Positions 1-64,000 of a stretch of DNA of 64,000 bases are shown in pieces. The position numbers and the translations under genes were made by a program. Position 1 is the first letter of the stretch. The number at the start of each line of letters is the position of its first letter. The notes under the pieces are model-generated. The model saw only the letters and a list, made by a program, of their open reading frames with translations. It was not told the DNA's origin and ran no database searches. Source of the stretch: Actinomycetospora straminea (GTDB taxonomy: Bacteria; Actinomycetota; Actinomycetes; Mycobacteriales; Pseudonocardiaceae); contig NZ_JAQZAN010000029.1 of NCBI RefSeq assembly GCF_028737255.1, forward strand, positions 1-64,000, written 5' to 3'.

Positions 1-60
1 GACCGACACCCTCCGGACCGACACCCTCCGGACCGACACCCTCCGGACCGACACCGTCCG
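1..60 (+). repeat. 15-bp tandem repeat, four copies, coding for Pro-Thr-Pro-Ser-Gly
   Basis: Four head-to-tail copies of a 15-bp unit (gaccgacaccctccg) fill positions 1-60. The last copy has one C-to-G change. In the frame of the downstream gene the repeat reads as PTPSG units with no stop codon, so it is most likely a coding proline-rich linker and not an intergenic repeat. It may continue upstream of the window. Confidence 0.85.
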
Positions 61-1274
61 CGCACCCGCCCCCTCGGCCGGGACCCGACGCCGCGGCCCT
101 CGCGGCCCCGACCGCCGCCGTGTCCACCGGCCCGCCCTCGGCCCCGGGCCACGCGGACCGGGGTGGGGCCGCCGCTCCCCCGCCGGTCCCGCCCACAGCG
201 CAGGACGGCGCCGACGGGCCCCCGAGACCGCGGAGACGCCGCCAGGCCCTGCTCGTGCTCGCCGGCTGCCTGGTGATCGTGCTCGCGGTGGTCGCGGTGC
301 TGCTCGTGGCCCTGCGCGACCCGGACACCGCGCCGGCGGCCCAGGGGTCCGCGGCGCCCGCGGTCAGCGCGCCGACGGCCGAGGTCACCGGGTCGGTGCC
401 CACGCCGCCCACCCCGGGCTCGATGGCGGTCGCGCCGGGCGGGCGGATCGCCTACGTCGCCAACCGCGAGCCGCGCGTCCTGACCGTCGTCGACCTCCTC
501 ACCGGCACCACGCGCCGCACCGTCCCGGTGCCCGAGGCCCCGCCGCGCTTCATCGCGTTCTCCGCCGACGGCGCCCGGGCCTACGTCAGCGCGTACACCG
601 AGGACGACGCCGTGAACGTCGTGCAGGTGATCGACACCGCCACGGGCGGCGTCGTCGCCGTCGTGCCGGTGGACCGGCGGCCCTACGCGCTGGCCGTCGC
701 CCCCGACCAGCGCAGCGTGTGGATCCCCAGCCACGACGACGCGACCATCGACGTCCTCGACACGACCTCGCTCACCATCAGCCGGCGGATCGACGTCGCG
801 CCGAACCCGCACTGGATCGCGTTCGGGGGTGGCCGCGCCTACGTCGCCAACCACGAGTCGGACCTGGTGACGGTCCTCAACACGACCACCGGGGCCACCC
901 TCGCGACCGTGCCCGTCGGCCGGAGCCCGCACGCGCTCGCGGTCTCCCCCGACGGCTCGCGGGTGGCGGTCGCGAACTACGACGGGAGCACGGTGTCGTT
1001 CATCGACACCGCCACCAGCCAGGTCGCCGTCACCGTGCCGGTCGGCCGCGGGCCCCAGTACGCCTCGTTCGCCGGCGACGGACGGCACGTCTACACCGCG
1101 AACGTGCAGGACGGGACGGTGTCGGTGATCGACACGACGACGTCGACGGTGACGGGCACGGTGCCGGTGTGCTCGTCGCCGACCAGCGTCGTGGTGGTGC
1201 CCCCGGAGAACCGGACCGCGCGCGTGACCTGCCTCGACGAGTCCCGGCTCGCCGTGCTGCAGATCGCCCGGTGA
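1..1274 (+). CDS. Partial membrane protein with extracellular YVTN beta-propeller, probably the C-terminus of a Ser/Thr protein kinase
   Basis: The frame is open from the first bases of the window, so the 5' end lies outside; the GTG at 120 is only an internal candidate start. The visible part has a Pro/Ser/Thr-rich juxtamembrane linker (PTPSG repeats, then a PPP-rich stretch), a basic cluster RPRRRR, one transmembrane helix (about nt 240-315), an Ala/Pro-rich spacer, and about 300 residues of YVTN-type beta-propeller blades with repeated 'VANY', 'VSVIDTTT' and 'VSFIDTAT' motifs. The positive-inside rule puts the linker in the cytoplasm and the propeller outside. Known family: PknD-like kinases join an N-terminal kinase to an extracellular propeller. 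The kinase domain itself is not seen, so that assignment is inference; a plain anchored propeller protein is the alternative. Confidence 0.7.
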   Translation, partial: PTPSGPTPSGPTPSGPTPSAHPPPRPGPDAAALAAPTAAVSTGPPSAPGHADRGGAAAPPPVPPTAQDGADGPPRPRRRRQALLVLAGCLVIVLAVVAVLLVALRDPDTAPAAQGSAAPAVSAPTAEVTGSVPTPPTPGSMAVAPGGRIAYVANREPRVLTVVDLLTGTTRRTVPVPEAPPRFIAFSADGARAYVSAYTEDDAVNVVQVIDTATGGVVAVVPVDRRPYALAVAPDQRSVWIPSHDDATIDVLDTTSLTISRRIDVAPNPHWIAFGGGRAYVANHESDLVTVLNTTTGATLATVPVGRSPHALAVSPDGSRVAVANYDGSTVSFIDTATSQVAVTVPVGRGPQYASFAGDGRHVYTANVQDGTVSVIDTTTSTVTGTVPVCSSPTSVVVVPPENRTARVTCLDESRLAVLQIAR

Positions 1275-1326
1275 CGCCGGCCGGCGCCGGGGCGCGGGGC
1301 CCTGCAGGAGCCTAGGCTCGCCCGCG

Positions 1327-2406
1327 GTGGCGGAGCGGAGCACGGGGTGGCCCGGCGCGGCGGGCCGGTGGGTCCTGCTCGCCGTCCTCACTGCGGTCGC
1401 GACGGTCGCGCTCGCGGCGCTGGCGGTCCCCTCGGCGGCGCTGTTCGCCGGGCTCCTGGTGGCGACGGTCCTCGCGCTCGCCGGCCTCGGACCGCGCGCC
1501 GTCGCCCCGCGCGCCACCTCGGCCGCGCAGGCGGTCATCGGTGTCGTCATCGGCCTGCTCGCGCGCCCGGAGACCCTGGCCGCGGTGGCCGCCGACTGGC
1601 TGCCGGTGCTGCTCATCAGCGTCGGCACCCTGGTCGCCAGCATGGCCGCGGGGCTGGTCATGGGCCTGCAGCGCGGGGTGTCGGCGCTGACCGGGGTGCT
1701 CGCGCAGACCGCGGGCGGCGCGTCCGGGCTCGTCGCGATCAGCCGGGACCTCGGCGGGGACGAGCGCGTGGTCTCGGTCGTCCAGTACCTGCGGGTCGGG
1801 CTGGTGACCGCCGCGATGCCCGTGGTCGCGGTCGTCGGCTACGGCGCGACGCACGTCGACGGCACCGGCCCGCCGTCCGACGCGGGGCCGGCGGCGCCGT
1901 GGTGGCTCGGGGTCGTCGTGCTGGTGGGGTGCAGCGTGGTCGGCGCGCCGATGGCCCGCCTGCTGCACGTGCCGGCGGGCGCGCTGCTCGGGCCCATGGT
2001 CGTGGCGGCCGCGGTGGGCCTCACCGGCATCGTCGGCGGCGCGACCGTGCCGGGCCTGGTCGTCGACGTCGCCTACGCCGTGATCGGGTGGCAGGCGGGC
2101 CTGCGCTTCACGCGGTCCGCGCTGCTCACGGTGCTGCGGGTCCTCCCCCTCGCGACGGCGCTGATCCTCGCGGTGATCGTCGTGTGTGCCGGCCTGGGGC
2201 TCGTGCTGTCGTGGGTCACGGGCATGACGCTGCTCGAGGGCTACCTCGCGACCACCCCCGGCGGCATCTACGCGGTGCTCGCCACCGCGATCTCCTCGGG
2301 CGTCGACGTCACCTCGGTGGTCGCGGTGCAGGTGCTGCGCGTGCTGCTCATGCTGCTCGTCGCTCCCCTGCTGGCCCGGGTCGTGGGGCGGCGGGCCACG
2401 AACTGA
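1327..2406 (+). CDS. AbrB family membrane transporter-like protein
   Basis: A 359-residue, strongly hydrophobic protein with about ten predicted membrane segments. It carries the two repeated AbrB-duplication modules seen in proteins annotated as ammonia monooxygenase/AbrB membrane regulators (first around 'VIGVVIGLLARP', second around 'AYAVIGWQAGLRF', with 'GYLATTPGGIYAVLATA' near the C-terminus). Substrate and role are unknown for this family. The GTG start at 1327 is supported by a -10-like TAGGCT at 1313-1318 only 8 bp upstream, which would give a leaderless mRNA. The stop abuts the convergent Uma2 gene, with no room for a terminator. Confidence 0.8.
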   Translation: MAERSTGWPGAAGRWVLLAVLTAVATVALAALAVPSAALFAGLLVATVLALAGLGPRAVAPRATSAAQAVIGVVIGLLARPETLAAVAADWLPVLLISVGTLVASMAAGLVMGLQRGVSALTGVLAQTAGGASGLVAISRDLGGDERVVSVVQYLRVGLVTAAMPVVAVVGYGATHVDGTGPPSDAGPAAPWWLGVVVLVGCSVVGAPMARLLHVPAGALLGPMVVAAAVGLTGIVGGATVPGLVVDVAYAVIGWQAGLRFTRSALLTVLRVLPLATALILAVIVVCAGLGLVLSWVTGMTLLEGYLATTPGGIYAVLATAISSGVDVTSVVAVQVLRVLLMLLVAPLLARVVGRRATN

Positions 2407-2976
2407 TCAGGAGCGGCGCAGCCCGTCGAGCAGACGGGCCGGCGACAGGGCGACCGCGAAGGGTCGCGTCACCTCCACGACCTCGTCGCCGACGGCCTCC
2501 GCGACGGTGACGTACCGCCCGCTGCCGTCGAGCTCGAGCACCTCCAGCGCGGCGGCGCCCTCCGGGTCGAGCAGCCAGTAGCTCGCCACGCCCAGCCGCT
2601 CGTAGTGCGCCTTCTTGGTGTTGCGATCGTGGAGGCGGGTGCTGCTCGAGGCCACCTCGACCGCCAGCAGCGGCGCCACCGGGAGGTTCGCCCGCGTGAG
2701 GTCGGCGTACCGGCAGACGATGACGTCGGGCTGGACCTCGTCGACCGTGCTGGTGGTGACCGCGAAGGGCGCCGCCAGCACGTGCAGCTCCGGGGGGCAC
2801 GCGGCCCGCAGGACCGTGTAGAGCGTCAGCGCCATCTCCTGGTGCGGCCAGCCCGGCGCTGGGCTCACGAACAGCATCCCGTCGATGAGCTCACGACGAC
2901 GGCCGTCGTCGGGCATCGCGTGCAGCTCGGCCACCGTGTAGGCCGAGGTCGACGCCGGCTCGCTCACGGGTGCCAT
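2407..2976 (-). CDS. Uma2 family restriction endonuclease-like protein (DUF820)
   Basis: The 189-residue product has the Uma2/DUF820 layout: N-terminal 'YTVAELHAMPDDGRRRELIDG', then 'PDVIV', and the core 'VEVASSSTRLHDRNTKKAHYERLGVASYWLLDPE'. The Asp of PDVIV, the Glu of VEV and the downstream Lys fit a PD-(D/E)XK nuclease fold. The biological role of Uma2 proteins is not settled. The length is normal for the family and the gene looks intact. It is monocistronic and converges on the AbrB gene. Confidence 0.88.
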   Translation of the reverse strand: MAPVSEPASTSAYTVAELHAMPDDGRRRELIDGMLFVSPAPGWPHQEMALTLYTVLRAACPPELHVLAAPFAVTTSTVDEVQPDVIVCRYADLTRANLPVAPLLAVEVASSSTRLHDRNTKKAHYERLGVASYWLLDPEGAAALEVLELDGSGRYVTVAEAVGDEVVEVTRPFAVALSPARLLDGLRRS

Positions 2977-3007
2977 CGTCGCGCTCCTCCCCTCTCCTCA
3001 CCAGCGC

Positions 3008-3421
3008 CTACCGGAGCCGGCGGATCCCCGTCGGGGTGCTGGAGTAGACGCCGAGCGTGTCCAGCCCGGCATCGACGGCCGCGCCGCCGAGCGCGTCCGC
3101 CCACTCCTCGTCGTCGGCACGGACACCGGGCGGGCCGAGCCGTTCGAGCACGAAGAGGCAGGAGCCGCGCCCGCCCGCGGTGTCCAGCGGGCCGTCCGCG
3201 AAGTGCGCCAGCACGTCGCGGAGGCCCTGCACGAGGTGCGGGTCGGGTCGTCGCGGTGTGTCCTCGAGCGGGACGACGACCGGCGCCTGGCGGCGGTCGC
3301 CGTCGACGAGCATCAACCAGACGCAGCCGTCCTGGCGGGCCGGTCCGACGATCGCGTCGACGCGGGCGAGCACGTCCTCGTCGGTGAGGAGGGGCGCGGC
3401 GTTCTCCGGGCTGAGTGTCAT
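3008..3421 (-). CDS. Hypothetical acidic protein, 137 aa
   Basis: I do not recognise a family. The product (MTLSPENAAPLLTDED...) is a soluble acidic protein with alternating hydrophobic strands ('DGCVWLMLVDGDRRQAPVVVPL', 'GSCLFVLERLGPPG') and a C-terminal 'DTLGVYSSTPTGIRRLR'. The spread of strands and helices looks like a small alpha/beta domain. The ATG at 3421 is the first plausible start, and the frame has consistent actinobacterial third-position GC. Similar 130-140-residue proteins in actinobacteria are usually left as hypothetical. Confidence 0.65.
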   Translation of the reverse strand: MTLSPENAAPLLTDEDVLARVDAIVGPARQDGCVWLMLVDGDRRQAPVVVPLEDTPRRPDPHLVQGLRDVLAHFADGPLDTAGGRGSCLFVLERLGPPGVRADDEEWADALGGAAVDAGLDTLGVYSSTPTGIRRLR

Positions 3422-3540
3422 GCGCCCACCGTGGGCGCCCCGGGGCCCGCGTGGGTGCCGTTTCGCACAAGCCACCGCGCTCCACGCCTCGACATCGACG
3501 CTGGGGACACTCCCGAGAGATCGAACTGGAGAGCTCCCCG

Positions 3541-4311
3541 TCACGAGGTCGGGCGCAGCCGCCCCAGCAGCGGGATGGCCGTGATCTTCTCCTCGGTCAG
3601 CGCGTCCCAGTCGATCCGGCCGGGGTGGCGGGCCTCGCGGGTGCAGGTGACGACGCGGTCGGCCGTGACGACGAGGTCGAGACGCACGTCGTGGTCGGTG
3701 ACGGGGATGTCGCCGACGGGGACGATCTGCTGCTCGTGCACGGTCGTCACGACCGGCGTGTCCGGCGCGACCAGCCCGGCCTCGCTCGCCACGGCGAACT
3801 CGAGGTCGGAGAACCCGCCGCCCTTGCCCAGCCGCGCGCCGTGCTCGTCGACGGCGACGCACCCGGTGACGACGAGGTCGACCGGCTCGAGGTCCTCGAC
3901 GGCCACCGTGCGCCCCGACCGCGACGCCCCCTTGATCGACGACGCCTTCCGTGGCGTGTCGGCGAGGTGCTCGGGGTCGAGCAGGACGAACGGCGCCTCC
4001 TCGGCCAGGCGCGGCACGGCCATGTAGACGGTCTTCCCGTCCTCGAGAGCGCGCTGGCGGACCGGCCACTGCGCGGCGTCGGGGTTGCACTTCAGCGTCC
4101 GCGCCCGCTGCCAGACGTCGGTGCCGCGCAGGCGCTCGGCGGCCGCCTCGGCGCCGCTGACGTTCGGGATGCGCCCGTGCGCGCCCGGGAACCGCGCGAG
4201 CTTCCCGTCGCGCAGCGCGTCCCAGACCCGCTCGCGCACGGCCGCCTTGGCCTCGTTCACCGCCGCCGGTCCCCCGGCGTCCGCGTCGTGCCGGCGTGCT
4301 CCTCGTGCCAC
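3541..4311 (-). CDS. 5-formyltetrahydrofolate cyclo-ligase family protein (long MTHFSD-like form)
   Basis: The protein has the cyclo-ligase family core: 'VPRLAEEAPFVLLDPEHL', the nucleotide/folate-binding glycine motif 'GARLGKGGGFSDLEFAVASEAG', and the C-terminal 'VTTVHEQQIVPVGDIPVTDHDVRLDLVVT'. The family closes 5-formyl-THF to 5,10-methenyl-THF using ATP. At about 256 residues it is longer than short FAU1/YgfA enzymes and resembles the MTHFSD-like branch, whose activity is less certain. The start at GTG 4311 is chosen because a TAGCGT -10 hexamer on this strand (4324-4319) ends 7 bp upstream, predicting a leaderless transcript; GTG 4320 overlaps the -10 and is unlikely. Confidence 0.8.
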   Translation of the reverse strand: MARGARRHDADAGGPAAVNEAKAAVRERVWDALRDGKLARFPGAHGRIPNVSGAEAAAERLRGTDVWQRARTLKCNPDAAQWPVRQRALEDGKTVYMAVPRLAEEAPFVLLDPEHLADTPRKASSIKGASRSGRTVAVEDLEPVDLVVTGCVAVDEHGARLGKGGGFSDLEFAVASEAGLVAPDTPVVTTVHEQQIVPVGDIPVTDHDVRLDLVVTADRVVTCTREARHPGRIDWDALTEEKITAIPLLGRLRPTS

Positions 4312-4336
4312 GGACGACACGCTACGGCCACCGCTT

Positions 4337-4358
4337 ATTGACAGAATTTCTTGTCAAT
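4337..4358. promoter_or_regulatory. Inverted-repeat operator in front of the ArsR-type regulator gene
   Basis: A perfect 7-bp inverted repeat, ATTGACA (4337-4343) and TGTCAAT (4352-4358), flanks an 8-bp AT-rich spacer. It is the only AT-rich spot nearby, lies between the divergent cyclo-ligase and regulator genes, and contains a TTGACA -35 hexamer on either strand. Size and place suit autoregulation by the winged-helix regulator encoded from 4373. Confidence 0.6.
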
Positions 4359-4372
4359 GTTGTCGTGGGGCC

Positions 4373-4981
4373 GTGCTCGACGTGGACGTGATCGACGAAC
4401 CGGCCGCCGCCGCGGCGGCCCTCGACCCGCTGCGCGCGCGCCTGCTGGCCGCGCTCGCCGAGCCCGGATCGGCCTCCACGCTGGCCGGACGGGTCGGCCT
4501 GACCCGACAGAAGGTCAACTACCACCTGCGCACGCTGGAGGCGCACGGCCTGGTCCGCGAGGTCGGCCAGCGCGCCCGGCGCGGGCTGACCGAGCGGATC
4601 GTGGAGGCCTCCGCCGCCTCCTACCTCGTCTCTCCCGCCGCGCTCGGGGAGGCCGCGAGCGACCCCGGGCGTGTCTCGGACCGGCTCTCGGCCCGCTACC
4701 TGCTGGCGCTCGGCGGCCGCCTGGTACGCGAGGTCGGCGATCTCGCCCGCCGCGCCGACGCCGCGGACAAGCGCCTGGCCACCCTCGCGATCGACACCGA
4801 GATCGCCTTCGCCTCGGCCGCCGACCGGGCCGCGTTCGCCGACGAGCTCGGCGCCGCGGTCCGCGACCTCGTCGCCCGCCACCACGCCCCGGGCGGGCGC
4901 CCCCACCGCCTCGTCGTCGGCGCGCACCCCGTGCCCGCCGCGACCCCGGCGACCCCGGACACCCAGGAGGACCCGTCATGA
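4373..4981 (+). CDS. ArsR-type winged-helix transcriptional regulator
   Basis: After a short acidic leader, the product has a winged-helix domain: 'LDPLRARLLAALAEPGSASTLAGRVGLTRQKVNYHLRTLEAHGLVREVG' followed by the wing 'RRGLTERIVEASAASYLVS'. The C-terminal half is helical and probably dimerises or binds ligand. GTG codons at 4373, 4382 and 4388 are all possible starts just downstream of the palindrome at 4337-4358. The stop overlaps the ATG of the SRPBCC gene by 4 bp (ATGA at 4978), and that gene overlaps the MFS gene in the same way, so the three form one operon. ArsR/SRPBCC pairs are a common arrangement. Confidence 0.85.
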   Translation: MLDVDVIDEPAAAAAALDPLRARLLAALAEPGSASTLAGRVGLTRQKVNYHLRTLEAHGLVREVGQRARRGLTERIVEASAASYLVSPAALGEAASDPGRVSDRLSARYLLALGGRLVREVGDLARRADAADKRLATLAIDTEIAFASAADRAAFADELGAAVRDLVARHHAPGGRPHRLVVGAHPVPAATPATPDTQEDPS

Positions 4982-5802
4982 CCGAGCAGGACCAGCGCAC
5001 CGTCGACCTCGAGGTGACGGTCCCCGGCACGCCCGAGCAGGTCTGGGACGCCATCGCGACCGGGCCCGGCATCAGCTCCTGGCTGCACCCCACCCGCGTC
5101 GACGAGCACGTCGGCGGTGCCTTCGGCTTCGACATGGGCGGCTCCGAGGAGGCGGCGCACAGCACTCCGCAGGGCACGGTCACCGCCTACGACGCGCCCG
5201 AGCGCTTCGCCACCGAGGCCGCCTGGTCGATCGGCACGGAGAGCACCACGCTCGCCACCGAGTGGCTGGTCGCCACCCGCGACGAAGGTACGTGCGTCGT
5301 GCGGATGGTGATGAGCGGGTTCGGGTCGGGTGACGACTGGGACGACGAGATCGACGCCCTGCGCGAGGGCATGGGGGTCGCGCTGGAGACCCTGCGCCTC
5401 TACCTCGCGCACTTCGCCGGGCGCCGGCCCGTGACGGTCGACGCCGCAGCGCGGCTGGGCGGTCCGGCGGAGGACGCGTGGTCGCGCCTGGTCGCGGGCA
5501 CCGGCCTGCCGGAGGCCCGCGTCGGCGAGCGCCTCACGCTCGGCGGGACGCCGGAGCTCGCCGGGACGGTCGAGGCCCTCTCCCCTGGCCGCTGGCACCG
5601 GGCCGCCGTCCTGCTCCTCGAGACGCCGGCGCCCGGCGTCGCCGCGCTCGTGGCGGCGGGACGGGACGCCCACGCCTCGGTGCACCTGACCTTCTTCGAC
5701 GGCCCCGGGACCGACGCCGCCGCCGTCGCCGACCGCGAGCGGCCCCGCTGGCAGGCCTGGCTGGCGACGGTCGGGTCCGAGACCGCCGGGCAGACCCGAT
5801 GA
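4978..5802 (+). CDS. SRPBCC (START/Bet v1-like) domain protein
   Basis: The 274-residue protein opens with an AHSA1/SRPBCC module: 'VDLEVTVPGTPEQVWDAIATGPGISSWLHPTRVDEHVGGAF', then 'DWDDEIDALREGMGVALETLRLYLAHF'. A C-terminal segment of similar make-up ('TVDAAARLGGPAEDAWSRLVAGTGL', 'HASVHLTFFDG') suggests a second, diverged copy. Such domains form a hydrophobic pocket; the ligand cannot be told. The start overlaps the regulator stop (ATGA) and the stop overlaps the MFS start (ATGA), so translation is probably coupled. Confidence 0.85.
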   Translation: MTEQDQRTVDLEVTVPGTPEQVWDAIATGPGISSWLHPTRVDEHVGGAFGFDMGGSEEAAHSTPQGTVTAYDAPERFATEAAWSIGTESTTLATEWLVATRDEGTCVVRMVMSGFGSGDDWDDEIDALREGMGVALETLRLYLAHFAGRRPVTVDAAARLGGPAEDAWSRLVAGTGLPEARVGERLTLGGTPELAGTVEALSPGRWHRAAVLLLETPAPGVAALVAAGRDAHASVHLTFFDGPGTDAAAVADRERPRWQAWLATVGSETAGQTR

Positions 5803-7292
5803 GCCCCACCCGCACACGGCTCGCGCTGGCCGTGCTCACCCTGCCCGCCCTGCTCGTCGCGCTCGACCTGTCCGTGCTGCTGGTCGCGCTGCCGACCCTG
5901 GCCGAGGACCTCGGCGCCGACGCGGCTCAGCAGCTCTGGATCACCGACGTCTACGGGTTCCTCGTCGCCGGCTTCCTCGTGACGATGGGCAGCCTCGGCG
6001 ACCGGATCGGCCGGCGGCGCCTGCTGCTCGTGGGCGCCGCCGCGTTCGGTGCGGCGTCGCTGGCGTGCGCGTTCGCCCCGACCCCGGAGGTGCTCATCGC
6101 GGCCCGCGCGCTGCTGGGCGTCGCCGGCGCCACGCTCATGCCCTCGACGCTCGCGCTGGTCACGAGCCTCTACCCCGACCCGCGCCGCCGGGGCGCCGCG
6201 ATCGCCACGGTGTTCTCCGCGATCATGGCCGGCGGGGCCCTCGGGCCCGCGCTCGGTGGGCTGCTGCTCGCCCACTCCTGGTGGGGCTCGGTGTTCCTGC
6301 CCGGCGTCGCCGTCATGATGCTCCTGCTCGTCGCCGGGCCGCGGCTGCTGCCCGCGGGCGAGGGCACCGAGGTCGGGCGGCTCGACCTCACGAGCGTCGC
6401 GCTGTCCCTGCTCGCCCTGCTGCCGGTGGTCCACGGAGTCAAGGAGCTCGCCCGGGGCGGTGTCGGCGACGTCGGCGTCGTCACCCTGCTCGCGCTCGGG
6501 GTGGGCCTCGCCGCCGGCGTGGCGTTCGTCCGCCGCCAGCGCCGCCTGGCCCACCCCCTGCTCGACCTGCGCCTGCTCGCCCACCCGGCCCTGCGCGGCG
6601 CGCTGCTGACGATGCTGCTGGGCGGGGTGGTGATGGGCGGGATGTTCCTCGTCGTCACCCAGGACCTGCAGCTCGTGGCGGGCCTCGACCCGCTGGCGGC
6701 GGGGCTCGCGACGCTGCCGGGCACCGTGGCGATGCTGCTCGGCGTGCTCGCCGGGCCCGTCCTCGCGCGGCGGGTCCGCCCGGCGTGGGTGATGGCCGGC
6801 GGGACGGCCCTGGCAGCGCTCGGGCTGGCCGGCGTCGCGGTCGCCCCGAGCACGGTGTCGATGCTCGCCGCCTTCACCGTCGCGCTGCTCGGCATGGGCC
6901 TGCCCGGCGGGCTGGGCGTCGGCCTGGTGATCGGGTCCGCGCCGCCCGAGCAGGCCGGGTCGGCGTCCTCGCTCTCGGAGACCGGCCAGGAGCTCGGCAT
7001 GGCCGTGGGGCTCGCCGGGCTCGGCAGCCTCGCCGTCGCGGGCTACCGGGCGCTGCTGCCCGCCGACGTCCCGGCGGCCGCCCGCGAGGGGCTCGCGAGC
7101 GCGGTCGCGACCGGCGACCCGGCGCTCCTCGCGCCGGCCCGGGAGGCGTTCACGGGCGCGGTGGGCCTGACCGCGGCCGTGTCCGCGGTGGTGCTCCTCG
7201 GGGTGTCCGCGCTGGTCGTCGCCACGCTGCAGCACGTCCCGGCGACGGCGACGAGCGAGCCCGCGACCGCGCCCGAGCTCGTCGACGCGTGA
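5799..7292 (+). CDS. MFS drug transporter, DHA2 (EmrB/QacA-like) family
   Basis: A 497-residue permease with about 14 membrane helices. It carries the MFS motif A 'GSLGDRIGRRRLLLVGAAAF' between helices 2 and 3, the DHA2-type opening 'LVALDLSVLLVALPTLAEDLGAD', and the motif C-like 'GGALGPALGGLLL'. DHA2 proteins are proton-driven exporters of drugs or cationic compounds. The ATG at 5799 overlaps the SRPBCC stop. As last gene of an ArsR/SRPBCC/MFS operon it is probably induced by a compound sensed through the regulator (inference). Its hydrophobic C-terminus ends in a short acidic tail. Confidence 0.9.
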   Translation: MSPTRTRLALAVLTLPALLVALDLSVLLVALPTLAEDLGADAAQQLWITDVYGFLVAGFLVTMGSLGDRIGRRRLLLVGAAAFGAASLACAFAPTPEVLIAARALLGVAGATLMPSTLALVTSLYPDPRRRGAAIATVFSAIMAGGALGPALGGLLLAHSWWGSVFLPGVAVMMLLLVAGPRLLPAGEGTEVGRLDLTSVALSLLALLPVVHGVKELARGGVGDVGVVTLLALGVGLAAGVAFVRRQRRLAHPLLDLRLLAHPALRGALLTMLLGGVVMGGMFLVVTQDLQLVAGLDPLAAGLATLPGTVAMLLGVLAGPVLARRVRPAWVMAGGTALAALGLAGVAVAPSTVSMLAAFTVALLGMGLPGGLGVGLVIGSAPPEQAGSASSLSETGQELGMAVGLAGLGSLAVAGYRALLPADVPAAAREGLASAVATGDPALLAPAREAFTGAVGLTAAVSAVVLLGVSALVVATLQHVPATATSEPATAPELVDA

Positions 7293-7305
7293 GCGGCGCC
7301 CGACC

Positions 7306-8220
7306 TCACGCCCCGCGCCACCGCCCGGGTGGGACCCCGTGCTCGGCACGGAAGCGACGCACGAAGTAGCCGGCGTCGCGGAACCCCACCCGGGCGGCGA
7401 CGGCGGTCACGGTGAGGTCGGTGTCGGCGAGCAGGCGGCGGGCCTCGCGCAGGCGCCGCTCGGTGATCCACTGCTGGACCGTGCGCCCGGTGCGCCGGCG
7501 CACCACCGTCGTCACGTGGCCCGGGGTCAGCCCGACCGCGTCGGCGACGTCGCGCAGCGACAGGGGCGCGCGGAACCGCTGCTCGACGACGTCGAAGACC
7601 GCCGCGAGCAGGGGCTCGTCGCGGTCGCGGAGCTCGTCGGTGACCACCGCCTCGAGCCGCGTGAGCCCCACGAGCAGCAGCGTCAGGTACGCGCGGACCG
7701 CCGCGGCGGCGCCCTCCCGGCGCTCGCGGAGCTCGGTGTCGAGGGCCCGCACGTGCCCGACCCACCGGTCGCGCTCGTCGTCGGGGAGCGTGAAGCGCTG
7801 CCACCCGCCCCGCCCGTGGCCGACCAGCGGGGCGAGCAGGGGGTGTGAGCGCCACGAGACCAGCGAGCCGGTGGTGCCGGGGTCCACGACGTCGGCCGGG
7901 AAGTAGACCATCCACAGGTCGCTCTGCGTGGCGAGGTGCCCGGCGTGCGGGGCGACGACCGCCCCCGGCGCGAGCACCGCCACGTCGCCCGCGGCGAGCG
8001 GGACGTCGCGGCCGTCCACCCGCAGCGCACCTGCACCCGCCTCGACGAGCAGGAGCAGGAGGAAGTCGTGGGCGTGCGGGGTGCCGACCGGGGCCCCCGC
8101 GGGCGGGAGGTCCCGGACGTCGGAGACCCCGCGCCGGTGCTGCACGGTGACGTCGAGGCCGTCCGGCGAGCGGGGGTAGTCGACGACCGGGACGTCTCCC
8201 GTACCCGACGATCGTCCCAT
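7306..8220 (-). CDS. AraC family transcriptional regulator with N-terminal cupin
   Basis: The N-terminal half is an AraC-type cupin: 'PVGTPHAHDFLLLLLVEAGAGALRVDGRDVPLAAGDVAVLAPGAV'. The C-terminal ~100 residues hold two HTH motifs: 'LSLRDVADAVGLTPGHVTTVVRRRTGRTVQQWITERRLREARRLL' and 'LTVTAVAARVGFRDAGYFVRRFRAEHGVPPGRWR'. The ATG at 8220 gives 304 residues; the frame could extend to 8295 but that stretch is low-complexity. The gene is divergent from the methyltransferase gene across about 90 bp and is its likely regulator (inference from arrangement). Confidence 0.9.
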   Translation of the reverse strand: MGRSSGTGDVPVVDYPRSPDGLDVTVQHRRGVSDVRDLPPAGAPVGTPHAHDFLLLLLVEAGAGALRVDGRDVPLAAGDVAVLAPGAVVAPHAGHLATQSDLWMVYFPADVVDPGTTGSLVSWRSHPLLAPLVGHGRGGWQRFTLPDDERDRWVGHVRALDTELRERREGAAAAVRAYLTLLLVGLTRLEAVVTDELRDRDEPLLAAVFDVVEQRFRAPLSLRDVADAVGLTPGHVTTVVRRRTGRTVQQWITERRLREARRLLADTDLTVTAVAARVGFRDAGYFVRRFRAEHGVPPGRWRGA

Positions 8221-8309
8221 CGCACCCGACCCGCGTCCCTTGTCCGCAGGTGGACCCACGGGGAGCGTGGACGACGACACCGAATCCCGTCCCACGAGGA
8301 GAGCGAAGC

Positions 8310-9065
8310 ATGACCGAGCCCGAGCGCGCCACCGCGGAATCCTCCCGTCCCGCCCGGGCCTTCCTGCCCGCGATGGGCCGGGAGTCGTTGCTGCCCGTCT
8401 ACGACCTGACGAGCCGCCTGCTCGGCGCCGGCCCCGCCCACGCCCGGCTCGTCGCGCAGGCCGCGCCGCCGGCCGGCGGACGGGTCCTGGAGATCGGCTG
8501 CGGCACCGGCAACGTGCTGGCGGCCGTGGCCCGCCGCCACCCGGACGTCGAGCTCGTGGGCATCGATCCCGACACGGCCGCCCTCGACCGGGCCCGCGGG
8601 AAGCTGCCGGCCGGGGTGCGCCTCGAGCACGCCTACGCCGACGACCTGCCGCTGCCCGACGCCGACGTCGACCGGGTGCTGTCGTCGCTGATGCTCCACC
8701 ACCTGCCGCCCGAGCAGCAGCGCGGCGCGCTCCGCGAGGTCCGGCGGGTGCTGCGTCCGGGCGGGTCGCTGCACCTCGTCGACATGGAGGGCGAGCCCTC
8801 GCGGAGCCCGCTGGCGCGCCTGACCACCGCGGCGATGCGGTGGACGGCGCGGGGCGCGGGTGGGGGCCAGGAGGCGCACGGCCACGGTCACGGTCACGGG
8901 CACGGCCACCAGGACGACGGCGACGAGCCGCGGCGGCACCTCACCCGCGCCGACGACGTCCTGGCCCTGATGCGCGAGGCCGGCCTCGTCGACGCCGCGG
9001 TCGTCCAGCGCCGCCGCTGGACGCTCGGGACGCTGGGGTTCTACACCGCCCGCGTGCCCGCCTGA
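8310..9065 (+). CDS. Class I SAM-dependent methyltransferase with His/Gly-rich insert
   Basis: The 251-residue product has motif I 'VLEIGCGTGNVLAAVARRHPDVELVGIDPD' and the post-motif 'PLPDADVDRVLSSLMLHHLPPEQQRGALREVRRVLRPGG', typical of Methyltransf_11/25 enzymes. A low-complexity insert with alternating His and Gly (about nt 8878-8910, HGHGHGHGHGH followed by QDDGDE) sits between the Rossmann core and a C-terminal 'ADDVLALMREAGLVDAAVVQRR' module; it may bind metal. The ATG at 8310 follows a good ribosome site (GAGGAGAG). The substrate is unknown. Confidence 0.85.
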   Translation: MTEPERATAESSRPARAFLPAMGRESLLPVYDLTSRLLGAGPAHARLVAQAAPPAGGRVLEIGCGTGNVLAAVARRHPDVELVGIDPDTAALDRARGKLPAGVRLEHAYADDLPLPDADVDRVLSSLMLHHLPPEQQRGALREVRRVLRPGGSLHLVDMEGEPSRSPLARLTTAAMRWTARGAGGGQEAHGHGHGHGHGHQDDGDEPRRHLTRADDVLALMREAGLVDAAVVQRRRWTLGTLGFYTARVPA

Positions 9066-9766
9066 TCGCGCTCCGGCGTGACCCCGAGCAGGGCGAGGAG
9101 CTCGGCGGCGGACCCCGCTCGGTGGTCGAAGCGGTCGCCGGGCGCGGGCGGGTCGGCGCCGGGCCGGTCGAGGTAGGCGGTGCGCAGGCCGGCGGCCGCG
9201 GCCCCGCGCAGGTCCCAGGCGTGGGCGGCGACCATGAGCACCCGTTCCGGCGGACGGCCCGCGTGCGCGATCGCGAGCCGGTAGACGGCGGGGTCGGGCT
9301 TGTAGCTCGCGACGGTCTCCGTCGACAGAGCGGCGTGCCAGCGCAGCCCCGCGTGCGCGTTCATCCGCAGCAGCGTGGTGCGGTCGGCGTTGGACAGCCC
9401 GATCACCGCGACGCGGGCGGCGAGGGCGTCGAGCAGGGCGACGGTGTCGGGCCAGGCGTGCAGGCCCCGCATGACGTGGGCCGCGGCGACGAGGGCGTCC
9501 TCGGTCGGCGCCGGGCCGCCGGCGTGCGCGACGACCGCCTCGGCGGCCTCGCGGTCGAGGACATCGGCCGTCGCGTAGGGCCGCTCGCCGGACACGACGC
9601 GGGCGTGCTCGCCGGCGACGTGGCGGTGCCAGCGCGCGAGCAGGTCGTCGGGGTCGCCCGCGCCGCCCGTCAGCCCGGTGATCGCGGCCCGCAGCCCGCC
9701 GTCGTGGTCGACGAGGGTGCCGAGGATGTCGAAGACCACGGCGTCGACGTCGTCGATGGTCAGCAC
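9041..9766 (-). CDS. Haloacid dehalogenase type II (HAD superfamily)
   Basis: The N-terminal 'VDAVVFDILGTLVDHDGGLRAAI' holds the HAD nucleophile Asp but with Ile-Leu where phosphatases have a second Asp (DxDx), which is the pattern of L-2-haloacid dehalogenases. 'VIGLSNADRTTLLRM', 'SYKPDPAVYRLAIAHAG' (motif III Lys) and 'VLMVAAHAWDLRGAAAAGLRTAYLDRPG' complete the family set. The GTG at 9766 has a ribosome site (AGAGGAG) and overlaps the end of the upstream decarboxylase gene by 7 bp, so the two are coupled. Activity on halogenated acids is only inferred; the tail overlaps the convergent methyltransferase gene by 25 bp. Confidence 0.85.
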   Translation of the reverse strand: MLTIDDVDAVVFDILGTLVDHDGGLRAAITGLTGGAGDPDDLLARWHRHVAGEHARVVSGERPYATADVLDREAAEAVVAHAGGPAPTEDALVAAAHVMRGLHAWPDTVALLDALAARVAVIGLSNADRTTLLRMNAHAGLRWHAALSTETVASYKPDPAVYRLAIAHAGRPPERVLMVAAHAWDLRGAAAAGLRTAYLDRPGADPPAPGDRFDHRAGSAAELLALLGVTPERDQAGTRAV

Positions 9767-11178
9767 GGTCGGGCTCCTCTCCCGGCGGCGGGTGATTGCT
9801 GGTCCCCCAGCGCCGCTGTGATCGCCGTGATCGCCGCGACCGACCGGGTGACGTCCTCGGGCGTGGTCGACCAGTTCGACACCGAGAACCGCAACGCCGG
9901 CCGGCCCTGCCACACCGTGGTGCCGACCCAGCAGGTGCCGTCGCGGGCGACCGCGGCGGCGAGCTCGCGGGCGTCGCCGGCGCGCGGCCGGACCAGCACC
10001 TGGTTGAGCACCACCTCGTTCAGCACCTCGAGGTCGGGGTGGCGGGCGAACTCCTCGGCGGCCTGGCGGGCGAGCGCGCAGCAGCGGTCGACGAGGTCGG
10101 CGACGCCCACACGCCCGAGGTGGCGCAGCGCCGCGTGCACCGGGAGCGCGCGGGCCCGCCGCGAGCTCTCCGGGACCCGGCTCGAGGGGTCGGCGCCGGC
10201 GAGCGGGAGGTAGGCGGCCGAGGTGCTCATCGCCGCCGTCAGCGCCGCCCGGTCCCGGACGATCGCCATCCCGCAGTCGTAGGGGACGTTGAGCCACTTG
10301 TGCGCGTCGACCGTCCAGGAGTCGGCGCGCTCCGCCCCGGCGACGAGGTGCCGGCGCGCGGGCGAGGCCGCGGCCCAGAGACCGAAGGCGCCGTCGACGT
10401 GCAGCCAGGCGTGCTCCCGGCCCGCGACGACGTCGGCGATCGCGTCGAGCGGGTCGCAGGCGCCGGTGTCGACCTGGCCGGCCTGGGCGTTGACGAGCAC
10501 CGGCCCGTCGATCGCCGCGAGCAGGTCCCGCAGCACGTCGGCGCGCATCCGGCCCTGGTCGTCGGCCGGGACGCGCACCGCCCGCGCCGACCCGAACCCG
10601 AGCAGGCGCAGGGCCTGCAGGATCGTCGAGTGCGCCTGCGCGCCGATGACCACCGTCGGCACCGGCGCCCCGGCCAGCCCGTCGGCCTCGACGTCCCACC
10701 CGACGGCGGCGAGCAGGGCGTGGCGGGCGGCGGCGAGGCCCACGACGTTGGCCATCTGCGCGCCCGTGGTGAACCCGACGGCGCACTCCCCCGGCAGCCC
10801 GAGCAGGTCGAGGACCCAGGCGCCGGTGACCTCCTCCACCGCTGTCGCCGCCGGCGACATCACCCGTGCGGCGACGTTCTGGTCCGCGGCCGCGGCCATC
10901 CAGTCGGCGCCGAGCGCGACCGGCAGCGCCCCGCCGGTGACGAACCCGAAGTAGCGCGGCCCGGGCGTCGCCACCAGCCCGGGCTCGAGCGCGGCGGCGA
11001 GGTCGTCGAGGACCTGCTCCGCCGGGGCGCCGTGCTCCGGGAACGCCCCGAGCCCGGCGCGCAGAACAGCGTCGTCGTCCACCGGGCGCCCGACGGGCCG
11101 GTCGGGCAGCGACGCGAGCCAGGCGTCGGCGAACCGTCGGGCACGGTCGAGGACGGGGTCGAAGCGCGGGTCCGCCAC
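9760..11178 (-). CDS. Pyridoxal-5'-phosphate dependent group II decarboxylase-like protein
   Basis: A 472-residue fold-type I enzyme of the aromatic amino acid/glutamate decarboxylase family. It shows 'GPRYFGFVTGGALPVALGADWMAAAADQN', 'GFTTGAQMANVVGLAAARHALL' (phosphate binding), 'AWLHVDGAFGLWAAAS' (Asp pairing with the pyridine ring) and the Schiff-base Lys in 'SWTVDAHKWLNVPYDCG'. Substrates range over aromatic and aliphatic amino acids and cannot be told here. The GTG at 11178 gives a normal length. It is the first gene of a two-gene operon with the HAD protein. Confidence 0.88.
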   Translation of the reverse strand: MADPRFDPVLDRARRFADAWLASLPDRPVGRPVDDDAVLRAGLGAFPEHGAPAEQVLDDLAAALEPGLVATPGPRYFGFVTGGALPVALGADWMAAAADQNVAARVMSPAATAVEEVTGAWVLDLLGLPGECAVGFTTGAQMANVVGLAAARHALLAAVGWDVEADGLAGAPVPTVVIGAQAHSTILQALRLLGFGSARAVRVPADDQGRMRADVLRDLLAAIDGPVLVNAQAGQVDTGACDPLDAIADVVAGREHAWLHVDGAFGLWAAASPARRHLVAGAERADSWTVDAHKWLNVPYDCGMAIVRDRAALTAAMSTSAAYLPLAGADPSSRVPESSRRARALPVHAALRHLGRVGVADLVDRCCALARQAAEEFARHPDLEVLNEVVLNQVLVRPRAGDARELAAAVARDGTCWVGTTVWQGRPALRFSVSNWSTTPEDVTRSVAAITAITAALGDQQSPAAGRGARPC

Positions 11179-11189
11179 GTCCGGAGACG

Positions 11190-11909
11190 TTAGACCGCAG
11201 GTCGGTCCTCGGCCGGGGCCTCGACGGCGGAACGGCGGGCGTGCGCCAGCGCCCAGGCGCCGAGCAGGGCGACGACGAGGACCTCGGCCAGCGCCAGGCC
11301 GCGCTCGAGCAGGCCGAGCGGCACCGCGCGCCACCACGGCACGCCGGTCACGCCGCGCAGGCCGATGGCCCCGACGATCGGCAGGAACGACGCGAGCGCC
11401 AGCCACGAGCCCACCCGGACGCCGCGCAGGTGCGGGCGCGCGGCCGGGTCGCGACGGTGCCGGCGGGCGAGCAGCAACGCCCCGAGCGGCAGCGCCACGA
11501 ACGCGACGAGGCTCGCGTAGCGGTGGATGTAGCCCGAGACGCTCGGGCCGATCGACCAGTTCGTCTTCTCGAACGCGACGACCAGCAGCAGCCCGACACA
11601 CCAGGCGCCGAGCAGGACCACCGGCAGCGAGCGGGCCGGGGTCAGCCGGGCCGCGACCAGCGCCGCGATCACCCCCGCCGACCCGAGCGCGAGCGCGACG
11701 ACCGCGACGTCGAAGAGCCAGCCGCCCTCGACGACCGCGTACTCGCTGATCGTGCGGCGCACCGGGTCGATCCGCGCGGACGGGCCGACGAGGTGCATCG
11801 CGCCGATCACCACGAGCGCCAGCACCACGGCCGCCATGCCGGCCCGCGCGCCGGGCGCCACCACCCGGTCCGGCGCCGCGCCGGTGGTCGTCAGGTCAGG
11901 GGACGTCAC
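11190..11909 (-). CDS. DUF998 family integral membrane protein
   Basis: About 239 residues with six predicted membrane helices and the DUF998 signatures 'ARIDPVRRTISEYAVVEGGWLFDVAVVALALGSAGV' and 'IHRYASLVAFVALPLGALLLARR'. Function unknown. The GTG at 11909 is the preferred start; an inner ATG follows shortly after. It is divergent from the ole operon across a 302-bp region and ends 11 bp before the decarboxylase gene, so read-through to that operon is possible. Confidence 0.8.
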   Translation of the reverse strand: MTSPDLTTTGAAPDRVVAPGARAGMAAVVLALVVIGAMHLVGPSARIDPVRRTISEYAVVEGGWLFDVAVVALALGSAGVIAALVAARLTPARSLPVVLLGAWCVGLLLVVAFEKTNWSIGPSVSGYIHRYASLVAFVALPLGALLLARRHRRDPAARPHLRGVRVGSWLALASFLPIVGAIGLRGVTGVPWWRAVPLGLLERGLALAEVLVVALLGAWALAHARRSAVEAPAEDRPAV

Positions 11910-12211
11910 GCGGGGATCAACGTCCCGCCCGGCGGCGACGTTCCCTCGACGTTGCTGCGACGTTGCTCCGACCGCCGAGCGACTGCGGAGAATGTCGCAG
12001 ATCATCCGCGCTCGTACTCCGCAGTACTGCCGTACGATCCGCCGGAAACGCCGTGCGTCCCGCGGCAGAACAGTCGCCGCCGTTCGGCGCAGAAAGTGCG
12101 GTCGTCTTTCCTGTTACCGCCGTTCGTGCGACCGACGGTAGCAGTTCCCGTCATTACCCGGTACATCGTGTACCGCCCACCCGGAATCGGCGGGACACAA
12201 TTCTTCCCGGC
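11910..12211. other. Intergenic region with palindromes between DUF998 gene and ole operon
   Basis: No gene is seen here. The stretch is less GC-rich than its surroundings and holds several palindromes: GCAGTACTGC at 12021-12030 inside a larger GTAC-rich segment, and a perfect repeat at 12159-12175. It must hold the promoters of the DUF998 gene and of oleABCD. A clear -35/-10 pair was not identified; the AT-rich CACAATTCTT at 12196-12205 is a weak -10 candidate for oleA. Confidence 0.6.
12159..12175. promoter_or_regulatory. Perfect inverted repeat upstream of oleA
   Basis: CGGTACA (12159-12165) and TGTACCG (12169-12175) form a perfect 7-bp inverted repeat around TCG, 36 bp before the oleA start. 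Length and symmetry fit a dimeric repressor site of the TetR or GntR kind. No regulator gene is adjacent, so a trans-acting factor would be needed. Confidence 0.45.
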
Positions 12212-13252
12212 ATGGTCGACAGCATGAGAGCGGCACAGCGCTACGACCAGGTCGTCATCACCGGGCTGGCGCACCTCGATGCGCCGAACGTCGTGGGCTC
12301 CACCGAGCTCGAGGACCGCCTGGGCGACACCCTCGCCCGGCTGCGCATCACCCCCGGCCTGCTCGAGAAGCTCTCGGGCATCGTCGAGCGCCGCGTCTGG
12401 GACGAGGGCACGAGGCCCAGCGAGGTCGCCGCGCGGGCCGGCGAGGAGGCCCTGGCGCGCAGCGGCGTCGACCGGGAGGCCATCGGCGCGCTGATCAACA
12501 CCTCGGTCAGCCGCGACCACCTCGAACCGTCGACCGCGAGCATCGTCCACGGCCGGATGGAACTGCCGCCCGAGGCCGTGAACTTCGACCTCGGCAACGC
12601 GTGCCTCGGTTTCCTCAACGGCATGAACCTCGTCGCGACGATGATCGAGCGCGGCGAGATCGACCACGGCCTCGTCGTCGCCGGCGAGACGAGCCTCTTC
12701 GCGATGGAGTCGACGATCGCGCGGCTCGCGGGCCCCGAGGCGACGCGCCACATGTTCCACGAGCAGTTCGCCACGTTGACCGTCGGTTCGGGCGCGGTGG
12801 CCATGGTGCTCTCGCGCGCCGACGGGCCGGGCGGGCACCGCTTCCTCGGCGGGCTCGGGCGGGCCAGCACCACCGGCAACGCCGACCTGTGCGTCGGGCA
12901 GGCCGACGAGATGCGCACCGACACCCGTGGCCTGCTCATGGCCGGCATGGAGCTCGCCGGGCGCACCTGGAAGGAGGCCGTCGACAGCTTCTCCTGGGAC
13001 GCCGCCGGCTACGACGTGTACTGCCTCCACCAGGTCAGCAAGGTCCACACCCGCGCGGTCGCCGAGCAGCTCCAGCTCGCCGAGGAGCGCTTCCCGTCGC
13101 TCTACCCGCGCTTCGGCAACATCGGCCCGGCCGGGGTGCCGACGGTGCTGAGCAAGGCCGTCGAGGACGGCACGGTCTCCGACGGCTCGCGGGTGATGCT
13201 CATGGGCGTCGGCAGCGGCATCAACGCGGCGGCGGCCGAGGTGGTCTGGTGA
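12212..13252 (+). CDS. oleA: OleA: acyl-CoA head-to-head Claisen condensing thiolase
   Basis: OleA joins two fatty acyl-CoAs to a beta-keto acid, the first step of long-chain olefin synthesis. The 346-residue product is a thiolase-fold enzyme close to OleA: 'NTSVSRDHLEPSTAS' with the OleA-specific glutamate (Glu105), the nucleophile in 'NACLGFLNGMN' (Cys131), His273 in 'YCLHQVSKVHT' and Asn303 in 'FGNIGPAGVPTVL'. FabH lacks the glutamate motif, which is why the gene is not called FabH. Starts at ATG 12212 or ATG 12224 are both possible. It is first of four genes that each overlap the next by 4 bp. Neighbours oleB, oleC and oleD make the assignment firm. Confidence 0.92.
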   Translation: MVDSMRAAQRYDQVVITGLAHLDAPNVVGSTELEDRLGDTLARLRITPGLLEKLSGIVERRVWDEGTRPSEVAARAGEEALARSGVDREAIGALINTSVSRDHLEPSTASIVHGRMELPPEAVNFDLGNACLGFLNGMNLVATMIERGEIDHGLVVAGETSLFAMESTIARLAGPEATRHMFHEQFATLTVGSGAVAMVLSRADGPGGHRFLGGLGRASTTGNADLCVGQADEMRTDTRGLLMAGMELAGRTWKEAVDSFSWDAAGYDVYCLHQVSKVHTRAVAEQLQLAEERFPSLYPRFGNIGPAGVPTVLSKAVEDGTVSDGSRVMLMGVGSGINAAAAEVVW

Positions 13253-14181
13253 TCGGGGCGGTGATGGGGGCGCTGCGCCCGACCCGGTCCCCCGACACCC
13301 TGACCGTCCCGGGCCACCCGTCGACGCCCCGGTCGGTCGAGATCGGCGGCCACCGGATGGCCTACGTCGACGAGGGCTCGGGCCCGCCCGTCCTGCTCGT
13401 GCACGGCAACCCGACCTGGTCGTTCTACTGGCGCTCGCTGCTGGCCGCGCTCCCGGCCGCGGGGATGCGGGCGATCGCGCCGGACCACATCGGCATGGGC
13501 CGCTCCGCGCGCCCGGGCGCCGACGAGTACCCGCACACCCTGCGCCGCCGGGTCGACGACCTGGGCGCGTTCGTCGACGCGCTGGGCCTCGACGAGCCGA
13601 TCTCCCTCGTCGTCCACGACTGGGGCGGGCCGATCGCGCTGTCCTGGGCCGCGGAGAACGTCGAGCGGCTCGACAAGCTCGTGCTGCTCAACACCGCCGC
13701 CTTCCCGCTCCCCGCGGGCCACCGGATCCCGTGGACGCTGCAGGTCGCGCGGCTGCCGGTCGTCGGTGACGTCGCGGTGCGCGGGCTCGGCGCGTTCTCC
13801 CGCGGCGCCCTCGTGCTGGGCACCGCCCGGCGCTGGCTGCCGGCCGAGGCCCGCCGCGGCCTGCTCGCGCCGTACGACAGCCCCGCCCACCGGACCGCCG
13901 TGCACGCGTTCGTGCAGGACATCCCGACCGACCCCGGCGACCCCGCCCACCCCGTCCTCGAGCGCCTCGCCCGGCGGCTGCCGCTGCTCGACGATCTCCC
14001 GGTCCAGGTCTGGTGGGGCATGCAGGACCCGGTGTTCGACGGGCGGATCCTCGCCGAGCTCGAGGCCCGCCTCCCCCGCGCCGAGGTCCACCGCCTCGCC
14101 GACGCCGGGCACTACGTGCTCGAGGACGCCGCGGACCGCATCGTGCCGGGCGTGCGGGACTTCCTGGCCGGGCCCGGATGA
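13249..14181 (+). CDS. oleB: OleB: beta-lactone decarboxylase (alpha/beta hydrolase fold)
   Basis: OleB removes CO2 from the beta-lactone made by OleC, giving the olefin. The 310-residue product looks like a haloalkane dehalogenase: oxyanion region 'VLLVHGNPTWSFYWRSL', nucleophile Asp124 in 'SLVVHDWGGPIAL', and C-terminal catalytic His in 'LADAGHYVLEDA'. The Asp nucleophile (not Ser) separates it from esterases. It starts with GTG at 13249, overlapping the oleA stop. In Micrococcus-type actinobacteria oleB and oleC are fused; here they are separate genes, as in proteobacteria. By sequence alone it could be called haloalkane dehalogenase; context decides. Confidence 0.9.
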   Translation: MIGAVMGALRPTRSPDTLTVPGHPSTPRSVEIGGHRMAYVDEGSGPPVLLVHGNPTWSFYWRSLLAALPAAGMRAIAPDHIGMGRSARPGADEYPHTLRRRVDDLGAFVDALGLDEPISLVVHDWGGPIALSWAAENVERLDKLVLLNTAAFPLPAGHRIPWTLQVARLPVVGDVAVRGLGAFSRGALVLGTARRWLPAEARRGLLAPYDSPAHRTAVHAFVQDIPTDPGDPAHPVLERLARRLPLLDDLPVQVWWGMQDPVFDGRILAELEARLPRAEVHRLADAGHYVLEDAADRIVPGVRDFLAGPG

Positions 14182-15797
14182 CCGCCGTCGGGTCCCCCGC
14201 CTCGCTGGACGACCTGTTCGTCGACCACGCCGCCGCCGACCCCCGCCGGCCCGCCCTCGTGCTCCCCGGGCCGCTCGGGACGCACCGCACCGTCGACTTC
14301 GGCACGCTGGCGCGCCGCGTCGAGGACACCGCCGCAGGGCTCGTCGCCGCGGGCATCGGCCCGGGCACCCGCACCGCGCTGCTCGTGCCCCCGATCGCCG
14401 ACTTCTTCGTCCTCGCCTACGCCCTGCTGCGGGTGCGGGCGGTGCCGGTGGTCGTCGACCCCGGCATCGGGCTCGCGCGGGTGCGGGACTGCCTCGCCGA
14501 GGTCGCGCCGGAGGCGTTCGTCGGGGTCGCGAAGGCCCACCTCGCGCGGCGGGCGCTGGGCTGGTGCCCCGACGCGCGGATCGCGGTCACCGCCGGCCCG
14601 GTGCCCGTCCCCGGGACCATCGGCGTGCGCCGGCTCGGCCGCGAGGGCGCCCGTCACGCTCCGGTCGCCGTCGCCCCGCCCCCGACCGGCACCCCGGCGG
14701 CGATCCTCTTCACCAGCGGCAGCACGGGCCCGCCCAAGGGCGTCGAGCACTCCCCCGCGGGCCTGCTCGCCCAGGCCGGCCTGGTCCGTGACCTCTACGG
14801 CCTCGGCCCCGGCGACGTCAGCCTCGCGACCTTCCCGCCGTTCGCCCTGTTCGGCCCGGCGCTGGGCATGACGACCGTCGTCCCGCGCATGGACCCCACG
14901 CGCCCGGCGGCGGTCGTGCCCGCGCGGCTCGTGCGCGCCGCCCGGCGCACCGGCGCGACGGTCATGTTCGGCTCCCCCGCCGTGCTCGACCGCCTCGGCC
15001 GCGGCGCCCCGGCCGGCACGCTGCTGCCCGACCTGCGGCAGGTCGTGTCGGCCGGCGCGCCCGTCCCCCGCGCCACCCAGCGCCGCGTGCTGGCCCTCCT
15101 CGGCGCCGGCGCCCAGGTCCACACCCCGTACGGCGCCACCGAGGCGCTGCCGGTGACGACGATCGGCAGCGACGAGCTCCTCGCCCTGCCCGACGACGGC
15201 ATCTGCGTCGGGCGCCCGGTGCCCGGCGTCGACGTGACCCTGATCCCCGTCACCGACGGACCGGTCACCTCGGTGGCGGCGGCCGGCGAGGTGCCCCCGG
15301 GCGAGGTCGGCGAGGTCGTCGTCCGCGGCCCGGTGATCCGCGCGGGCTACGCCGAGCGCCCCGACGCGACGGCCGCCGCCACGGTCGACTGGGACGGGGT
15401 GCCCGCGCACCGCATGGGCGACCTCGCGTCGCTCGACGACCAGGGGCGGCTCTGGTTCGCCGGCCGGGTTGCGCACGTCGTGCACACCGCCGACGGGCCG
15501 CTCTACAGCGTGCCGTGCGAGGAGGTGCTCAACCGGCACCCGGCGGTCCGGCGGTCGGCGCTGGTCGGCATCGGCACCCCGGGGGCCCAGCGGCCGGTGC
15601 TCGTCGTCGAGCTCGCGACGCCGGGACGGCTGGACGACGCGTTGCGCGCCGAGCTCCTCGGCCTCGCCGCGGACGACCCGCGGACCGCGACCGTCCACAC
15701 CCTGCTCGAGCACCCCGGCCTGCCCGTCGACCCGCGCCACAACTCGAAGATCGACCGCCCGGCGCTCGCCGCCTGGGCGACCCGGGAGCTGGCGTGA
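14178..15797 (+). CDS. oleC: OleC: beta-lactone synthetase (AMP-ligase family)
   Basis: OleC uses ATP to close a beta-hydroxy acid to a beta-lactone. The 539-residue protein has the adenylate-forming P-loop 'ILFTSGSTGPPKGVEHS' (about residues 177-193), 'APVPRATQRRVLALLGAGAQVHTPYGATEALPVT' and the C-terminal 'YSVPCEEVLNRHPAVRRSALVGIG' and 'PRHNSKIDRPALAAW'. The Tyr-Gly-Ala-Thr-Glu stretch and the conserved terminal Lys region fit OleC and not acyl-CoA synthetases. ATG 14178 overlaps the oleB stop (ATGA), and its own stop overlaps the oleD GTG. Confidence 0.9.
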   Translation: MTAVGSPASLDDLFVDHAAADPRRPALVLPGPLGTHRTVDFGTLARRVEDTAAGLVAAGIGPGTRTALLVPPIADFFVLAYALLRVRAVPVVVDPGIGLARVRDCLAEVAPEAFVGVAKAHLARRALGWCPDARIAVTAGPVPVPGTIGVRRLGREGARHAPVAVAPPPTGTPAAILFTSGSTGPPKGVEHSPAGLLAQAGLVRDLYGLGPGDVSLATFPPFALFGPALGMTTVVPRMDPTRPAAVVPARLVRAARRTGATVMFGSPAVLDRLGRGAPAGTLLPDLRQVVSAGAPVPRATQRRVLALLGAGAQVHTPYGATEALPVTTIGSDELLALPDDGICVGRPVPGVDVTLIPVTDGPVTSVAAAGEVPPGEVGEVVVRGPVIRAGYAERPDATAAATVDWDGVPAHRMGDLASLDDQGRLWFAGRVAHVVHTADGPLYSVPCEEVLNRHPAVRRSALVGIGTPGAQRPVLVVELATPGRLDDALRAELLGLAADDPRTATVHTLLEHPGLPVDPRHNSKIDRPALAAWATRELA

Positions 15798-16798
15798 AGG
15801 CGCTGGTCACCGGGGGTGGCGGGTTCCTCGGCGGGGCGGTCGTCGACGCCCTGCTGGCGCGCGGGGACACGGTCACCAGCGTCGCCCGCGGCGACTACCC
15901 GGACCTGCGCGCCCGCGGCGTGCGCACCGTGCGCGGCGACCTCGCGGACCCCGCGGTGGCGCGCGAGGCCGTGACCGGCGTCGACGTCGTCCTCCACGTC
16001 GCCGCGAAGGCCGGCATCGGCGGGCGCACCGCCGACTTCCGCCGCAGCAACGTCGAGGCCACCCGCGTGCTCCTCGACGCGTGCCGGGAGGCGGGCGTGG
16101 GGCGGCTGGTGTTCACGAGCACCCCGAGCGTCGTGCACACCGGCGGTGACCTGCACGGCGGCGACGAGTCGCTGCCCTACGCCACGCACTTCGACTCCGC
16201 CTACCCGGAGACGAAGGCCGAGGCCGAGCGCCTCGTGCTCGCCGCGGACGGGCCCGACCTCGCCACCGTCGCCCTGCGTCCCCACCTCGTCTGGGGCCCC
16301 GGCGACACGCAGCTCGTGCCCCGCATCCTCGACCGCGCGCGGCGCGGGCAGCTGCGCCTGGTCGGCGACGGCTCGTCGGTGGTCGACACGACCTACGTCG
16401 CCGACGCGGCGGCGGCCCACCTCGACGCCGCCGACCGCCTCGCGCCCGGGGCCGCCTGCGCCGGGCGGGCGTACTTCATCACCTCGGGGGACCCGCGCCC
16501 GATCCGCGAGCTCATCGACGGGATCCTCGGCGCGGGCGGGCTCCCGCCGGTGACCGCCACCGTGCCCCGGCCCGTCGCGGTGGCCGCCGGCGCGGCCGTC
16601 GAGGCGGTGTGGTCGCTGCTCGGGCGCACCGACGACCCGCCGATGACCCGGTTCCTCGCCCGCCAGCTCGCCACCGCGCACTGGTTCGACATCGGCGCCG
16701 CCCGCCGGGACCTGGGCTACGCGCCGCGGGTCACGCTCGAGGAGGGGTTCGCGCGGCTGGCACGGTCGCTGTCGGCCGCGACGCGACCCGCGACCTGA
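15794..16798 (+). CDS. oleD: OleD: NAD(P)H-dependent 2-alkyl-3-ketoacyl reductase
   Basis: OleD reduces the OleA beta-keto acid to the beta-hydroxy acid. The 334-residue extended short-chain dehydrogenase has the Rossmann motif 'VTGGGGFLGGAVVDALLARG' at the N-terminus and the catalytic pair Tyr137/Lys141 in 'FDSAYPETKAEAERLVL', with 'PHLVWGPGDTQLVPRIL' and 'VVDTTYVADAAAAHLDA' of the 3-beta-HSD/OleD branch. The GTG at 15794 overlaps the oleC stop, completing a four-gene coupled operon. The stop is directly against the convergent thioesterase gene (16799). Confidence 0.9.
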   Translation: MKALVTGGGGFLGGAVVDALLARGDTVTSVARGDYPDLRARGVRTVRGDLADPAVAREAVTGVDVVLHVAAKAGIGGRTADFRRSNVEATRVLLDACREAGVGRLVFTSTPSVVHTGGDLHGGDESLPYATHFDSAYPETKAEAERLVLAADGPDLATVALRPHLVWGPGDTQLVPRILDRARRGQLRLVGDGSSVVDTTYVADAAAAHLDAADRLAPGAACAGRAYFITSGDPRPIRELIDGILGAGGLPPVTATVPRPVAVAAGAAVEAVWSLLGRTDDPPMTRFLARQLATAHWFDIGAARRDLGYAPRVTLEEGFARLARSLSAATRPAT

Positions 16799-17707
16799 TC
16801 AGGGGCCGATCCAGCCGGACCCGTCGGCGTCCCAGGGGCCGGCGGCACCGATCCCGTCGGCGAGGCCCACGCACCGCTCCCCCGCGAAGACGCCCGCGCG
16901 GTAGTGGAGGCCGTCGGGGGTGGGGTCGACGGCCAGGGCGACGTCGTAGGTGCGCGGGTGGGCGACCTCGTCGACGTACTGGACGTCCCACGCGACCGGG
17001 GCGAGGTCCTCGGGCGGACCGCCGTCGGGGTCGCCGAGCTGCGCGGACTGCCAGGTGGCGACGGCGTCGGCGTACCAGGAGAGCACCGCCACGTTGTTGA
17101 CGTGCCGGTTGGTGTCGACGTCGGAGATCCGCGTCGTGATCCGGTGCGCGAGGGGGTAGCGGTCGTGCTCGCGGCGCGCGGCCTCCGGGCGGGGAGCGGC
17201 GTCGCCGGGCTCGTCGATGGCGAGGGCCGCGAGGTCGGCGCGCAGCTCGTCGGGCAGCTCGCTCGGGCCCGCGCCCGTGGCCAGCACCGTCACCGAGTCG
17301 GACACCGCGACGCACCGCTCGCCGGCGAACACGCCGTGGCCCCAGGAGTACGACGACCCGCCGATGCGCCGCACGCCGGAGCCGATGCGGAGGCCGACGC
17401 GGAGGTCGACGTCGAGGGTCGTCGGCGCGAGCCGCCGGATCCGCTGGGCGGCGAGCAGGATGCGGAACGGGCCGAAGCCGCCGTCGGCGACCAGCCGGCG
17501 GAACCGGGGCAGGACCGCCGCGACCCGCGCCTCCTCGAACCACCGGGCCAGCGCCACCGTCGTCACCCGGCCGTCGCCGCCGAGGTCGGCGTAGCGCGGC
17601 GCCAGGGCGCGCGCGACGGGGTAGGCCGACGGGTCGGTCAGCGGGCCCGCGCCGGGCAGGGTCGGGCCGGCGGGGAGCACCGGGGCGGAGTCGGCCATGC
17701 GGGTCAT
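16799..17707 (-). CDS. Double-hotdog acyl thioesterase family protein
   Basis: The ~302-residue protein has two hotdog modules. The first spans 'ALAPRYADLGGDGRVTTVALARWFEEARVAAV' onward; the second has the typical 'RISDVDTNRHVNNVAVLSWYADAVATW' helix motif with Asp/Asn/His of acyl-CoA or acyl-ACP thioesterases, and each half repeats 'GVFAGERCV'. The family frees fatty acids from carrier thioesters. The gene converges on oleD with no gap, so a link with hydrocarbon metabolism is possible but only positional. ATG 17707 or 17698 may be the start. Confidence 0.8.
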   Translation of the reverse strand: MTRMADSAPVLPAGPTLPGAGPLTDPSAYPVARALAPRYADLGGDGRVTTVALARWFEEARVAAVLPRFRRLVADGGFGPFRILLAAQRIRRLAPTTLDVDLRVGLRIGSGVRRIGGSSYSWGHGVFAGERCVAVSDSVTVLATGAGPSELPDELRADLAALAIDEPGDAAPRPEAARREHDRYPLAHRITTRISDVDTNRHVNNVAVLSWYADAVATWQSAQLGDPDGGPPEDLAPVAWDVQYVDEVAHPRTYDVALAVDPTPDGLHYRAGVFAGERCVGLADGIGAAGPWDADGSGWIGP

Positions 17708-17751
17708 CGTCCCCAACCGGGCCCGGCCCGCACCCGGCGCCGCCGACGGGA

Positions 17752-17761
17752 TCACATGTGA
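17752..17761. promoter_or_regulatory. 10-bp palindrome between divergent genes
   Basis: TCACATGTGA at 17752-17761 is a perfect palindrome in the 81-bp space between the divergent thioesterase and methyltransferase genes. It could be a small operator; a 10-bp palindrome can also arise by chance. Confidence 0.25.
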
Positions 17762-17788
17762 CGGGCGACCCCGGGGCACCCACGCCGG

Positions 17789-18418
17789 GTGACCCCGCCC
17801 GTGACCTTCCCGCCCGGCTTCTTCGACCGCGCCGACGACGGCGACGACGCCGCCTTCTACGGCCCGCCCCGGCTCGTGCAGCACATCGACGACGGCGCGA
17901 TCGCCGCGGTCGGCGCGTTCTACGACGAGATCGGGGTCTCCGGCGACGTCCTGGACCTCATGAGCTCGTGGGTCTCGCACCTGCGCACCCGCCCGCGGCA
18001 CCTCACGGTGCTCGGGATGAACGCCGCCGAGCTCGACGCCAACCCGATGGCCGACGAGCGGGTGGTCCGCGACCTCAACACCGACCCGACGCTGCCCTTC
18101 GCCGACGCGTCCTTCGACACCGTCGTCTGCACGGTCTCGATCGACTACCTGACCACGCCGGTCGCGGTGTGCGCCGAGGTCGGCCGCGTCCTGCGACCCG
18201 GCGGCGCCTTCGCCCTGACCTTCTCGAACCGCTGCTTCCCCACCAAGGCGATCCGTGGCTGGCTCGCCGCCGACGACCGTCGGCGCGCCGCGATCGTCGC
18301 CACCTACCTGCGCGAGGCCGGCGCGTTCGACGAGCCCGTGGCCGAGCGGCGGGCGTCCACCGACGACCCGGTGATCGCGGTGCACGCACGGCGTCGTGCG
18401 GAGGGGCTCACTGCCTGA
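17789..18418 (+). CDS. Methyltransferase domain protein (Methyltransf_11 type)
   Basis: The 209-residue product lacks a classic glycine-rich motif I but has 'RPRHLTVLGMNAAELDANPMADERVVRDLNTDPTLPFADASFDTVVCTVSIDYLTTPVAVCAEVGRVLRPGGAFALTFSNRCFPTKAIRGW', a pattern shared by a family of actinobacterial and plant SAM methyltransferase-like proteins. Substrate unknown. Starts at GTG 17789 or 17801. Its 3' end overlaps the convergent XRE gene by 11 bp. Confidence 0.75.
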   Translation: MTPPVTFPPGFFDRADDGDDAAFYGPPRLVQHIDDGAIAAVGAFYDEIGVSGDVLDLMSSWVSHLRTRPRHLTVLGMNAAELDANPMADERVVRDLNTDPTLPFADASFDTVVCTVSIDYLTTPVAVCAEVGRVLRPGGAFALTFSNRCFPTKAIRGWLAADDRRRAAIVATYLREAGAFDEPVAERRASTDDPVIAVHARRRAEGLTA

Positions 18419-19211
18419 CCAGCTCCTCCAGCACCGCGCGGGTGGCGGCGTCGGCGGGCACGAACGACTCCAGCGACAGCTCGTCGAGCGTGACGTCCCA
18501 GGCCGCGCCGAAGTGCGTGATCGTCGAGTAGAGCCGCAGGTCGCCCGCCGGGTGCGCGAGGTGCAGCGGCAGCATGACGTGCGCCGCCCCGGCCGCGGCT
18601 CCCGTCGGGGCGGGCGGGGCGTAGCCGGTCAGCTCGTCGCGCAGGGCGACGAGGCGCGGGTCGCCGGTGAGGTCGGTGAGGCGCTCGAGGCGGTGCAGCA
18701 GGTGCCCGGCCCACTCGGCGAGGTTGCGGACGTGGGGCGCGAGGCCGTCGGGGTGCAGGCTCAGCCGGTAGACGTTGACCGGCGGTGTGAGCAGGGCCGG
18801 GTCGAGGAGGGCGAGCAGCGCGCCGCCGGCCCGGTTGGCCATGACGACGTCGCCGCAGCGGTCGACGACGAGCGCGGGGAACGGCTCGTGGCCCGCCAGC
18901 AGGTGCTCCAGCGCGCCGCGGACGGCGTCGAGGGCGGCCGCGTCGAGGCGCGACTCGCTGTAGGTCGGGGCGAACCCGGCGGCGAGCAGCAGGGTGTTGC
19001 GCTCGCGCAGCGGGACGTCGAGGTGCTCGCACAGGTCGACGAGCAGCTCGCGGCTCGCCCGGGCCCGGCCAGTCTCGACGAAGCTCAGGTGGCGGGTGGA
19101 GACGCCGACGTCGAGGGCGAGGTCCATCTGGCTCCGCCGGCGGCGGGTGCGCCAGCCGCGCAGCAGGTCGCCGGGCGCGGGGCGGGACTCGAGCGTGGTC
19201 ATACCGGTCAC
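18408..19211 (-). CDS. XRE family regulator with MmyB-like ligand-binding domain
   Basis: An N-terminal Cro/CI helix-turn-helix ('DLLRGWRTRRRRSQMDLALDVGVSTRHLSFVETGRARASRELL') is followed by the MmyB-like domain: 'PALVVDRCGDVVMANRAGGALLALLDPALLTPPVNVYRLSLHPDGLAPHVRNLAEWA'. The latter has a PAS-like fold thought to bind fatty-acid-like ligands. The start is placed at GTG 19211 because a TAGCGT -10 hexamer on this strand (19225-19220) lies 8 bp upstream. A perfect palindrome at 19248-19264, just behind that promoter, is the likely operator. The divergent membrane protein gene is the likely target. Confidence 0.88.
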   Translation of the reverse strand: MTGMTTLESRPAPGDLLRGWRTRRRRSQMDLALDVGVSTRHLSFVETGRARASRELLVDLCEHLDVPLRERNTLLLAAGFAPTYSESRLDAAALDAVRGALEHLLAGHEPFPALVVDRCGDVVMANRAGGALLALLDPALLTPPVNVYRLSLHPDGLAPHVRNLAEWAGHLLHRLERLTDLTGDPRLVALRDELTGYAPPAPTGAAAGAAHVMLPLHLAHPAGDLRLYSTITHFGAAWDVTLDELSLESFVPADAATRAVLEELVRQ

Positions 19212-19247
19212 GGCCACCGACGCTAGGGCGCGCCGGGGGCGACGGCC

Positions 19248-19264
19248 ATGACCTACGAGGTCAT
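19248..19264. promoter_or_regulatory. Palindromic operator for the XRE regulator
   Basis: ATGACCT (19248-19254) and AGGTCAT (19258-19264) are perfect 7-bp arms around ACG. The site lies between the XRE gene promoter and the divergent membrane protein gene, about 20 bp upstream of the regulator's -10. Placement suits repression of both genes. The ATG at 19248 belongs to this operator and is not a start codon. Confidence 0.6.
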
Positions 19265-19331
19265 CGACCCGGTTACCCGCACCGACGCAGGCTTCTCCCC
19301 GACAAGCCGCACCGGCCCCGAGGAGGACCCC

Positions 19332-19751
19332 ATGAGCGCCCCGACCACCCCGACCACCGCCGCCCCCACCACCGGCACCCACCGCGGCCTGCGGGCGGTC
19401 CTGCGCCTCGACGCCGCCGCGTCCGGGGCCCTCGGGATCGCCGCCGCCGCGGGCGCCGGGGTCCTCGACACCTGGCTGGGCCTGTCGAGTCCGCTGCTGC
19501 TCGGGGTGGGCGTGTTCCTCGTCGTCTACGCCGCCGGGCTGGTCGCGCTCGCCGCGCGGCCGGTGGTTCCCCGCCCCCTGACCTGGGTCGTCGTGCTCGG
19601 CAACAGCGCCTGGGTGCTGATGAGCGTCGCGCTCGTCGTCGGCGCCTGGGAGCAGCTGACCGTGCTCGGCGCGGTGGTCGTCCTCGCCCAGGCCGCCGCG
19701 GTGGCCGTGTTCGCCGACCTGCAGTGGGCGACGGGGCTGCGCCGACCCTGA
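19332..19751 (+). CDS. Small membrane protein, four helices, unknown function
   Basis: The 139-residue product begins MSAPTTPTTAAPTT and then has four predicted membrane helices ('AVLRLDAAASGALGIAAAAG', 'SPLLLGVGVFLVVYAAGLVALA', 'PLTWVVVLGNSAWVLMSVALVV', 'LTVLGAVVVLAQAAAVAVFADLQW'). ATG 19332 has a near-perfect ribosome site (AGGAGG, 19321-19326). Similar proteins next to MmyB-type XRE regulators are common in actinobacteria and are thought to be their targets. A 49-bp hairpin follows 18 bp after the stop. Confidence 0.75.
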   Translation: MSAPTTPTTAAPTTGTHRGLRAVLRLDAAASGALGIAAAAGAGVLDTWLGLSSPLLLGVGVFLVVYAAGLVALAARPVVPRPLTWVVVLGNSAWVLMSVALVVGAWEQLTVLGAVVVLAQAAAVAVFADLQWATGLRRP

Positions 19752-19769
19752 TCCCGGGTCGCGTCCGGC

Positions 19770-19818
19770 GGTTACTGGCTCGTATCGCTCGCCCGGCGAG
19801 GGATACGAGCCAGTAACC
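19770..19818. terminator. Long perfect hairpin, probable bidirectional terminator
   Basis: Perfect 17-nt arms (19770-19786 and 19802-19818) enclose a 15-nt loop that itself can pair (CTCGCC/GGCGAG). The element sits between convergent genes (membrane protein, stop 19751; DUF2071, stop 19824). It has no T-tract on either strand, as often in high-GC actinobacteria. Confidence 0.75.
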
Positions 19819-19823
19819 ACGTG

Positions 19824-20570
19824 TCAGGCGCGCCGGGAGAGCCGCGGCCGGCGCCAGGGCCGCGGGAAGCCGAAGCGCACCGACACCCCGGGCGAGGCGG
19901 CGACGTGGTCGGGCGGCCGCCCCGCGAGGTCGGGGAAGCCGGCCGCGTCGAGCAGGGTGTCGTCGAGCTCGCGCAGCTCGGCGTGGTGCAGCGGCCAGGG
20001 CTCGTGGACGTTCGGGACGTACCAGTCGACGCCGAGGTGGCGCTCGTGCAGCCCCCAGCGGGCGGTGAGGAAGTCCTCGAGCGGGCCGGCGGGCATCGGG
20101 GAGCCCACCCGGATCCGCACCCGGCTCGCGTGCGGCCGCTCGGTGACGTAGGTCCGCTCGTCGGCGGCGTCGGCGATGTCCATCGACGCCCAGCGGTACG
20201 GCAGCCCGAACGCCGCCCGCGCGCCGGCGACCACCGCGAGCCGCGAGGCGTCGAGGCTGCGGAACACGATGCCCCGGACCCCGCGCTCGTCGACGGTGTA
20301 GAGCCGCACGTTGGTCTCGGGGAACGTGCCCAGCCACGGGATCGACGGCCCGCGCAGCACCCCGGCGCCGACCATGCGGAACGGCACGAGCCCCACCCAG
20401 GTCACGCCGTCGTGGACGTCGGGGTGCACCCCGGGCGGGAGCAGCGGCGCGACCGCCGACGGCGCGACCGCCCAGTGCAGGAAGGCGACGTCGCACCAGC
20501 GCTGGGTCATCATCGTCGGGCCCGTGTAGCCAGGGGCGTCGCGGGTGACGGGCTCGATCGGGGCGCTCAC
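19824..20570 (-). CDS. DUF2071 (YqjF-like) protein
   Basis: A 248-residue protein of the YqjF/DUF2071 family, related to the acetoacetate decarboxylase fold: 'MMTQRWCDVAFLHWAVAPSAVAPLLPPGVHPDVHDGVTWVGLVPFRMVG', 'TFPETNVRLYTVDERGVRGIVFRSLDASRL' and 'FLTARWGLHERH'. Its role is unknown. The GTG at 20570 gives the normal family length. It is divergent from a truncated GPP34 gene. Confidence 0.85.
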   Translation of the reverse strand: MSAPIEPVTRDAPGYTGPTMMTQRWCDVAFLHWAVAPSAVAPLLPPGVHPDVHDGVTWVGLVPFRMVGAGVLRGPSIPWLGTFPETNVRLYTVDERGVRGIVFRSLDASRLAVVAGARAAFGLPYRWASMDIADAADERTYVTERPHASRVRIRVGSPMPAGPLEDFLTARWGLHERHLGVDWYVPNVHEPWPLHHAELRELDDTLLDAAGFPDLAGRPPDHVAASPGVSVRFGFPRPWRRPRLSRRA

Positions 20571-20639
20571 GTCCGGGTCATCCCCGCAGCGGACGGCCCC
20601 CACGCATCTCCGCCGCGAGACGGAGGCGGACGCGAGCGC

Positions 20640-21068
20640 CTGCCCGCCGACGCGAGCCCGAAGTCCGCGATCGAGAAGCTCCAGGGCCAGGTGCTCGACC
20701 CCCTGATGGCCGGCCTCGTCCACGACGGCGCGCTGCGCCTCGAGGAGCGGGCGTTCCTCGGGATCCCCCGCTCCCCCCGCTACCCCGCCGCCGACCGCAC
20801 GCGTCGCGACGCGGCGGTCGCCCGGCTGCGGGCCGTCCTCGTCGACGGCGCCGCGCCGACCCAGGACGACGCCGCGCTCGTGGCGCTCGTCCGCGCGGTC
20901 AAGGCCGAGGACAAGCTGCTCGACGCGCCGCGCCGCGAGCTGCGGGACCGCAGCAAGGTCATCGCCGAGGGCGAGTGGGCCGGCGAGGCCGTCCGGCGCG
21001 CCATCGCCGACGTCCACGCCGCCGTGGCCGCCGCCGCGGGCGCGGGCGCGGTGGCGGCGAGCAGCTGA
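20640..21068 (+). pseudogene. N-terminally truncated GPP34 (Golgi phosphoprotein 3-like) gene
   Basis: The frame encodes only the C-terminal part of a GPP34 protein: 'SAIEKLQGQVLDPLMAGLVHDGALRLEERAFLGIPRSPRYPA', 'RLRAVLVDGAAPTQDDAALVALVRAV' and 'RSKVIAEGEWAGEAVRRAIADVHAAV'. Bacterial GPP34 proteins normally start about 80-90 residues earlier with a 'EDLLLLLLDDETG' segment and a leucine-rich helix pair; that part is absent, and the space is taken by the start of the DUF2071 gene. No good start codon or ribosome site precedes the remnant. It is best read as a deletion relic; translation from an internal start cannot be excluded. Confidence 0.7.
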
Positions 21069-21089
21069 GGCACACGGGCGGGAACGGAC

Positions 21090-21118
21090 GGGAACAACGC
21101 CCGCGGCCCGCCGGGTTG
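21090..21118 (+). promoter_or_regulatory. ECF-sigma-type promoter candidate for the DUF427 gene
   Basis: GGGAACA at 21090-21096 and GGTTG at 21114-21118, separated by 17 bp, match the GGGAAC / GTT pattern of stress ECF sigma factors such as mycobacterial SigH/SigE. The spacing to GTG 21156 leaves room for a leader with an AGGAGG ribosome site (about 21147-21152). Confidence 0.4.
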
Positions 21119-21155
21119 TCCCTGGCACGTCCCGCTCCCGTCCCAGGAGGTCCTC

Positions 21156-21956
21156 GTGGCCCTGACGATGTTCGGTGGCCCGCTGTCGCGGAAGGTCCCC
21201 GAGACCCGCACGTTCACGGTCGAGGGCCCCGCGCACTCGCTGCTGCTCGAGCCGTTCACGCGGCGCGTGCGGGCCGAGGTCGACGGGGTCACCGTCCTCG
21301 ACACCACCGACGGCGCCCTGCTCTACGAGACCGGGCTGCCCCCGCAGCTCTACGTGCCCGAGGCGGACCTGCGCGCCGACCTCCTCGAGCCCAGCGACAC
21401 CGTCACCCACTGCCCCTTCAAGGGCGACGCGACCTACCGCTCGCTGCGCGTCGGCGACCGCGTGGTCACCGACGCGGTCTGGGCCTACCCGGACCCCAAG
21501 CCCGAGACGTCCTGGCTCGCCGGGCGCGCGGTGCTCGCCGTCGAGGCCGCCGACCGGTGGCTCGACGAGGACGACGAGGTCATCGGGCGCCTGCCCGACC
21601 CCTACCACCGCGTGAGCCTCCGGAACACCAGCCGCCACGTCGCCGTCACGACCACCGACGGCGTGTCCGTCGCCGACGCCGCGAGCGGGGCGATCCTGCT
21701 CGGCGAGACCGGGCTGGTCGACCGGCTCTACCTGCCGCGCGAGGCCGTCGCGGCGACCCTCGAGCCGTCCGGGAAGCGCACGGCCTGCCCGTACAAGGGC
21801 TACGCGACCTACTACTCGGTGCGCCTGCCCGACGGTCGCGTGCTCGCCGACGCCGCCTGGTCGTACGAGACCCCGACCGACGAGTCGCGAGCCATCGAGG
21901 GCCTCGTGTCCTTCGACCACGACGAGCTCACGGTGACCGCGAGCGTCAGCCGCTGA
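21156..21956 (+). CDS. Protein with two DUF427 domains
   Basis: The 266-residue protein holds two DUF427 modules. Each has the 'V.V.DTTDGALLYETG.P..LYVP...' stretch and a 'PFKGDATYRSLRVGDRVVTDAVWAYPDP' or 'PYKGYATYYSVRLPDGRVLADAAWSYETP' core (modules about residues 25-125 and 150-260). The 'KG.A.Y' motif is the family hallmark; the function is unknown. GTG 21156 follows an excellent ribosome site (CAGGAGG). The promoter candidate upstream is of the ECF stress type, so oxidative or envelope-stress control is possible. Confidence 0.88.
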   Translation: MALTMFGGPLSRKVPETRTFTVEGPAHSLLLEPFTRRVRAEVDGVTVLDTTDGALLYETGLPPQLYVPEADLRADLLEPSDTVTHCPFKGDATYRSLRVGDRVVTDAVWAYPDPKPETSWLAGRAVLAVEAADRWLDEDDEVIGRLPDPYHRVSLRNTSRHVAVTTTDGVSVADAASGAILLGETGLVDRLYLPREAVAATLEPSGKRTACPYKGYATYYSVRLPDGRVLADAAWSYETPTDESRAIEGLVSFDHDELTVTASVSR

Positions 21957-22595
21957 TCACTCCGGCACGGGCTCGGTCGCGGGTTCCGGGGCGGGTGCGG
22001 TGACGGGCCCGGTGGCGGGCTCGGTGGCGGGCTCGGTGGCGGGCTCGGCACCGCGCTCGACCGACGCGTCGCGCAGCACCTGCGCCTGCCCGGCGTAGCG
22101 GGCGGTCTCGGTGATGAGGTGGAGCAGGATCCAGCGCAGCTCGATGTGCCCGCGCCGGTCGTCGCGGACGGCGTCGTCCAGCGATTCGGCGCCGGCGAGC
22201 GCGTCGCGCCCCTTCTCGCACGCCTCGAGGTAGGCGCCGACCACTTCCTGGGGCGTCTCGACGTCGGCGAGGCGGTAGCCGGGCTCCTCGTCGTCGACGT
22301 AGCTCGGGATGTGGCGGCCGCCCCGTCCGCCCCAGCGCTCCACCAGCCAGGTGCGCTCGACCTCGGTGAGGTGCTTGACGATCGCGAGCAGGCTCGGGCC
22401 GTCGGCCGGGACCCGCCGCCGCAGGGTGGCCTCGTCCAGCCCGTCGAGGGCCACGACGACCAGCGCGCGGAAGTAGTCGAGCCAACCCTCGAGCGCCTCG
22501 CGCTCGTCGGCCACCTCGGGCGGGGACGGGCGGCGCTGCAGGGGCGCTTGGAACAGCACCGGCTCTCCCGGAGTCGTCTCGCTCACACCTGACAC
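21957..22595 (-). CDS. DinB family (DUF664) protein with EPAT-repeat tail
   Basis: The core is a DinB-like four-helix bundle: 'LEGWLDYFRALVVVALDGLDEATLRRRVPADGPSLLAIVKHLTEVERTWLVERWGG', 'VVGAYLEACEKGRDALAG' and 'HIELRWILLHLITETARYAGQAQVLRD'. The three metal-ligand His of the family (HLTEVE, HLITETARYAGQ) are present. The C-terminal ~35 residues are a low-complexity EPAT/EPAT/GPVTAP tail encoded by short tandem repeats around 22000-22050, probably disordered. DinB proteins are often mycothiol- or bacillithiol-dependent metalloenzymes. The start may be ATG 22595 or a GTG soon after. Confidence 0.85.
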   Translation of the reverse strand: MSGVSETTPGEPVLFQAPLQRRPSPPEVADEREALEGWLDYFRALVVVALDGLDEATLRRRVPADGPSLLAIVKHLTEVERTWLVERWGGRGGRHIPSYVDDEEPGYRLADVETPQEVVGAYLEACEKGRDALAGAESLDDAVRDDRRGHIELRWILLHLITETARYAGQAQVLRDASVERGAEPATEPATEPATGPVTAPAPEPATEPVPE

Positions 22596-22643
22596 ACCGT
22601 CTGTCGTCGGTCGGACGCGGAACGTTACACCCGCGGGTGGCGC

Positions 22644-23123
22644 CTATTCCTCCACGAGGCGCTCGAGGGCGGGCAGGGCCGCCTCCAGGGCCGCGCGCTG
22701 CTCGGGGTCGAGCCGGTCGAGGCGCTGCGCCAGCGAGGCCGTCCGCTCGGTGCGGATGCGCCGGATGGCGTCGTGGCCCTTGTCCGACAGGTGGACCAGC
22801 GCCGACCGCGCGTCCTGCGGGTCGGGTGTGCGCACGAGCAGGCCCGCGTCGTCGAGGGCGGCCAGCACCCGGCTCATCGTCGGCGGGGTGACCGCCTCGC
22901 GGCGGGCGAGCTCGGAGAGCCGCAGCGGGGCGTGGTCCTCGAGCGTGGCCAGCACGGACGTCTGCAGCGGGGGCAGCGCGGCGGCCGAGTCGACCCGGAT
23001 GCGGCGGTTGAGACGGCCGACGGCCAGCCGCAGGCGCGACGGCAGGTCGGGATCGGACGATCCGGACCCACCGGACGACCCCCTGCGCGGCTCGGCCTGG
23101 GTCCCGGTGGCGGAAGTGGACAT
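22644..23123 (-). CDS. MarR family transcriptional regulator
   Basis: A 159-residue MarR protein. After a disordered Ser/Gly-rich lead of about 25 residues come the dimerisation helix 'LRLAVGRLNRRIRVDSAAALPPLQTSVLATLEDHAPLRLSELARREAVTPPTMSRVLAALDDAGLL' with the recognition helix, and the wing 'RTPDPQDARSALVHLSDKGHDAIRRIR'. The DxRS wing motif is standard. No operator was seen near its start (ATG 23123), and its target is unknown. Confidence 0.9.
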   Translation of the reverse strand: MSTSATGTQAEPRRGSSGGSGSSDPDLPSRLRLAVGRLNRRIRVDSAAALPPLQTSVLATLEDHAPLRLSELARREAVTPPTMSRVLAALDDAGLLVRTPDPQDARSALVHLSDKGHDAIRRIRTERTASLAQRLDRLDPEQRAALEAALPALERLVEE

Positions 23124-23195
23124 ACCGCATGGTCCCACGAGCGGGGCCCGTGCCGGTGGAGGCGCCGGCCTCACCGCCGATCCCGACGACGGATC

Positions 23196-24128
23196 TCAGA
23201 GCTTGCGGAGCCGGATCCGCCGCACGGTGTGGTCGCCGCCCTTGGTGAGCACGAGGTCGGCCCGCGAGCGGGTCGGGGCGATGTTCTGGCGCAGGTTCGG
23301 GCCGTTGATCTCGTCCCAGATCGTGCCGGCCCGCGCCCGCGCGGTGTCCTCGTCCATCTCGGCGTAGCGGCGGAAGTAGGACGCCGGGTCGCGGAAGGCC
23401 GTCTCGCGCAGCGCCAGGAAGCGCTCGACGTACCAGCGCCGCACGTCGCCGGGGTGGGCGTCGACGTAGACGGAGAAGTCGATGAGGTCCGAGACGGCCA
23501 GCGCGCTCGCCCGCTCGCCGGTCTGCGGCGCGGGCTGGAGCACGTTGAGGCCCTCGAGCACGAGGATGTCCGGCCGCGAGACCACCCGCTGCTCGTCGAG
23601 GACGTCGTAGACGAGGTGCGAGTAGACCGGCACCGGCACCTCGGGCTTGCCGGCCTTGATGTCCGAGACGAACCGCAGCAGCGCGCGCCGGTCGTAGGAC
23701 TCCGGGAAGCCCTTGCGCCCCATCAGCCCCCGCCGCTCGAGCTCGGCGTTGGGGTGCAGGAAGCCGTCGGTGGTGACGAGGGCGACGTCGGGGTGGTCCG
23801 ACCAGCGCGCCAGCAGCAGGCGCAGCAGCCGCGCGGTCGTCGACTTGCCGACCGACACCGAACCGGCGATGCCGATGACGAACGGCGTCGCCTCCTCGTC
23901 CTGGCGCAGGAAGGTGCGGTAGGCGTCGAGCAGGCCCGCGTTGGCGCGCACGTGCAGGTCGAGCAGGCGCGACACCGGCAGGTAGACGTCGCGGACCTCG
24001 TCGAGGTCGACCGGGTCGCCCAGCGACCGCAGCTCCTCGAGCTCCTCGGCCGTCAGGGGCACCGCGCTCGTGTCGCGCAGCTGGGCCCACGACGCGCGGT
24101 CGAAGTCGACGAACGGGCTACCGCTCAC
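23196..24128 (-). CDS. coaA: Type I pantothenate kinase CoaA
   Basis: CoaA phosphorylates pantothenate, the first committed step of coenzyme A synthesis. The 310-residue product matches mycobacterial CoaA in length and has the Walker A '[20 protein letters not shown]', the pantothenate-site stretch '[32 protein letters not shown]', '[13 protein letters not shown]' and '[11 protein letters not shown]', ending 'IRLRKL'. The frame extends beyond GTG 24128 but only the part from VSGSPFVDF matches the family, so that start is chosen. It is followed by the MarR gene after 72 bp. Confidence 0.95.
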
Positions 24129-24269
24129 GAGCGCGGCCCCGCTCCGCCACGCACGCTGCCGCTCACGAGACCCTCGCCGGCGAGGCTCCGTCGCACATGG
24201 CGGGACATTGTTCTCGCGGCCGTGGGGTCCCCCGCCAGCGCGTGCGGCGCAGGTCACCGAACCGATCCG

Positions 24270-25001
24270 CTACCCGTGCTGCTGGGCCGTCGACACCAGG
24301 GCGTACTCCACCACGCACACCTCGGGCGGCAGGCCCAGCACGTGCACCACCGCGGCGGCGACGTGCTCGGGCGTCAGGCCCAGCGCCTGCATCCGCTCGC
24401 GGAAGGACACGACGTCGGGACGCCCCGGTTCGTCGGCCGCGAGCAGCTCGGTGGCCACGAAGCCGGGCGCGACCGTGGTGACCCGCACGCCGCGCGGGCC
24501 CACCTCGCGGCGCAGGGTCTCGTCGACGGCGTGGGCGGCGAACTTGCTCGCCGCGTACACCCCGCCCGCGGCGGTGGGGATGCGCCGCCCGGACATCGAC
24601 GAGATCGTCACGAAGCTGCTGCCCGCGTCGAGGTGGGGCAGCGCCGCGTGGGCCGTCGCGAGCAGGCCCCCGACGTTGACCTCGAACACCTCGCGCCAGC
24701 GCGCCGGGTCCGTCTCCCCCACCGCGCCGACGTGCATCGTCCCGGCCGCGGCCACCACCGCGTCGAGCCCGCCGAGGTCCCGCGCGAGCCGGTCGACGGC
24801 GTCGGTGACCGCCGTCGCGTCCGTGACGTCGGCCGCGGCGGCGTGCCCCCCGACCTCGGCCGCCAGGGCCTCGAGGCGATCCGCGCGCCGGGCCAGCAGC
24901 CCGACGGTGGCCCCGGCGTCGGCGGCGGCCCGCGCCACGGCCGCCCCGATGCCCGACGACGCGCCCGTGACCAGCACCCGCCGGCCCTCCAGTGCACCCA
25001 C
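24270..25001 (-). CDS. Short-chain dehydrogenase/reductase (SDR)
   Basis: A classical SDR of about 243 residues: 'GRRVLVTGASSGIGAAVARAAADAGATVGLLARRADRL' (cofactor motif TGxxxGIG), 'VVAAAGTMHVGAVGETD', catalytic Ser in 'SSFVTISSMSGRR' and YxxxK in 'GGVYAASKFAAHAVDETL'. The first basic residues after the second strand (ARRADR) suggest NADP(H). GTG 25001 is chosen because a TACGGT -10 on this strand (25014-25009) ends 7 bp upstream, giving a leaderless mRNA. It is divergent from the PPOX gene, which has the same promoter geometry. Substrate unknown. Confidence 0.88.
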   Translation of the reverse strand: MGALEGRRVLVTGASSGIGAAVARAAADAGATVGLLARRADRLEALAAEVGGHAAAADVTDATAVTDAVDRLARDLGGLDAVVAAAGTMHVGAVGETDPARWREVFEVNVGGLLATAHAALPHLDAGSSFVTISSMSGRRIPTAAGGVYAASKFAAHAVDETLRREVGPRGVRVTTVAPGFVATELLAADEPGRPDVVSFRERMQALGLTPEHVAAAVVHVLGLPPEVCVVEYALVSTAQQHG

Positions 25002-25051
25002 GGCGATCACCGTAGAGGGCGCCGTCGGTGCCCGCGGCTACGCTCGACGCC

Positions 25052-25525
25052 ATGGCGAACGTGGCGACGAACGACCGGGTCTCCCGCGAGGAGCTCGACG
25101 CGTTCCTGCGCACGCGGCACAAGGCGATCGTCGTCACCCACCGCCGCGACGGGGGCGAGCAGACCTCCCCGGTGACGCTCGGCATCGACGCCGACGGCCG
25201 CCTGCTCGTGTCGACCTACCCGGAGCGGGCGAAGGTCGGCAACGTCCGGCGCGACCCCCGGGTGGCCATGTGCGTGCTGTCCGACGACTTCGACGGCCCC
25301 TGGGTGCACGTCGAGGGCACCGCCGAGGTGCTCGACCTGCCCGACGCGCTCGAGCCGCTGTGCGAGTACTTCCGCTCGATCTCGGGCGAGCACCCCGACT
25401 GGGACGAGTACCGCGAGGCGATGGCGAAGCAGGGCAAGTCGCTGATCCGGCTGACCGTGCAGCGCTGGGGACCGATCGCCACGGGCGGCTTCCCGGCCCG
25501 GTTGACCCGGTTGACGTCGGGCTGA
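25052..25525 (+). CDS. PPOX-class F420-dependent flavin/deazaflavin oxidoreductase
   Basis: A 157-residue split beta-barrel protein of the TIGR03618/Rv1155 type: 'LRTRHKAIVVTHRRDGGEQTSPVTLGIDADGRLLVSTYPERAKVGNVRRDPRVAMCVLSDDF' and 'WVHVEGTAEVLDLPDA'. The 'S..R.AKV.N.RRDPRV' motif is characteristic of F420-binding members. ATG 25052 has a TACGCT -10 hexamer (25039-25044) 7 bp upstream, so the transcript is probably leaderless. Substrate unknown. Confidence 0.85.
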   Translation: MANVATNDRVSREELDAFLRTRHKAIVVTHRRDGGEQTSPVTLGIDADGRLLVSTYPERAKVGNVRRDPRVAMCVLSDDFDGPWVHVEGTAEVLDLPDALEPLCEYFRSISGEHPDWDEYREAMAKQGKSLIRLTVQRWGPIATGGFPARLTRLTSG

Positions 25526-25544
25526 GGCGGGGACTCGGTCGACC

Positions 25545-26903
25545 GTGGACGTCCTCCTGTCGGTGCTGGGCCTGGTCGGGTTCGTCGCCGTCACCTTCAC
25601 GACGGCGATCTTCGTCGCCGCCGAGTTCTCCCTGACCAGCCTCGAACGCAGCCAGATCGACAACCACGTCGCCGAGGTGGGCGACCGGCGGGCCAAGGTC
25701 GTCCAGCGGGCCCACCGCAACCTGTCGTTCGAGCTCTCGGGCGCCCAGCTCGGCATCACCATCACCACGCTGATCACCGGCTACCTCTCCGAGCCCGCGA
25801 TCGCGACGCTGATCTCCCCGCTGCTCGAGGACGTCGGCCTGCCCCCGGGCGCGGCCGGCGGCACCGCCTCGATCATCGCGCTGATCGTCGCCACGGCCCT
25901 GTCGATGACCTTCGGCGAGCTCGTCCCCAAGAACCTCGCGATCGCGCGGCCGATGGGCACCGCGCGGATGGTCGCCGGGCTGCAGGCCGGCTTCTCCCGG
26001 ATCTTCTCCTTCTTCATCGGCGGGCTGAACGGGTCGGCCAACTGGATCGTGCGCCGGCTCGGGATCGAGCCCGCCGAGGAGCTGCGCTCGGCGCGCTCGC
26101 CGCAGGAGCTCGGCTCCCTGGTGGCCACGAGCGCGCAGCAGGGCACGCTCGACGAGGGCACCGCGGAGGTCATGGCGCGCTCGCTGCGGGTCAGCGAGCG
26201 CCGCGCCGACGAGCTGATGACCCCGCGGGTGCGCGTCGAGGCGCTCTCGCAGGACGACACGGTGGACGACCTGCTCGCCGCCACCGTGCGCACCGGCTTC
26301 TCCCGCTTCCCCGTCGTCGACCGCGACCTCGACGACATCAAGGGCGTCGTCCACGTCAAGCAGGCCTTCTCCGAGCCCCGGGCCCGGCGCGCCACCACCA
26401 AGCTGCGCAACCTCATGCGCACCGCCACGACGGTGCCCGACTCCCTCGACGGCGACGAGCTGCTCGACCGCCTGCGCGGCGCCGGGCTGCAGATGGCGCT
26501 GGTGGTCGACGAGTACGGCGGCACCGCGGGCATCGTCACGCTCGAGGACCTCGTCGAGGAGATCGTCGGCGACGTCCGCGACGAGCACGACCGCGGCGAG
26601 GCGGCCCGCGTGCGCGACGAGGGGCCCGACAGCTGGATCGTCTCCGGGATGCTGCGCCCGGACGAGCTCGAGGACCTCGTCGGCTGGGGATTCCCGGAGA
26701 ACGAGGTCTACGAGACGCTCGCGGGCTACGTCGTCGCCGAGCTCCAGCGCCTGGCCAACGTCGGGGACGCCGTCACCCACGACGACTGGCAGCTCATCGT
26801 GACGCGCGTCGACGGCCGGCGGATCAGCGAGGTCCGGGTCGTCCGCCCGCCCCAGGTCGAGCCGGCCGCGGTCACCGCGAGCGGCGTGGAGGAGGGCTCG
26901 TGA
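25545..26903 (+). CDS. CNNM/HlyC-CorC family transporter, full-length
   Basis: A 452-residue protein with an N-terminal DUF21/CNNM membrane domain (about residues 1-185, 'AAEFSLTSLERSQIDNH' and 'TLSMTFGELVPKNLAIARP'-like segments), a CBS pair ('ELMTPRVRVEALSQDD' and 'LVVDEYGGTAGIVTLEDLVEEIVGD') and a C-terminal CorC_HlyC domain ('WIVSGMLRPDELEDLVGWGFPENEVYETLAGYVV'). The family is linked to magnesium/cobalt efflux. GTG 25545 is the start. Its stop overlaps the GTG of a paralogue, forming a tandem pair typical of actinobacteria. Confidence 0.92.
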   Translation: MDVLLSVLGLVGFVAVTFTTAIFVAAEFSLTSLERSQIDNHVAEVGDRRAKVVQRAHRNLSFELSGAQLGITITTLITGYLSEPAIATLISPLLEDVGLPPGAAGGTASIIALIVATALSMTFGELVPKNLAIARPMGTARMVAGLQAGFSRIFSFFIGGLNGSANWIVRRLGIEPAEELRSARSPQELGSLVATSAQQGTLDEGTAEVMARSLRVSERRADELMTPRVRVEALSQDDTVDDLLAATVRTGFSRFPVVDRDLDDIKGVVHVKQAFSEPRARRATTKLRNLMRTATTVPDSLDGDELLDRLRGAGLQMALVVDEYGGTAGIVTLEDLVEEIVGDVRDEHDRGEAARVRDEGPDSWIVSGMLRPDELEDLVGWGFPENEVYETLAGYVVAELQRLANVGDAVTHDDWQLIVTRVDGRRISEVRVVRPPQVEPAAVTASGVEEGS

Positions 26904-28090
26904 GCGACTACGTCGCGCTGCTGCTGATGATCGCGCTGCTCGGGGGCAACGCGTTCTTCGTCGGCGCCGAGTTCTCGCTGATCTCCGCGCGCCGCGACCG
27001 CCTCGAGGCCCTGCAGGCCGAGGGCACGGCCGGCGCGGCCACGGTGCTGCGCGCCTCCGAGCACCTGTCGATGATGCTCGCGGCCGCCCAGCTCGGGATC
27101 ACGATCTGCTCGCTGGCCCTCGGCTCGCTCGGCGAGCCCGCGGTGGCCCACCAGCTCGAGGCCGTCCTCGAGCCCCTCGGCGTGCCGACCGTGGTGACCC
27201 GCGCCCTCTCGTTCGCCATCGCGCTGGCGATCGTGACGATCCTGCACATCGTCATCGGCGAGATGGTGCCCAAGAACATCGCCATCGCCGGCCCGGAGCG
27301 CACCTCGCTGTGGCTGGTGCCCGCGCTGGTGGCGTTCCTCAAGGTCACCCGGCCGGTCATCGTGGTGCTGAACTGGTGCGCGAACCACGTCCTGCGCCTG
27401 TTCGGCGTCACCCCCGTCGACGAGCGGGAGGCGGCGTACACGCCGCAGGAGATCGCCGAGATGCTCTCGGAGTCGCGCCGCGAGGGGCTGCTCGACGCCT
27501 CGCAGACCCGCCGGCTCACCCAGGCGCTGAGCTCCGCGGAGCACACCGTCGCCGACGTCATGATCCCGCTCGACCGCGTCACCGTCCTGCCGCCGAACCC
27601 CACGGTCGGCGCGGTCGAGGAGGCCGTCGCGCGCACCGGGTTCTCCCGCTTCCCCGTGCAGGCCCCGCTGGGTCCCGACGCCCACCCGCGCCTGGACACC
27701 CACCGCCACGAGCTCGGCACGACGCCGATCACCCCGGACGCGCCCGGCGAGGACGACGACCACGAGCCGGTGGTCGCCCTCGACGGGTACCTGCACGTCA
27801 AGGACGTGCTCGACCTCGGGGACGTCGACGGCGACGGCCGGTCCGACGACGAGGCCGGCGACCAGCCCGTCCCGGCCGACCGGGTCCGGGCCCTGCCCGA
27901 GCTGGCGCTCTCCGCGCCGGTGGACGAGGCGCTGGCGGCCCTGCGCCGCGAGGGCTCGCACCTCGCGCGGGCCGTCGACGAGGAGGGCTCCACGGTGGGC
28001 CTGGTCGCCCTGGAGGACCTCGTCGAGGAGTACGTGGGCACGGTGCGCGACAGCACGCACGTGTACCGGTCGTCGGGGGCACGCACGTGA
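26900..28090 (+). CDS. CNNM/CorC family transporter, second copy lacking the C-terminal CorC domain
   Basis: A 396-residue paralogue of the preceding gene, with the DUF21 membrane domain ('VGAEFSLISARRDRLEALQAEG', 'LHIVIGEMVPKNIAIAGPERTSLW') and a CBS pair that is interrupted by a ~70-residue acidic, low-complexity insert ('DHEPVVALDGYLHVKDVLDLGDVDGDGRSDDEAGD'). The C-terminal CorC_HlyC domain is missing; the protein ends soon after 'VGLVALEDLVEEYVG'. GTG 26900 overlaps the upstream stop (GTGA), and its own stop overlaps the oxidoreductase start, so three genes are coupled. The two copies probably form a heteromer (inference). Confidence 0.9.
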   Translation: MSDYVALLLMIALLGGNAFFVGAEFSLISARRDRLEALQAEGTAGAATVLRASEHLSMMLAAAQLGITICSLALGSLGEPAVAHQLEAVLEPLGVPTVVTRALSFAIALAIVTILHIVIGEMVPKNIAIAGPERTSLWLVPALVAFLKVTRPVIVVLNWCANHVLRLFGVTPVDEREAAYTPQEIAEMLSESRREGLLDASQTRRLTQALSSAEHTVADVMIPLDRVTVLPPNPTVGAVEEAVARTGFSRFPVQAPLGPDAHPRLDTHRHELGTTPITPDAPGEDDDHEPVVALDGYLHVKDVLDLGDVDGDGRSDDEAGDQPVPADRVRALPELALSAPVDEALAALRREGSHLARAVDEEGSTVGLVALEDLVEEYVGTVRDSTHVYRSSGART

Positions 28091-29085
28091 CCGGTGACGT
28101 GACCGGTGCCGACACCTCGCCGATCCGCTCCGACGTCCTCGTCGTCGGCGGCGGCATCAGCGGCGTCGCCTGCGCGCGGGCGCTCCTCGCGGCCGGCACG
28201 CCCGTCCGCGTGCTGGAGCGGTCGAACCGGGTCGGCGGGCGGTTGACGAGCCGGCCGCTGCCCGACGGCGCGTCCGAGCACGTCGTGGACCTCGGCGCCG
28301 CCTACTTCACGGTGCGCGACGAGGAGTTCTCGGCCGTCGTCGACGACTGGCACGCCCGCGGGCTCGCCCGCCCCTGGACCGACACGCTCGCGAGCCACGA
28401 CGCCGACGGCACTTGGTCGTCGAAGCAGGGCCCGCAGCGGTGGTGCGCGCCGGGCGGGCTGCGCTCGCTGGTCGCCGACCTCGCCGAGGGCCTCGACGTC
28501 GCCACCGGGCACACGGTCGAGGCCGTCACCCCCGGCCCCGCGGTCGACGGGCTCGCGGCCCGGGCGGTCGTGCTCGCGATGCCCGACCCGCAGGCCGCCC
28601 GCCTGCTGCACCCCGCGCTGCGGGCGGCCGAGCTCGTCGCCGACCGGACGTGGGAGCCGGTGATCTCGGTGGCCCTCGGCTACGGGCACCGCAGCTGGGA
28701 GCGGTTCGCGGCGGCGTTCGTCAACGGGCACCCCGACGTCGACCTCGTCGCCGACGACGGCGACCGGCGCGGCGACGGCGCCCCGGTGCTCGTCGCGCAC
28801 ACCAGCAGCGCCCGGGCCCGGCGCCACCTCGACGACCCCGACGGCGCGATCGCACCCGTGGTCGCGGCGGTCGCCGAGCTGCTCGGCCTGGACGACGCGC
28901 CGGCCTGGACCCACGCCCACCGCTGGTCCTACGCGAGCCCCGCAGAGCCCCGCGAGGACGACTTCGCGCTCACCGACGACCTCGTCGGGCTGTGCGGCGA
29001 CGGCTGGGGCAGCCCGAAGGTCGAGACGGCCTGGCGCTCGGGCACCCTGCTCGGCCGGGCCGTCGCGGACCGCCTGTCCCGCTGA
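28087..29085 (+). CDS. FAD-dependent oxidoreductase, renalase/amine-oxidase-like
   Basis: A 332-residue protein with an N-terminal dinucleotide-binding motif 'DVLVVGGGISGVACARALLAAGTPVRVLERSNRVGGRLTSR' and 'HVVDLGAAYFTVRDEEFSAVVDDW', the pattern of renalase-like NAD(P)/FAD proteins, then a C-terminal 'LVGLCGDGWGSPKVETAWRSGTLLGRAVADRL' FAD motif. The substrate is unknown; renalases oxidise isomeric forms of NAD(P)H. GTG 28087 overlaps the transporter stop, so it is co-translated with the CNNM pair, a link with no obvious meaning. Confidence 0.85.
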   Translation: MTGDVTGADTSPIRSDVLVVGGGISGVACARALLAAGTPVRVLERSNRVGGRLTSRPLPDGASEHVVDLGAAYFTVRDEEFSAVVDDWHARGLARPWTDTLASHDADGTWSSKQGPQRWCAPGGLRSLVADLAEGLDVATGHTVEAVTPGPAVDGLAARAVVLAMPDPQAARLLHPALRAAELVADRTWEPVISVALGYGHRSWERFAAAFVNGHPDVDLVADDGDRRGDGAPVLVAHTSSARARRHLDDPDGAIAPVVAAVAELLGLDDAPAWTHAHRWSYASPAEPREDDFALTDDLVGLCGDGWGSPKVETAWRSGTLLGRAVADRLSR

Positions 29086-29375
29086 TCCGCCTGGTCGATC
29101 GCCCACCGGATCGCCGCTGACCGGGCCTGCCGACGGCACGGCGCCACGACGAGCGGTCCCTCCGTCGCGCCCCGTGACCGCCGACCGCGCGGTGCTCCCC
29201 GCCCGCCGTGGGGCAGGCAACCCCGCCGGATCCCCGCGTCCGGTTCGTCTACTGTCGCTCACGGAACGGTTACGAGCAGGTCACGGCTCCCCCGACGGTC
29301 GACCTCGCTCTCCCCGATCGGCGAGCACCGACCCCGACGGTGCCGCCGGGCCGTTCCCGTAGTGGAAGGCAGCAC
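29086..29375. other. Leader/promoter region of the secreted peptidase gene
   Basis: A 290-bp stretch without a gene. It holds a direct repeat of GTNAC at 29269-29284 and a CGGAACGG box just before it. No c-di-AMP riboswitch signature was found, although such switches often precede actinobacterial cell-wall hydrolase genes. Confidence 0.5.
29269..29284 (+). promoter_or_regulatory. GTNAC direct repeat, MtrA-like box
   Basis: GTTAC (29269-29273) and GTCAC (29280-29284) repeat with an 11-bp period, about 92 bp before the peptidase start. GTNAC-type direct repeats with about one helical turn are the reported recognition pattern of the actinobacterial response regulator MtrA, which controls cell-wall hydrolase genes. 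The match is short and the assignment is inference. Confidence 0.35.
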
Positions 29376-30242
29376 GTGACACGGCAACGCTCCCCCAGGG
29401 GCCGTGACGCGCACGAAGGACCGCGCCGACGCGAGCCCCGCACCGTCCCGTTCGTCATGCCCGAGGGCGCCGTCCGCGGCGCCTCCCGGCACCGCTCCCC
29501 CGGCCGCTCGGCGATCCGGCACGGCGCGGTCGCCGCGGGCCTGACCGGCAGCGCGCTCGCCCTCGTCGGGCCGGCGGTCATCGCCCTGCCCGACCAGGAC
29601 CCGCAGGGCGCCGCGACCACCCTCGAGCTCTCCTCCCAGGGCGCCGCCCTCGCCGGCACCTCCTCGTCGGCGTCCCCGGCCGGCGCGCGGTCGGCCGTGG
29701 CGCCTGTCAGCGGCCCGGGCACGAGCGCGGCGGCGGCGGACCTCATCAAGGCCACCGAGCGCGACCGCGCCGCGGACGCCGCGACCGCCCGCGAGGTGCG
29801 GGCCCGCGCGGCCGAGGAGCAGCGCGCCCAGGAGGCCGCCGCCGAGCGGGAGCGCACCGCGTCGGTGACGAACTGCGGGGCCTCGGGCTCCTACGGCGGC
29901 GTCGCGGACGCCGTGCAGGAGGTCGGCAACGCGATGGAGTGCGTCTTCCCCGGCCACGACGTCCTCGGCGTCGGCAGCCGCGGCGGGCAGTCCGACCACC
30001 CGGACGGGTACGCGCTCGACTTCATGACCACGAGCGGCGACGCGCTCGCCGACTGCGTCATGGACAACGCGAGCGACCTGGGCGTCTCCTACGTCATCTG
30101 GAACCAGCGCATCAACACCGGTTCCGGCTGGGAGAGCATGGAGGACCGCGGCGGCGCCACGGCCAACCACGAGGACCACGTGCACATCTCGTTCGAGCGC
30201 GGCGGCTCCCCCGACGTCTCGGCGCTGCGCAGCTGCACATAG
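29376..30242 (+). CDS. Secreted protein with M15-like C-terminal domain (cell-wall peptidase candidate)
   Basis: The 288-residue product has a basic N-terminus, a hydrophobic segment ('HGAVAAGLTGSALALVGPAVIALP', signal peptide or anchor), an Ala/Glu-rich coiled-coil linker ('AREVRARAAEEQRAQEAAAERER') and a C-terminal domain. That domain begins 'NCGASGSYGGVADAVQEVGNAMECVFPGHDVLGVGSRGGQSDHPDGYALDFM' and ends 'ANHEDHVHISFERGG'. The H-P-x-G-Y-A-L-D-F and H-E-D-H-V-H-I motifs are metal-ligand patterns shared with D-Ala-D-Ala carboxypeptidase-like (M15) domains in actinobacterial cell-wall proteins. GTG 29376 is preferred because it keeps the N-terminus short. Confidence 0.75.
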   Translation: MTRQRSPRGRDAHEGPRRREPRTVPFVMPEGAVRGASRHRSPGRSAIRHGAVAAGLTGSALALVGPAVIALPDQDPQGAATTLELSSQGAALAGTSSSASPAGARSAVAPVSGPGTSAAAADLIKATERDRAADAATAREVRARAAEEQRAQEAAAERERTASVTNCGASGSYGGVADAVQEVGNAMECVFPGHDVLGVGSRGGQSDHPDGYALDFMTTSGDALADCVMDNASDLGVSYVIWNQRINTGSGWESMEDRGGATANHEDHVHISFERGGSPDVSALRSCT

Positions 30243-30295
30243 CGCCCTCACCGCGGGACTTCACAGAGACGTGACACGTTTGGTCCACTACACCG

Positions 30296-31678
30296 GTGTC
30301 GACGGAGACGAGTGGACCGAGCACGGAGAGTGATCTCGGCCGGCGGACGCTGCGCAAGGTCGTCCGCCGGCTGATGCCCCTGCTGGGGCTGCTCTACTTC
30401 GTCAACTACCTGGACCGCGTCAACATCGGCTTCGCCGGCCCGAACGGCATGAACGACGAGCTGGGCCTGACGGCGACGGTGTTCGGGCTGGCGTCGGGGA
30501 TCTTCTTCGTCGGCTACCTGCTGCTCGAGGTGCCGAGCAACCTCGCGCTGCACCGCTTCGGGGCGCGGCGGTGGATCACGCGGATCCTGGTGTCCTGGGG
30601 CATCGTCGCCACGGTCATGGCGTTCGCGCCGAACGCCACCGTGCTGATCGTCCTGCGGTTCCTGCTCGGCGTCGCCGAGGCGGGCTTCTTCCCCGGGATC
30701 ATCCTCTATCTGACCTTCTGGTTCCCGGCCGAGTACCGGGCGCGGGCGGTCGGCTGGTTCATGGTCGCGGTGCCGGTGTCGACGGCGATCGGCTCCACGG
30801 TCAGCGCGCTGATCATCTCCGCGGGCGACGGCCTGTTCGGCCTGTCTGGCTGGCGGGTCATGTTCCTGTTCGAGGGGATCCCGGCGATCCTGCTCGGCTT
30901 CCTCACGCTGTGGGCGCTCACCGACAGGCCTGAGGACGCCCGCTGGCTCGCCGACGACGAGCGCCGCTGGCTGCGCGACCGCCTCGACGCCGAGTCCGCC
31001 CAGGTCCGGGCCGCCGACCACTGGCCCCTGCGCCGCGCGCTGACCGCCCCCCGGATCCTCGTGCTCGCCTTCGTCTACTTCGGCATCACCTACGGGCTCT
31101 ACGCGCTGGGGTTCTTCCTGCCCACGATCGTCGCCGGCTTCGAGCAGCAGTTCGGCACGAAGCTCGACACGATCGAGAAGGGCCTGGTCACCTCGCTGCC
31201 CTACGCCGTGGCCGCCATCGGGATGGTGCTGTGGAGCCGCGCGGCCGACCGGGCCGCGACGCGCACCGACGGCGGCTTCCTCGCCGGCGAGAGCGGGCGG
31301 CGCTGGTGGCTCGCGATGCCGATGCTCGTCGGCGGGATCGCGATCCCCATCGCGCTCTACCTGCAGGACCCGTTCTCGGCGATCGCCGCGGTGACGGTCT
31401 GCGCCGTCGGGATCTGCTCGGCGCTGCCGACCTTCTGGCCGCTGCCCTCGCAGTTCCTCACCGGCGCGGCCGCGGCGGGCGGGATCGCGCTGATCAACTC
31501 GCTGGGGAACGTCTCGGGCTTCGTCGCGCCGTACGTCACCGGCGGGCTCGCCGACCTCACCGGCAGCCAGCGCGCCGGTCTGTGGGTGGTCGGCGTCGTG
31601 ACGGTGCTGGCGGCCGTCGTCGCCCTGGTCGTCGGACGCCGGACGAGTCGCGGGGCGGCCACCGTGGACGCGAGTTAG
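30296..31678 (+). CDS. MFS transporter, anion:cation symporter (ACS) family
   Basis: A 460-residue, 12-helix permease with the ACS hallmarks: 'LMPLLGLLYFVNYLDRVNIGFA' in helix 1, 'GIFFVGYLLLEVPSNLALHRFGARRWITRILVSWG' and 'RFLLGVAEAGFFPGIILYLTFWFPAEYRARAVGWFM'. The family imports organic anions such as tartrate, hydroxyphenylacetate or phthalate. No catabolic genes flank it, so the substrate is unknown. GTG 30296 is the first start after a 53-bp gap. Confidence 0.9.
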   Translation: MSTETSGPSTESDLGRRTLRKVVRRLMPLLGLLYFVNYLDRVNIGFAGPNGMNDELGLTATVFGLASGIFFVGYLLLEVPSNLALHRFGARRWITRILVSWGIVATVMAFAPNATVLIVLRFLLGVAEAGFFPGIILYLTFWFPAEYRARAVGWFMVAVPVSTAIGSTVSALIISAGDGLFGLSGWRVMFLFEGIPAILLGFLTLWALTDRPEDARWLADDERRWLRDRLDAESAQVRAADHWPLRRALTAPRILVLAFVYFGITYGLYALGFFLPTIVAGFEQQFGTKLDTIEKGLVTSLPYAVAAIGMVLWSRAADRAATRTDGGFLAGESGRRWWLAMPMLVGGIAIPIALYLQDPFSAIAAVTVCAVGICSALPTFWPLPSQFLTGAAAAGGIALINSLGNVSGFVAPYVTGGLADLTGSQRAGLWVVGVVTVLAAVVALVVGRRTSRGAATVDAS

Positions 31679-31740
31679 GCTGCCGATCCTCCGCTCGAGG
31701 GTGAGGGGACCCCACGTTCGCACGCTCGAGAGGGACCGTC

Positions 31741-33192
31741 GTGCCCACACCCGACCGCGCCGCCTGGCTGCGGCGCAAACCGGTCGCCGCGATGGCCGCC
31801 GAGTCCGGGGCCGACGCCTCGGACGGGCACGAGGGCGGCGAGCTCAAGCGCTCGATCGGCCTCGGTCAGCTCGCCGCCATCGGCATCGGCGCGACCGTCG
31901 GCACCGGCATCTTCTTCGTGCTCTCCGCCGCCACGCCGGAGGCCGGGCCCGCGGTGGTGCTGTCGTTCGTCATCGCCGCGATCACGGCCGGGCTCACCGC
32001 GCTCTGCTACGCCGAGCTGGCGTCGGCCGTGCCGGTGTCCGGGTCGTCGTACTCCTACGCCTACGCGACGCTCGGCGAGGCGGCGGCCATGGCGGTCGCG
32101 GCCTGCCTGATCCTCGAGTACCTCGTGTCGTCGGCCGCGGTCGCGGTGGGCTGGTCGGAGTACGTCAACGCGCTGTTCCGGGCGACGATCGGCGTGCGGG
32201 TCCCCGACGCGCTGTCCGGCGCGCCGGGCGCGGGCGGCGTGTTCAACCTGCCCGCCGTGGTCCTCGTCATCCTCTGCACGCTGCTGCTGGTGCGCGGGGT
32301 CAGCGAGTCGGCCGTGGTGAACACGATCATGGTGGTGATCAAGCTCGGCGTGCTGCTGCTCTTCGTCGCCATCGCGTTCACCGCGTTCGACGTGGACAAC
32401 TTCGCGGAGTTCGCCCCGCTCGGTCTCGGCGGCATCGGCGCGGCCGCGGGCACGGTGTTCTTCTCGTTCATCGGGCTCGACGCGGTGTCGACGGCCGGCG
32501 AGGAGGTCCGTGACCCGCGGCGCAACCTCCCGCGCGCATTGATGCTCGCGCTCGTCGTCGTCACCGTGGTCTACCTGCTCGTGGCGGTCTCGGCGCTCGG
32601 GGCGCAGCCGTGGGGCGAGTTCGAGGGCCAGGAGGCCGGCCTCGCGGCGATCATGGGCGAGGTGACCGGGGCGGCCTGGCCGGGGATCGTCATCGCGGCG
32701 GGCGCCGTCATCTCGATCTTCAGCGTCACCCTGGTGACGATGTACGCGCAGACGCGGATCCTGTTCTCGATGAGCCGCGACGGCATGCTCCCGCCGCTGC
32801 TCTCGCGGGTGAACCCCCGCACCCTGACCCCGGTGCCGACGACGGTGCTCGTCGGCGTCGGCGTCGCCCTGCTCGCGGGGCTCGTGCCGCTCGACGTGCT
32901 CGCCGACCTGGTCAGCGTCGGCACGCTCGTGGCGTTCTGCGTGGTGTCGATCGGCGTCATCGTGCTGCGGCGCACCGCGCCCGACCTGCCCCGCGGGTTC
33001 CGCGTGCCGGGCTACCCGGTGACGCCGATCCTCTCGATCGCCGCCTGCGTCTACCTCATCGTCGGGCTGCAGTGGATCACGCTGGTCGTGTTCGTGCTGT
33101 GGCTCGGGGTCGCGCTGGCGTTCTGGGCGTTCTACGGGGCGCGGCACTCGCGGCTGGCGACGGCCGAGCGGACCGCTGGGGAGCCCTCGTGA
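31741..33192 (+). CDS. APC family cationic amino acid permease
   Basis: A 483-residue permease with 12 or more helices: 'LGQLAAIGIGATVGTGIFFVLSAATPEAGPAVVLSFVIAA', 'CYAELASAVPVSGSSYSYAYATLGE', and 'FSFIGLDAVSTAGEEVRDPRRNLPRALM', the pattern of CAT-type amino acid transporters (YfnA-like). A TAGGCT -10 candidate lies at 31676-31681, giving a leader of about 50 nt before GTG 31741. The stop overlaps the universal stress protein gene by 4 bp; permease/Usp coupling is frequent in actinobacteria. Confidence 0.9.
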   Translation: MPTPDRAAWLRRKPVAAMAAESGADASDGHEGGELKRSIGLGQLAAIGIGATVGTGIFFVLSAATPEAGPAVVLSFVIAAITAGLTALCYAELASAVPVSGSSYSYAYATLGEAAAMAVAACLILEYLVSSAAVAVGWSEYVNALFRATIGVRVPDALSGAPGAGGVFNLPAVVLVILCTLLLVRGVSESAVVNTIMVVIKLGVLLLFVAIAFTAFDVDNFAEFAPLGLGGIGAAAGTVFFSFIGLDAVSTAGEEVRDPRRNLPRALMLALVVVTVVYLLVAVSALGAQPWGEFEGQEAGLAAIMGEVTGAAWPGIVIAAGAVISIFSVTLVTMYAQTRILFSMSRDGMLPPLLSRVNPRTLTPVPTTVLVGVGVALLAGLVPLDVLADLVSVGTLVAFCVVSIGVIVLRRTAPDLPRGFRVPGYPVTPILSIAACVYLIVGLQWITLVVFVLWLGVALAFWAFYGARHSRLATAERTAGEPS

Positions 33193-33992
33193 CCGTCCTC
33201 GTCGGCCACCTGCCCGGCACCGACCCCGACGGCCGGGCGCTCGTGCTCGGGGGACGCCTGGCCCGCGCGCTCGGCGGCCCACTCGTCCTGTGCACCGTCA
33301 CCGGCCCCGGCGAGGACGCGGCACCCGCCGTGCCCGAGGCACCCGCGATCGAGGGCGTCGAGGTCGAGGTCACCTCGATCGCCGACCGCTCCGTGCCCGG
33401 TGGGCTCGCCCGCGCCGCGCACGCCCACCAGGCCGCGGTCGTCGTGCTCGGCGACGCACCACCGGGCCCCGGCTCGATCGGTGCCCGGCTCGCCCGCGCC
33501 GCGGACGTCCCGGTCGCGCTCGGCCGCGACGGGGCGCTGCACGAGGGCCCGATCACGCGCGTGACCTGCGCGTGGGGCGGCGGACGCCACGCCGAGCGGG
33601 TGCTCGCCACCGCCGTCGACCTCGCCCGCCGCACCGGCGCCACCGTGCGCGTGGCGTCGTTCGGGCCCCAGCGCGGGCGCACCGTGCCGCCGGAGGCGGG
33701 GCTGCACGCCGAGCAGATCGTCGTCGAGCAGTGGCGCGAGCAGATGGAGGGTGCGCAGCGCGCGGCGCTCGCCCAGCTCGGGGTGACCGACGCCGAGACC
33801 CTCGCCGCCGCCGACGCCACCGTCGAGGAGGCGGTGACGGGCATCGGCTGGGACCCGGGCGAGCTGCTCGTCGTCGGCGCCAACGCCGTCGGCACCGCCA
33901 CCCGCGTCCTGCTCGGCGACCCCGGCGCCGCGGTGCTGCGCGCCGCGCCCGTGCCGGTCGTCCTCACGCCGGGGACGACGACCCTGTCCTGA
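33189..33992 (+). CDS. Universal stress protein family, tandem domains
   Basis: A 267-residue protein with two UspA-like halves. The first ('VTVLVGHLPGTDPDGRALVLGGRLARALGGPLVLCTV') is diverged; both halves end in a nucleotide-loop-like stretch ('AHQAAVVVLGDAPPGPGSIGARLARAADVPVALG' and 'PGELLVVGANAVGTATRVLLGDPGAAVLRAAPVPVVL'). The G-x2-G-x9-G(S/T) ATP motif is only partly kept. GTG 33189 overlaps the permease stop, so it is probably made together with the transporter and may bind to it (inference). Confidence 0.82.
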   Translation: MTVLVGHLPGTDPDGRALVLGGRLARALGGPLVLCTVTGPGEDAAPAVPEAPAIEGVEVEVTSIADRSVPGGLARAAHAHQAAVVVLGDAPPGPGSIGARLARAADVPVALGRDGALHEGPITRVTCAWGGGRHAERVLATAVDLARRTGATVRVASFGPQRGRTVPPEAGLHAEQIVVEQWREQMEGAQRAALAQLGVTDAETLAAADATVEEAVTGIGWDPGELLVVGANAVGTATRVLLGDPGAAVLRAAPVPVVLTPGTTTLS

Positions 33993-33995
33993 GCG

Positions 33996-34931
33996 TCAGG
34001 TGTCCCCCGCCGCGCGCCGCTCCCGCGGGGTGATGCCGTAGGCGTCCTTGAACCGCCGCGTGAAGTGGGCGGCGTCGCGGAAGCCCCACTCGTGGGCGAC
34101 GGTCGCGATGGCCTTGTGCCGCGCGCCGGGCCGGCCGAGCTCGTCGTGGGCGGCCTCGAGGCGCCGGGCGATGATGGTCTGCTCGAGGCTGCTTCCGGCG
34201 TCGGCGAAGAGCTCGAAGAGCCGGCGCCGCGAGAGCGCGTGCACGGCGGCGATCTCGTCGGCGTCGAGGTCGGGGTCGCGCAGCCGCTGGCGGACGTACT
34301 CGTGGACCTGCGCGAGCAGGGTCTCCCGGGTCGCGCCCGGGTCGCGCGGGCCCGTGGACGCGAGCAGGGCGCGGACGAGGTCGATGGTCGCCGACCCGAT
34401 CGCGGCGGCCTGCTCGGAGGCGGCGAGGCGGTCGGCGGCGGCGAAGAGGTCCACGATGTGCCGGGTGACGAGCCCCGCGAGCGGGCTGGCGTCCAGCCGC
34501 GCCCCGGCCTCGCGGACCACCTCGGGGGGCAGGCCGAGCGCGTCCAGCGGCACCTGCAGCGCCCGCGACGCCCCCGACGTGGCCCAGGAGAAGGCGAAGG
34601 GCGCCGAGAGGTCGACCATCATGAGGCGGCCCGGCGCGACGGTCTGCCGGTGCCCGAACTGCTCGTGGCGCGCGGTGCTCCGCTCCTGGACCGCGAGCGC
34701 CACGATCGGCGTCTCCTCCCGCCGCGCCCGGCGCACGTCGCGGGACATCGCCATCCCCGAGGACTCGCTGCGGAAGAGGGCGAGGCGGCCGAGCTGCCAG
34801 AGGTCCATGCGCGCGTGCAGGTCGGCGTGGGGCGCGAGCGTGACGGTGGCGGCGCTCGTCTCGGCCATCAGCGTCGTGACGATCTCGGCCCGCGCGGTCG
34901 GCGGCACGTCGCAGGAGTCCAACACGAGCAT
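33996..34931 (-). CDS. AraC family regulator with AraC_binding_2 sensor domain
   Basis: The 311-residue protein has an N-terminal ligand domain ('DLHARMDLWQLGRLALFRSESSGMAMSRD', 'RHEQFGHRQTVAPGRLMMVDLSAPFAFSW') and a C-terminal HTH pair ('DADEIAAVHALSRRRLFELFADAGSSLEQTIIARRLEAAHDEL' and 'KAIATVAHEWGFRDAAHFTRRFKDAYGITPRERR'). ATG 34931 is supported by a TACGCT -10 on this strand (34945-34940) 8 bp upstream. It is divergent from an alpha/beta hydrolase gene, its likely target. Confidence 0.9.
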   Translation of the reverse strand: MLVLDSCDVPPTARAEIVTTLMAETSAATVTLAPHADLHARMDLWQLGRLALFRSESSGMAMSRDVRRARREETPIVALAVQERSTARHEQFGHRQTVAPGRLMMVDLSAPFAFSWATSGASRALQVPLDALGLPPEVVREAGARLDASPLAGLVTRHIVDLFAAADRLAASEQAAAIGSATIDLVRALLASTGPRDPGATRETLLAQVHEYVRQRLRDPDLDADEIAAVHALSRRRLFELFADAGSSLEQTIIARRLEAAHDELGRPGARHKAIATVAHEWGFRDAAHFTRRFKDAYGITPRERRAAGDT

Positions 34932-35072
34932 GGTGACTGAGCGTAGAGAGCTGGGGCCACCAGACCAAGCCTCCGACGCACCGAGAGGCAAGAAGTCCGC
35001 ACGCTGGGACAACTCCGGCACCGGTGCTCTACCTACGGTGATCAGACCGTCGTCCGATCGAGGAGCACCGGG

Positions 35073-35939
35073 ATGACCGACGCCCACCAGACCCCCGACA
35101 CCATCGTCCTCGTCCACGGCTTCTGGGTGACCCCGCGGTCGTGGGAGCAGTGGGTCGCCCGCTACGAGGCCCAGGGCTTCCGGGTGATCGCGCCCGCGTA
35201 CCCCGGCTTCGAGGTCGAGGTCGAGTCCCTCAACGCCGACCCCTCCCCCGTCGAGGCGCTCACGGTCCCCGCGATCGTCGAGCACCTCGAGGAGATCCTG
35301 CGCGGCCTGTCGTCCCCGCCGATCATCATCGGGCACTCCGCCGGCGGCGCCTTCACCCAGATCCTGCTCGACCACGGCTTCGGCGCCGCCGGCGTCGCCC
35401 TGAACTCGGCGCCGACCGAGGGCGTGCCGGTGATCCCGCTGTCGCAGGTCAGGGCCACGTTCCCGGTGCTGAAGAACCCGGCCAACCGGCACCGGGCGAT
35501 CCGCTACGACTTCGCGCACTGGAACTACGCGTTCACCAACACCTTCCCCGAGGAGCAGGCCCGCGCGCTCTACGAGCGCTACGCCGTGCCGGTGTCGGGC
35601 CGCATCCTCGTCGAGAGCGCGCTGGCCAACCTCACGCCGGGCCACCAGGGCACCTGGGTCGACTACCACAACGACCGCCGCGCGCCGCTGCTGTTCGTCG
35701 CCGGGAGCTGCGACAACATCATGCCGCCGAAGGTGCAGTGGTCGAACGCGGCGCACTACAAGTCGGAGAAGACGATCACCGAGGTCGTCGAGTACGGCAG
35801 CAAGCCCCACCTCCTGCCCGCCGCGCCGGGCTGGGAGGAGATCGCCGACTACGTCCTGGCCTGGGCGCTGCGCCACGCCACGACCCCGCCACCGATCGTC
35901 CCCGCCCCGGACGCGCCGACCGAGGCGATCACGGTCTGA
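35073..35939 (+). CDS. Alpha/beta hydrolase
   Basis: The 288-residue protein shows 'TIVLVHGFWVTPRSWEQWVARYEAQGFRVIAPAYPGFE' (oxyanion segment), nucleophile Ser in 'PIIIGHSAGGAFTQILLDHGF', and a C-terminal 'GSKPHLLPAAPGWEEIADYVLAWA' with the catalytic His. It falls with EstA/lysophospholipase-like hydrolases; the substrate is unknown. ATG 35073 has a GAGGAG ribosome site, and a TACGGT -10 lies at 35034-35039. The tail (about 20 residues, Pro-rich) is disordered. Confidence 0.88.
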   Translation: MTDAHQTPDTIVLVHGFWVTPRSWEQWVARYEAQGFRVIAPAYPGFEVEVESLNADPSPVEALTVPAIVEHLEEILRGLSSPPIIIGHSAGGAFTQILLDHGFGAAGVALNSAPTEGVPVIPLSQVRATFPVLKNPANRHRAIRYDFAHWNYAFTNTFPEEQARALYERYAVPVSGRILVESALANLTPGHQGTWVDYHNDRRAPLLFVAGSCDNIMPPKVQWSNAAHYKSEKTITEVVEYGSKPHLLPAAPGWEEIADYVLAWALRHATTPPPIVPAPDAPTEAITV

Positions 35940-35968
35940 GCGGCACCGCGCCGCCACCGCCCGCGGGT

Positions 35969-35986
35969 TGTCAACCGTGGTTGACA
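35969..35986. promoter_or_regulatory. 18-bp perfect palindrome upstream of the HTH/ClpN operon
   Basis: TGTCAACC-GT-GGTTGACA is a perfect palindrome (8-bp arms, 2-bp spacer) whose right arm contains a TTGACA -35 hexamer. A second, related palindrome lies 27 bp further on. Likely operator for the HTH protein encoded from 36017. Confidence 0.6.
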
Positions 35987-35996
35987 CGGTCTGTTC

Positions 35997-36012
35997 GTCA
36001 ACGTAGGTTGAC
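35997..36012. promoter_or_regulatory. Second related palindrome at the HTH gene start
   Basis: GTCAAC-GTAG-GTTGAC (6-bp arms) repeats the half-sites of the palindrome at 35969-35986, with centres 27 bp apart. It ends 4 bp before the ATG at 36017, so a bound protein would block transcription or translation initiation. Confidence 0.55.
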
Positions 36013-36016
36013 AGAC

Positions 36017-36232
36017 ATGGCTGATGCGACGGCGGTGGCGGCGGCGGCCACCTCGCGGGACCCGGCGACGGGCCTCGCGGCGGTGGCGTCGCTGCGGACG
36101 CTGCTGGAGTCCCTCGAGGAGCTGCAGGTGCGCAACGCGCGCGACCAGGGGTGGTCGTGGCAGCAGATCGCCGACGGGCTGTCGGTCAGCCGGCAGGCGG
36201 TGCACAAGAAGTACCGCCGCCACCTCGACTGA
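36017..36232 (+). CDS. Small helix-turn-helix DNA-binding protein
   Basis: A 71-residue protein consisting of an Ala-rich N-terminus, a helix ('GLAAVASLRTLLESLEELQVRNAR') and an HTH 'DQGWSWQQIADGLSVSRQAVHKKYRRHLD'. It is just large enough for a dimerising DNA binder. It sits 14 bp before a ClpN-domain gene and behind two palindromes, and is the likely autoregulator. The pair is common in actinobacteria, where its role is not established. Confidence 0.85.
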   Translation: MADATAVAAAATSRDPATGLAAVASLRTLLESLEELQVRNARDQGWSWQQIADGLSVSRQAVHKKYRRHLD

Positions 36233-36246
36233 GCACAGGAGGCGAC

Positions 36247-36798
36247 GTGTTCGAACGGTTCACCGACCCGGCGCGCCGGGTCGTCGTGCTCGCGCAGGAG
36301 TCCGCGCGCGAGCGCGGGGACGACACGATCCGCAGCGAGCACCTGCTGCTCGGCGTCTGCCGGGCGACCGACAGCCGCGGGGCCGCCCTGCTCGCGGCCC
36401 ACGGGGTGACGCTGCGCGAGGTCGAGGACGACCTCCGCCGCTCCACGGTGTCCGACCGCGACGCCCTGGCCAGCGTGGGGATCGACCTCGATGAGGTCCG
36501 CGAGCGCGTCGAGGACGCCTTCGGCCCCGGCGCGCTGGAGAGCACCCGGGCCGCGGGGCGCCGGCGGCGCCGCTGGGGGCACCGCCCCGTCGACCGGGGC
36601 GCGAAGAAGGTGCTGGAGCTGGCGCTGCGGGAGGCCGTGCACCACGGCGACCGGACGATCGGCACCGAGCACGTGCTGCTCGGGATGCTGCACACGGCCA
36701 CCGGGCGCGCGGAGCCCCTGCTCGCCGCCCGCGGCGTCACGCTGGCCGGGATGCGGGCCGCTCTCGACCACGACGCGCCCGGGGCGGCCAGCGGCTGA
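36247..36798 (+). CDS. Clp N-terminal domain protein without ATPase
   Basis: The 183-residue protein carries two Clp_N repeats ('FERFTDPARRVVVLAQESARERGDDTIRSEHLLLGVCRA' and 'RGAKKVLELALREAVHHGDRTIGTEHVLLGMLHTATG') joined by a basic linker ('AAGRRRRRWGHR'). There are no AAA+ modules, so it cannot unfold substrates itself; it may act as an adaptor, or bind a ligand to control the neighbouring HTH protein. GTG 36247 follows an AGGAGG-like site. Confidence 0.88.
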   Translation: MFERFTDPARRVVVLAQESARERGDDTIRSEHLLLGVCRATDSRGAALLAAHGVTLREVEDDLRRSTVSDRDALASVGIDLDEVRERVEDAFGPGALESTRAAGRRRRRWGHRPVDRGAKKVLELALREAVHHGDRTIGTEHVLLGMLHTATGRAEPLLAARGVTLAGMRAALDHDAPGAASG

Positions 36799-36808
36799 CC
36801 GCGAAGCG

Positions 36809-37024
36809 TCAGAAGGACGGGCTGTTCGCGTAGAAGATCAGGAGTCCGAGGATCAGCAGGCCGCCGAGGACGAAGGCGAGGTCGCTCTTGCCGCGGTAGA
36901 CCGTGCGGTTGGCGAAGATCAGGCTGGCGTCGCGGCGGGCACGGAAGTACTCCGCCCAGCGCCGCCCCACGACGAACCCCAGCGTGACGCCGACGACGAT
37001 GCCTGCAGCGATGAGCGTGCCCAC
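36809..37024 (-). CDS. Small membrane protein, 71 aa
   Basis: VGTLIAAGIVVGVTLGFVVGRR forms an N-terminal membrane helix; a basic middle (WAEYFRARRDASLIFANRTVYRGKSD) and a second helix (LAFVLGGLLILGLLIFYAN) follow. No family recognised. The GTG at 37024 fits the hydrophobic start; the frame is open further upstream to 37096 but that part is not protein-like. Confidence 0.6.
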   Translation of the reverse strand: MGTLIAAGIVVGVTLGFVVGRRWAEYFRARRDASLIFANRTVYRGKSDLAFVLGGLLILGLLIFYANSPSF

Positions 37025-37278
37025 GGATGACCCCCTGGTCTCGTGCGCCCCAGTGTCACCTCTGGCCACACGATCGGGTGAGACGACACGCCGCACACCC
37101 GTTTGCGCCGGGCGAGACGTCGGGCGAGGGAGTCCTCTGCTGCGTGCGACGCAGCGAGGGCGTCCCTCGCTGCGATCGGGCCGCTCGCGGGTTGGGGAGC
37201 GAAGGTCACACCGGCTGCCTGGCAGGCAGCCACGGTGACCTTCGCTCCCCGATCAACCCCGCACCGAGCGCACGGGCC
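37025..37278. other. Intergenic region downstream of gcvP
   Basis: About 250 bp without a convincing gene. The distal half is occupied by the long hairpin at 37194-37250; the rest shows short GC-rich repeats (ctgcgacgcagcg-like) but nothing recognisable. Confidence 0.5.
37194..37250 (-). terminator. Long two-tier hairpin downstream of gcvP, probable terminator
   Basis: Outer arms of 16 bp (37194-37209 and 37235-37250, GGGGAGCGAAGGTCAC and its complement) enclose a second hairpin of 9 bp (37213-37221 and 37223-37231). It lies 29 bp past the gcvP stop on the minus strand. No T-tract is present. Confidence 0.7.
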
Positions 37279-40269
<2,991 letters not shown>

Positions 40270-40334
40270 GACGCCTCCGGTGCAGGGCGGGCTGGGGCCT
40301 CGCGCGACTCGGACGTCCCCGTCCGTCGCGCGGC

Positions 40335-40575
40335 CTCCCCCTCTGCCGCTGCCCGCTCCCGTGCGGGCGCCTGAGAGCTTCGCCGGTGGGGTGGGCTCAC
40401 CCTCGGCTTGCACCGTCGGCGGGATCGCGCTCCGGGCAGGACCCGGACCGGTCACCACTTTCCAGAGGTCGTCTCCTCTGCGCGGTCGGGGTGCCTGAGA
40501 GGTTCCGGGGAGGAGTTGCTCCTTCGGCGCCTGCGCCCAGAGGCTTCTGACTGCAGGTCTCTCCCGCGCGGTGTC
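40335..40575 (-). ncRNA. Tandem glycine riboswitch upstream of gcvP
   Basis: On the minus strand two aptamers follow each other. The first starts about 40572 with GCGCGGGAGAGACC and has its conserved CTCTCAGGC core around 40493-40502. The second has the same core around 40369-40378, preceded by GACGGTGCAAGCCGAGGG. The duplicated 'GGnnCTCTCAGGC' core, the short linker with CAGAGGAGACGACCTCTGG, and the place directly before gcvP match the glycine riboswitch class. Glycine binding normally turns expression on. A TACCCT -10 hexamer (40597-40592) lies about 20 bp before the first aptamer. Confidence 0.93.
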
Positions 40576-40860
40576 CAAGAACGACGCGATGAGGGTACCT
40601 CAGATGGCGTCGCCGACCCAGGACCTGCGTGGGCCGCATCACCGGTTCCGGGCGCTGCCGAGGTCGTCAGCGCTGCCGGCGCGACGACACCCACGGCATC
40701 CTCGGGAGATCATCGTGGAGAGCACGCCGCGCGACCTTCGGGCCCGCCGGGACCCCAGGGGCACGTTGCGCACGATCAGCGGGCCGTGAGGTCTGCCGAA
40801 CGTGCCCCTCGCCGACCGGCTCTCCAGGACGATCTCCCCGGAGTGTCGTCAGCGCTGGTG
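40576..40860. other. Intergenic region between riboswitch and MerR gene
   Basis: About 285 bp. It holds the gcvP promoter (TACCCT at 40597-40592 on the minus strand) and, nearer the MerR gene, an inverted repeat at 40758-40808. No small gene was recognised. Confidence 0.5.
40758..40808 (-). terminator. Inverted repeat downstream of the MerR gene, possible terminator
   Basis: GGGGCACGTT (40758-40767) and AACGTGCCCC (40799-40808) are perfect 10-bp arms around a 31-nt GC-rich spacer. The element lies 53 bp past the MerR stop on the minus strand. The long loop makes it weaker than the other hairpins in this window. Confidence 0.35.
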
Positions 40861-41478
40861 TCACCCGGCGGTGCGTGTCCCCCGGGCCCGGCGGGAGGCG
40901 AGCTCGTCCTCCGGCGCGTGGTCGACGGCGGCGGCGTCGGCGCGCTCGGCCGGGAAGCGCGAGATGCTCCCGGAGATCTCGCGCATGGCGCCGCCGACGG
41001 CGATGCCGAAGACGCCCTGGCCGCCCTGGAGCAGGTCGACGACCTCCTCGGGCGAGGTGCACTCGTAGACCGTGACCCCGTCGGAGAAGAGGGTGATGCG
41101 CGCGAGGTCGCGCACCCCGTGGCGACGCAGCTGCTCGACGGCGACGCGGATGTTGTTCAGCGAGACGCCGGTGTCGAGGAGGTTCTTGACCACCTTGAGC
41201 ACCGCGAGGTCCTTGAACGAGTACAGGCGCTGCGAGCCGGAGCCGGTCGCGGTGCGGATGCTCGGCACCACGAGCTTCGTGCGCGCCCAGTAGTCGAGCT
41301 GGCGGTAGGTGATGCCGACGATCTGGCAGGCGGCGGGACCGCGGTAGCCGAGGACGTCACCGGTGTCCGCATCCGTGTCGCCGAACAGCTCGTCGGCGAA
41401 CAACAGGCCCTGCTCACCCTCCGGGCCGAGGGGCTCGAGCTCGGGGCCGGCGGGACCGCCGTCCTGACCACCGCTCAC
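40861..41478 (-). CDS. MerR family regulator (Rv1830-like)
   Basis: After a low-complexity N-terminus the product has a MerR HTH: 'GYRGPAACQIVGITYRQLDYWARTKLVVPSIRTATGSGSQRLYSFKDLAVLKVVKNLLDTGVSLNNIRVAVEQLR', then a C-terminal domain 'RITLFSDGVTVYECTSPEEVVDLLQGGQGVFGIAVGGAMREISGSI'. Order and features match mycobacterial Rv1830, a regulator near gcvP and the FtsR gene. GTG 41478 has a GGGAGG ribosome site. A TACTCT -10 (41582-41577) with a palindrome just upstream suggests autoregulation. Confidence 0.9.
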   Translation of the reverse strand: MSGGQDGGPAGPELEPLGPEGEQGLLFADELFGDTDADTGDVLGYRGPAACQIVGITYRQLDYWARTKLVVPSIRTATGSGSQRLYSFKDLAVLKVVKNLLDTGVSLNNIRVAVEQLRRHGVRDLARITLFSDGVTVYECTSPEEVVDLLQGGQGVFGIAVGGAMREISGSISRFPAERADAAAVDHAPEDELASRRARGTRTAG

Positions 41479-41591
41479 CGACTGCCTCCCTCGTACCGTG
41501 GTGTCGCCGACGGTACGAGCGGCGGAGACGGGGGTCAACGCGACGCGCGGCGACTCTCGACCTCGAGTTCAGGGTGAGAGTAGCGGGGCGT

Positions 41592-41610
41592 CGGACACGC
41601 TATGTGTCCG
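41592..41610. promoter_or_regulatory. Inverted repeat at the MerR gene promoter
   Basis: CGGACAC (41592-41598) and GTGTCCG (41604-41610) are perfect 7-bp arms around GCTAT. The site is in the spacer/-35 area of the MerR gene promoter, where MerR proteins usually bind, and overlaps the stop codon of the nuclease gene. It could also be a small terminator. Confidence 0.4.
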
Positions 41611-42073
41611 CCCCTCGGAAGTCCTCCGGGGACACCGAGTCGAGGAACTCGCGGAACTTCTCGACCTCGTCCTCCTGCTCGTCGGGGATGACGAGCCCGG
41701 CCTCGGAGAGCACACCCTCCTCGGCGTGGATCGGCACGCCCACGCGCAGGGCCAGCGCCACGGAGTCGCTGGGACGGGCCGACACGCGTACGTCGCCGTC
41801 GAAGACGAGCTCGGCGTAGAAGGTGCCCTCCTGCAGATCGATGATCCGCACCTGCTCCAGGCGCCGGTCCAGCGCGCCCAGCACGTCCTTGAGCAGGTCG
41901 TGCGTCAGCGGACGGGCCGGCTTGACGCCCTGCTGCTCGAGGGCGATGGCGGTGGCCTCCACCGATCCGATCCAGATCGGGAGGTAACGGTCACCCTCGG
42001 CCTCCCGCAGGAGGAGGATCGGCTGGTTCGCGGGGAGCTCGACCCGCACACCCACGACACGCATCTCGCTCAT
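41600..42073 (-). CDS. Bifunctional nuclease family protein (DUF151)
   Basis: The 157-residue protein is a DUF151 member: 'VVGVRVELPANQPILLLREAEGDRYLPIWIGSVEATAIALEQQGVKPARPLTHDLLKDVLGALDRRLEQVRI' and 'FYAELVFDGDVRVSARPSDSVALALRVGVPIHAEEGVL'. The family is named for plant bifunctional nucleases; in bacteria its role is unclear. It lies between two MerR genes exactly as Rv1829 does in mycobacteria. Confidence 0.92.
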   Translation of the reverse strand: MSEMRVVGVRVELPANQPILLLREAEGDRYLPIWIGSVEATAIALEQQGVKPARPLTHDLLKDVLGALDRRLEQVRIIDLQEGTFYAELVFDGDVRVSARPSDSVALALRVGVPIHAEEGVLSEAGLVIPDEQEDEVEKFREFLDSVSPEDFRGADT

Positions 42074-42289
42074 GCGACTCGCCCTCCTCCTGGTCGGGCC
42101 CGCAGGCTCCGTCTCCCAGCCCTCGGTCGACGAACCGTGACGCTACACGCTCCGCGACCGCCGCGCGCGCGTCCGAGGGACGCTCCGGGCGCGCGTCGCC
42201 GAGCGGGTGCGGGGCCCGTGTGCCGGGGTCGTGGCGGGCTCGTGACGGCCGTGTGACGCCCTGGTCGGCGGCGTCCCGTGGCCCCGCCG

Positions 42290-43207
42290 TCAGCGCCGCA
42301 GACCGTGGCGCAGGCCCGCGCCGACGAGCAGGGCGTGCAGGCGCCCGGACAGGGCGGCGAGCTCGGCGGACAGCTCCTCGGCGCGCCGGGCCGCCTCCGG
42401 GCCGCGACTGCGCGCGACCGGCGTGACGAGCTGCGCGAGCAGACCGACCTCGCGGTCGGCGCCGGCGCGCACGGAGCGCAGCAGGCGGGGCTCGACGCCG
42501 AGGCGGGCGAGCGAGGCCGCGGTGCGCGCGACGAGCACGTCCTCGGGCTCGTAGCGCCCGTCGGCGTCGGGGCGCAGGATGCCGTGGCTCTCCAGGCCGT
42601 CGAGCAGCGCGGCGTCCACGCCGTCCTCGGCGAGCAGCACGTCACGACCCACGGTGTCCCCGCGCGCGACCCCGGCGACCGGGCCGTCGGGGTCCTCGTC
42701 GGGCTCGACGCGGTCGGCCACCGAGGCGAGGCTGCGCAGCCGCGCCGTGGCCCCGGCGCTGGGGCCACCGCCGTTCGCGGAGGGACCCGAGGGGCCACCG
42801 GGACCCCCGGGCCCGCCCGGTCCCCCGCCGTCGATCGCCGGGCCGCCGGCGAGCGCTGTCCCGGTGCTGCCGGTGGTCCCGGCGCCGCCGCCGACCGGCA
42901 GGTCACCGGGCAGCGACGGGCCGCCGGGCACGGGGTTCCGGTCGAACTCCTCGAGCCGGGACCGGATGACCTTGAGCGGCAGGTAGTGGTCGCGCTGCGC
43001 GGACAGGACGAACCGCAGCCGGACGACGTCGTCGTGCGAGAACTGGCGGTAGCCCGCCGGCGTGCGCGCCGGGCGGATCAGCCCCTCGGACTCGAGAAAG
43101 CGGATCTTGGAGATCGTGATCTCCGGGAACTCGGCGCGCAGCGCGTCCAGGACCGAGCCGATCGAGAGGGGGGCTCCCCCCGGCTCCGGCAGCCCGGCGG
43201 CGGTCAC
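42290..43207 (-). CDS. ftsR: MerR-type transcriptional activator FtsR
   Basis: The N-terminal 'LSIGSVLDALRAEFPEITISKIRFLESEGLIRPARTPAGYRQFSHDDVVRLRFVLSAQRDHYLPLKVIRSRLEEF' is the FtsR/Rv1828 HTH; the C-terminus ('EDGVDAALLDGLESHGILRPDADGRYEPEDVLVARTAASLARLGVEPRLLRSV') is the partner domain. In corynebacteria FtsR activates ftsZ. A Gly/Pro-rich linker of about 70 residues (GGPGGPGGPGGPSGP) is longer than usual. GTG 43207 overlaps the garA stop by 4 bp. Confidence 0.9.
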   Translation of the reverse strand: MTAAGLPEPGGAPLSIGSVLDALRAEFPEITISKIRFLESEGLIRPARTPAGYRQFSHDDVVRLRFVLSAQRDHYLPLKVIRSRLEEFDRNPVPGGPSLPGDLPVGGGAGTTGSTGTALAGGPAIDGGGPGGPGGPGGPSGPSANGGGPSAGATARLRSLASVADRVEPDEDPDGPVAGVARGDTVGRDVLLAEDGVDAALLDGLESHGILRPDADGRYEPEDVLVARTAASLARLGVEPRLLRSVRAGADREVGLLAQLVTPVARSRGPEAARRAEELSAELAALSGRLHALLVGAGLRHGLRR

Positions 43208-43671
43208 TCCAGCCCCGCCCCCGCCCCGGCCGACCCGCCGTCGCGGGGGCCGGTGAGGAAGACGAGACGGAACTTGCCGATCTGCACCTCGTCGCCGTTG
43301 GCGAGCACCGCGGTGTCGACCGGCTCGCGGTTGACGTACGTGCCGTTGAGGCTGCCGACGTCGACCACCACGAACTCCGCGCCGTCGCGGCGGAACTCCG
43401 CGTGCCGGCGGGAGACGGTGACGTCGTCGAGGAAGATGTCCGAGTCGGGGTGGCGACCGGCGCTCGTGGTGTCGCGGTCGAGCAGGAAGCGCGATCCCGC
43501 GTTCGGGCCACGCTTCACCACCAGCAGCGCCGAGCCCGCCGGCAGCGAGTCGACCCCGGAGACCGGGGCGCCGCGCGACTCGGTCTCGGGCTCGGCCAGG
43601 AAGTCGGCCCGGAAGACCGACGTCGTCTCGCCCTGACGCTCGGGGGGGACCGGGGGACCGCCTGTGCTCAC
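43204..43671 (-). CDS. garA: FHA-domain protein GarA/OdhI
   Basis: GarA binds and inhibits 2-oxoglutarate-linked enzymes and is switched off by Ser/Thr kinase phosphorylation. The 155-residue product has the phospho-acceptor motif 'GETTSVFRADFL' (the double Thr) and an FHA domain: 'LLVVKRGPNAGSRFLLDRDTTSAGRHPDSDIFLDDVTVSRRHAEFRR' and 'VDVGSLNGTYVNREPVDTAVLANGDEVQIGKFRLVFL', with conserved Arg, Ser-Arg-Arg-His and Asn-Gly. GTG 43671 is the start. It forms a coupled pair with ftsR. Confidence 0.95.
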   Translation of the reverse strand: MSTGGPPVPPERQGETTSVFRADFLAEPETESRGAPVSGVDSLPAGSALLVVKRGPNAGSRFLLDRDTTSAGRHPDSDIFLDDVTVSRRHAEFRRDGAEFVVVDVGSLNGTYVNREPVDTAVLANGDEVQIGKFRLVFLTGPRDGGSAGAGAGLE

Positions 43672-43926
43672 CGTGCTCCTCCGTCGTGTCGTGCTCGTCC
43701 AGGTCGTCCCGCCCGTCCCCGGAGGCCGCCGCGCGGCGCGGTGGAGGCGCCGGTGCGGGGCTCGGTGACGGATCGTCGCGAGGTGGCCGACACGGTACCG
43801 GTCCCCGTCACGGGGTCGAGGCCCTCCCCACCCTCGGTGAGCGGACGTCGGCGTGCCGTGGCGGAGCGTGCAGGGCCGTGTCCCGTCGAGGCCTCGGTCG
43901 AGCCCGACAGCCACCCCGACCGTGCC

Positions 43927-44316
43927 TCAGGACCCCTCGACGAGATCCTGGTACGCGGCCGCGTCGAGCAGCTCGTCGAGCGCGCGGGGGTCGGGCACCC
44001 GCAGCTCCATCATCCAGCCCGAGCCGTAGGGGTCGGAGTTGATGAGCTCGGGGGTGTCGGCCAGCGTGTCGTTGACCGCCGTCACCTCGCCGTCGAGCGG
44101 CGCGTAGATCTCCGAGACCGACTTCGTCGACTCGACCTCGGCCACCGACTCGCCCGACGACACCGACGTCCCCACCGACGGCAGCTGGACGAAGACCACG
44201 TCGCCCAGCTGGTCCTGCGCGTAGTCGGTGATGCCGACCCGGACGACCGAGGAGTCGCCCTCGGTCGCCGTGATCCACTCGTGCTCGGCGGTGTAGCGCA
44301 GGCCCTCGGGGACCAC
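43927..44316 (-). CDS. gcvH: Glycine cleavage system H protein
   Basis: The 129-residue lipoyl carrier of glycine cleavage. The sequence 'GLRYTAEHEWI', 'VGITDYAQDQLGDVVFVQLPSVGTSV' and the lipoylated Lys in 'AEVESTKSVSEIYAPLDGEVTAVN' are standard, and the length is normal. It is the first gene of the block that continues with garA and ftsR; a 255-bp gap with a TACCGT -10 (43797-43792) suggests garA also has its own promoter. Confidence 0.96.
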   Translation of the reverse strand: MVPEGLRYTAEHEWITATEGDSSVVRVGITDYAQDQLGDVVFVQLPSVGTSVSSGESVAEVESTKSVSEIYAPLDGEVTAVNDTLADTPELINSDPYGSGWMMELRVPDPRALDELLDAAAYQDLVEGS

Positions 44317-44377
44317 GGGCGGCTCCTCACGTCATCGGGGCACGCAGCGGTTACCGCGGCGTACGGGCGGCGGCAGG

Positions 44378-44962
44378 CTAGCGGGCGGGCGGGGCGACGG
44401 GCGAGCGCACGAGCTGGATCAGGTAGAGCGTTCCCGACCACAGGTGCAGCGCGATCCCCCAGGCGGTGAAGGCGTAGGCGAACGGACGGGCGAGGTCGGC
44501 ACCGGGCCAGTCCATCTGCGCGAGCAGGAGCAACGGGAACGCGTAGAGCAGGTTCAGCGTCGCGGCCTTGCCCAGGTAGAGCACGGGGAACGCGAGGTAG
44601 CCCTTGCGGCGCAGCACCGGCAGGGCGAGCGAGACGACGAGGTCGCGCCCGATGATCAGCGCGAGCACCCACCACGGCACGATCCCGCGGACGAGGAACG
44701 CCACGAGCGTCGCCACGGTGTAGAGCCGGTCGGCGAGCGGGTCGAGCAGCTCGCCCAGTCGGCTGTACTGGTCGAGGGCGCGCGCGATGCGCCCGTCGAG
44801 CCAGTCGGTGACGCCGCTCGCCACGAGCACGACCAGCGCCCAGCCGTCGGCCTGCGGACCCAGCAGGAGCCACAGGAACAGCGGCACCCCGAGCAGGCGC
44901 ACGAAGCTCAGCGCGTTCGGGACGGTGAGCCAGCGCTCGTGGGCGAGCTCCCGGAGGGTCAC
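44378..44962 (-). CDS. CDP-alcohol phosphatidyltransferase (PgsA-like)
   Basis: A 194-residue membrane enzyme with the family signature DGxxARxxxxxxxxGxxxDxxxD in 'DWLDGRIARALDQYSRLGELLDPLADRLY' (residues about 52-80) and five or six hydrophobic helices. Such enzymes swap CMP of CDP-diacylglycerol for an alcohol such as glycerol-3-phosphate. It takes the place of pgsA2 (Rv1822) near gcvH in mycobacteria; the acceptor alcohol is not certain. Confidence 0.88.
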   Translation of the reverse strand: MTLRELAHERWLTVPNALSFVRLLGVPLFLWLLLGPQADGWALVVLVASGVTDWLDGRIARALDQYSRLGELLDPLADRLYTVATLVAFLVRGIVPWWVLALIIGRDLVVSLALPVLRRKGYLAFPVLYLGKAATLNLLYAFPLLLLAQMDWPGADLARPFAYAFTAWGIALHLWSGTLYLIQLVRSPVAPPAR

Positions 44963-44990
44963 GCGCGCAGTATCCCTGCGCGGCTGCCCC

Positions 44991-45740
44991 TCAGCGCGCC
45001 GTCCAGCCCATGTCCATGATCACCGGCGAGCCGGTGAACGACGAGCCCGCGCGGGTCTGCAGGAAGGCGACGACGTCGGCGACCTCGGAGGGCTCGATGA
45101 GCCGCTTGCTGGCGTGCGGGGTGAGGATGACCTCCTCGAGCACCCGGTCCTCGCTGATGCCGTGGGCGCGCGCCTGGTCGGCGATCTGCTTCTCGACCAG
45201 CGGGGTGCGCACGTAGCCCGGGCAGACGGCCGTGGCGGTGATCCCGTCGGCGGCGCCCTCGAGCGCGAGCGTCTTCACCAGGCCCAGGACGCCGTGCTTG
45301 GCGGACACGTAGCCGGCCTTGAACGGGGACGCCGCCAGCGCGTGCGCGGACGCGATCGCGACGAACCGCCCGCCCTCGGGCGCGGCGCGCAGCGACTCCC
45401 AGGCGTACTTGGCGAGCAGGAACGGGCTGGTCAGGAGGATCCCGAGCAGCGCGTCCCAGCGGTCCTCGTCGAAGTCGGCCACCGGGGAGACGTGCTGGAA
45501 GCCGGCGTTGGCGACGACGAGGTCGAGGCGCCCGAAGTGCTCGAGCGCGGTGTCGACGGCCGCCCGGTTGCCCTCGCGGGTCGTGAGGTCGGCGCCCAGC
45601 GAGGGCCCCGGCAGCGTCTCGTCGCTCTTGAGGTCGACGCCGAGGACCGACCACCCGTCGCCGTGCAGCCGGTCGACGATCGCGCGCCCGATCCCGCTGC
45701 CCGAACCGGTCACCACGGCTGCTCGCTGCTCGTTCTCCAT
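44991..45740 (-). CDS. 3-hydroxybutyrate dehydrogenase-like SDR
   Basis: The 249-residue SDR has 'AAVVTGSGSGIGRAIVDRLHGDGWSVLGVDLKSDE' with an acidic residue after the second strand (NAD preference), 'VVANAGFQHVSPVADFDEDRWDALLGILLTSPFLLAKYAW', catalytic Ser in 'FVAIASAHALAASPFKAGYVSAKHG' with YxxxK, and 'TAVCPGYVRTPLVEKQIADQARAHGISEDRVLEEVIL', a stretch typical of D-3-hydroxybutyrate dehydrogenase. ATG 45740 has a TACGGT -10 (45753-45748) 7 bp upstream, overlapping the promoter of the divergent glycosyltransferase gene. Confidence 0.88.
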   Translation of the reverse strand: MENEQRAAVVTGSGSGIGRAIVDRLHGDGWSVLGVDLKSDETLPGPSLGADLTTREGNRAAVDTALEHFGRLDLVVANAGFQHVSPVADFDEDRWDALLGILLTSPFLLAKYAWESLRAAPEGGRFVAIASAHALAASPFKAGYVSAKHGVLGLVKTLALEGAADGITATAVCPGYVRTPLVEKQIADQARAHGISEDRVLEEVILTPHASKRLIEPSEVADVVAFLQTRAGSSFTGSPVIMDMGWTAR

Positions 45741-45764
45741 GCCCCGACCGTAGGCTCTCGGGCC
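45741..45764. promoter_or_regulatory. Overlapping divergent promoters in a 24-bp intergenic gap
   Basis: The gap between the divergent dehydrogenase and glycosyltransferase start codons is only 24 bp. It holds TAGGCT on the plus strand (45751-45756, 8 bp before GTG 45765) and TACGGT on the minus strand (45753-45748, 7 bp before ATG 45740). Both predict leaderless transcripts, and the -10 hexamers overlap by 3 bp, so the two promoters should compete. Confidence 0.5.
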
Positions 45765-46928
45765 GTGATCGTCCCCGACCCACGGGTCGCTGCCTCTCCC
45801 GACGGACCCTCCGACGCCCGTCCCGACGCCCCGGCCCTGGGCCTCCCGGCCCAACCCGCTCGCCCGGTGCCCGACGTCCGGCGGATCGCGGTCCTGCGCG
45901 CCAACGGCATCGGCGACTACGTCGTCGCCGAGCCCGCCCTGTCCTCGCTGCGCGACGCCTACCCCGACGCCGAGATCACGCTGCTCGGCGCCAGGCACCA
46001 CGAGGCGCTGCTCGCCGGGCGGCCGTCGCCGGTGGACCGGGTCGTCACCGTGCCGCTGGTGCCCGGGGTGCGGGTGGGCCCGGACCCGGACGCGAGCGAG
46101 GAGGAGGTCGAGGCGTGGTGCGCGGAGCGGCGCGCCGAGGGCTACGACCTCGCCGTCCAGCTCCACGGCGGCGGCCGGAACTCCAACAAGCTGCTGCTGC
46201 GCCTCGGGGCCAAGGTCACCGTCGGTGCCGCCACCCCCGACGCGCCCCGCCCCGACCGCTGGGTGCCCTACTGGCCCTACCAGCACGACACCGTCCGCTG
46301 GCTCGAGGTCGCGGCCGCCGCGGGCGCGACGACGAGCCGCATCGAGCCCCACCTGGCGGTGACCGAGGCCGACCTCGCGGCCTCCCGCGCCGTCGTGCCG
46401 CCCGGGGACGCCCCGCTGCTCGTCGTGCACCCGGGTGCCACCGACGCCCGGCGCTGCTACCCCGAGGAGCGCCTCGGGGCCGTCGCCCAGGACCTCGCCG
46501 ACCTCGCCGACCACGGCGCCCGCGTCGTCGTCGCCGGCGGACCGAGCGAGGCCGACCGGGTCGCGCGGGTGGTGTCGGGGATGCGCGACGAGCCCGAGAC
46601 CGCCGTCGGGACCCTCGACCTGCCCGGGCTGGTGGGGCTGCTGTCCCGCGCGACGATGGTGCTGGGCAACGACTCGGGCCCGCGGCACCTCGCCGGCGCG
46701 GTGGGCACGCCGACGGTCGCGGTGTTCACCTACGCGAACCTCGCCGACGTCGCCCCGCTGACCCGCACCTGGCACCGCGTGCTCGTGTCGTGGCACGGCG
46801 GCTGCCAGGTGTGCGGACGCCGCGTGCTCGACGGCTGGTGCGGGCACGAGGCCAGCGCCACCCACGACGTGCCCGTCGAGGAGGTCCGCGAGGCCGCGCT
46901 CGACCTGTGGGGCCAGGCCGTCACCTGA
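45765..46928 (+). CDS. Glycosyltransferase family 9 (heptosyltransferase-like)
   Basis: A 387-residue GT-B enzyme: 'IAVLRANGIGDYVVAEPALSSLRDAYPDAEITLLGARHHEALLAGRP' (the GIGD motif), 'LAVQLHGGGRNSNKLLLRLGAKVTVG', and the C-terminal nucleotide-sugar site 'LPGLVGLLSRATMVLGNDSGPRHLAGAVGTPTVAVF'. In actinobacteria such proteins are not LPS enzymes; the acceptor is unknown. A Cys-rich tail ('GGCQVCGRRVLDGWCGHEA') is a frequent GT9 feature. GTG 45765 fits the leaderless promoter. Confidence 0.88.
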   Translation: MIVPDPRVAASPDGPSDARPDAPALGLPAQPARPVPDVRRIAVLRANGIGDYVVAEPALSSLRDAYPDAEITLLGARHHEALLAGRPSPVDRVVTVPLVPGVRVGPDPDASEEEVEAWCAERRAEGYDLAVQLHGGGRNSNKLLLRLGAKVTVGAATPDAPRPDRWVPYWPYQHDTVRWLEVAAAAGATTSRIEPHLAVTEADLAASRAVVPPGDAPLLVVHPGATDARRCYPEERLGAVAQDLADLADHGARVVVAGGPSEADRVARVVSGMRDEPETAVGTLDLPGLVGLLSRATMVLGNDSGPRHLAGAVGTPTVAVFTYANLADVAPLTRTWHRVLVSWHGGCQVCGRRVLDGWCGHEASATHDVPVEEVREAALDLWGQAVT

Positions 46929-46962
46929 CCCGCCTCACCTGACCCGCCTCACCTGACCCGCA
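46921..46962. repeat. 14-bp tandem repeat (three copies) containing the stop codons of two convergent genes
   Basis: TCACCTGACCCGCC occurs three times in a row (last copy ends in A). The first copy carries the TGA stop of the glycosyltransferase gene (46926-46928), and the third carries the minus-strand TGA stop of selD (TCA at 46949-46951). The repeat could have expanded by slippage without harm because each copy has a stop in both directions. Confidence 0.85.
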
Positions 46963-47950
46963 GCGTCGTCCCCTCCTCGGCCGCGACGATCTCGCCGATC
47001 ACCGGGTGCCCGGGGATCTCGCCGGCGAGCAGCAGCCCGCCCGAGGTCTGGGCGTCGGCGAGCAGCAGCGCCGTGGTCTCGTCGACGTCGATCCGCGCGT
47101 GCGGGCGGACCCAGTCGAGGTTGCGCCGCGAGCCGCCCGGCACGTTGCCCGCTGCGGCCGCCTCGCGGGCGCCGTCGAGGAACGGGACGGCGGCGCTGTC
47201 GATCACCGCGGTGACGCCGGAGGCGCGCGCCATCTTGTGCGCGTGGCCGAGCAGGCCGAAGCCGGTGACGTCCGTGCCGGCGCGGATGCCCGCGGCGAGC
47301 GCGGCGCGCGAGGCCTCGGCGTTGAGGGTCGTCATGACGGCGATCGCCTCGGCGAAGGACTCGCCGGTGGCCTTGTGCCGGTTGTTGAGCACCCCGAGCC
47401 CGAGCGGCTTGGTCAGCGTCAGTGGGGTGCCCGGGCGGGCGGCGTCGTTGCGGATGAGCGCGTCCGGGTCGGCCGTGCCGGTCACCGCCATGCCGTACTT
47501 GGGCTCGGGGTCGTCGACCGAGTGGCCGCCGGCGACGTGGCACCCGGCCTCGTCGGCGACCGCCAGCCCGCCGCGCAGCACCTCGGCCGCGAGGTCGTAG
47601 GGCAGGACGTCGCGCGGCCAGCACAGGAGGTTCAGCGCGATCACCGGGCGCCCGCCCATGGCGTAGACGTCGGAGAGCGCGTTGGCGGCGGCGATGCGGC
47701 CCCAGTCGTAGGGGTCGTCGACGACCGGGGTGAAGAAGTCGGTGGTCGCGATGATCGCGAGCCCGTCGCGGATGCGCACGGCCGCGGCGTCGTCGCCGTC
47801 CTCCAGCCCGACGACGAGCTCGCCCTCGCGCGCGGTCGACGGGGACGGCACCAGCCCGCGCACCACGTCCTCGAGCTCGCCGGGCGGGATCTTGCAGGCG
47901 CAGCCGCCGCCGTGGGCGTAGCCGGTCAGTCGCGGGGTCGTGGCGGTCAC
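46949..47950 (-). CDS. selD: Selenide, water dikinase (selenophosphate synthase)
   Basis: SelD makes selenophosphate from selenide and ATP for selenocysteine or selenouridine synthesis. The 333-residue product has the N-terminal 'YAHGGGCACKIPPGEL' with Cys17 and Lys20 at the positions known to be essential, 'EDGDDAAAVRI', and 'IATTDFFTPVVDDPYDWGRIAAANALSDVYAMGG'. It uses cysteine at position 17, not selenocysteine. No selA, selB or tRNA-Sec gene was seen in the window. Confidence 0.95.
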   Translation of the reverse strand: MTATTPRLTGYAHGGGCACKIPPGELEDVVRGLVPSPSTAREGELVVGLEDGDDAAAVRIRDGLAIIATTDFFTPVVDDPYDWGRIAAANALSDVYAMGGRPVIALNLLCWPRDVLPYDLAAEVLRGGLAVADEAGCHVAGGHSVDDPEPKYGMAVTGTADPDALIRNDAARPGTPLTLTKPLGLGVLNNRHKATGESFAEAIAVMTTLNAEASRAALAAGIRAGTDVTGFGLLGHAHKMARASGVTAVIDSAAVPFLDGAREAAAAGNVPGGSRRNLDWVRPHARIDVDETTALLLADAQTSGGLLLAGEIPGHPVIGEIVAAEEGTTLRVR

Positions 47951-47959
47951 GACCCCGTT

Positions 47960-48691
47960 CTACAGCCTGTGCAGGCCGTCCAGCACCCGCTGCATGATGT
48001 CGCGCGACGGCGCCCCCGACGTGGCGACGGCCCGCGGGTGCACGAGCAGCAACCCCGCGCCCGCCATGTCGTCGATGATCACGCGAGCCACGCCCAGCGG
48101 CACCGCGAGCAGCGCGGCCACCTCGGCCACCGACCGCGGGTCCTCGACGACGTCGCCCAGCGCGACGTGCTCGGGGTCCTCCAGCGGCGGGCGCGGCGAG
48201 GGGATCGACACGAGGGTCTCGACGGCGAGGTCGGCCCTCGCCCGGGTGCGCCCGCGGGTGCGGACGTACGGGCGCACGCGGGTGCGGGTGCTCTCGGGCG
48301 GCGGCGTGGCGGTGATGAACAGGGGGATGGTCGGCGCGTCGTCGGGCTCGGGCTGGCGACGGGCCGGCGGGGGCGCCTGCTCGGGGACGACGGCGTCCTC
48401 GGCCGCGGCGCGCGCGGCCTCCCGGCGGGCCCGGCGGGAGTGGGAGGCGAACCGGGCCCCGGTGAGCGGGAGGCTGCCGGTCTCGCCGGGCAGGACCGGG
48501 CCGCCGGACTCCTCGGACGCGTCCCCGATGGCGCCGGCGGCACGGTCCGGGGCCTCGGCGTCCTGGGCGTCCTCGGGCTCGAGGGCCTCGTCGGCGAGGG
48601 CGCGCGGGAAGCGGGCGCCGGTGCGCCCGACCCGGGCGCGGCGGCGGCGTCGCGCGCCGGCCGGGCCGTCGGACCCGTTCCCTTCGCTCAC
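47960..48691 (-). CDS. DUF742 domain protein
   Basis: The C-terminal ~115 residues are a DUF742 domain: 'VRPYVRTRGRTRARADLAVETLVS', then the HTH-like 'DVVEDPRSVAEVAALLAVPLGVARVIIDDMAGAGLLLVH'. DUF742 proteins normally belong to conservon operons (roadblock, sensor kinase, DUF742, GTPase) that gate signalling; here no partner gene is adjacent, so it is an orphan. The N-terminal ~120 residues are charged and disordered. GTG 48691 is preferred for its strong GGGGAG ribosome site; the frame is open to 48883. Confidence 0.82.
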   Translation of the reverse strand: MSEGNGSDGPAGARRRRRARVGRTGARFPRALADEALEPEDAQDAEAPDRAAGAIGDASEESGGPVLPGETGSLPLTGARFASHSRRARREAARAAAEDAVVPEQAPPPARRQPEPDDAPTIPLFITATPPPESTRTRVRPYVRTRGRTRARADLAVETLVSIPSPRPPLEDPEHVALGDVVEDPRSVAEVAALLAVPLGVARVIIDDMAGAGLLLVHPRAVATSGAPSRDIMQRVLDGLHRL

Positions 48692-48788
48692 GCTCCGCTC
48701 CCCCTCGGTGACCACGAACGGCTCAGTCCGACCGTTCTCCCCCGTCCGCCGGACGACACCGACGGTCACCGGACGAACAGGAGCCGGA

Positions 48789-48897
48789 GTCACGATAGAG
48801 CAGGCCTCGGTCCCGTCACACGGTTCGCCGTGACCGGTCGTCGAGAGCGTGACCATCGTGACGTCGCGTGACCTCGTCGTCACTCGGTGACAGTGAC
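48789..48897. promoter_or_regulatory. Cluster of nine GTNAC motifs upstream of the DUF742 gene
   Basis: GTNAC occurs at 48789, 48815, 48830, 48849, 48858, 48868, 48879, 48887 and 48893 (start positions), with spacings of 6-11 bp in the distal part. About one or none would be expected by chance in 110 bp. A minus-strand TATCGT -10 (48797-48792) lies at the near end, so the cluster occupies the upstream activator region of the DUF742 gene. MtrA or another OmpR-type regulator binding to GTNAC direct repeats is a candidate. Confidence 0.5.
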
Positions 48898-49115
48898 ATC
48901 ACGCCCGTGGGACGAGTCGGTAGCGACCGGATCGGACGCGGTGTCCTCCGGCGACGGCCCGCTGTGCAGGGACTAAGCTCGTGCCCAGCCCCATCTCGGA
49001 CCTCTCTCCGTGGGGCTGTTTCCACATCGGGGCTCGGGGTCGTCGTCGTTCCACCCGGTTCGCCGGGACGGCGATCCCGGGTCCCGTTGCCGGTTCCGGC
49101 ACGGCCTCCGACGTG

Positions 49116-49367
49116 CTAAGCACCGAGGCCGCGCACCCGGATGCGCTCGTCACCGAGGGCCACGACGTCGCCCGGTCCCAGCTGGCGTCCCCGGCGCGAC
49201 TCGCCGCGACCGTTCACCGTGACCTCGCCGGCCTCGAGGACCTCCCGGGCCGCCGCACCGTGCTCCACCAGCCCGGCGAGCTTGAGCAGCTGGCCGAGCC
49301 GGATCGTCTCGTCCCGGATCTCGACGTCCCGGATCGGGCTCCTGGCGTCGGGCGCGCGCTGCTCCAC
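49116..49367 (-). CDS. S4 domain RNA-binding protein
   Basis: An 83-residue YaaA/RlbA-type S4 protein: 'EIRDETIRLGQLLKLAGLVEHGAAAREVLEAGEVTVNGRGESRRGRQLGPGDVVALGDERIRV'. The 'LxxLLKLAGLVxxGxxAkxxIxxGxVxVNGxxExRRGrKL' pattern is the family hallmark. It probably binds structured RNA such as rRNA. Complete and of usual length. It is divergent from the TauE gene. Confidence 0.92.
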   Translation of the reverse strand: MEQRAPDARSPIRDVEIRDETIRLGQLLKLAGLVEHGAAAREVLEAGEVTVNGRGESRRGRQLGPGDVVALGDERIRVRGLGA

Positions 49368-49426
49368 CGGGCGAGTGTGCCCCGCGCCTCCCCCACGGAA
49401 CCCGGCGCGGCGCGGGAGCCGGTGGT

Positions 49427-50179
49427 GTGATGGCGGCGATGGTCGCCCTGCTCGTCGCCGCCGGGTTCGCCGCCGGGCTGACGGGCTCGATGGCCGGGCT
49501 GGCGTCCCTCTTCTCCTACCCCGCCCTGCTGGCGGTGGGCCTCTCCCCCGTCGCGGCGAACCAGACGAACACCATCGCGCTGGCCGTCAGCAGCGTCGGG
49601 TCGATGCTCGGCTCGCGCCCGGAGCTACGTGGCCAGGCGCCTCGGGTGCTGCGGCTGCTCCCGCTCACGATCCTGGGCGGGGCGATCGGCGCGGGCCTCG
49701 TGCTCGTCACGCCGTCCGACGCCTTCGCGCTCATCGTGCCGTTCCTCGTCGCCGGCGCCTCGCTGGTGCTCCTGCTGCGCTCCCGACCCGACGCCGCGCC
49801 GGTGACCTCGCGCGCCGGTCGCGCAGCCACCGTCGTCGGCGTCGTCGCGGTCGGCGTCTACAGCGGCTACTTCGGCGCGGCCGCCGGCGTGGTGATGATG
49901 GCCCTGCTCGTGCGGGCCCTCGCCGACAGCCTCGTGCGCGTCAACGCCGTGAAGAACGTGCTGCTCGGGGCGTCGAACGCCGTCGCGGCCATCGGCTTCG
50001 CGGTGCTGGGCGAGGTGTCGTGGTCGGCGGCCCTGCCCCTCACCGCGGGCCTGCTCGTCGGCAACTACTGCGGCCCGGCCATCGCCCGCCGCCTGCCACC
50101 GACCGTGCTGCGCGTGGGGATCGCGCTCGCGGGACTCGTCCTCGCCGCCGTGCTGCTCCACCGCGCCCTGACGACCTGA
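49427..50179 (+). CDS. TauE/SafE family sulfite/sulfonate exporter
   Basis: A 250-residue permease with eight helices in two TauE/SafE repeats: 'AAGFAAGLTGSMAGLASLFSYPALLAVGLSPVAANQTNTIALAVSSVGSMLG' and 'YSGYFGAAAGVVMMALLVRALADSLVRVNAVKNVLLGASNAVAA'. The duplicated 'GxxxGxxGGxxG'-like stretches are typical. Substrate unknown (sulfite, sulfoacetate or other organic sulfur anions). GTG 49427 or ATG 49430 starts it. Confidence 0.9.
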   Translation: MMAAMVALLVAAGFAAGLTGSMAGLASLFSYPALLAVGLSPVAANQTNTIALAVSSVGSMLGSRPELRGQAPRVLRLLPLTILGGAIGAGLVLVTPSDAFALIVPFLVAGASLVLLLRSRPDAAPVTSRAGRAATVVGVVAVGVYSGYFGAAAGVVMMALLVRALADSLVRVNAVKNVLLGASNAVAAIGFAVLGEVSWSAALPLTAGLLVGNYCGPAIARRLPPTVLRVGIALAGLVLAAVLLHRALTT

Positions 50180-50253
50180 GCGGGGCCGCGGGTCGAGGAC
50201 GCCGCCGCCTGGAGCCACGGGTCGGGTCGGTGGGCGGGAGGACCGGTCGCGAG

Positions 50254-51322
50254 GAGCTATACACAAGATCGCGTCGAGATCGACGCCGTCGCGACGCGCC
50301 TAAGGCGCGCGCCCTGGCCCGGGTAGATCGGGGCCGCTCAGGCCGCCCAGACCGCTCGGGCCCCCGCCCAGGCCGCTTCGACCCCCGCGCCGGCCACTCG
50401 ACGGTCGCAGGTCCGGCCGCCTCGCGCCGCGCACGACCGCCGGTGAGTGGACGACACTCCCTCGCGCTACGCCTTTTGCTGACTCCGAGCACGTGCCCCG
50501 GCAGCGGCACAGCGGCGACCTATGTCCAAGATCGCGTCGAGTCCGCCCTGCGGTGGCGTCGACATCGACTCCGTCGCGACGCGTCGGGTTGGCCGCTCGG
50601 GCCGCTCCGTCGTTCAGCGGATCGGGGTCCGACCGCTCGGAGAGTTCCGGGTGCAGCCTTCTCACTCCCTCCCACGGCCGTTGCTGGGTCGACGACACCC
50701 CCTCGCGCCGGCCCACCTCACCCCGAGCACCGTGCCCGGCAGCGACATCGCGGCGAGCTATGCCCAAGATCGCGTCGAGTCCGCCTCGCGTGGCGTCGAT
50801 CTCCGATGCGCCCGACTCGGCACACCGGCCCCTGCGACTGATCGACCCGCGCGCCGCCTCCTCGTGCGCGACCTCCTCGTGCGCGGGCTGCCGTTGGCGA
50901 CGTCCTCGTGCGCGACCTCCTCACGCACGTCTCCTCGCCCCCGACACGCCCTACCGGTCGGTCTCTGCAGGTTGTTCCACGCGCACCGTGTCGCCGCAGA
51001 CCGCGGGCGCCCGCGTTCGGTCTGGGCCACCGGCCGGCAGCTCGTCGGGCGCGGATCGGGCACACCGTTCTCGACGCGATCTTGGGCGTAGCTCATGCCG
51101 CGCCCACATCGGTCGGCGCCCCGCGACTGCCGCCGTGGCACCGTCACCGGCAGCTGGCTGCTCGCTCGTGTCCAGCTCGAGACCGTCGTTCTCGACGCGA
51201 TCTTGCGCATAGCTCACGCCCCACCCCACGTCGGTCGGCGGCCTTGGCGCCGTCGCGAAGGTCAACCGCGCGCCCGTCCCCGCTCGGGACCGTCGCTCTC
51301 GACGCGATCTTGCGCATAGCTC
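50254..51322. repeat. Six copies of a 25-bp element in a 1.2-kb non-coding region, three direct and three inverted
   Basis: The space 50180-51394 holds no convincing gene. It contains a 25-bp element with the invariant core AAGATCGCGTCGAG preceded by GAGCTATGC or a close form. Plus-strand copies: 50254-50278, 50517-50541, 50755-50779. Minus-strand copies: 51070-51094, 51191-51215, 51298-51322. Start-to-start distances are 263, 238, 315, 121 and 107 bp. Some flanks are shared: a GTGCCCCGGCAGCG-like stretch before copies 2 and 3, and CATCGGTCGGCG-like stretches behind copies 4 and 5. Irregular spacing and unequal flanks exclude a CRISPR. The two halves face each other, so opposing copies could pair in RNA or mark protein binding. 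Confidence 0.85.
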
Positions 51323-51394
51323 GATGAGGAGTGGTGGCCGACCGGCGGGCAGGCCCGACGGAACCGGCGCCGAGCCGGCGGCGTCGAACCCCGT

Positions 51395-52258
51395 TTGAGC
51401 ACCGAGCCCCTCCCCGTCGATCCACCCACGGCCCACGGACCCGACGACCTCCTCCGGCGCGCGGCCGCCCTCCTCAGGGCCCGGCCGAACGGCGTGCTCG
51501 CCGGGCCCACCGCGGCCGCGCTGTGGATCGGTGAGCTCAGCGGGTTGGTGGCCGACGACGACCGGGAGGGGGGGTCGGTGCTGGTCCCGGGCCTCGCGAG
51601 CCGTCCCCTCGAGGTCGTCGTCGCGGGCCGGGGTGGGCGCGCGTCGCCGGGGGTGCGGGTGCGGGCCGACCGGCTGGCGCCCGACGAGGTCCGCGAGGTC
51701 GTCCACGAGGGCGTCGGGCGGCTGCGGCTCACCAACCCGCTGCGGACGTCGTTCGACCTCGCCCGCACGCTGCCGCTGGACGAGGCGGTCACGGTCGTCG
51801 ACGCCATCGGGGCGCGGCACGGCCTGGAGTCCGGGGAGCTCCGCAGCACCGCGCACCGCCACCCCGGGGTGCGGGGGCGGCGGGCGGTGTTCCCGGTCGC
51901 CGACCTCGTGGACCAGGGCAGTACGTCGCCGGCGCGAACGCGGGTCCGGCTCGCGATCCGGCGGGCCGGGATCGACGTGCCGCTGGCCGGGCGGGCGATC
52001 ATCGACGAGGACGGGGTGATCGCCGGGGTGCTCGACCTGGTGTGGCCGGACGACGGGTGCGGCATGCAGGTCGGGCGGACGAGGCCCGACGCCGCCGCGC
52101 GGGCGGGGCGGCTCCCGGAGCTCGGCTGGCACATCCGCCTCGTCCCGGACGACCTCTCGGCCTACTGGCTCTCCTGGGAGGCCCGGGGCCTGCTCGCCCA
52201 GCGCCGGGGGCGGACGCTGCCCCGGCTGATCACAAGGTCTGCCCGCCGTCGACGGTGA
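51395..52258 (+). CDS. AbiEi/DUF559-like protein with degenerate endonuclease domain
   Basis: A 287-residue protein of a family that pairs an AbiEi-type winged helix ('LRARPNGVLAGPTAAALWIGELSGLVADD') with a DUF559/Vsr-like nuclease fold. The middle 'VREVVHEGVGRLRLTNPLRTSFDLARTLPLDEAVTVVDAIGARHGL' is typical. In the nuclease part the usual ExRxRL and DLxxxxxxVEYDG motifs read 'SPARTRVRLAI' and 'LDLVWPDDGCGMQVG', so some catalytic acids look lost. The start is a TTG at 51395; internal GTG codons are possible. The gene follows directly on the six-copy repeat region and overlaps the convergent SDR gene by 29 bp. Confidence 0.72.
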   Translation: MSTEPLPVDPPTAHGPDDLLRRAAALLRARPNGVLAGPTAAALWIGELSGLVADDDREGGSVLVPGLASRPLEVVVAGRGGRASPGVRVRADRLAPDEVREVVHEGVGRLRLTNPLRTSFDLARTLPLDEAVTVVDAIGARHGLESGELRSTAHRHPGVRGRRAVFPVADLVDQGSTSPARTRVRLAIRRAGIDVPLAGRAIIDEDGVIAGVLDLVWPDDGCGMQVGRTRPDAAARAGRLPELGWHIRLVPDDLSAYWLSWEARGLLAQRRGRTLPRLITRSARRRR

Positions 52259-52967
52259 CCGTCTGCCCCGTGATCGCGCGGCTCTCGACGAGACCGAGCA
52301 CCGCGGCGGCCACGTCCTCGGGCGTCGTCTCGCGGTCGAGCAGCGCCGACGCGGCGAGCTCCCGCCCGCGCTCCTCGTTGCCGGCCCACCAGCGGGTCAG
52401 GACGAGGCCCGGCGCCACCTCGTTGACCCGCACCGGAGCCAGGGCCCGGGCGAGCGAGCGGGTCAGACCGTGCAGCGCGGACTTGCTCACCGCGTAGGGC
52501 AGGGACGACCCGTTGCCGGTCAGCCCGGCGATCGAGCCGATGTTGACCACGACGCCGTCGTCGGCGGCGCGCAGGTCGTCGGCCGCGGCCCGGGCGCAGT
52601 ACCAGGGCGCCATGAGGTTGACCGCGAGCAGTTGCTGCCAGACGTCGTCGGTGGCGCCCTCGAGGTCGTCGAGGGGCAGCGGGATCGTGGCGCCGGCGTT
52701 GTTGACGAGCACCGCGACCGGCCCCAGACGCTCGCGCACATCGGCGACCATCGCGCGCACCGCGGCGTCGTCGGTGACGTCCGCCCGCACCGCCAGCGCG
52801 CGGCCGCCCTCGGCCTCGATCTCGGCGACCGCGGACTCGGCGTCGTCCGACGAGCGCCGGTAGGAGATCGCGACCGCGCGCCCGGAGCGGTGCAGCGCGA
52901 GGCTGCACGCGCGCCCGATGCCGGTGCCGCCGCCGGTCACCAGGGCGGTGCCCACCGACGGGCTCAC
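52230..52967 (-). CDS. SDR family oxidoreductase, FabG-like
   Basis: A 245-residue classical SDR: 'GTALVTGGGTGIGRACSLALHRSGRAVAISYRRSSDDAES', 'VLVNNAGATIPLPLDDLEGATDDVWQQLLAVNLMAPWYCARAAADDL', catalytic Ser in 'VVVNIGSIAGLTGNGSSLPYAVSKSALHG' with YxxxK, and the terminal 'ITGQTVTVDGGQTL'. Basic residues after strand 2 (YRRSS) favour NADP(H). Role unknown. The start abuts the YqeY gene by 4 bp overlap, so the two are co-transcribed. Confidence 0.88.
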   Translation of the reverse strand: MSPSVGTALVTGGGTGIGRACSLALHRSGRAVAISYRRSSDDAESAVAEIEAEGGRALAVRADVTDDAAVRAMVADVRERLGPVAVLVNNAGATIPLPLDDLEGATDDVWQQLLAVNLMAPWYCARAAADDLRAADDGVVVNIGSIAGLTGNGSSLPYAVSKSALHGLTRSLARALAPVRVNEVAPGLVLTRWWAGNEERGRELAASALLDRETTPEDVAAAVLGLVESRAITGQTVTVDGGQTL

Positions 52968-53422
52968 GAGCCGCTCAGCTGGCGCTTGACCTCGCCCGAC
53001 ACCCGCCGCCCGTCGGCGCGCCCGGCGACCTGCGGCTGGACGACCTTCATCACCTGGCCCATCTGCTTCGGCCCCTCGGCGCCCGTCTCGCCGATCGCCG
53101 CGGCGACGAGCGAGGTCAGCTCCTCGTCGGAGAGCTGGGCGGGCAGGTAATCGGTGAGCACGGCCTGCTCGGCCCGCTCCCGCTCGGCGAGCTCGGTCCG
53201 GCCCGCGCCGTCGAAGGCCTCGGCGGACTCGCGGCGCTTCTTCTGCTCGCGGCCGAGGACCGTCACGACCTCGTCGTCGGTGAGCTCGCGGTGGCTCTCG
53301 CCCGCGACCTCCTCGGTGTTGATCGCGGACAGCGCCATCCGCAGCGTCGCCACCCGCACCTCGTCGCGGGCCTTCATCGCGGTGGTGAGGTCGCTGCGCA
53401 GTTTCTCCTTCAGCTGGGCCAC
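52964..53422 (-). CDS. GatB/YqeY domain protein
   Basis: The 152-residue protein is a YqeY member: 'LKEKLRSDLTTAMKARDEVRVATLRMALSAINTEEV', 'DDEVVTVLGREQKKRRESAEAFDGAGRTELAERERAEQAVLTDYLPAQLSDEELTSLVAAAI' and 'MGQVMKVVQPQVAGRADGRRVSGEVKRQL'. It resembles the tail domain of GatB that contacts tRNA; its own function is not settled. Normal length. Confidence 0.94.
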   Translation of the reverse strand: MAQLKEKLRSDLTTAMKARDEVRVATLRMALSAINTEEVAGESHRELTDDEVVTVLGREQKKRRESAEAFDGAGRTELAERERAEQAVLTDYLPAQLSDEELTSLVAAAIGETGAEGPKQMGQVMKVVQPQVAGRADGRRVSGEVKRQLSGS

Positions 53423-53435
53423 GGTCCCACCGTAG

Positions 53436-54167
53436 TCACGTGACGCGACGGAGAAGCGGGGTCGGCATGACGCGCAGCACGCGGCCGAGGACCGCCCAGG
53501 GCCAGGTCGGCACGTAGGCGTGGGCCGGCGCCTTCTCGATGGCGTCGACCATGGCCCGCGAGCCGGTCACCGCGTCGACCGACATCGGCCGGCGCACGCC
53601 GCCGTTGAGGTCGGTGCGGATGTAGCCCGGGGCGAGGGTGGTGACGCGGATCGGGGTGCTCGCGACGTCGACGCGGATGCCCTCGGCGAGGTGGGAGAGC
53701 GCCGCCTTCGTCGCGGCGTAGGTCGTCTGGGCGCCCTTCAGCCCCCGGTCGGCGGCCACCGACGACACGACCACCAGGTGCCCCGAACCCTGCGCCCGGA
53801 AGATCTCCATCGCGGCCTCGCACTGCGCCAGGGCGGCGACGAAGTTGGTGCGCGCCGTCGCGAGGTTCGCGTCGAACCGCCCGGTGCCGATCGGCGCGCC
53901 CTTGCCCAGCCCGGCGTTGACGACCACGCGGTCCAGGCCACCGAGCTCGTCGCGCAGCGCGCGGACCGTCGTGAAGACGGCGTCGTGGTCGTCGACGTCG
54001 AGGGCCGCGACGGCGACCCGGACACCGGTCGGCGCGAGCTCCTCGCGCAGCGCCTCCAGACGGTCGAGGCGGCGGGCGACGAGCGCGAGGTCGTGGCCCC
54101 GGGCGGCGAGCTCGCGGGCCATCCCCGCGCCCAGGCCGGAGCTCGCTCCCGTGATCAAGGTCGGCAT
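53436..54167 (-). CDS. SDR family oxidoreductase with C-terminal extension
   Basis: The 243-residue SDR has 'TLITGASSGLGAGMARELAARGHDLALVARRLDRLEALREEL', 'RVVVNAGLGKGAPIGTGRFDANLATARTNFVAALAQCEAAMEIF', 'HLVVVSSVAADRGLKGAQTTYAATKAALSHLAEGIRVD' and a hydrophobic C-terminus ('AYVPTWPWAVLGRVLRVMPTPLLRRV') that may touch the membrane. It belongs to the DltE-like branch of the family (SDR with the T-x-x-P-x-Y-I-R-T motif 'TTLAPGYIRTDLN'). Substrate unknown. Confidence 0.85.
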   Translation of the reverse strand: MPTLITGASSGLGAGMARELAARGHDLALVARRLDRLEALREELAPTGVRVAVAALDVDDHDAVFTTVRALRDELGGLDRVVVNAGLGKGAPIGTGRFDANLATARTNFVAALAQCEAAMEIFRAQGSGHLVVVSSVAADRGLKGAQTTYAATKAALSHLAEGIRVDVASTPIRVTTLAPGYIRTDLNGGVRRPMSVDAVTGSRAMVDAIEKAPAHAYVPTWPWAVLGRVLRVMPTPLLRRVT

Positions 54168-54187
54168 GGACCGAGTGCCTACCAGGG

Positions 54188-54532
54188 TCAGCGGTGGGCC
54201 AGCACGTTCACCACGACGCCCTGCGGGGTCCGGACGAAGAACCGGCGCACGCCCCAGGGCTCGTCCGTGAGCGGGTGGACGATCTCGTAGCCGGCCGCGA
54301 CCGCCCGCTCGTAGAGGGAGTCCACGTCGTCGACCTCCACCGACACCCGGCTGTCCTCGGGCGCGGTGGCGTCGCGCGAGATCAGCTGGACCTGCCAGTT
54401 GTCCGCGGCGCGGTGGTTGACGACCCAGCCCATGTCCATCGGCGTCTCCATCCCGAGCAGGCCGGTCCAGAACGGCGCCTCGGCGGCGGGGTCGGCGACG
54501 GTGAGGTTGGGGACGATGCGGCGCACGGTCAT
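54188..54532 (-). CDS. VOC (glyoxalase/bleomycin resistance) family protein
   Basis: A single 114-residue VOC module: 'IVPNLTVADPAAEAPFWTGLLGMETPMDMGWVVNHRAADNWQVQLISR' and 'VSVEVDDVDSLYERAVAAGYEIVHPLTDEPWGVRRFFVRTPQGVVVNVLAH'. The 'EPWGVRRFFVRTPQG' stretch is the family signature. It may act as a dimer; the ligand is unknown. It is divergent from the ECF sigma gene across 88 bp. Confidence 0.88.
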   Translation of the reverse strand: MTVRRIVPNLTVADPAAEAPFWTGLLGMETPMDMGWVVNHRAADNWQVQLISRDATAPEDSRVSVEVDDVDSLYERAVAAGYEIVHPLTDEPWGVRRFFVRTPQGVVVNVLAHR

Positions 54533-54620
54533 GGGGCCAGCCTGCCGCCGGGGAGGTCCGCCGTCTTGGACGGATCGGAGCCCGCGCCACGGGATCGGCG
54601 ACTGTGGTGTTCTCCCCGAC

Positions 54621-55184
54621 GTGGCCGACGACGAGCAGCTGCGCGCCGCGCTGGTCGAGGACCTCGACGCGGGGTTCGAGGCGGTGGTGCGCACCCACGG
54701 CGACGTCGTGCACGCGGTCGCCCGGCGCACGGCCGAGCGGGCCGCCGACGCGGAGGACCTCGCCGCCGAGGCGTTCCTGCGGGCCTACCGGGCGCTGCGG
54801 GGCTACGACCACGACCGCATCGCGCGGCTCGACCTGCGGCCCTGGCTCCTGACGATCCTGCTCAACACCGCCCGCAACGACCGCCGTGACGCCGCCCGCC
54901 GACCCCGCACCGACGGCGCCGCCGACCCGCCCGACCGCGCCAGCCCCGCCCCCGGCCCGGCCGAGCGGGCGGAGACCACCGATCTCGGCGACCGGCTCGC
55001 CGCCCTGCTTGCGACGCTGCCGGTCGCCCAGCGCACCGCGGTGGTGCTGCGCCACGTCGTCGACCTGCCCGTCGCCGAGGTGGCCGCGGTGCTCGCGTGC
55101 AGCGAGGGCACCGCCCGCTCGCACGCGGCCCGCGGGCTCGCCGCCCTGCGCACACGCCTGACCAGTACGGAGGACACGTCATGA
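54621..55184 (+). CDS. ECF-type RNA polymerase sigma factor
   Basis: The 187-residue protein has sigma region 2 ('[49 protein letters not shown]' to '[22 protein letters not shown]') and region 4 ('[52 protein letters not shown]') joined by an acidic Pro-rich linker. No classical anti-sigma factor gene is next to it. The stop overlaps the start of the alkyltransferase/Ada fusion gene (ATGA at 55181), so the partners are made together. The promoter was not identified. Confidence 0.9.
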
Positions 55185-55921
55185 CCGACCCGGTGCTCGC
55201 GGCGCTCCGCGACCTCGCCGAGCCCGCCCCCACCAGCCTCGCCGAGCGCGTCGTGGACGGCTGGCTGCGCGTCCCCGGCCCGCTCGGCGAGGTGTACGCC
55301 GTCGTCGGCGACCGCGGTGTGCGGCTGCTGCGCCCGGCGGCGTTCGCCGGCGAGCTCGACGCGTTCCTCGAGGACTACCGAACCCGCCACGGCCGACCGG
55401 TCCGCCCGGCGCCGCGCGCACCCCGCGGCCTGTTGCCGGCGCTGCGGGGACGCGGCGAGGGCCCGGCCCTCGACCTCGGGGACCTCACGCCCTTCGCCCG
55501 CGAGGTCCTCGCCGTCACCGCCCGCATCCCGGTCGGGCAGACGCGGCCCTACGGCTGGGTCGCTCGCGAGGCCGGGCGCCCGAAGGCGGTGCGGGCCGTC
55601 GGCACGGTGCTGGCGCGCAACCCGGTGCCGCTGCTCGTGCCCTGCCACCGGGTGGTGCGCGGGGACGGCGACCTCGGGCAGTACCTCTCGGGGCGGGCGG
55701 ACAAGGTGGCGCTGCTCGAGCGCGAGGGCGTGGAGGTCGCGCACCTCGAGGCGCTCGCGGCCGCGGGCACGCGGCTGGTCGGCAGTGACACCACCGGCGT
55801 CGTCTGCTTCCCGACGTGCCACCACGCCCGCCGGATCACCGCCGCCCATCGGCACGGCTTCCCGAGCCTCGAGCGCGCCCGTGACGCGGGTTACCGCCCC
55901 TGCCGGGACTGCCGGCCTTGA
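55181..55921 (+). CDS. Alkylguanine-DNA alkyltransferase fused to a C-terminal Ada metal-binding domain
   Basis: The 246-residue protein has an alkyltransferase core: 'PFAREVLAVTARIPVGQTRPYGWVAREAGRPKAVRAVGTVLARNPVPLLVPCHRVVRGDGDLGQYLSGRADKVALLEREG', with acceptor Cys155 in PCHRV. The C-terminus ('GTRLVGSDTTGVVCFPTCHHARRITAAHRHGFPSLERARDAGYRPCRDC') is an Ada-type zinc domain with Cys209, Cys213, Cys241 and Cys244. In E. coli Ada this domain precedes the alkyltransferase and senses methyl phosphotriesters; here the order is reversed, without the AraC HTH. The ATG 55181 overlaps the ECF sigma stop. It may repair DNA and report damage to the sigma factor (inference). Confidence 0.9.
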   Translation: MTDPVLAALRDLAEPAPTSLAERVVDGWLRVPGPLGEVYAVVGDRGVRLLRPAAFAGELDAFLEDYRTRHGRPVRPAPRAPRGLLPALRGRGEGPALDLGDLTPFAREVLAVTARIPVGQTRPYGWVAREAGRPKAVRAVGTVLARNPVPLLVPCHRVVRGDGDLGQYLSGRADKVALLEREGVEVAHLEALAAAGTRLVGSDTTGVVCFPTCHHARRITAAHRHGFPSLERARDAGYRPCRDCRP

Positions 55922-55925
55922 CCGC

Positions 55926-56747
55926 TCAGCGCGCCGTGAACCCCGCGTCCACGGGGAGCGCGACGCCGGTGACGTAACGGGCGCCGTCGGAGACCAGCCA
56001 GTCGACGGCGGCCGTCACGTCGGCGGGGTCGAGGAGCCCGACCGGCAGCAGGTTGCCGACGTCGGGCACCTCGCCGTCGGCGGGCGCGTCGAAGAGCGCC
56101 GCGACCGCGTCGTTGAGCACCATCGTCGTCGCGACGCCCGACGGGTGCACGGCGTTGACGCGGATGGCGTGCGGGGCGAGCCAGTGCGCCCACGCCCGGA
56201 CGAGCCCGGTGAGCGCGGACTTGCTCGCGACGTAGCCGTCGCTGCCGCCCGATCCGTCGCCGCCGCGCCCGGTGAGGCCCACCGACGACCCGGTGACCAC
56301 GACGGCCCCGCCCCGCCCCTGCTCGATCATGGTCGGGACGGCCGCCTGCACGGTGTTCCAGACGCCGACGGTGTTGACCTCGAGCTGGTCGCGGAACGCC
56401 TGCGCGGCCGGCACGTCCGGCGACGCCATCCCGATCCCGGCGTTGGCGAGCACGATGTCGACCCCGCCCAGCTCAGCGATCCCCGCCGCCACCGCCGCGT
56501 CGAGGGCCTCGCCGTCCCGGACGTCGGCGACGTGTGCGCTGACCCGCGCGCCGCGCTCGCGGACGCCGGCTACGGTCGCGTCCAGGTCGTCGGTGGTCGC
56601 CAGCGGGTAGGCGACGCTCGCGATGGGCGCGCAGACGTCGATCGCGACGACGTCGGCCCCCTGCTCGGCGAGGCGCCACGCGTGGCTGCGGCCCTGTCCG
56701 CGGCCCGCGCCGGTGACCACGGCGACCCGCCCGGTGTGCTCGGCCAT
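55926..56747 (-). CDS. Mycofactocin-coupled SDR family oxidoreductase
   Basis: A 273-residue SDR with 'VAVVTGAGRGQGRSHAWRLAEQGADVVAIDVCAPIASVAYPLATTDDLDATVAGVRERGARVSAHVADVRD'. The insert after strand 2 ('VCAPIASVAYPLAT') and 'ATTMVLNDAVAALF' mark the mycofactocin-coupled subfamily (TIGR03971), whose members keep NAD bound and pass electrons to mycofactocin. Catalytic 'VVTGSSVGLTG...YVASKSALTG' is present. No mycofactocin synthesis genes lie in the window. Confidence 0.9.
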   Translation of the reverse strand: MAEHTGRVAVVTGAGRGQGRSHAWRLAEQGADVVAIDVCAPIASVAYPLATTDDLDATVAGVRERGARVSAHVADVRDGEALDAAVAAGIAELGGVDIVLANAGIGMASPDVPAAQAFRDQLEVNTVGVWNTVQAAVPTMIEQGRGGAVVVTGSSVGLTGRGGDGSGGSDGYVASKSALTGLVRAWAHWLAPHAIRVNAVHPSGVATTMVLNDAVAALFDAPADGEVPDVGNLLPVGLLDPADVTAAVDWLVSDGARYVTGVALPVDAGFTAR

Positions 56748-56773
56748 GGCCCGACCGTAGCACCGACTGGTTG

Positions 56774-56813
56774 CAAAAAAGAACCACCCGGTGCGCGAGG
56801 CGCACCGGGTGGT
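56774..56813 (-). terminator. Intrinsic terminator for the msrA-DUF1684 operon
   Basis: Perfect 13-bp arms (56783-56795 and 56801-56813) form a hairpin with a 5-nt loop; on the minus strand it is followed by TTCTTTTTT (56783-56775). This is a textbook rho-independent terminator, unusual in this window for having a T-tract. It lies 19 bp past the stop of the DUF1684 gene. Confidence 0.92.
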
Positions 56814-56831
56814 CCGGGACCCATCGACGGG

Positions 56832-57623
56832 TCAGACGGGCGTCTTCTCCCCCGCCGCGACCGGCACGGTGACCGTGTTGCCCGCCGGCGGGAGCGGGCA
56901 GGTCGCCGAGGTCGTGAACGCGCACGGCAGGTTGAGCGTGCGGTTGAGGTCGATCGACACCGACCCGTCGGCCGCCGGCGGCGCGGTGCGCAGGATGCGC
57001 CCGCCGCCGTAGGTGCTCTCCCCCGACGTGCCGTCGCGGAAGTGCAGCTTCAGCTCGCCCGCCTCGCCGGCGAGGGCCGTGAGCTGCTGCTCCTCGCCGC
57101 CGAGGGTGAACCGCACCGTCCCCACGGCCGTCGGGTGGAACCCGAGGCCGTCGACGACCGTCTCGACGTCGATCCGCCGCGGCGCGTCCCAGGCCTCGAA
57201 GCGCCCGGTGACGATCCACGCGGGGTCGACCGGGAACGCCGGCACCCCGGCGAACCGCTGCCGGGTCGGCGCCTGCGGGTCGCGGACGCGCAGCGCCAGG
57301 TGCTCCTCGCGGCGGATCACCTCGACCCGCCGCTCGCCCACCGCGACGAGCACGCCCGGCTTGCCGTCGACGGGCTCGAGGCGGCTGGTGCCGTCGACGG
57401 GCGTGCCGTCCACGGACACGCCCTCGCCGGCCGCCGCGGTGATCTCCACGCCGCCGTCGACGGCCCGCCACGTCCCCGGGAGCTCCGGGTACGCGCGGGG
57501 CTCACCGTCGAGCCAGTACAGCGCGGTGAGGCTGAGCCACCCGTGCGGGGCGCGCAAGGTGTCCTCGCGCTCCGCGTGCCAGGCGGCCCAGCCGGTCGCG
57601 AGGTCCTCCTCGACAGCCGTCAC
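56832..57623 (-). CDS. DUF1684 domain protein
   Basis: The 263-residue protein has the DUF1684 pattern: '[41 protein letters not shown]' at the N-terminus, '[37 protein letters not shown]' in the middle and '[34 protein letters not shown]' at the end. Function unknown. GTG 57623 overlaps the msrA stop by 4 bp; the operon ends at the terminator at 56774-56813. Confidence 0.9.
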
Positions 57624-58159
57624 GCCGTGCTCGTCCCGCTGCTCGTCCCGCTGCTCGCCTCGCGCTTGGGCAGGACCCATCCCGGGCGCACGAAGTGGCA
57701 GGTGTAGCCCCAGGGCATCTTCTGCAGGTAGTCCTGGTGCTCCGGCTCGGCCTCCCAGAACTCGCTGGCCGGCTCCACCTCGGTCACGACCTTGCCCGGC
57801 CACAGGCCCGACGCGTCGACGTCGGCGATGGTGTCGCGCGCGACGCGCTCCTGCTCCGGAGTCGTGTAGTAGATCGCCGACCGGTAGCTGCGACCGATGT
57901 CGTTGCCCTGACGGTTCTTCGTCGACGGGTCGTGGATCTGGAAGAAGAACTCGAGGATCTCGCGGTAGGAGATCAGCTCGTCGTCGAACACGACCTCGAC
58001 GGCCTCGGCATGGTCGCCGTGGCGCCGGTAGGTGGCGTTCGGGGTCGCCGGGTCGCCGGAGTAGCCGACCCGGGTCGAGAGGACGCCCGGCCGCTGGCGC
58101 AGCAGCTCCTGGGCACCCCAGAAACACCCGCCGGCCAGGATCGCGGTCTGTGTGGCCAC
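57620..58159 (-). CDS. msrA: Peptide-methionine (S)-S-oxide reductase MsrA
   Basis: MsrA reduces the S-form of methionine sulfoxide in proteins. The 179-residue product has the catalytic '[31 protein letters not shown]'-type start (here '[29 protein letters not shown]'), '[32 protein letters not shown]' and '[27 protein letters not shown]'. GCFWG carries the active Cys12. Translation starts at GTG 58159. Confidence 0.96.
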
Positions 58160-58267
58160 CGATGTACCTCCTCGATCTCGCCTGCACCCGGCACAACGCC
58201 GCGGGCCGGACGGCTGTTCCGGCGGAGGCCGTACGGGTGCAGACGGTTGTGTGCCACCGGCAGTGCC

Positions 58268-58747
58268 ATGCTGCGCACCGTGAGCGAGCAGCGCATCGAG
58301 GTCACCCGGTGGATCGACGCCGAGCCGGCGACGGTCTTCGACGTGCTGCGCGACCCGCACGGCCACGTGGCCATCGACAGCTCCGGGATGCTCATGTCCG
58401 CCACCGGCGAGCCGGTGCAGGGCGTCGGTGACCGCTTCACCGTGCACATGGACCGCGAGGCCCTCGGCGACCGCCCGCTCGGGCGCTACGACGTCGACGT
58501 CGTCATCACGCTCTACGAGCCCGACGTCGAGATCGCCTGGACGGTCGAGGGCCAGGTGCGCCCCTACATCGGCCACCTCTACGGCTACCGCCTCGAGCCG
58601 GCCGACGACGGCACCCGCGTGACCTCCTACTACGACTGGTCCGCCATCCACCCGGAGTGGGCCGCGCGCGACGTCTTCCCGGTGGTCCACCCGCACTCGC
58701 TCAGGGCGACGCTGGGGATCCTGGCCCGGGCGGTCCAGAAGGACTGA
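58268..58747 (+). CDS. SRPBCC family protein (polyketide cyclase-like)
   Basis: A 159-residue single-domain SRPBCC protein: '[54 protein letters not shown]', '[18 protein letters not shown]' and '[29 protein letters not shown]'. The ligand is unknown. Its 3' end overlaps the convergent 2'-5' RNA ligase-like gene by 47 bp. Confidence 0.85.
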
Positions 58748-59249
58748 GACGTCCGGCGGCGCCCAATGGCGCCTCGGCCCCGACGTCCCAGGTCCCGGTG
58801 CGCACGAGGAGCTGCACGGCCTCGACGCGCACGGCCAGCGGCAGGCGGGGCGCGAGCGCGTCCTCGGCGCGCCGCAGGGCTTCGGTCGAGGCCGCCCGGC
58901 GCAGGCCGACCGTCAGGTGCGGGACGAGCTCGCGGTCCTCGCGCTCCAGCTCGGGGAACGCCGCGTGGACCCGCTCGGCGATCTCGCGGAAGGGGTCGAC
59001 GGCGTCGGGCGCCAGCCACAGCACCCGCGAGCCGAACCACCGCAGCTCGCCGAACATGCACGCGAAGGCCGGGACCGGGGCCACCGCCGCGCGCAGCGTC
59101 GCCACCGTCGTCGCCGTGACCTCGGCCGGGAGGACGAACGGGTGGACGAGGGTGAGGTGTGCGCCCAGGCCCCGCCGCGCGGTCGGGTCGAGCTCGCCGC
59201 GGAACGGCCCGACCAGCGGCTCGGCCTCCGGCACCAGGGCCGCGATCAT
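58701..59249 (-). CDS. 2'-5' RNA ligase / 2H phosphoesterase family protein
   Basis: The 182-residue protein has two HxTx motifs, the mark of 2H phosphoesterases: '[16 protein letters not shown]' (first) and '[15 protein letters not shown]' (second), with the usual separation of about 80 residues. Members act on 2',5'- or cyclic phosphodiesters; the substrate is unknown. Normal length; the C-terminal 20 residues are Pro/Gly-rich. Confidence 0.88.
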
Positions 59250-59336
59250 CGTCCGGCGCGCGGTCGGGTCGAGAAGCGGGGCGGGCACGCGAGGAGCATG
59301 CCCACCGGGCCGCCGCCGAGCACTACCGTCGGCCGC

Positions 59337-60263
59337 GTGCGCTGGTCGATCGCGATCCCCCAGTTCGGCGCGGACGCCGTCGACGCGGCCGGGCTGAAGG
59401 CCCACCTCACCCGCGCCGAGGAGCTGGGTCTCGAGGGTGCCTGGACGATGGAGCTGACGGTCGGCGAGGCCCCGGTGCTCGCGCCGCTGGAGGTCCTGGC
59501 GTACGCGGCCGCGTGCACCGAGCGGCTCCGGCTCGGGGTCGGCGTGCTGATCAGCACCCTGCACGACCCGCTCCAGCTCGCCGCGGCGCTGACCACGGTG
59601 GACCGGCTGAGCCACGGCCGGCTCGACGTCGGGATCGCGCCCGGCGGCGGCGCCCGGGACTTCGCGGCGTTCGGGGTGGACCGCGAGACCTTCGTCGCGC
59701 GCTTCACCGAGGGGCTCGCGCTGATGCAGGCGGCCTGGTCCGACGCGCCGCGCATCTCCTTCGCGGGCCGCTTCCGACAGCTCGAGGACCTCGCGATCGC
59801 CACGAAGCCGGTGCAGCGTCCGCACCCGCCGCTCTGGTTCGGCGGCAGCGCGACCCCGGCCCTCGCGCGCGCCGTCCGCCTCGGCGACGCGTTCCTCGGC
59901 GCGGGCTCGGTGACCAAGGCGGCCTTCGCCGAGCAGGTCGTCGTGCTCCGCCGCGAGCTCGAGCGCCGGGACCGGGATCCCGCGACGTTCCCGCTGGCGA
60001 AGCGCGTCTACGTCCGCGTCGACGACGACACCGACCGGGCCCGCGACGGCATGCTCGCCGCGCTGCGGCGGCTCTACGGCCGCAAGCCGGGGATCGAGGA
60101 CGTGCCGGTCACCGGGACCGGACAGGACGTGGCGCGCGGGCTCGCCGGGGTCCGCGACGCGGGCGCCGGGATGGTCCTGCTCGATCCGCTGGGTGACGAC
60201 GTCGCCGCCGACCGTGAGCAGCTGGAGCGCCTCGCGGCCGAGGTCCTCCCGCTCGTCGCGTAG
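59337..60263 (+). CDS. LLM-class flavin-dependent oxidoreductase
   Basis: A 308-residue luciferase-like monooxygenase: 'WSIAIPQFGADAVDAAGLKAHLTRAEELGLEGAWTMEL', 'AACTERLRLGVGVLISTLHDPLQLAAALTTVDRLSHGRLDVGIAPGG', 'KPVQRPHPPLWFGGSATPALARAVRLGDAFLGAG'. It may use F420 or FMN; the family split is not clear by eye. GTG 59337 has a TACCGT -10 (59324-59329) 7 bp upstream, so a leaderless transcript is likely. Substrate unknown. Confidence 0.88.
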   Translation: MRWSIAIPQFGADAVDAAGLKAHLTRAEELGLEGAWTMELTVGEAPVLAPLEVLAYAAACTERLRLGVGVLISTLHDPLQLAAALTTVDRLSHGRLDVGIAPGGGARDFAAFGVDRETFVARFTEGLALMQAAWSDAPRISFAGRFRQLEDLAIATKPVQRPHPPLWFGGSATPALARAVRLGDAFLGAGSVTKAAFAEQVVVLRRELERRDRDPATFPLAKRVYVRVDDDTDRARDGMLAALRRLYGRKPGIEDVPVTGTGQDVARGLAGVRDAGAGMVLLDPLGDDVAADREQLERLAAEVLPLVA

Positions 60264-60313
60264 CCCGGTTCGGCGCCGTTGCTCGGGGCGGTCCGCGTGG
60301 CACGATCCTGCGG

Positions 60314-60763
60314 GTGACCAGCCGCGCCTCCCGCGAGCAGCACCTGCGCGACCTCGCGCTGCTGCGCCGGGTGCGGGACCGGATCGACCGCGAGTACGCC
60401 CAGCCGCTCGACGTCGAGGCGCTCGCGCGCGGGGTGCACCTGTCGGCCGGGCACCTCAGCCGGGCGTTCCGCCGCGCGTACGGCGAGTCGCCCTACAGCT
60501 ACCTCATGACCCGGCGCATCGAGCGGGCGATGGCGCTGCTGCGGCGCGGCGACCGGAGCGTCACCGAGGTCTGCTTCGAGGTCGGCTGCTCGTCGCTGGG
60601 GACGTTCAGCACCCGGTTCAGCGAGCTCGTGGGGATGTCGCCGAGCGCCTACCGCCGCGAGGCGTCCCGCGAGACCGAGGGCATGTCGCCGTGCGTCACC
60701 CGCAAGGTCATGCGACCGGTCAGGAATCGAGAAGCACCGGCCGTCGAGGTCTCCCTAGCGTGA
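60314..60763 (+). CDS. AraC-type HTH regulator without ligand domain
   Basis: The 149-residue protein consists of the AraC HTH pair ('RIDREYAQPLDVEALARGVHLSAGHLSRAFRRAYGESPYSYLMTRRIERAMALLRRGDRSVTEVCFEVGCSSLGTFSTRFSELVGMSPSAYR') and a short basic tail. It lacks a sensor domain. It is the first gene of a likely set with the VOC and UvrA-like genes and may control them, like SoxS/MarA-type single-domain activators. Confidence 0.88.
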   Translation: MTSRASREQHLRDLALLRRVRDRIDREYAQPLDVEALARGVHLSAGHLSRAFRRAYGESPYSYLMTRRIERAMALLRRGDRSVTEVCFEVGCSSLGTFSTRFSELVGMSPSAYRREASRETEGMSPCVTRKVMRPVRNREAPAVEVSLA

Positions 60764-60768
60764 GCGGC

Positions 60769-61206
60769 ATGACCAGCACCGGCAGCACCGACATCACGAT
60801 CTACCAGGCCTACCTCCCGCACGACGACGCGCAGGCCGCGATCGCCTTCTACCGCGACACCCTCGGCTTCGAGGTCCGCAAGCACGTCGAGTACGGCGAC
60901 ATGCACTGGATCACCGTCGGCCCGCCCGGCCAGCCCGACACGTCGATCGTGCTGCACCCGCCGACGGCCGACCCGGGCATCACCGACGACGAGCGCCGGG
61001 TCGTCGCGGAGATGATGGCCAAGGGAACCTACGCCGGCATCAACCTCGCCACCCCGGACGTGGACGCCACCTTCGAGCGGCTGCAGGCCGGGTCCGACGA
61101 CCGGGTCGACGTCGTCTCCGAGCCCACCGACCAGCCCTGGGGCGTGCGCGACTGCGCCCTGCGCGACCCCGCCGGGAACATGATCCGCATCTTCGAGGTG
61201 AAGTGA
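60769..61206 (+). CDS. VOC family protein (glyoxalase/bleomycin resistance)
   Basis: A 145-residue VOC protein: 'QAYLPHDDAQAAIAFYRDTLGFEVRKHVEYGDMHWITVGPPGQPDTSIVLHPP' and 'TPDVDATFERLQAGSDDRVDVVSEPTDQPWGVRDCALRDPAGNMIRIFEV'. ATG 60769 has a TAGCGT -10 (60756-60761) 7 bp upstream, inside the end of the AraC gene, giving it a leaderless promoter of its own. Together with the UvrA-like protein and AraC regulator it looks like a small drug-resistance cassette (inference). Confidence 0.9.
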   Translation: MTSTGSTDITIYQAYLPHDDAQAAIAFYRDTLGFEVRKHVEYGDMHWITVGPPGQPDTSIVLHPPTADPGITDDERRVVAEMMAKGTYAGINLATPDVDATFERLQAGSDDRVDVVSEPTDQPWGVRDCALRDPAGNMIRIFEVK

Positions 61207-61261
61207 GCACGGCCGTCCGACCCGCCGCGACCCGCCGCCCCAGCCGGAGGACCGAGACCCG

Positions 61262-63661
<2,400 letters not shown>

Positions 63662-64000
63662 TCAGCCCGTCGCCGCCGTCGCCACCTGGTCGAGCACCAG
63701 CGCCAGCGGCGGCCACGCGGCGTGCCCCCGCCGCGTCACCGCCGACGCGCGGAGGTGCACGCCCGGGTCGGCGAGGGGCACGACGGTGATGCCGGGGCGT
63801 CGCGGGCGGTCCTGCGGCAGCAGGCCGACGCCGAGGCCGGCGAGGATGAGGTCCTCGACGAGGTCGAGGCTGTCGGCCTCGTGCGTGATCCGCAGCGGGA
63901 AGCCGGCCATCGAGGCGAGGGTGCGCAGGACCTGCTCGTCGGCGGTGTTGCGCGAGTTGCCGATCCAGGCCCGGTCGCGGAAGGCCGCGACGACGCCGGC
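63662..64000 (-). CDS. LysR family transcriptional regulator, partial (C-terminal part)
   Basis: The gene enters from the right edge; the window shows the C-terminal ~112 residues of the LysR effector domain: 'AFRDRAWIGNSRNTADEQVLRTLASMAGFPLRITHEADSLDLVEDLILAGLGVGLLPQDRPRRPGITVVPLADPG'. The 'DLVLAGLGVGLLP' turn is a family hallmark. The HTH is outside the window. It converges on the UvrA-like gene. Confidence 0.88.
   Translation of the reverse strand, partial: AGVVAAFRDRAWIGNSRNTADEQVLRTLASMAGFPLRITHEADSLDLVEDLILAGLGVGLLPQDRPRRPGITVVPLADPGVHLRASAVTRRGHAAWPPLALVLDQVATAATG

Follow-up and report, generated by a model that had tools for sequence, protein, structure and literature searches.

The sigma-alkyltransferase pair in the window

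The window, a 64,000-nucleotide stretch of an Actinomycetospora genome, carries an ECF sigma factor gene (54621..55184, plus strand; GTG start, 187 aa) followed immediately by a gene for an alkyltransferase with a C-terminal Ada zinc domain (55181..55921, plus strand; 246 aa). The two open reading frames overlap by 4 bp, with ATGA forming the end of the first and the start of the second. The sigma factor matches Sigma70_r2 (6.1e-13) and Sigma70_r4_2 (2.5e-13) in Pfam, scores above the cut-off for TIGR02937 in NCBIfam, and has regions sigma2 and sigma4 only, which places it among the ECF sigma factors. In an alignment of 27 sequences it keeps DAED and has the recognition helix SHAARG. The pair is flanked on the 5' side by a divergent Glyoxalase-family gene (start 54532, minus strand) and on the 3' side by a convergent short-chain dehydrogenase gene (55926-56747, minus strand), and no anti-sigma gene adjoins it.

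The partner combines the two repair modules known from Ada, but their order is reversed and no HTH lies with them. Its O6-alkylguanine transferase domain (55490..55732, plus strand; residues 104-184; DNA_binding_1, PF01035, 2e-28) contains Cys155 (codon 55643-55645, plus strand) in the motif PCHRV, and the top PDB match of the partner profile is E. coli C-Ada (1sfe, E 2.6e-28). The Ada-type Cys4 zinc domain (55760..55918, plus strand; residues 194-246; Ada_Zn_binding, PF02805, 2.5e-9) matches N-Ada (1adn, 5.7e-9). Its Cys209, 213, 241 and 244 align with Cys38, 42, 69 and 72 of E. coli N-Ada, numbers that derive from chain positions in the 1adn alignment, so that the partner shares all four zinc cysteines with Ada, including the one at the methyl-acceptor position (Cys209 = Cys38). 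An AlphaFold model of the partner (mean pLDDT 83.6) matched both folds, the zinc fold weakly by E-value (0.15) and with probability 1.00. In E. coli Ada, however, the order is zinc domain, AraC-type HTH, transferase; here the transferase comes before the zinc domain and a separate sigma factor recognises the promoter. Pfam lists no third family for the partner at E-values up to 1, in a search whose HMMER filters remove most weak matches, and so gives no sign of an AraC HTH or of a known anti-sigma domain. A sequence-only reading of this DNA had described the overlapping pair, the PCHRV cysteine, the Cys4 site, the reversal relative to E. coli Ada and the lack of a visible anti-sigma gene, and all of these are confirmed by the open reading frames, Pfam, the N-Ada alignment and the identity of the neighbours.

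Residues 1-27 of the partner (55181..55261, plus strand) form an N-terminal extension that is a candidate element for contact with the sigma factor. A helix at residues 4-12 is modelled there with low confidence. Many of the listed matches to unpaired Ogt proteins begin near profile position 28, but 15 of the 27 paired matches from the phylum likewise begin only at profile position 16 or later. Judged from these alignments, conservation of the extension is weak beyond the family.

Conservation of the pair and of its cysteines

The association of the two genes is widely conserved. A scan of GTDB species genomes for the partner gave 29 loci, comprising 26 full-length relatives and 3 loci that match only in the transferase; a sigma homologue lies directly upstream of all 26 full-length relatives, and many of these show the same gene overlap. 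The pair was found in Actinomycetospora, Pseudonocardia, Kutzneria, Solihabitans, Sphaerisporangium and a Rubrobacter MAG. A search of 297 family genomes, the window's own among them, yielded 51 partner matches above 200 bits in 48 genomes, and the sigma gene is directly upstream of 49 (profile-match gap of at most 174 nt). The exceptions are G139, in which an inserted gene separates the partner from a sigma gene about 1.6 kb away, and G017, in which the pair is degraded. Among 396 genomes of the phylum there were 28 partner matches at E <=1e-45; one is the window's own, and the remaining 27 all have the sigma gene upstream, with a gap of at most 160 nt. The three samples share species, so their counts are not additive, and they cover strong matches, with weaker ones, including ordinary Ogt, outside their scope. 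The adjacency and gene order on which the earlier reading had built its candidate switch are nearly universal among the relatives found, and conservation across genomes excludes a chance adjacency.

Other genes for the repair of alkylated DNA often accompany the pair. Of 67 loci (some species counted twice), 24 encode an Oxygenase-NA protein (PF09859) and 23 an AlkB-type oxygenase (PF13532) in the neighbourhood; both often adjoin the pair, and canonical Ogt is also present in several loci. No anti-sigma gene was noticed among the recurrent neighbours, part of which were annotated. In five loci (L013, L072, L075, L076, L103) a short protein of about 100-150 aa is encoded between the pair and an alkB-type gene, and in L194 it lies behind the predicted promoter and is followed by ogt; two copies of this short protein were scanned and had no Pfam match. 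One Actinomycetospora genome (G243) has four sigma-alkyltransferase pairs (L079, L080, L081 and L104), of which one has the zinc domain and three do not.

The cysteines of the partner differ in how strictly they are kept. The 93 paired partners reduce to 86 distinct sequences, all of which have Cys155. Cys209, 213 and 241 are each present in 79 and Cys244 in 78, and the complete zinc Cys4 site is found in 78. Seven partners (L079-L085) end before the zinc domain and have none of its four cysteines although the sigma gene is kept; one further loss of a zinc cysteine belongs to the degraded pair. The earlier reading had proposed an Ada-like switch involving the zinc domain. The repair-linked pair at the heart of that proposal is conserved, but the zinc domain is not obligatory: its absence from 7 of 86 distinct paired partners rules it out as a necessary switch, and it is thus not the sole one. 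We consider it at least as likely that the signal would pass through Cys155, as reported for Caulobacter Cada2 (PMC10957082).

The pair is not a simple replacement for Ada-type proteins. Strong Ada-type zinc matches, counted as zinc matches whatever the domain make-up of the protein, were found in 266 of the 297 family genomes. Within Actinomycetospora, 17 of 18 genomes have none, and G243 is the only member of the genus with such matches. Outside the genus, however, such a strong match is also present in 29 of the 30 family genomes that bear the pair, and the idea that the pair cleanly substitutes for Ada is rejected as a general rule.

Predicted promoter and regulon

Footprinting upstream of the sigma genes predicts a sigma promoter of the form GCAAC/GCCAC-N15-GGTGTTC, typically 8 nt before the start codon. 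In the window, the -35 element GCCAC (54586..54590, plus strand) and the -10 element GGTGTTC (54606..54612, plus strand) precede the GTG start by 8 nt (pattern match G000:C21:54586-54623), and a near-leaderless transcript is predicted. Upstream of the sigma gene, GCAAC-N-G[GT]GTT occurs in 39 of 58 regions, in every case with a spacer of 15 or 16; 200 base shuffles gave 0.19 on average and never more than 3. Of the 19 regions without this motif, the nine from Actinomycetospora relatives (L001-L009) carry G[CA][CA]AC-N15-GGTGTTC at the same place, with GCCAC or GAAAC as the -35; the window promoter (54586-54612) fits this form. In six others Oxygenase-NA precedes the sigma gene, which leaves four of the 58 regions (L021, L025, L026, L081) with neither motif nor Oxygenase-NA. 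A stricter form of the motif was found at 61 of 86 loci, partly because it does not allow a 14-nt spacer. Most distant members of the phylum have TGAAAC or TGCAAC with GTGTT or GGGTT. One search pattern, GMMACN{15,16}TGGTGTTC, was discarded because its spacing was wrong and it missed true sites.

At 48 of 82 sigma-group sites and 24 of 28 regulon-group sites, 8 nt separate the -10 from the start codon, and transcripts are therefore expected to be leaderless or nearly so. The -35 tracks the recognition helix of the sigma factor: SHA[AK]RG goes with GCCAC or GAAAC, and SH[VI]SRG goes with GCAAC. Within 50 nt upstream of the -35 no conserved box was found, and only a T at -1 stands out, among 82 sigma-group sites from which chance sites were not filtered out. 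No Ada-like upstream operator was thus found, and the idea that the GCAA of the -35 is an Ada B-box was set aside because the sequence varies with the recognition helix. Control is thus more likely to be exerted on the sigma factor than through an activator site.

In Actinomycetospora the promoter pattern marks repair genes. A scan of the 18 genomes found it at 24 places, whereas the reversed pattern, run as a control, had no match. The sigma gene follows at 11 of these places, ogt at 2 and Oxygenase-NA at 2, while the other 9 precede none of them; a pattern match alone is not proof of regulon membership. The window's genome has two matches, before the pair and before the Oxygenase-NA gene, each with an 8-nt gap; this count depends on the pattern, and a looser one might find more. 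Oxygenase-NA has 19 matches in 17 of the 18 genomes. The promoter precedes 14 of them, and the other 5 lie inside sigma operons. In front of stand-alone Oxygenase-NA genes it is 8 nt before the start in 12 of 12 cases, two of which (L259 and L270) have a reading frame that looks interrupted; in L266 and L267 it is further upstream. Between promoter and Oxygenase-NA, L267 (G189:C11) has a small Ada-zinc-like open reading frame, of which no intact copy is present in L266, and further small Ada-zinc matches were seen in G000, G210, G235 and G243. In seven Actinomycetospora genomes ogt is preceded by the promoter, again 8 nt before the start. The five genomes that combine a zinc-bearing pair with an SHVSRG sigma factor have GCAAC at Oxygenase-NA; the other stand-alone genes have GCCAC. 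A separate pattern scan gave 48 sites (49 rows), which we assign to 17 sigma genes, 7 ogt, 2 Oxygenase-NA, 3 amidase genes, 3 hydrolase operons, 2 ATP-grasp operons, 1 short unknown gene and 13 other places. The reversed-pattern control gave 1 match in that scan and scattered matches in one further scan.

The strongest evidence tying the motif to the sigma factor is, in our judgment, a comparison of genomes outside the genus. In the 450 nt upstream of Oxygenase-NA, the core motif is present in 15 of 25 pair-bearing genomes and in 0 of 44 pair-less genomes (Fisher p 6e-9, uncorrected for phylogeny); a broader pattern gave 15 of 25 and 1 of 44. The sample comprised 44 of 71 pair-less matches and the 26 pair-bearing genomes minus G048, where the gene is cut by a contig end, and the other 10 of the 25 are without the motif over these 450 nt. 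Both the derivation and the testing of the regulon stayed within a single family. These genomic patterns indicate that the sigma factor very probably runs an alkylation-repair regulon. In some actinobacteria this conserved pair seems to activate genes that repair methylated DNA, and it may itself be turned on by the methyl damage.

In four family genomes (G019, G220, G236, G251) the motif also occurs in or beside clusters encoding an SznF protein, an enzyme of the N-nitrosating type. The Kutzneria SznF copy matches PDB SznF 6m9r at E 4e-235. The sigma pair is present in each of these four genomes, which together contain six SznF copies 73-100% identical to the Kutzneria copy; a further five, weaker copies are at 31-40%, two of them in the pair-bearing G167 and G219. 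The motif is 7-8 nt before an amidase open reading frame in G019, G220 and G236. In G220 and G236 it also stands some 90 nt ahead of an alpha/beta-hydrolase - ATP-grasp operon, for which G251 has a similar site, and ahead of an ATP-grasp - MFS operon. In G019 the sigma promoter lies about 1.4 kb from sznF and points away from the cluster. A gene for a PRMT-like methyltransferase, which we take to be of the SznE type, adjoins SznF. The stretches that combine SznF clusters with the motif are L273 (G220:C19:664000-682000), L274 (G236:C5:191000-209000), L275 (G019:C4:940000-952000) and L276 (G220:C11:410000-422000), and Oxygenase-NA and ogt-like genes were seen inside L273 and L274. The window's genome gave no match to SznF. 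Streptozotocin methylates DNA (PMC9570651). If the sites in the SznF clusters are real, a damage-sensing sigma factor would be tied both to the making of a DNA-methylating natural product and to self-protection against it.

A possible methyl-sensing switch and its relation to known systems

We think it fairly probable that the pair serves as an adaptive response to DNA alkylation, with an ECF sigma factor standing in for the part of Ada that binds DNA. The earlier reading had suggested that the HTH is replaced in trans by the sigma factor, and this suggestion is partly supported: the predicted promoter marks Oxygenase-NA, ogt and the pair itself, and the unit looks like an adaptive response. 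Strong comparative evidence suggests that the sigma factor would recognise GMMAC-N15-GGKGTTC and transcribe its own operon, Oxygenase-NA, ogt and, where operonic, alkB. A sigma factor that activates its own operon has to be held in check, and no neighbour other than the partner is constant. Since the sigma factor is the likeliest control point and the alkyltransferase its constant companion, we propose an anti-sigma-like partner, one that would sense methyl transfer and restrain the sigma factor. In the undamaged cell, the co-translated, unmethylated alkyltransferase would bind the sigma factor and keep it inactive. Irreversible transfer of a methyl group from O6-alkylguanine to Cys155 would then change the partner and free the sigma factor; where the zinc domain exists, Cys209 may also be methylated, from phosphotriesters. 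Induction of the operon would supply fresh unmethylated partner, which would shut the response off once no lesion is left, and the partner would in this way count methyl groups. A broader proposal combines gating of an ECF sigma factor by irreversible methyl transfer onto a suicide repair partner with a second role, in which the same sigma factor, in producers of nitroso compounds of the streptozotocin type, drives SznF-cluster operons, senses the methylation caused by the cell's own product and adjusts repair and cluster together. We advance it tentatively, as conceivable and somewhat short of probable.

Other arrangements of the same parts have to be weighed against a restraining partner. 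The methylated partner could be a co-activator that recruits or stabilises the sigma holoenzyme, perhaps touching DNA through its zinc domain. In both E. coli Ada and Caulobacter Cada2, methylation of a cysteine switches on an activator (PMC10957082), and the -35 core GCAA equals the B-box sequence given there. However, no conserved element was found over the 50 nt preceding the -35 in either the sigma or the regulon promoters, the GCAA core gives way to GCCAC or GAAAC in other clades as the recognition helix changes, and Pfam revealed no HTH in the partner, which together make a co-activator unlikely. The partner might instead be just an enzyme in a sigma-autoregulated operon, with the sigma factor controlled by a low basal level, proteolysis or another regulator, perhaps an Ada-type one. 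Co-transcription by itself would hold the genes together, alkB, ogt and Oxygenase-NA adjoin the pair as well, and Ada-type zinc matches coexist with it in nearly all pair-bearing family genomes outside Actinomycetospora. We nevertheless regard a purely enzymatic partner as rather improbable: the other repair genes come, go and shift position whereas the partner follows the sigma gene in nearly all cases, a lone positively autoregulated sigma factor would be without a brake, and the 17 Actinomycetospora genomes that have no strong Ada-type match do not fit control by such a protein. That the two genes are adjacent without any regulatory meaning is scarcely credible. Nothing was found in its favour beyond shared ancestry within each family, and it is opposed by conservation from Actinomycetospora to the Rubrobacter MAG and in all 27 other phylum matches, by the coherence of promoter and regulon, and by the contrast between pair-bearing and pair-less genomes at Oxygenase-NA.

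The adjacency of the two genes is not new. The ECF group that the pair resembles, ECF122, is said to have its original source in Casas-Pastor et al. The part of the review PMC8999054 that covers ECF122 describes a group without an anti-sigma factor, of uncharacterised mechanism, whose conserved neighbour is a 6-O-methylguanine DNA methyltransferase. The pair resembles this group in having an ECF sigma factor, no adjoining anti-sigma gene and a methyltransferase neighbour, the two neighbourhood features by which that part of PMC8999054 defines ECF122, and judged by gene neighbourhood it looks like a member. In contrast to what is described here, the same account of ECF122 names no zinc domain, promoter, regulon or model. 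In a literature search mainly of openly accessible papers, the association was named in PMC8999054 only, and no promoter, regulon, mechanism, zinc-domain analysis or link to SznF was seen; a term search of the text of PMC10849742 was without a match. The promoter, the regulon and the link to streptozotocin-type clusters thus appear to be new.

Ada is the textbook example of a repair enzyme that acts as its own damage sensor. In B. subtilis, AdaA holds the zinc domain and HTH together. AdaA and AdaB resemble the pair in splitting regulation and repair over two genes; here, in contrast, zinc domain and transferase are together and the sigma factor is the second gene. Caulobacter Cada2, like the partner, is an adaptive-response protein with an alkyltransferase domain, and PMC10957082 reports methylation of its PCHR cysteine as an experimentally shown switch that works without a zinc domain. 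Unlike the partner, in which no HTH was found and whose promoter shows sigma elements only, Cada2 brings DNA-binding domains of its own and shows an interaction with subunit A of RNA polymerase (PMC10957082). Several lineages of Actinomycetota seem to have arrived at the same self-sensing logic by way of an ECF sigma factor acting in trans, and the promoter, the regulon and two candidate cysteines make the mechanism directly testable.

Elsewhere in the window, at 50262-51330, there are about six copies of a 25-nt element that is close to GAGCTATGCGCAAGATCGCGTCGAG, three per strand, one of which was seen only as a 19-nt match.
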